Shown: positions 1 to 8,868 of the stretch, one piece after another
How the letters are laid out: each line of letters starts with the position of its first letter
Position numbering within the stretch: the stretch's first letter is position 1
Assembly: GCA_027061995.1 (NCBI GenBank)
Contig: JAMOUT010000061.1
Coordinates: forward strand, 1-8,868
Direction: 5' to 3'
From: Candidatus Aminicenantota bacterium
GTDB lineage: Bacteria > Acidobacteriota > Aminicenantia > JAMOAD01
Length of the DNA: 8,868 nt
Translations under genes and position numbers: made by a program
Notes under the pieces: generated by a model
What the model was told of the DNA's origin: nothing
Databases searched by the model: none
Seen by the model: only the letters and a program-made list of their open reading frames with translations

Positions 1-949
1 GAATAATCTTTGTTTTGAGTCCGAATTTATGCTCTATTAACGAGATTTTTTCTTTTAATATCTTTGAAAGATGAAGAGTCGAAGCCTCAGGTTGTTTAAA
101 AACATCTATTGATACAACCGGCATCCCGTTATATCTTTGTTCATTCCTGATTTTTTTGTAAGCTAATCTGACTTTCCCTATATCCTTAATTCTGATAGGG
201 GTATTTTCCTTTTTCAAAACAATAAGAGCCTCAATCTTTTGTATATTTTCAACACTTTGCGAAAGTGAAAGAGTTATCTCTTTTTTAAAATATTCGGAGC
301 TTACGGAGGGCAATAAAAAAAAATTATTATTCATCGCCCCGTAAATTTGTCCCACCGATATCCCGTATTTATTCATTTTGTTTATATCGAGTGTTATCTC
401 GATTTGAGGCTCCGAACCTCCCCATATCTGCAGATTATCCACCCCTTGGATAGCTCTTAACATCGGAGATATCTCCCTTTCGGCAATATCCTTAAGAGTG
501 TTTACGGAATACTGACCGAATATACCGAAAGATATAAAAGGTTTTTTCTTAAATTCTTCGGGCACATAGGGGATAATCTCCGGAAAACTCGCTTGAGGAG
601 GAATTATATCCCTTAACTTGTTTAACCTCTCTTTAAGTAAAACATAAACCATCTCCATGTTAGCTTTTTTTGAAAATTCCATCTGTATTCTCATACTCCC
701 TTCATCACACTGAGTTTTGATTTTTTTTATCCATCGGACTTGGGATACTTGTTCTTCAACGGGAAGGGCGATTTTCTGAAGAATCATATCGGCGGAAGCC
801 CCCTGCCAAACGGATCTAATTGAAAGGGAGGGGAGTTTTTCATCGGGGATAAGCTCTATCGGGGTGTTTTTTATAGAATATATTCCGAGCAAAAGTATGG
901 ATGCGAAAATCAAAATTGATATAACAGGTTTTTCAATTATCCTTCTCAA
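1..949 (-). CDS. second RND efflux transporter permease, N-terminal part (truncated by window edge)
   Basis: An uninterrupted frame of 316 codons runs off the window. It starts MRRIIEKPVISILIFASILL, the RND N-terminal signature (basic, E-K-P-V, then TM1), followed by YSIKNTPIELIPDEKLPSLS and an RND porter region. Recognisable segments are ALPVEEQVSQVRWIKKIKT (62-80), the MEFSKKANMEM strand/helix (90-100), IQGVDNLQIWGGSEPQIEI (167-185), and IRIKDIGKVRLAY (252-264). It aligns by eye along its length with the complete permease, for example GTNM against KANM and VEVRGGGKQEI against LQIWGGSEPQI, but is strongly divergent. It is therefore a paralogue and not a recent duplicate. The TTG start overlaps the propeller stop as TTGA. 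TM4 and TM10 lie outside the window, so proton-relay residues cannot be judged. Two permeases in one operon recall MdtB/MdtC heteromers, but a separate pump sharing the adaptor is equally possible. Confidence 0.9.
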   Translation of the reverse strand, partial: MRRIIEKPVISILIFASILLLGIYSIKNTPIELIPDEKLPSLSIRSVWQGASADMILQKIALPVEEQVSQVRWIKKIKTQCDEGSMRIQMEFSKKANMEMVYVLLKERLNKLRDIIPPQASFPEIIPYVPEEFKKKPFISFGIFGQYSVNTLKDIAEREISPMLRAIQGVDNLQIWGGSEPQIEITLDINKMNKYGISVGQIYGAMNNNFFLLPSVSSEYFKKEITLSLSQSVENIQKIEALIVLKKENTPIRIKDIGKVRLAYKKIRNEQRYNGMPVVSIDVFKQPEASTLHLSKILKEKISLIEHKFGLKTKII

Positions 950-2052
950 TAATTTTCACCCCTTTTCTTAATAATTATAAAAATTGTATCACTGCCTCTA
1001 TCATAATAAATATAATATAATTTTGTTTTCGATATGAAGAAAGGGAAATTCGTATCTTGAAATTCTTTTAATTTTTTACCGATCGTAGAGAATTTTTTAA
1101 TCTTATATAATTTACCTGCTGTTTTTTTACACACGATAAGTTCCCCTTCAGGATTAAATACAAACCTTTCTATCATAGGTTTGTTTTTGTCGGGAAGATA
1201 CTTTATCTTAAGTTTTTTATACAAATTTTTAAAATAGGGGTTTAATCTCGGAGAATCAAGTTTTTCTTTAATAGCTTTTTGAAATTTGCCTCTATCTATC
1301 AATCTCTTCTTCCACCCCGTATAAATAATGGCTTTTGTCCTGTTTTTAAGATTATAAATATGAATCTTATCTTCATTGTTTTTACATACGGCAATCATTC
1401 GGTTTTTTAAAGAAAAAGCTGTTAAATAATATATTTCAAACGGAACCGAGGGCCAGCCCCCCTTTCTCTCATCCGAAAAATCATGATACGATGTTCCCGT
1501 GAATATCTCTTTTTTTATCTTCCCGTCAACAAGTTTTGATATATGATATTTTGTCCCCCAAAAATAAAGTTTACCTATCTTTTTAAAATCATATCCGTAA
1601 GATAAACCCAAATATATATTTTTATTATCCATTATGAAAATATCCTCAATCCCGAAATCTTTATTTAATTTTATCTTTATTGTTTTAATAAGTTTACCCT
1701 TTTTCGTAAAAACATTGATAAAACGGTTTCCTTGAAAATAATCCCCTTGGTAAATATTTCCGACGGAATCCATGGTAAAGACTCCAAACCATCTTTTAAA
1801 TCTTCCGGGTCCTTCCCCCTTTTCCCCGATTTTATAAAGATATTTTCCGCTCTCTGAGAAAACCTTTATATTGTATTCACTTCTGTCGGCAACAAAAATC
1901 TTATTTCCGAAAACTTTTATCATCCCCGCATTAATATCAAACATAGGCGTTCCTGAGGCTGTTAAAGGGAATTTTTTTAAGACTTCCCCTTTAAGAGAAA
2001 AAGATAAAAAAAATAAAAATATAAAAAAAAATGAAAATCTTTTTAAGCTCAA
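946..2052 (-). CDS. secreted 6-bladed beta-propeller protein inside the RND operon
   Basis: This 368-aa protein has a Phe-rich signal peptide (MSLKRFSFFFIFLFFLSFSL, cleavage near residue 20-22) and no lipobox Cys, so it should be periplasmic or extracellular. Successive blade-like segments are visible. One strand pair (KVFGNKIFVADRSEYNIKVF, about 46-65) is followed by GEKGEGPGRF (76-85), the family motif, and by GNIYQGDYFQGNRFINVF (98-115). A Lys-rich helical insertion (about 255-283) leads to YLPDKNKPMIERFVF (285-299) and the last blades. No catalytic site is visible. The TTG start lies in a TTGA overlap with the permease stop; no later start would keep the signal peptide. The gene ends in a second TTGA overlap with another permease gene. 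This embedding suggests a function tied to the pump, for example as a periplasmic accessory, but that is inference. It is a paralogue of the two upstream propellers. Confidence 0.82.
   Translation of the reverse strand: MSLKRFSFFFIFLFFLSFSLKGEVLKKFPLTASGTPMFDINAGMIKVFGNKIFVADRSEYNIKVFSESGKYLYKIGEKGEGPGRFKRWFGVFTMDSVGNIYQGDYFQGNRFINVFTKKGKLIKTIKIKLNKDFGIEDIFIMDNKNIYLGLSYGYDFKKIGKLYFWGTKYHISKLVDGKIKKEIFTGTSYHDFSDERKGGWPSVPFEIYYLTAFSLKNRMIAVCKNNEDKIHIYNLKNRTKAIIYTGWKKRLIDRGKFQKAIKEKLDSPRLNPYFKNLYKKLKIKYLPDKNKPMIERFVFNPEGELIVCKKTAGKLYKIKKFSTIGKKLKEFQDTNFPFFISKTKLYYIYYDRGSDTIFIIIKKRGENY
957..962 (-). promoter_or_regulatory. ribosome binding site of the second RND permease
   Basis: GGGGTG on the minus strand, followed by A and so partly matching the anti-Shine-Dalgarno complement GGAGGTGA, ends 7 nt before the TTG at 949. 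It supports a TTG start, because no ATG lies between the preceding in-frame stop and the conserved N-terminus. Confidence 0.6.
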
Positions 2053-5000
2053 TTTTCTCCCTTTTTTTCAATACTTTCATATAAAACCGGAATAAGAATC
2101 AAAGTAAGAAAAGTGGAAAACAGTAATCCTCCGACAACAACTATTGCAAGAGGTCTTTGAAGTTCCGAGCCCTCCTGCATCATCAAAGCCATGGGAATCA
2201 AGCCGAAAATCGTTGTAAAAGTCGTCATAAGTATGGGGGTTAATCTGACCTTCGAGGCAATCATCAGTGCTTCTCTGACAGACTTTCCCTGTTGCCGCAA
2301 TTTATTCGTATAATCGATTTTTACAATAGCATCATTAACAACTATACCAACCATGACAAGAAATCCTATCCCCGCTATAACATTGATAGTGGAGCCTGCG
2401 ATATACAATAGTAAAAAAGCTCCGAGAAATCCCATGGGAAGCGTAAGCATAATTATGAGAGGATGAATAAGATTTTCAAACTGGGAAGCCATAACCATAT
2501 AAACAAGAAGAGCCGCAAGAAAAATGGCTTCTTTTATGGAATTAAATGATTTTTTTCTCTCCTCCTCCTCTCCCGAAACTTTAAATCTTGTTCCGGCGGG
2601 GGGGATGAATCCCGAAAGTTTTTTATCAACCTTAGCCGCAATATCTGATAGCTTTTTTTTATACAAATTCGCTGATATCAGAAAATATCTTTCCTGCCCC
2701 TCTCTTGTAATCTCTTTTATGGATGAAACTCTTTTTGTTTTGATAAAATCACTTATATGATAGATATTATTATTGAATTTTACAGGCATTTTCAAAAGCT
2801 CGGTAAAACTTCTGCTTTTTCTCAAGGGGGTCGATAAAACTATATCATAATTTTTCTGAAACTGTTTTAAAACAGATACTTTTTCCCCTTTAAGCGCATT
2901 TGAAATAATATTTGAAATATCTTTTTTCGTAATATTAAGGTTTTTCAATAATTTTTCATTAAAAGACAAGGCAAGGACAGGTTTTCCCCTTTCTATATTG
3001 GATCTTAAATCAACAAGTCCTTTTATCCCTTTCAGTCTGTTTATTATGCTCGCAACACCTTTTTTTCCTTCCTCTATTCGGTCATAGAAAACTTGTATCT
3101 GAAATTCTTCTGCTCCGAATCTTAAATATTCGGAAAGGGTATTTTTCTCGGGATAAACGGAATAATTGAGATCCGAAAATTTTTTAAGTATTTTCCTTGC
3201 TTTTGCCATAAGTTTTTCCCTGTCACCCGAGGCATTAACTATCATGTGAATATTATTTAATGACAACTCCCCTTTACCGAGAGAGATTGATGATACTGCT
3301 CCCACTTGGGTGAAAATATGTTTGATTTCAGGGATTTTTCCAATCTCCTTTTCTATGTTCCCAGCCATTCTGTCTGTTTCCTCGAAACCATAGTCAGAGC
3401 TTGTTTTTGCGGATATCTCAAAATTGTTTGAGATGGTCTGAGGGAGAAGTTCTTTTTTTAATCCGAGATATAATAGAAAAGAGAGGACAAACATAATAAT
3501 CATTATGGAATAAGGGATTGTTTTTTTATCAAGACAGATTTTTAAAAATTTATGATATTCTTCATCAAATTTTTCATAACCATTATTAAAAATTTTATAT
3601 ATGGGTTTCATTATAAGATTAAACAAAAGCGAGATTATCTTTACAATTAATAAAATTAAAACCTTAGTAATTTTAAAAATTATATCAAGAGCTCCTCCTA
3701 CTATTTTCAAAGGGATATCAAGTATAAAATGGGAAACCCGTAAAAATTTATTCCCTTTTCTAATCTCTTCACCTTCGATTTTTTCTTCTGTTTTATCTTT
3801 TGAGAATACCGCAAAAAGGGAGGGAAGAAGTGTTATTGAAACTATAAGTGAAGCAAGTAGAGAATATGAGACAGTAAGAGCTTGATCCCTGAAAAGTCTT
3901 CCTGTTATTCCGTAAATATACATAACAGGCAAAAAGATAACTATTGTTGTAATGGTTGATGCCGTAATAGCTCCGGCAACCTCTTTTGTCCCGTCAATCG
4001 CAGCCGAAACAGCATCTTTTGTTTTTCTGTGTCTGAATAAACTCTCCAAAACAACAATGGAATTATCCACAAACATCCCCACTCCGAGAGCCAACCCCCC
4101 GAGACTCATAATATTGATATTAACTTTTGAAAAATACATTAAAACAAAAGTCGATATAATCGCTATGGGAATAACCGTTGCAACAAGCAATGGATCACGG
4201 GAATTTTGGAGAAAAACAAGTAAAACGAAAAATGCGAGAATTGAACCGAGATACAATGACATTTTAAGAGAATTTATGGAAGAGAGAATCAAGCCCGCTT
4301 CCTCGGTTATTATATTAAATTTAATATCTTTAAACTCTTTTCCCATAAGGGTAAATGCTTTTTTTGCTCTTTGTGTCGCTTTGACTGTGTTTGCATCCGC
4401 CTCTTTATATATTAGAAGCGCAACAGTGGAACTATTATCGAATCTTATATCACCCTGTTTAGGTATCTCATTCAGACTGACAGTTCCTATATCTTTTATA
4501 AAAATGTGACCGGATTTAAGCTTTTTTACGGGGATATCCTCTATCGCTTTATAGTTCTTTATCTCCCCCTCTATTTTCACACTGTGCTTTAGTTTGTTCT
4601 TTCTTATCGTTCCACCGAGGATAACCTGATTATAGTTGCTGATTGCATTTGATATATCATTAAAAGTTACACCATAGAGAGATAATTTTTCAGGATAGAG
4701 TTTGACAAGAATCTCCTGTTTCCCTCCGCCTCTCACTTCAACCCTTGATATCCCTTCGAGTTGTTCAAAACGAGGTTTAATAAAAAATTGAGAAAGCTCT
4801 CTTATCTCTTTTATGGATCTCCCTTTTGATTTTACCACCGCTATGATAATCGGTCTTGAAGAGGGGTCAAACTCAAAAATCTGCGGTTTTTTAGCTCCCT
4901 TAGGTAAAATATCGGAAGTCTCTTCCACCTTTTCCTTAACATGTAAAAGGCCGAAATCCATATTTGTTCCCCAATGGAATTCCACGGTTATTACCGATAC

Positions 5001-5261
5001 CCCCTCCCTTGATACTGATTTAACATTTTTAACTCCCGAAATCGGAGAGAGTTGAGCTTCGAGAGGTTGGGTTATAAGTTTTTCTATCTCTTCCGGCAAT
5101 GCTCCCGGATATTCCGTAACAACCGTAATCTTAGGATAGGAAAGAGAGGGTAATAAATCAACCGAAAGATTTTTTAAAGAGATTATACCGAGTAATATGA
5201 TACCGAGAAAAAACATAACTGTTGCAACAGGTCTTCTGACCGATATTTCCGTAATACTCAT
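2049..5261 (-). CDS. RND efflux transporter permease (AcrB-like superfamily)
   Basis: This complete 1070-aa inner-membrane proton-driven exporter is slightly longer than AcrB. The N-terminus (SVRRPVATVMFFLGIILLG) is TM1, and porter/docking domain 1 spans about 30-330. TM2-TM6 lie between about 335 and 485, TM7 at about 583-600, the second periplasmic region at about 605-905, and TM8-TM12 at about 910-1062. TM4 reads GMFVDNSIVVLES, so the AcrB Asp407 equivalent is Asp399 while the Asp408 equivalent is Asn400. TM10 reads GIVVNDAIVKID, with Asn976 where AcrB has Lys940, then Asp977, and a lysine five residues later (Lys981). A long hydrophobic cytoplasmic-loop segment lies at about 505-555. The ATG at 5261 follows the adaptor stop by one base and has no clear Shine-Dalgarno, implying coupling. 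Substrate is unknown: drug-type (HAE-like) is favoured over metal-type, with low certainty. Confidence 0.95.
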   Translation of the reverse strand: MSITEISVRRPVATVMFFLGIILLGIISLKNLSVDLLPSLSYPKITVVTEYPGALPEEIEKLITQPLEAQLSPISGVKNVKSVSREGVSVITVEFHWGTNMDFGLLHVKEKVEETSDILPKGAKKPQIFEFDPSSRPIIIAVVKSKGRSIKEIRELSQFFIKPRFEQLEGISRVEVRGGGKQEILVKLYPEKLSLYGVTFNDISNAISNYNQVILGGTIRKNKLKHSVKIEGEIKNYKAIEDIPVKKLKSGHIFIKDIGTVSLNEIPKQGDIRFDNSSTVALLIYKEADANTVKATQRAKKAFTLMGKEFKDIKFNIITEEAGLILSSINSLKMSLYLGSILAFFVLLVFLQNSRDPLLVATVIPIAIISTFVLMYFSKVNINIMSLGGLALGVGMFVDNSIVVLESLFRHRKTKDAVSAAIDGTKEVAGAITASTITTIVIFLPVMYIYGITGRLFRDQALTVSYSLLASLIVSITLLPSLFAVFSKDKTEEKIEGEEIRKGNKFLRVSHFILDIPLKIVGGALDIIFKITKVLILLIVKIISLLFNLIMKPIYKIFNNGYEKFDEEYHKFLKICLDKKTIPYSIMIIMFVLSFLLYLGLKKELLPQTISNNFEISAKTSSDYGFEETDRMAGNIEKEIGKIPEIKHIFTQVGAVSSISLGKGELSLNNIHMIVNASGDREKLMAKARKILKKFSDLNYSVYPEKNTLSEYLRFGAEEFQIQVFYDRIEEGKKGVASIINRLKGIKGLVDLRSNIERGKPVLALSFNEKLLKNLNITKKDISNIISNALKGEKVSVLKQFQKNYDIVLSTPLRKSRSFTELLKMPVKFNNNIYHISDFIKTKRVSSIKEITREGQERYFLISANLYKKKLSDIAAKVDKKLSGFIPPAGTRFKVSGEEEERKKSFNSIKEAIFLAALLVYMVMASQFENLIHPLIIMLTLPMGFLGAFLLLYIAGSTINVIAGIGFLVMVGIVVNDAIVKIDYTNKLRQQGKSVREALMIASKVRLTPILMTTFTTIFGLIPMALMMQEGSELQRPLAIVVVGGLLFSTFLTLILIPVLYESIEKKGEN
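2057..2063 (-). promoter_or_regulatory. ribosome binding site of the TTG-initiated propeller
   Basis: AAGGGAG on the minus strand lies only 4 nt before the TTG at 2052, within the last codons of the RND permease. The short spacing and the weak start codon suggest that translation depends on ribosomes finishing the permease. Confidence 0.5.
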
Positions 5262-5262
5262 C

Positions 5263-6489
5263 TTATTTTATTATTTTAACTTTGGATTGATGGGCAAGCG
5301 TAAGTTGACCTTCCACTATAACAAGTTCACCCTCTTCCACTCCGCTTTTAACTTCAACCTCCTCGCTGTTCTGCTCCCCCATCTCTATATATCTCCAAAG
5401 AGCTATGTTTTTTTCAACAACAAAAACAAGAGGTCTCTCGGATCTGACTAAAACAGCTTTTCTCGGAACTTTTATCACATTTTTCAAAATATTATATTCT
5501 ATTTCAGCTTCAGCTCTCATCCCCGCTCGCAGATATCCCGGATTTTTTAAATTTATATATATAGGCAAAGTTTCCTCTTTTTCCGAAAGTTCGGGACTTA
5601 TAGCTTGTATCTTTCCATAGAAAAACTTATCGGGAAAACTCGTGAATCTTATTCTAACCCTCATCCCCACTTTTAATTTTGAAGACTCTGTTTCAAGAGC
5701 ATAAGCTTTAAGATAAAGTGAATTAAGATTAACCATTCTGAATAAATCGGCTCCGGTTGCCACTGTTTCACCTTCCGAAATCTTCATATCGGAAATTATC
5801 CCTGAAAAAGGGGCTTTTATCTTTGTCCTTTCATAATCAATTCTTGCTCTTGCAAGTTTAATTTCAGCTTGAGTTAATCCCATAACAACCTTTCTGACTT
5901 TATCTCTGATAGTTCCTGTTTCAATCATGATTTTCAAGAGCTCATCTTCGGAATCATGAAGTTCGAGTTCGGAAACCTCCCCTTTTTTATACTTCCTAAG
6001 CATCTCTTCATAATCTTTCTTTTTCTCGGAAAGAATAGTTTTATCATTTTCCGAAAGATTAAAGGAAAGATTCATGGAATTTACAAGATATTTTGAAAGA
6101 GCTTGGAGTCTTAGAGCTTCCGCATCTTTTAAAGCTAATTTTTTTTCAGTATCATCGATTTTGATTATAATATCCCCTTTTTTAACCCTATCACCAATTC
6201 GTTTTTTAATCTCAATAATTCTACCCGTAACCTCAGCTTTTACTGTTGCTTTTTGTCTGACTTCGGAAACAGCGGAAACTTCAAGTCTTAAAGGTAATTC
6301 CCCTTTTTTGATTTCAACAACTTTCACCGGAAGAGGAGCTTCATCCCCCTTTTCTTCAGCATTTGTTTGTCCCGTCATTTGTTCGGTTTCACTCTCATCC
6401 GAAGTTTTCTTTTTAATTGACTTATATCCGAGAAAAACCACCACGGCAATAATTAATAAAATAGATAAAACCTTAATAATTTTTTTCAT
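5263..6489 (-). CDS. RND efflux pump periplasmic adaptor (membrane fusion protein, HlyD/AcrA type)
   Basis: This 408-aa adaptor would link the inner-membrane RND permease to an outer-membrane channel. Residues 4-21 form one hydrophobic membrane anchor without a lipobox Cys, so it is anchored by a transmembrane segment rather than lipid. An acidic linker follows (about 25-52). The two halves of the barrel-sandwich (lipoyl) domain are visible at about 80-112 (VTGRIIEI, then GDRVKKGD) and 222-262 (IKAPFSGIIS, then EGETV). They flank a charged alpha-helical hairpin (about 113-220). A beta-barrel domain covers about 265-335, including PGYLRAGMRAEAEIEY, and a membrane-proximal domain follows to the end, beginning VPRKAVLV. 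The size is normal for the family. The stop codon is one base from the start of the RND permease, the usual adaptor-permease order. Substrate cannot be read from the sequence. Confidence 0.93.
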   Translation of the reverse strand: MKKIIKVLSILLIIAVVVFLGYKSIKKKTSDESETEQMTGQTNAEEKGDEAPLPVKVVEIKKGELPLRLEVSAVSEVRQKATVKAEVTGRIIEIKKRIGDRVKKGDIIIKIDDTEKKLALKDAEALRLQALSKYLVNSMNLSFNLSENDKTILSEKKKDYEEMLRKYKKGEVSELELHDSEDELLKIMIETGTIRDKVRKVVMGLTQAEIKLARARIDYERTKIKAPFSGIISDMKISEGETVATGADLFRMVNLNSLYLKAYALETESSKLKVGMRVRIRFTSFPDKFFYGKIQAISPELSEKEETLPIYINLKNPGYLRAGMRAEAEIEYNILKNVIKVPRKAVLVRSERPLVFVVEKNIALWRYIEMGEQNSEEVEVKSGVEEGELVIVEGQLTLAHQSKVKIIK

Positions 6490-6495
6490 CCCCGT

Positions 6496-6500
6496 CTCCT
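6496..6500 (-). promoter_or_regulatory. ribosome binding site of the adaptor gene
   Basis: AGGAG on the minus strand ends 6 nt before the ATG at 6489. It is the best Shine-Dalgarno match in the pump operon and fits this gene being the first in its transcription unit. Confidence 0.75.
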
Positions 6501-6510
6501 TAAAAAGTTA

Positions 6511-6539
6511 AATCTATCACAAAATAATAAGTTTGACAA
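6511..6539 (-). promoter_or_regulatory. candidate sigma70-type promoter for the RND operon
   Basis: On the minus strand TTGTCA (6539-6534, five of six matches to TTGACA) is separated by exactly 17 nt from TAGATT (6516-6511, four of six matches to TATAAT). Transcription would start near 6504, giving a leader of roughly 15 nt that barely includes the Shine-Dalgarno sequence. The position and spacing are good, but the background is AT-rich and the -10 element is weak. Confidence 0.35.
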
Positions 6540-6689
6540 GTATTAATCATTTTTTAACACTATTATCCCGAAAAAACAAAAATATAACTTATTTGAATAA
6601 CTAAACATAATATACACATTTCAAGAGAGAATAAAACTAAAATTCATTTCCGCTGTTTGTTGGGTCAAATAACTCTTTATATAAAACTA

Positions 6690-7760
6690 TCAATCAATTT
6701 TTATCGAATATATATCCCATTTTTCAGCGTTATCATTAAATTCAAGGTAATAATAAATTCCGTTTTTTATATAAAACCTTATTTCGGGATTATCGAATAT
6801 TCTCGCGGGGACAGTCGTTTCTTTTATTATTTTACCTTTTTGAATTACCATTATTTTCTGTTTTCCGTCAATAATGGGATTCGCGTAAACATATATTTTC
6901 CCGTTTGAAATTACAAAATCGGAATAGGGGGGATATCTTTTCGGAAAGATATATTTAAATCTTTTTTGACTATTATTAAACTCTTTTTCACTCATAATGG
7001 ATTTGAGATATTTAAAATATTCTTTTTTTATTTTTTCAGACATAATGTTTTTTTCATATATTATCTTTATATCTTTTATATGTTTACCGGCAAAATCATA
7101 AAATTTAAAAAACAAACCTTTATGGGGAGTTCCGATAATTATCCGTCTGTTTTTTTCATCAACTCTGACCATGGGCATGACAAAGTAAACCATATCTTTG
7201 ATTTTACCTTCAGGTGTTTTCCATTGTCCCGTCTTGTGTGAAAATTCATAAAGTTTTACTCTTTTCGAATCTTCCGTATTATATGTAAAATATTTTATAA
7301 TCAATTCCCCCTTTTTTGAAAAACTTTTTTCCGAGCATACTAACCTATTATTATCCATCGGATAACAAATCGAACGGGGGGGATTTTTTATCTCTTTCAA
7401 AAGTTTCCCGTTTTTATCAAATAAATCGTTTTTGTAAGCACCCTGAACCCAAATTTTATCATTGTAAGCCTTAATTGCGGTTATCCATAGAAATTCTCCC
7501 GGACCTCTCCCTTTTTTCCCGAATTTTGAAATTAGTTCGGGATTTTTAATCGAATATATGCTAACCGAAGAATCATTCCGACTCAAATCAAATATATATA
7601 CTTTATCATTTTGAATATCACCTATGGTGGGATAACTGAAGTTTGCATCAAAGCTTGTTATTATGTTCTTTTTGATTTTTCCTGCTTTTTGTAAATTACC
7701 GGCTTCCGAAATTAAAATCAATGATAAAACAATTAATAAAAACAATAAGATTTTTTTCAT
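6690..7760 (-). CDS. secreted 6-bladed beta-propeller protein
   Basis: This 356-aa protein begins MKKILLFLLIVLSLILISEA, a classical signal peptide probably cleaved near Ala20, with no lipobox Cys. Its mature part should therefore be periplasmic or extracellular. Blade-like repeats follow, with GRGPGEF at residues 84-90 as the family motif. A Lys/Glu-rich helical insertion (about 238-265) leads into FPKRYPPY (272-279) and a final pair of blades. An in-frame ATG exists at 7775, but it lies inside the Shine-Dalgarno sequence of the chosen start. The ATG at 7760 has GGAGG 8 nt upstream, gives a clean signal peptide, and overlaps the preceding stop by ATGA. It is therefore cotranscribed with, and probably translationally coupled to, the upstream propeller, of which it is a divergent paralogue. 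No enzymatic residues or metal sites are recognisable and the function is unknown. Confidence 0.82.
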   Translation of the reverse strand: MKKILLFLLIVLSLILISEAGNLQKAGKIKKNIITSFDANFSYPTIGDIQNDKVYIFDLSRNDSSVSIYSIKNPELISKFGKKGRGPGEFLWITAIKAYNDKIWVQGAYKNDLFDKNGKLLKEIKNPPRSICYPMDNNRLVCSEKSFSKKGELIIKYFTYNTEDSKRVKLYEFSHKTGQWKTPEGKIKDMVYFVMPMVRVDEKNRRIIIGTPHKGLFFKFYDFAGKHIKDIKIIYEKNIMSEKIKKEYFKYLKSIMSEKEFNNSQKRFKYIFPKRYPPYSDFVISNGKIYVYANPIIDGKQKIMVIQKGKIIKETTVPARIFDNPEIRFYIKNGIYYYLEFNDNAEKWDIYSIKID

Positions 7761-8866
7761 TCTTCCACCCTCCATTTTTCAAGATATGTTTTATTATCCT
7801 CCTCATCCTCTTTTATAAGATAAAAATTATTTTCCGCGTATGATGACATATATCGACCCCAATAATTATTTGTAATTGAAAAAATATTTGAAAAACAGGG
7901 AATGTTTACTTTGCCCAGAGGCTCAAGACCATAGTTAAAATAATCACCCTCCGCAAAACCGTTTATATCTTCACAATTTTTATTGTATCCATTTATCCTT
8001 ACAACTATAAACCCTTTGTTCAATGGGATTATTCCCGCAACAGGATATATATAAGGGGGAAAAGTCATTGGCATTTTCGGATGTCTAATATATTCATGGA
8101 CCCAATCTTTTATCTTATCACGAGGGGTTGATATCCTTTTGAATTTCACTCTGACAGATTTTTCCAACTTTCCATTCATATCTATTATGGATATCGTATA
8201 GTCCGCTTTATTTAATAAATATAATTTTCTTTTATAATACACATAAAAAAAAGATTTATTACCTATTATAAACTTACCATTAATCGTTTGATCGTATTTG
8301 TGTAAATAAAATAACTTTTTCATCTTTTGCTCGGGAAAATCCACCCTATATACGAAATATTGTATCCCGTTGTTACCTATCCAATTGCTGTCAGAACAGA
8401 TGAGCCTTTTACAATTTTCCGCAATAATGGGAAAAGCATAATTTCTTTTCGCCTTTCTCATTCTCAGGTATTTATAATCCCTGTCAAACTCGGATATCCT
8501 CAGTTGGAATTTATCAAATACAAACCATCTGTTATCACAAAGGGCGAAATTAGATGCTCCGTTTAAATCCCCCGGTCCCTGACCTATCCTGAAATTATGT
8601 TTTTTCCTTAAATTAAGATCCCCGTCATATTCATAAATTTTAACAAATCTACGCTCATCAAAACTTGAAACTAAAACAGTATCATTAAAAGCATAAAGAT
8701 TAACATACAAAGCTTTTAACTCTACCCTTTTAATAAAATCAAATTTAACGGAAGCTTGTTTATTCGGAACATCCATCCCCTTTGCCTTGAATTTAATGGC
8801 TCTGTGTTTGCAGTTTGCCATTAAGAAAACCATCAATATCATTATAATAATCCGGCTTTTTTTCAT
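7757..8866 (-). CDS. 6-bladed beta-propeller protein, probable lipoprotein
   Basis: This 369-aa protein is predicted to be exported and lipid-anchored. Its N-terminus has basic residues (MKKSR), a hydrophobic stretch at residues 6-17, and Cys19 in the context LMANC. That is a non-canonical lipobox, with Met at -3 and Asn at -1, so lipidation is likely but not certain. The body consists of short beta-rich repeats. Residues 95-99 are GQGPG, the family hallmark seen near the end of an early blade. A charged helical stretch (about 248-262) is followed by a proline/aromatic segment (FPPYIYP, 269-275), matching the same region in the two other propellers in this window. No catalytic motif is visible, and the molecular function is unknown. 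The ATG at 8866 is two bases from the window edge, so its ribosome binding site lies outside. The stop codon overlaps the next gene by ATGA, which implies coupled translation. A plain secreted NHL-like propeller is the alternative. Confidence 0.8.
   Translation of the reverse strand: MKKSRIIIMILMVFLMANCKHRAIKFKAKGMDVPNKQASVKFDFIKRVELKALYVNLYAFNDTVLVSSFDERRFVKIYEYDGDLNLRKKHNFRIGQGPGDLNGASNFALCDNRWFVFDKFQLRISEFDRDYKYLRMRKAKRNYAFPIIAENCKRLICSDSNWIGNNGIQYFVYRVDFPEQKMKKLFYLHKYDQTINGKFIIGNKSFFYVYYKRKLYLLNKADYTISIIDMNGKLEKSVRVKFKRISTPRDKIKDWVHEYIRHPKMPMTFPPYIYPVAGIIPLNKGFIVVRINGYNKNCEDINGFAEGDYFNYGLEPLGKVNIPCFSNIFSITNNYWGRYMSSYAENNFYLIKEDEEDNKTYLEKWRVEE
7769..7773 (-). promoter_or_regulatory. ribosome binding site deciding the start at 7760
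   Basis: GGAGG on the minus strand ends 8 nt before the ATG at 7760. It overlaps the alternative upstream ATG at 7775, so 7760 rather than 7775 is the likely start. The site lies within the last codons of the preceding propeller gene, as expected for a coupled pair. Confidence 0.75.
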
Positions 8867-8868
8867 TC

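Follow-up and report, generated by a model that had tools for sequence, protein, structure and literature searches.

A putative exported beta-propeller encoded between the two permease genes of an RND operon in Candidatus Aminicenantes

Pumps of the MdtABC type are encoded by operons in which one periplasmic adaptor, placed first, is followed by two non-identical RND permeases, and are not known to contain a propeller. Exported six-bladed beta-propellers of the DUF5128 and TolB_like families occur in the Bacteroidota, and a solved example is BF0058 (4raa); we know of no function for these proteins. In the literature that was searched, no paper tying exported propellers to an RND pump was found, and nothing pertinent was obtained on propellers together with RND, on DUF5128, on NVEALA or on Aminicenantes. 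In Bacteroides thetaiotaomicron, gene-table entries (PMC10434189) place the '6-bladed beta-propeller' BT0664 five locus numbers from the RND-type adaptor BT0669; as far as these entries tell, the BT0663-BT0669 region resembles the locus analyzed here in having a propeller near an adaptor of this type.

The stretch of DNA analyzed in this work (hereafter the window, 8,868 nucleotides) is the whole of contig C61 of a Candidatus Aminicenantota genome (G000), and all the genes described in it are on the minus strand. The adaptor or membrane fusion protein (MFP, 408 aa) is encoded at positions 5263..6489 and, after a gap of 1 nt, is followed by RND1 (2049..5261), a full-length permease of 1070 aa. 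The stop codon of RND1 overlaps by 4 nt (TTGA, 2049..2052) the start codon of PROP, a propeller of 368 aa (946..2052), whose stop codon overlaps in the same way (TTGA, 946..949) the start codon of RND2; in each overlap TTG is the start and TGA the stop. The gene order and the three junctions are as given in a preliminary description of this sequence. The TTG starts of PROP and RND2 match the ATG starts of their orthologues in another genome, G011; without them PROP would lose its signal peptide, and RND2 its first membrane helix. Only the N-terminal 316 aa of RND2 (2..949) are present, given that the gene is open at the edge of the window. The first 127 bases of the window are identical to the end of contig C91, and from this overlap, taken by itself, we infer that both contigs are contiguous; RND2 would then continue in frame into C91 (L036:3384-5603), to reach 1013 aa in all. 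Upstream of MFP, a gap of 200 nt separates it from another propeller gene, P5, and holds a promoter-like site (TTGTCA-17-TAGATT, 6511..6539, minus strand), recognized by its match to the consensus, of a kind found five times where 2.9 would be expected by chance. Rfam gave no match anywhere in the window. PROP is presumably co-transcribed with the pump genes.

The pump proteins were readily assigned to known families. RND1 scored 751.9 bits and the RND2 fragment 171.2 bits against PF00873 (ACR_tran, cut-off 28), which identifies both as RND permeases of the AcrB/AcrD/AcrF family, and MFP is a periplasmic adaptor by its score of 185.2 bits against NCBIfam TIGR01730 (RND_mfp, cut-off 94.9) and its matches to Pfam HlyD and HlyD_D23. 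The operon shares with MdtABC the single adaptor in first place and the two different permeases encoded together, and differs from it in containing a propeller gene and in being without an outer-membrane factor; RND1 does not reach the NCBIfam cut-offs of MdtB (380.3 of 1584 bits) or MdtC (411.2 of 1774 bits). Neither the window nor C91 contains an outer-membrane factor; four TolC-like genes located elsewhere in the genome qualify as the outer-membrane factor of a tripartite RND system, and one of them belongs to the only other RND pump of the genome, on contig C79. Both permeases (window 2-949 and 2049-5261; L036:3384-5603) carry D-N in TM4 (VDN), and an asparagine replaces the TM10 lysine of AcrB (GIVVND in RND1; GIVVND/GIVVNN for the pair), an ion-relay pattern unlike that of AcrB which is common to many RND2 orthologues. 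It was also considered that the second permease could be degenerate, and no sign of this was observed; the TM4 aspartate of the VDN motif is kept in both proteins.

PROP scored 29.3 bits against Pfam PF17170 (DUF5128, '6-bladed beta-propeller'; gathering cut-off 22.9), and its orthologues in G011 and G014 are likewise above this cut-off. The AlphaFold model (mean pLDDT 90.4, pTM 0.86) shows a propeller behind an N-terminal signal helix, and the N-terminus is predicted to be a signal peptide, with no lipobox. Its best matches among solved structures are six-bladed NHL domains, with Z about 20, which makes the modeled fold six-bladed. The model also matches two exported Bacteroides proteins without assigned function, BVU_1028 and BF0058, the latter with a Z of 17.2 over 279 residues; like PROP, BF0058 is exported and six-bladed, whereas the identity between PROP and propellers of this type is about 12% and PROP is placed inside an RND operon. 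From these predictions PROP would reach the periplasm as a soluble propeller of NHL-like type, and a fold common to PROP and solved structures is no proof of function.

The locus encodes at least six propellers including PROP; the other five, two upstream in the window and three downstream in C91, are missing from the preliminary description. P5 (6690..7775, minus strand, 361 aa) is exported and TolB_like (PF15869, 35.4 bits, cut-off 29.2), and P6 (7757..8866, minus strand, 369 aa) has a lipoprotein-like N-terminus (LMANC). P6 has no Pfam family above cut-off on its own, and was recognized by its match to a propeller profile that includes P6 itself. In the whole genome there are about 27 propeller genes. 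PROP shares only 16-21% identity with P5 and P6, and the idea that it arose from either of them by a recent duplication within the locus was therefore discarded.

Orthologue-level matches to RND2 were found in most of the 142 genomes of the class to which G000 belongs ('Candidatus Aminicenantes' MAGs), and the core of the system would be an RND export pump, formed by one adaptor and two different permeases, that is widespread in the class. Of the 74 loci that hold both permeases, 67 have at most 100 nt between RND1 and RND2, and 29 show a 4-nt overlap of the two genes. The exact order MFP-RND1-PROP-RND2 was observed in G000 and in G011 (L037), a member of a second family in which PROP is 45% and RND2 59% identical to the G000 proteins. 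In G026, a KptA gene separates PROP from RND2, which lies downstream of it, and a different contig carries RND1, with other genes after it; G014 and G056 have PROP orthologues away from the pump, and G009 carries a different propeller between the permeases, among other ORFs. RND1 and RND2 are separated by other genes in G007, G014 and G062; in G007 these include a DNA methylase and a MjaI-type restriction enzyme gene (L080:3423-5373). When the single PROP protein was used as query against the genome contigs nothing was found, and the PROP alignment recovered the four relatives already known. Hence the arrangement is not private to one genome, since it recurs in another family, but the conservation of the order across genera that the preliminary description contemplated does not extend to a fixed position, the permeases being adjacent without a propeller in the 67 loci mentioned above. 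A location between the permeases is uncommon and can be dispensed with, and the closeness of propellers to the pump is recurrent.

G003 and G004 are the nearest relatives of G000, with permeases that share 81-85% identity with its own; in both, PROP is absent from the RND1-RND2 junction, and no PROP orthologue was found elsewhere in either genome. In the RND2 tree, G000 groups with G004 and then with G003, next to family f4, which includes G011. The RND trees are mirrored by the PROP tree, and the PROP/RND1 distance ratio is 1.50-1.73 in all six pairs of G000, G011, G014 and G056; this near-constant ratio suggests that PROP was inherited vertically and was lost or relocated several times. The propeller gene between the permease genes probably predates the split of families f1 and f4 and would have been lost or moved later in many descendants; its absence from the junction in G003 and G004 would thus represent a loss. 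The G003 junction, where short repeats agree at 20 of 23 nt, can be explained by a loss between them and equally well by an insertion into G000, so that it was not taken as proof of a deletion. A 38-aa ORF in the 96-nt RND1-RND2 gap of G004 was considered as a propeller remnant and rejected, given that its score of 22 is close to the mean of shuffled sequences (20.9) and was equaled or exceeded in 177 of 500 shuffles.

The association of propellers with this pump was evaluated at 40 pump loci from 40 genomes, taking each genome's own propeller density as the expectation. Near the pump, 22 propeller genes were counted where 1.28 were expected, and a propeller is present at 10 loci where 1.25 were expected, with a profile built with sequences from G000, G004, G011 and G014, in which detection is therefore favored. 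When family f1 is left out, 7 loci carry a propeller against 1.09 expected. Among pump-side propellers, 29 of 31 are on the strand of the pump (p=2e-7), and the gene just upstream of RND1 is a propeller instead of the adaptor in seven loci, which belong to families f3, f7, f9 and f10. Outside the class, a propeller is close by in 3 of 6 comparable MFP-RND1-RND2 loci (G214, G153 and G332). No propeller is found near any of 20 other RND pumps, these controls being mostly from genomes whose focal pump is also without propellers; within the genomes of the control pumps, a propeller is near 3 of the 17 focal pumps and near 0 of the 20 controls, numbers too small to prove specificity for this pump. 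Pump-side propellers do not form a single dedicated lineage (20 label changes in the tree versus a shuffled mean of 23.3), and belong to many lineages.

A short exported Cys-rich peptide gene is located 16-107 nt upstream of 6 of 82 propeller genes, and only 14 such candidates are present in the DNA examined, so that 6 of the 14 precede a propeller. These genes, each directly upstream of a propeller and on its strand, are at L163:3407-3646 (+), L083:13019-13231 (-), L037:15853-16077 (-), L166:11509-11736 (+), L177:1041-1286 (+) and L029:1141-1365 (+); one pair is in the G003 pump locus and another upstream on the G011 contig. Five of the peptides were compared with Pfam and NCBIfam, and none of these five has a family above cut-off. 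Given that the criteria for the peptides were fixed after the first examples had been seen, the possible peptide-propeller pairs represent a lead and no result. In addition, exported small proteins that are AhpC/TSA-like or carry CxxC adjoin propellers at L177:2427-3017 (+), L218:10091-10678 (-) and L166:15708-16142 (+), and a further one is found in a pump locus at L083:10100-10576 (-); the L166 and L083 proteins show similarity to one another (E 1e-7).

The reading that best accommodates these observations, in which we place middling confidence, is that PROP is a co-expressed, dispensable periplasmic accessory of the pump. The propeller would be made together with the pump and exported to the periplasm, where it would contact the pump and most likely help it, e.g. 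as a regulator of transport or through the binding or presentation of a ligand; it is considered dispensable because the permease genes are adjacent in most loci and because the closest relatives have no PROP there. Its position and its translational coupling between two permeases could also indicate an obligate scaffold or gate joining RND1 and RND2 into one machine, a role that is hardly tenable considering that the very similar permeases of G003 and G004 have no PROP at the junction nor an orthologue elsewhere, and that most pumps of the class have no propeller at this position. From the preliminary description, the coupling and the export are upheld, whereas the obligate gate or scaffold is not, in view of G003 and G004, of the PROP orthologues placed off the pump in G014 and G056, and of the mixed lineages of pump-side propellers. 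It is also conceivable, although less likely, that PROP landed by neutral hitchhiking in a junction that tolerates insertions, with no link to transport, and that the overlaps only preserve the translation of RND2. Propeller genes are numerous (about ten on one G004 contig, besides those of G000) and would be prone to duplicate and move, unrelated genes are found between RND1 and RND2 in G007, G014 and G062, and the pump-side propellers are of mixed lineages; in contrast, the enrichment near the pump and the strand bias are far above what genome density would give, the order is common to two families, and PROP and RND1 diverge in step.

An accessory role of PROP has also to be weighed against the idea that the propellers form a separate exported module with the Cys-rich peptides and the thioredoxin-like proteins, whose products the pump would export or protect against. 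The pairing of 6 of the only 14 candidate peptides with propellers, the pairs in the G003 pump locus and on the G011 contig, and the AhpC/TSA-like or CxxC neighbors in L177, L218 and L166 point in this direction; nevertheless, we judge it improbable, since neither the window nor C91 yielded such a peptide gene, the first examples were known before the criteria were chosen, and, to our knowledge, export of peptides of this size by RND pumps is not generally known. Equally a long shot is a broader proposal in which an RND branch of Aminicenantes and other Acidobacteriota would use interchangeable exported propellers as periplasmic adaptors for substrate recognition or cargo handling, possibly for short Cys-rich peptides, so that specificity would change by propeller swaps and not by permease swaps. 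If the link between PROP and the pump is functional, RND pumps, a transporter family among the best studied, would gain a new kind of periplasmic partner, and a first clue would be at hand to what a large, uncharacterised family of propellers does; otherwise the locus illustrates clearly how a gene is inserted into an operon and lost from it.

Other propeller neighborhoods show further gene content. On contig C174 of G004 (L166:380-18576), the ten or so propeller genes all have the same orientation, and small genes and an AbiEii-like gene lie among them. In G051 (L043:8239-15171), the adaptor gene is separated from two propeller genes upstream of RND1 by genes for two large proteins without family assignment and for an ABC transporter ATPase.
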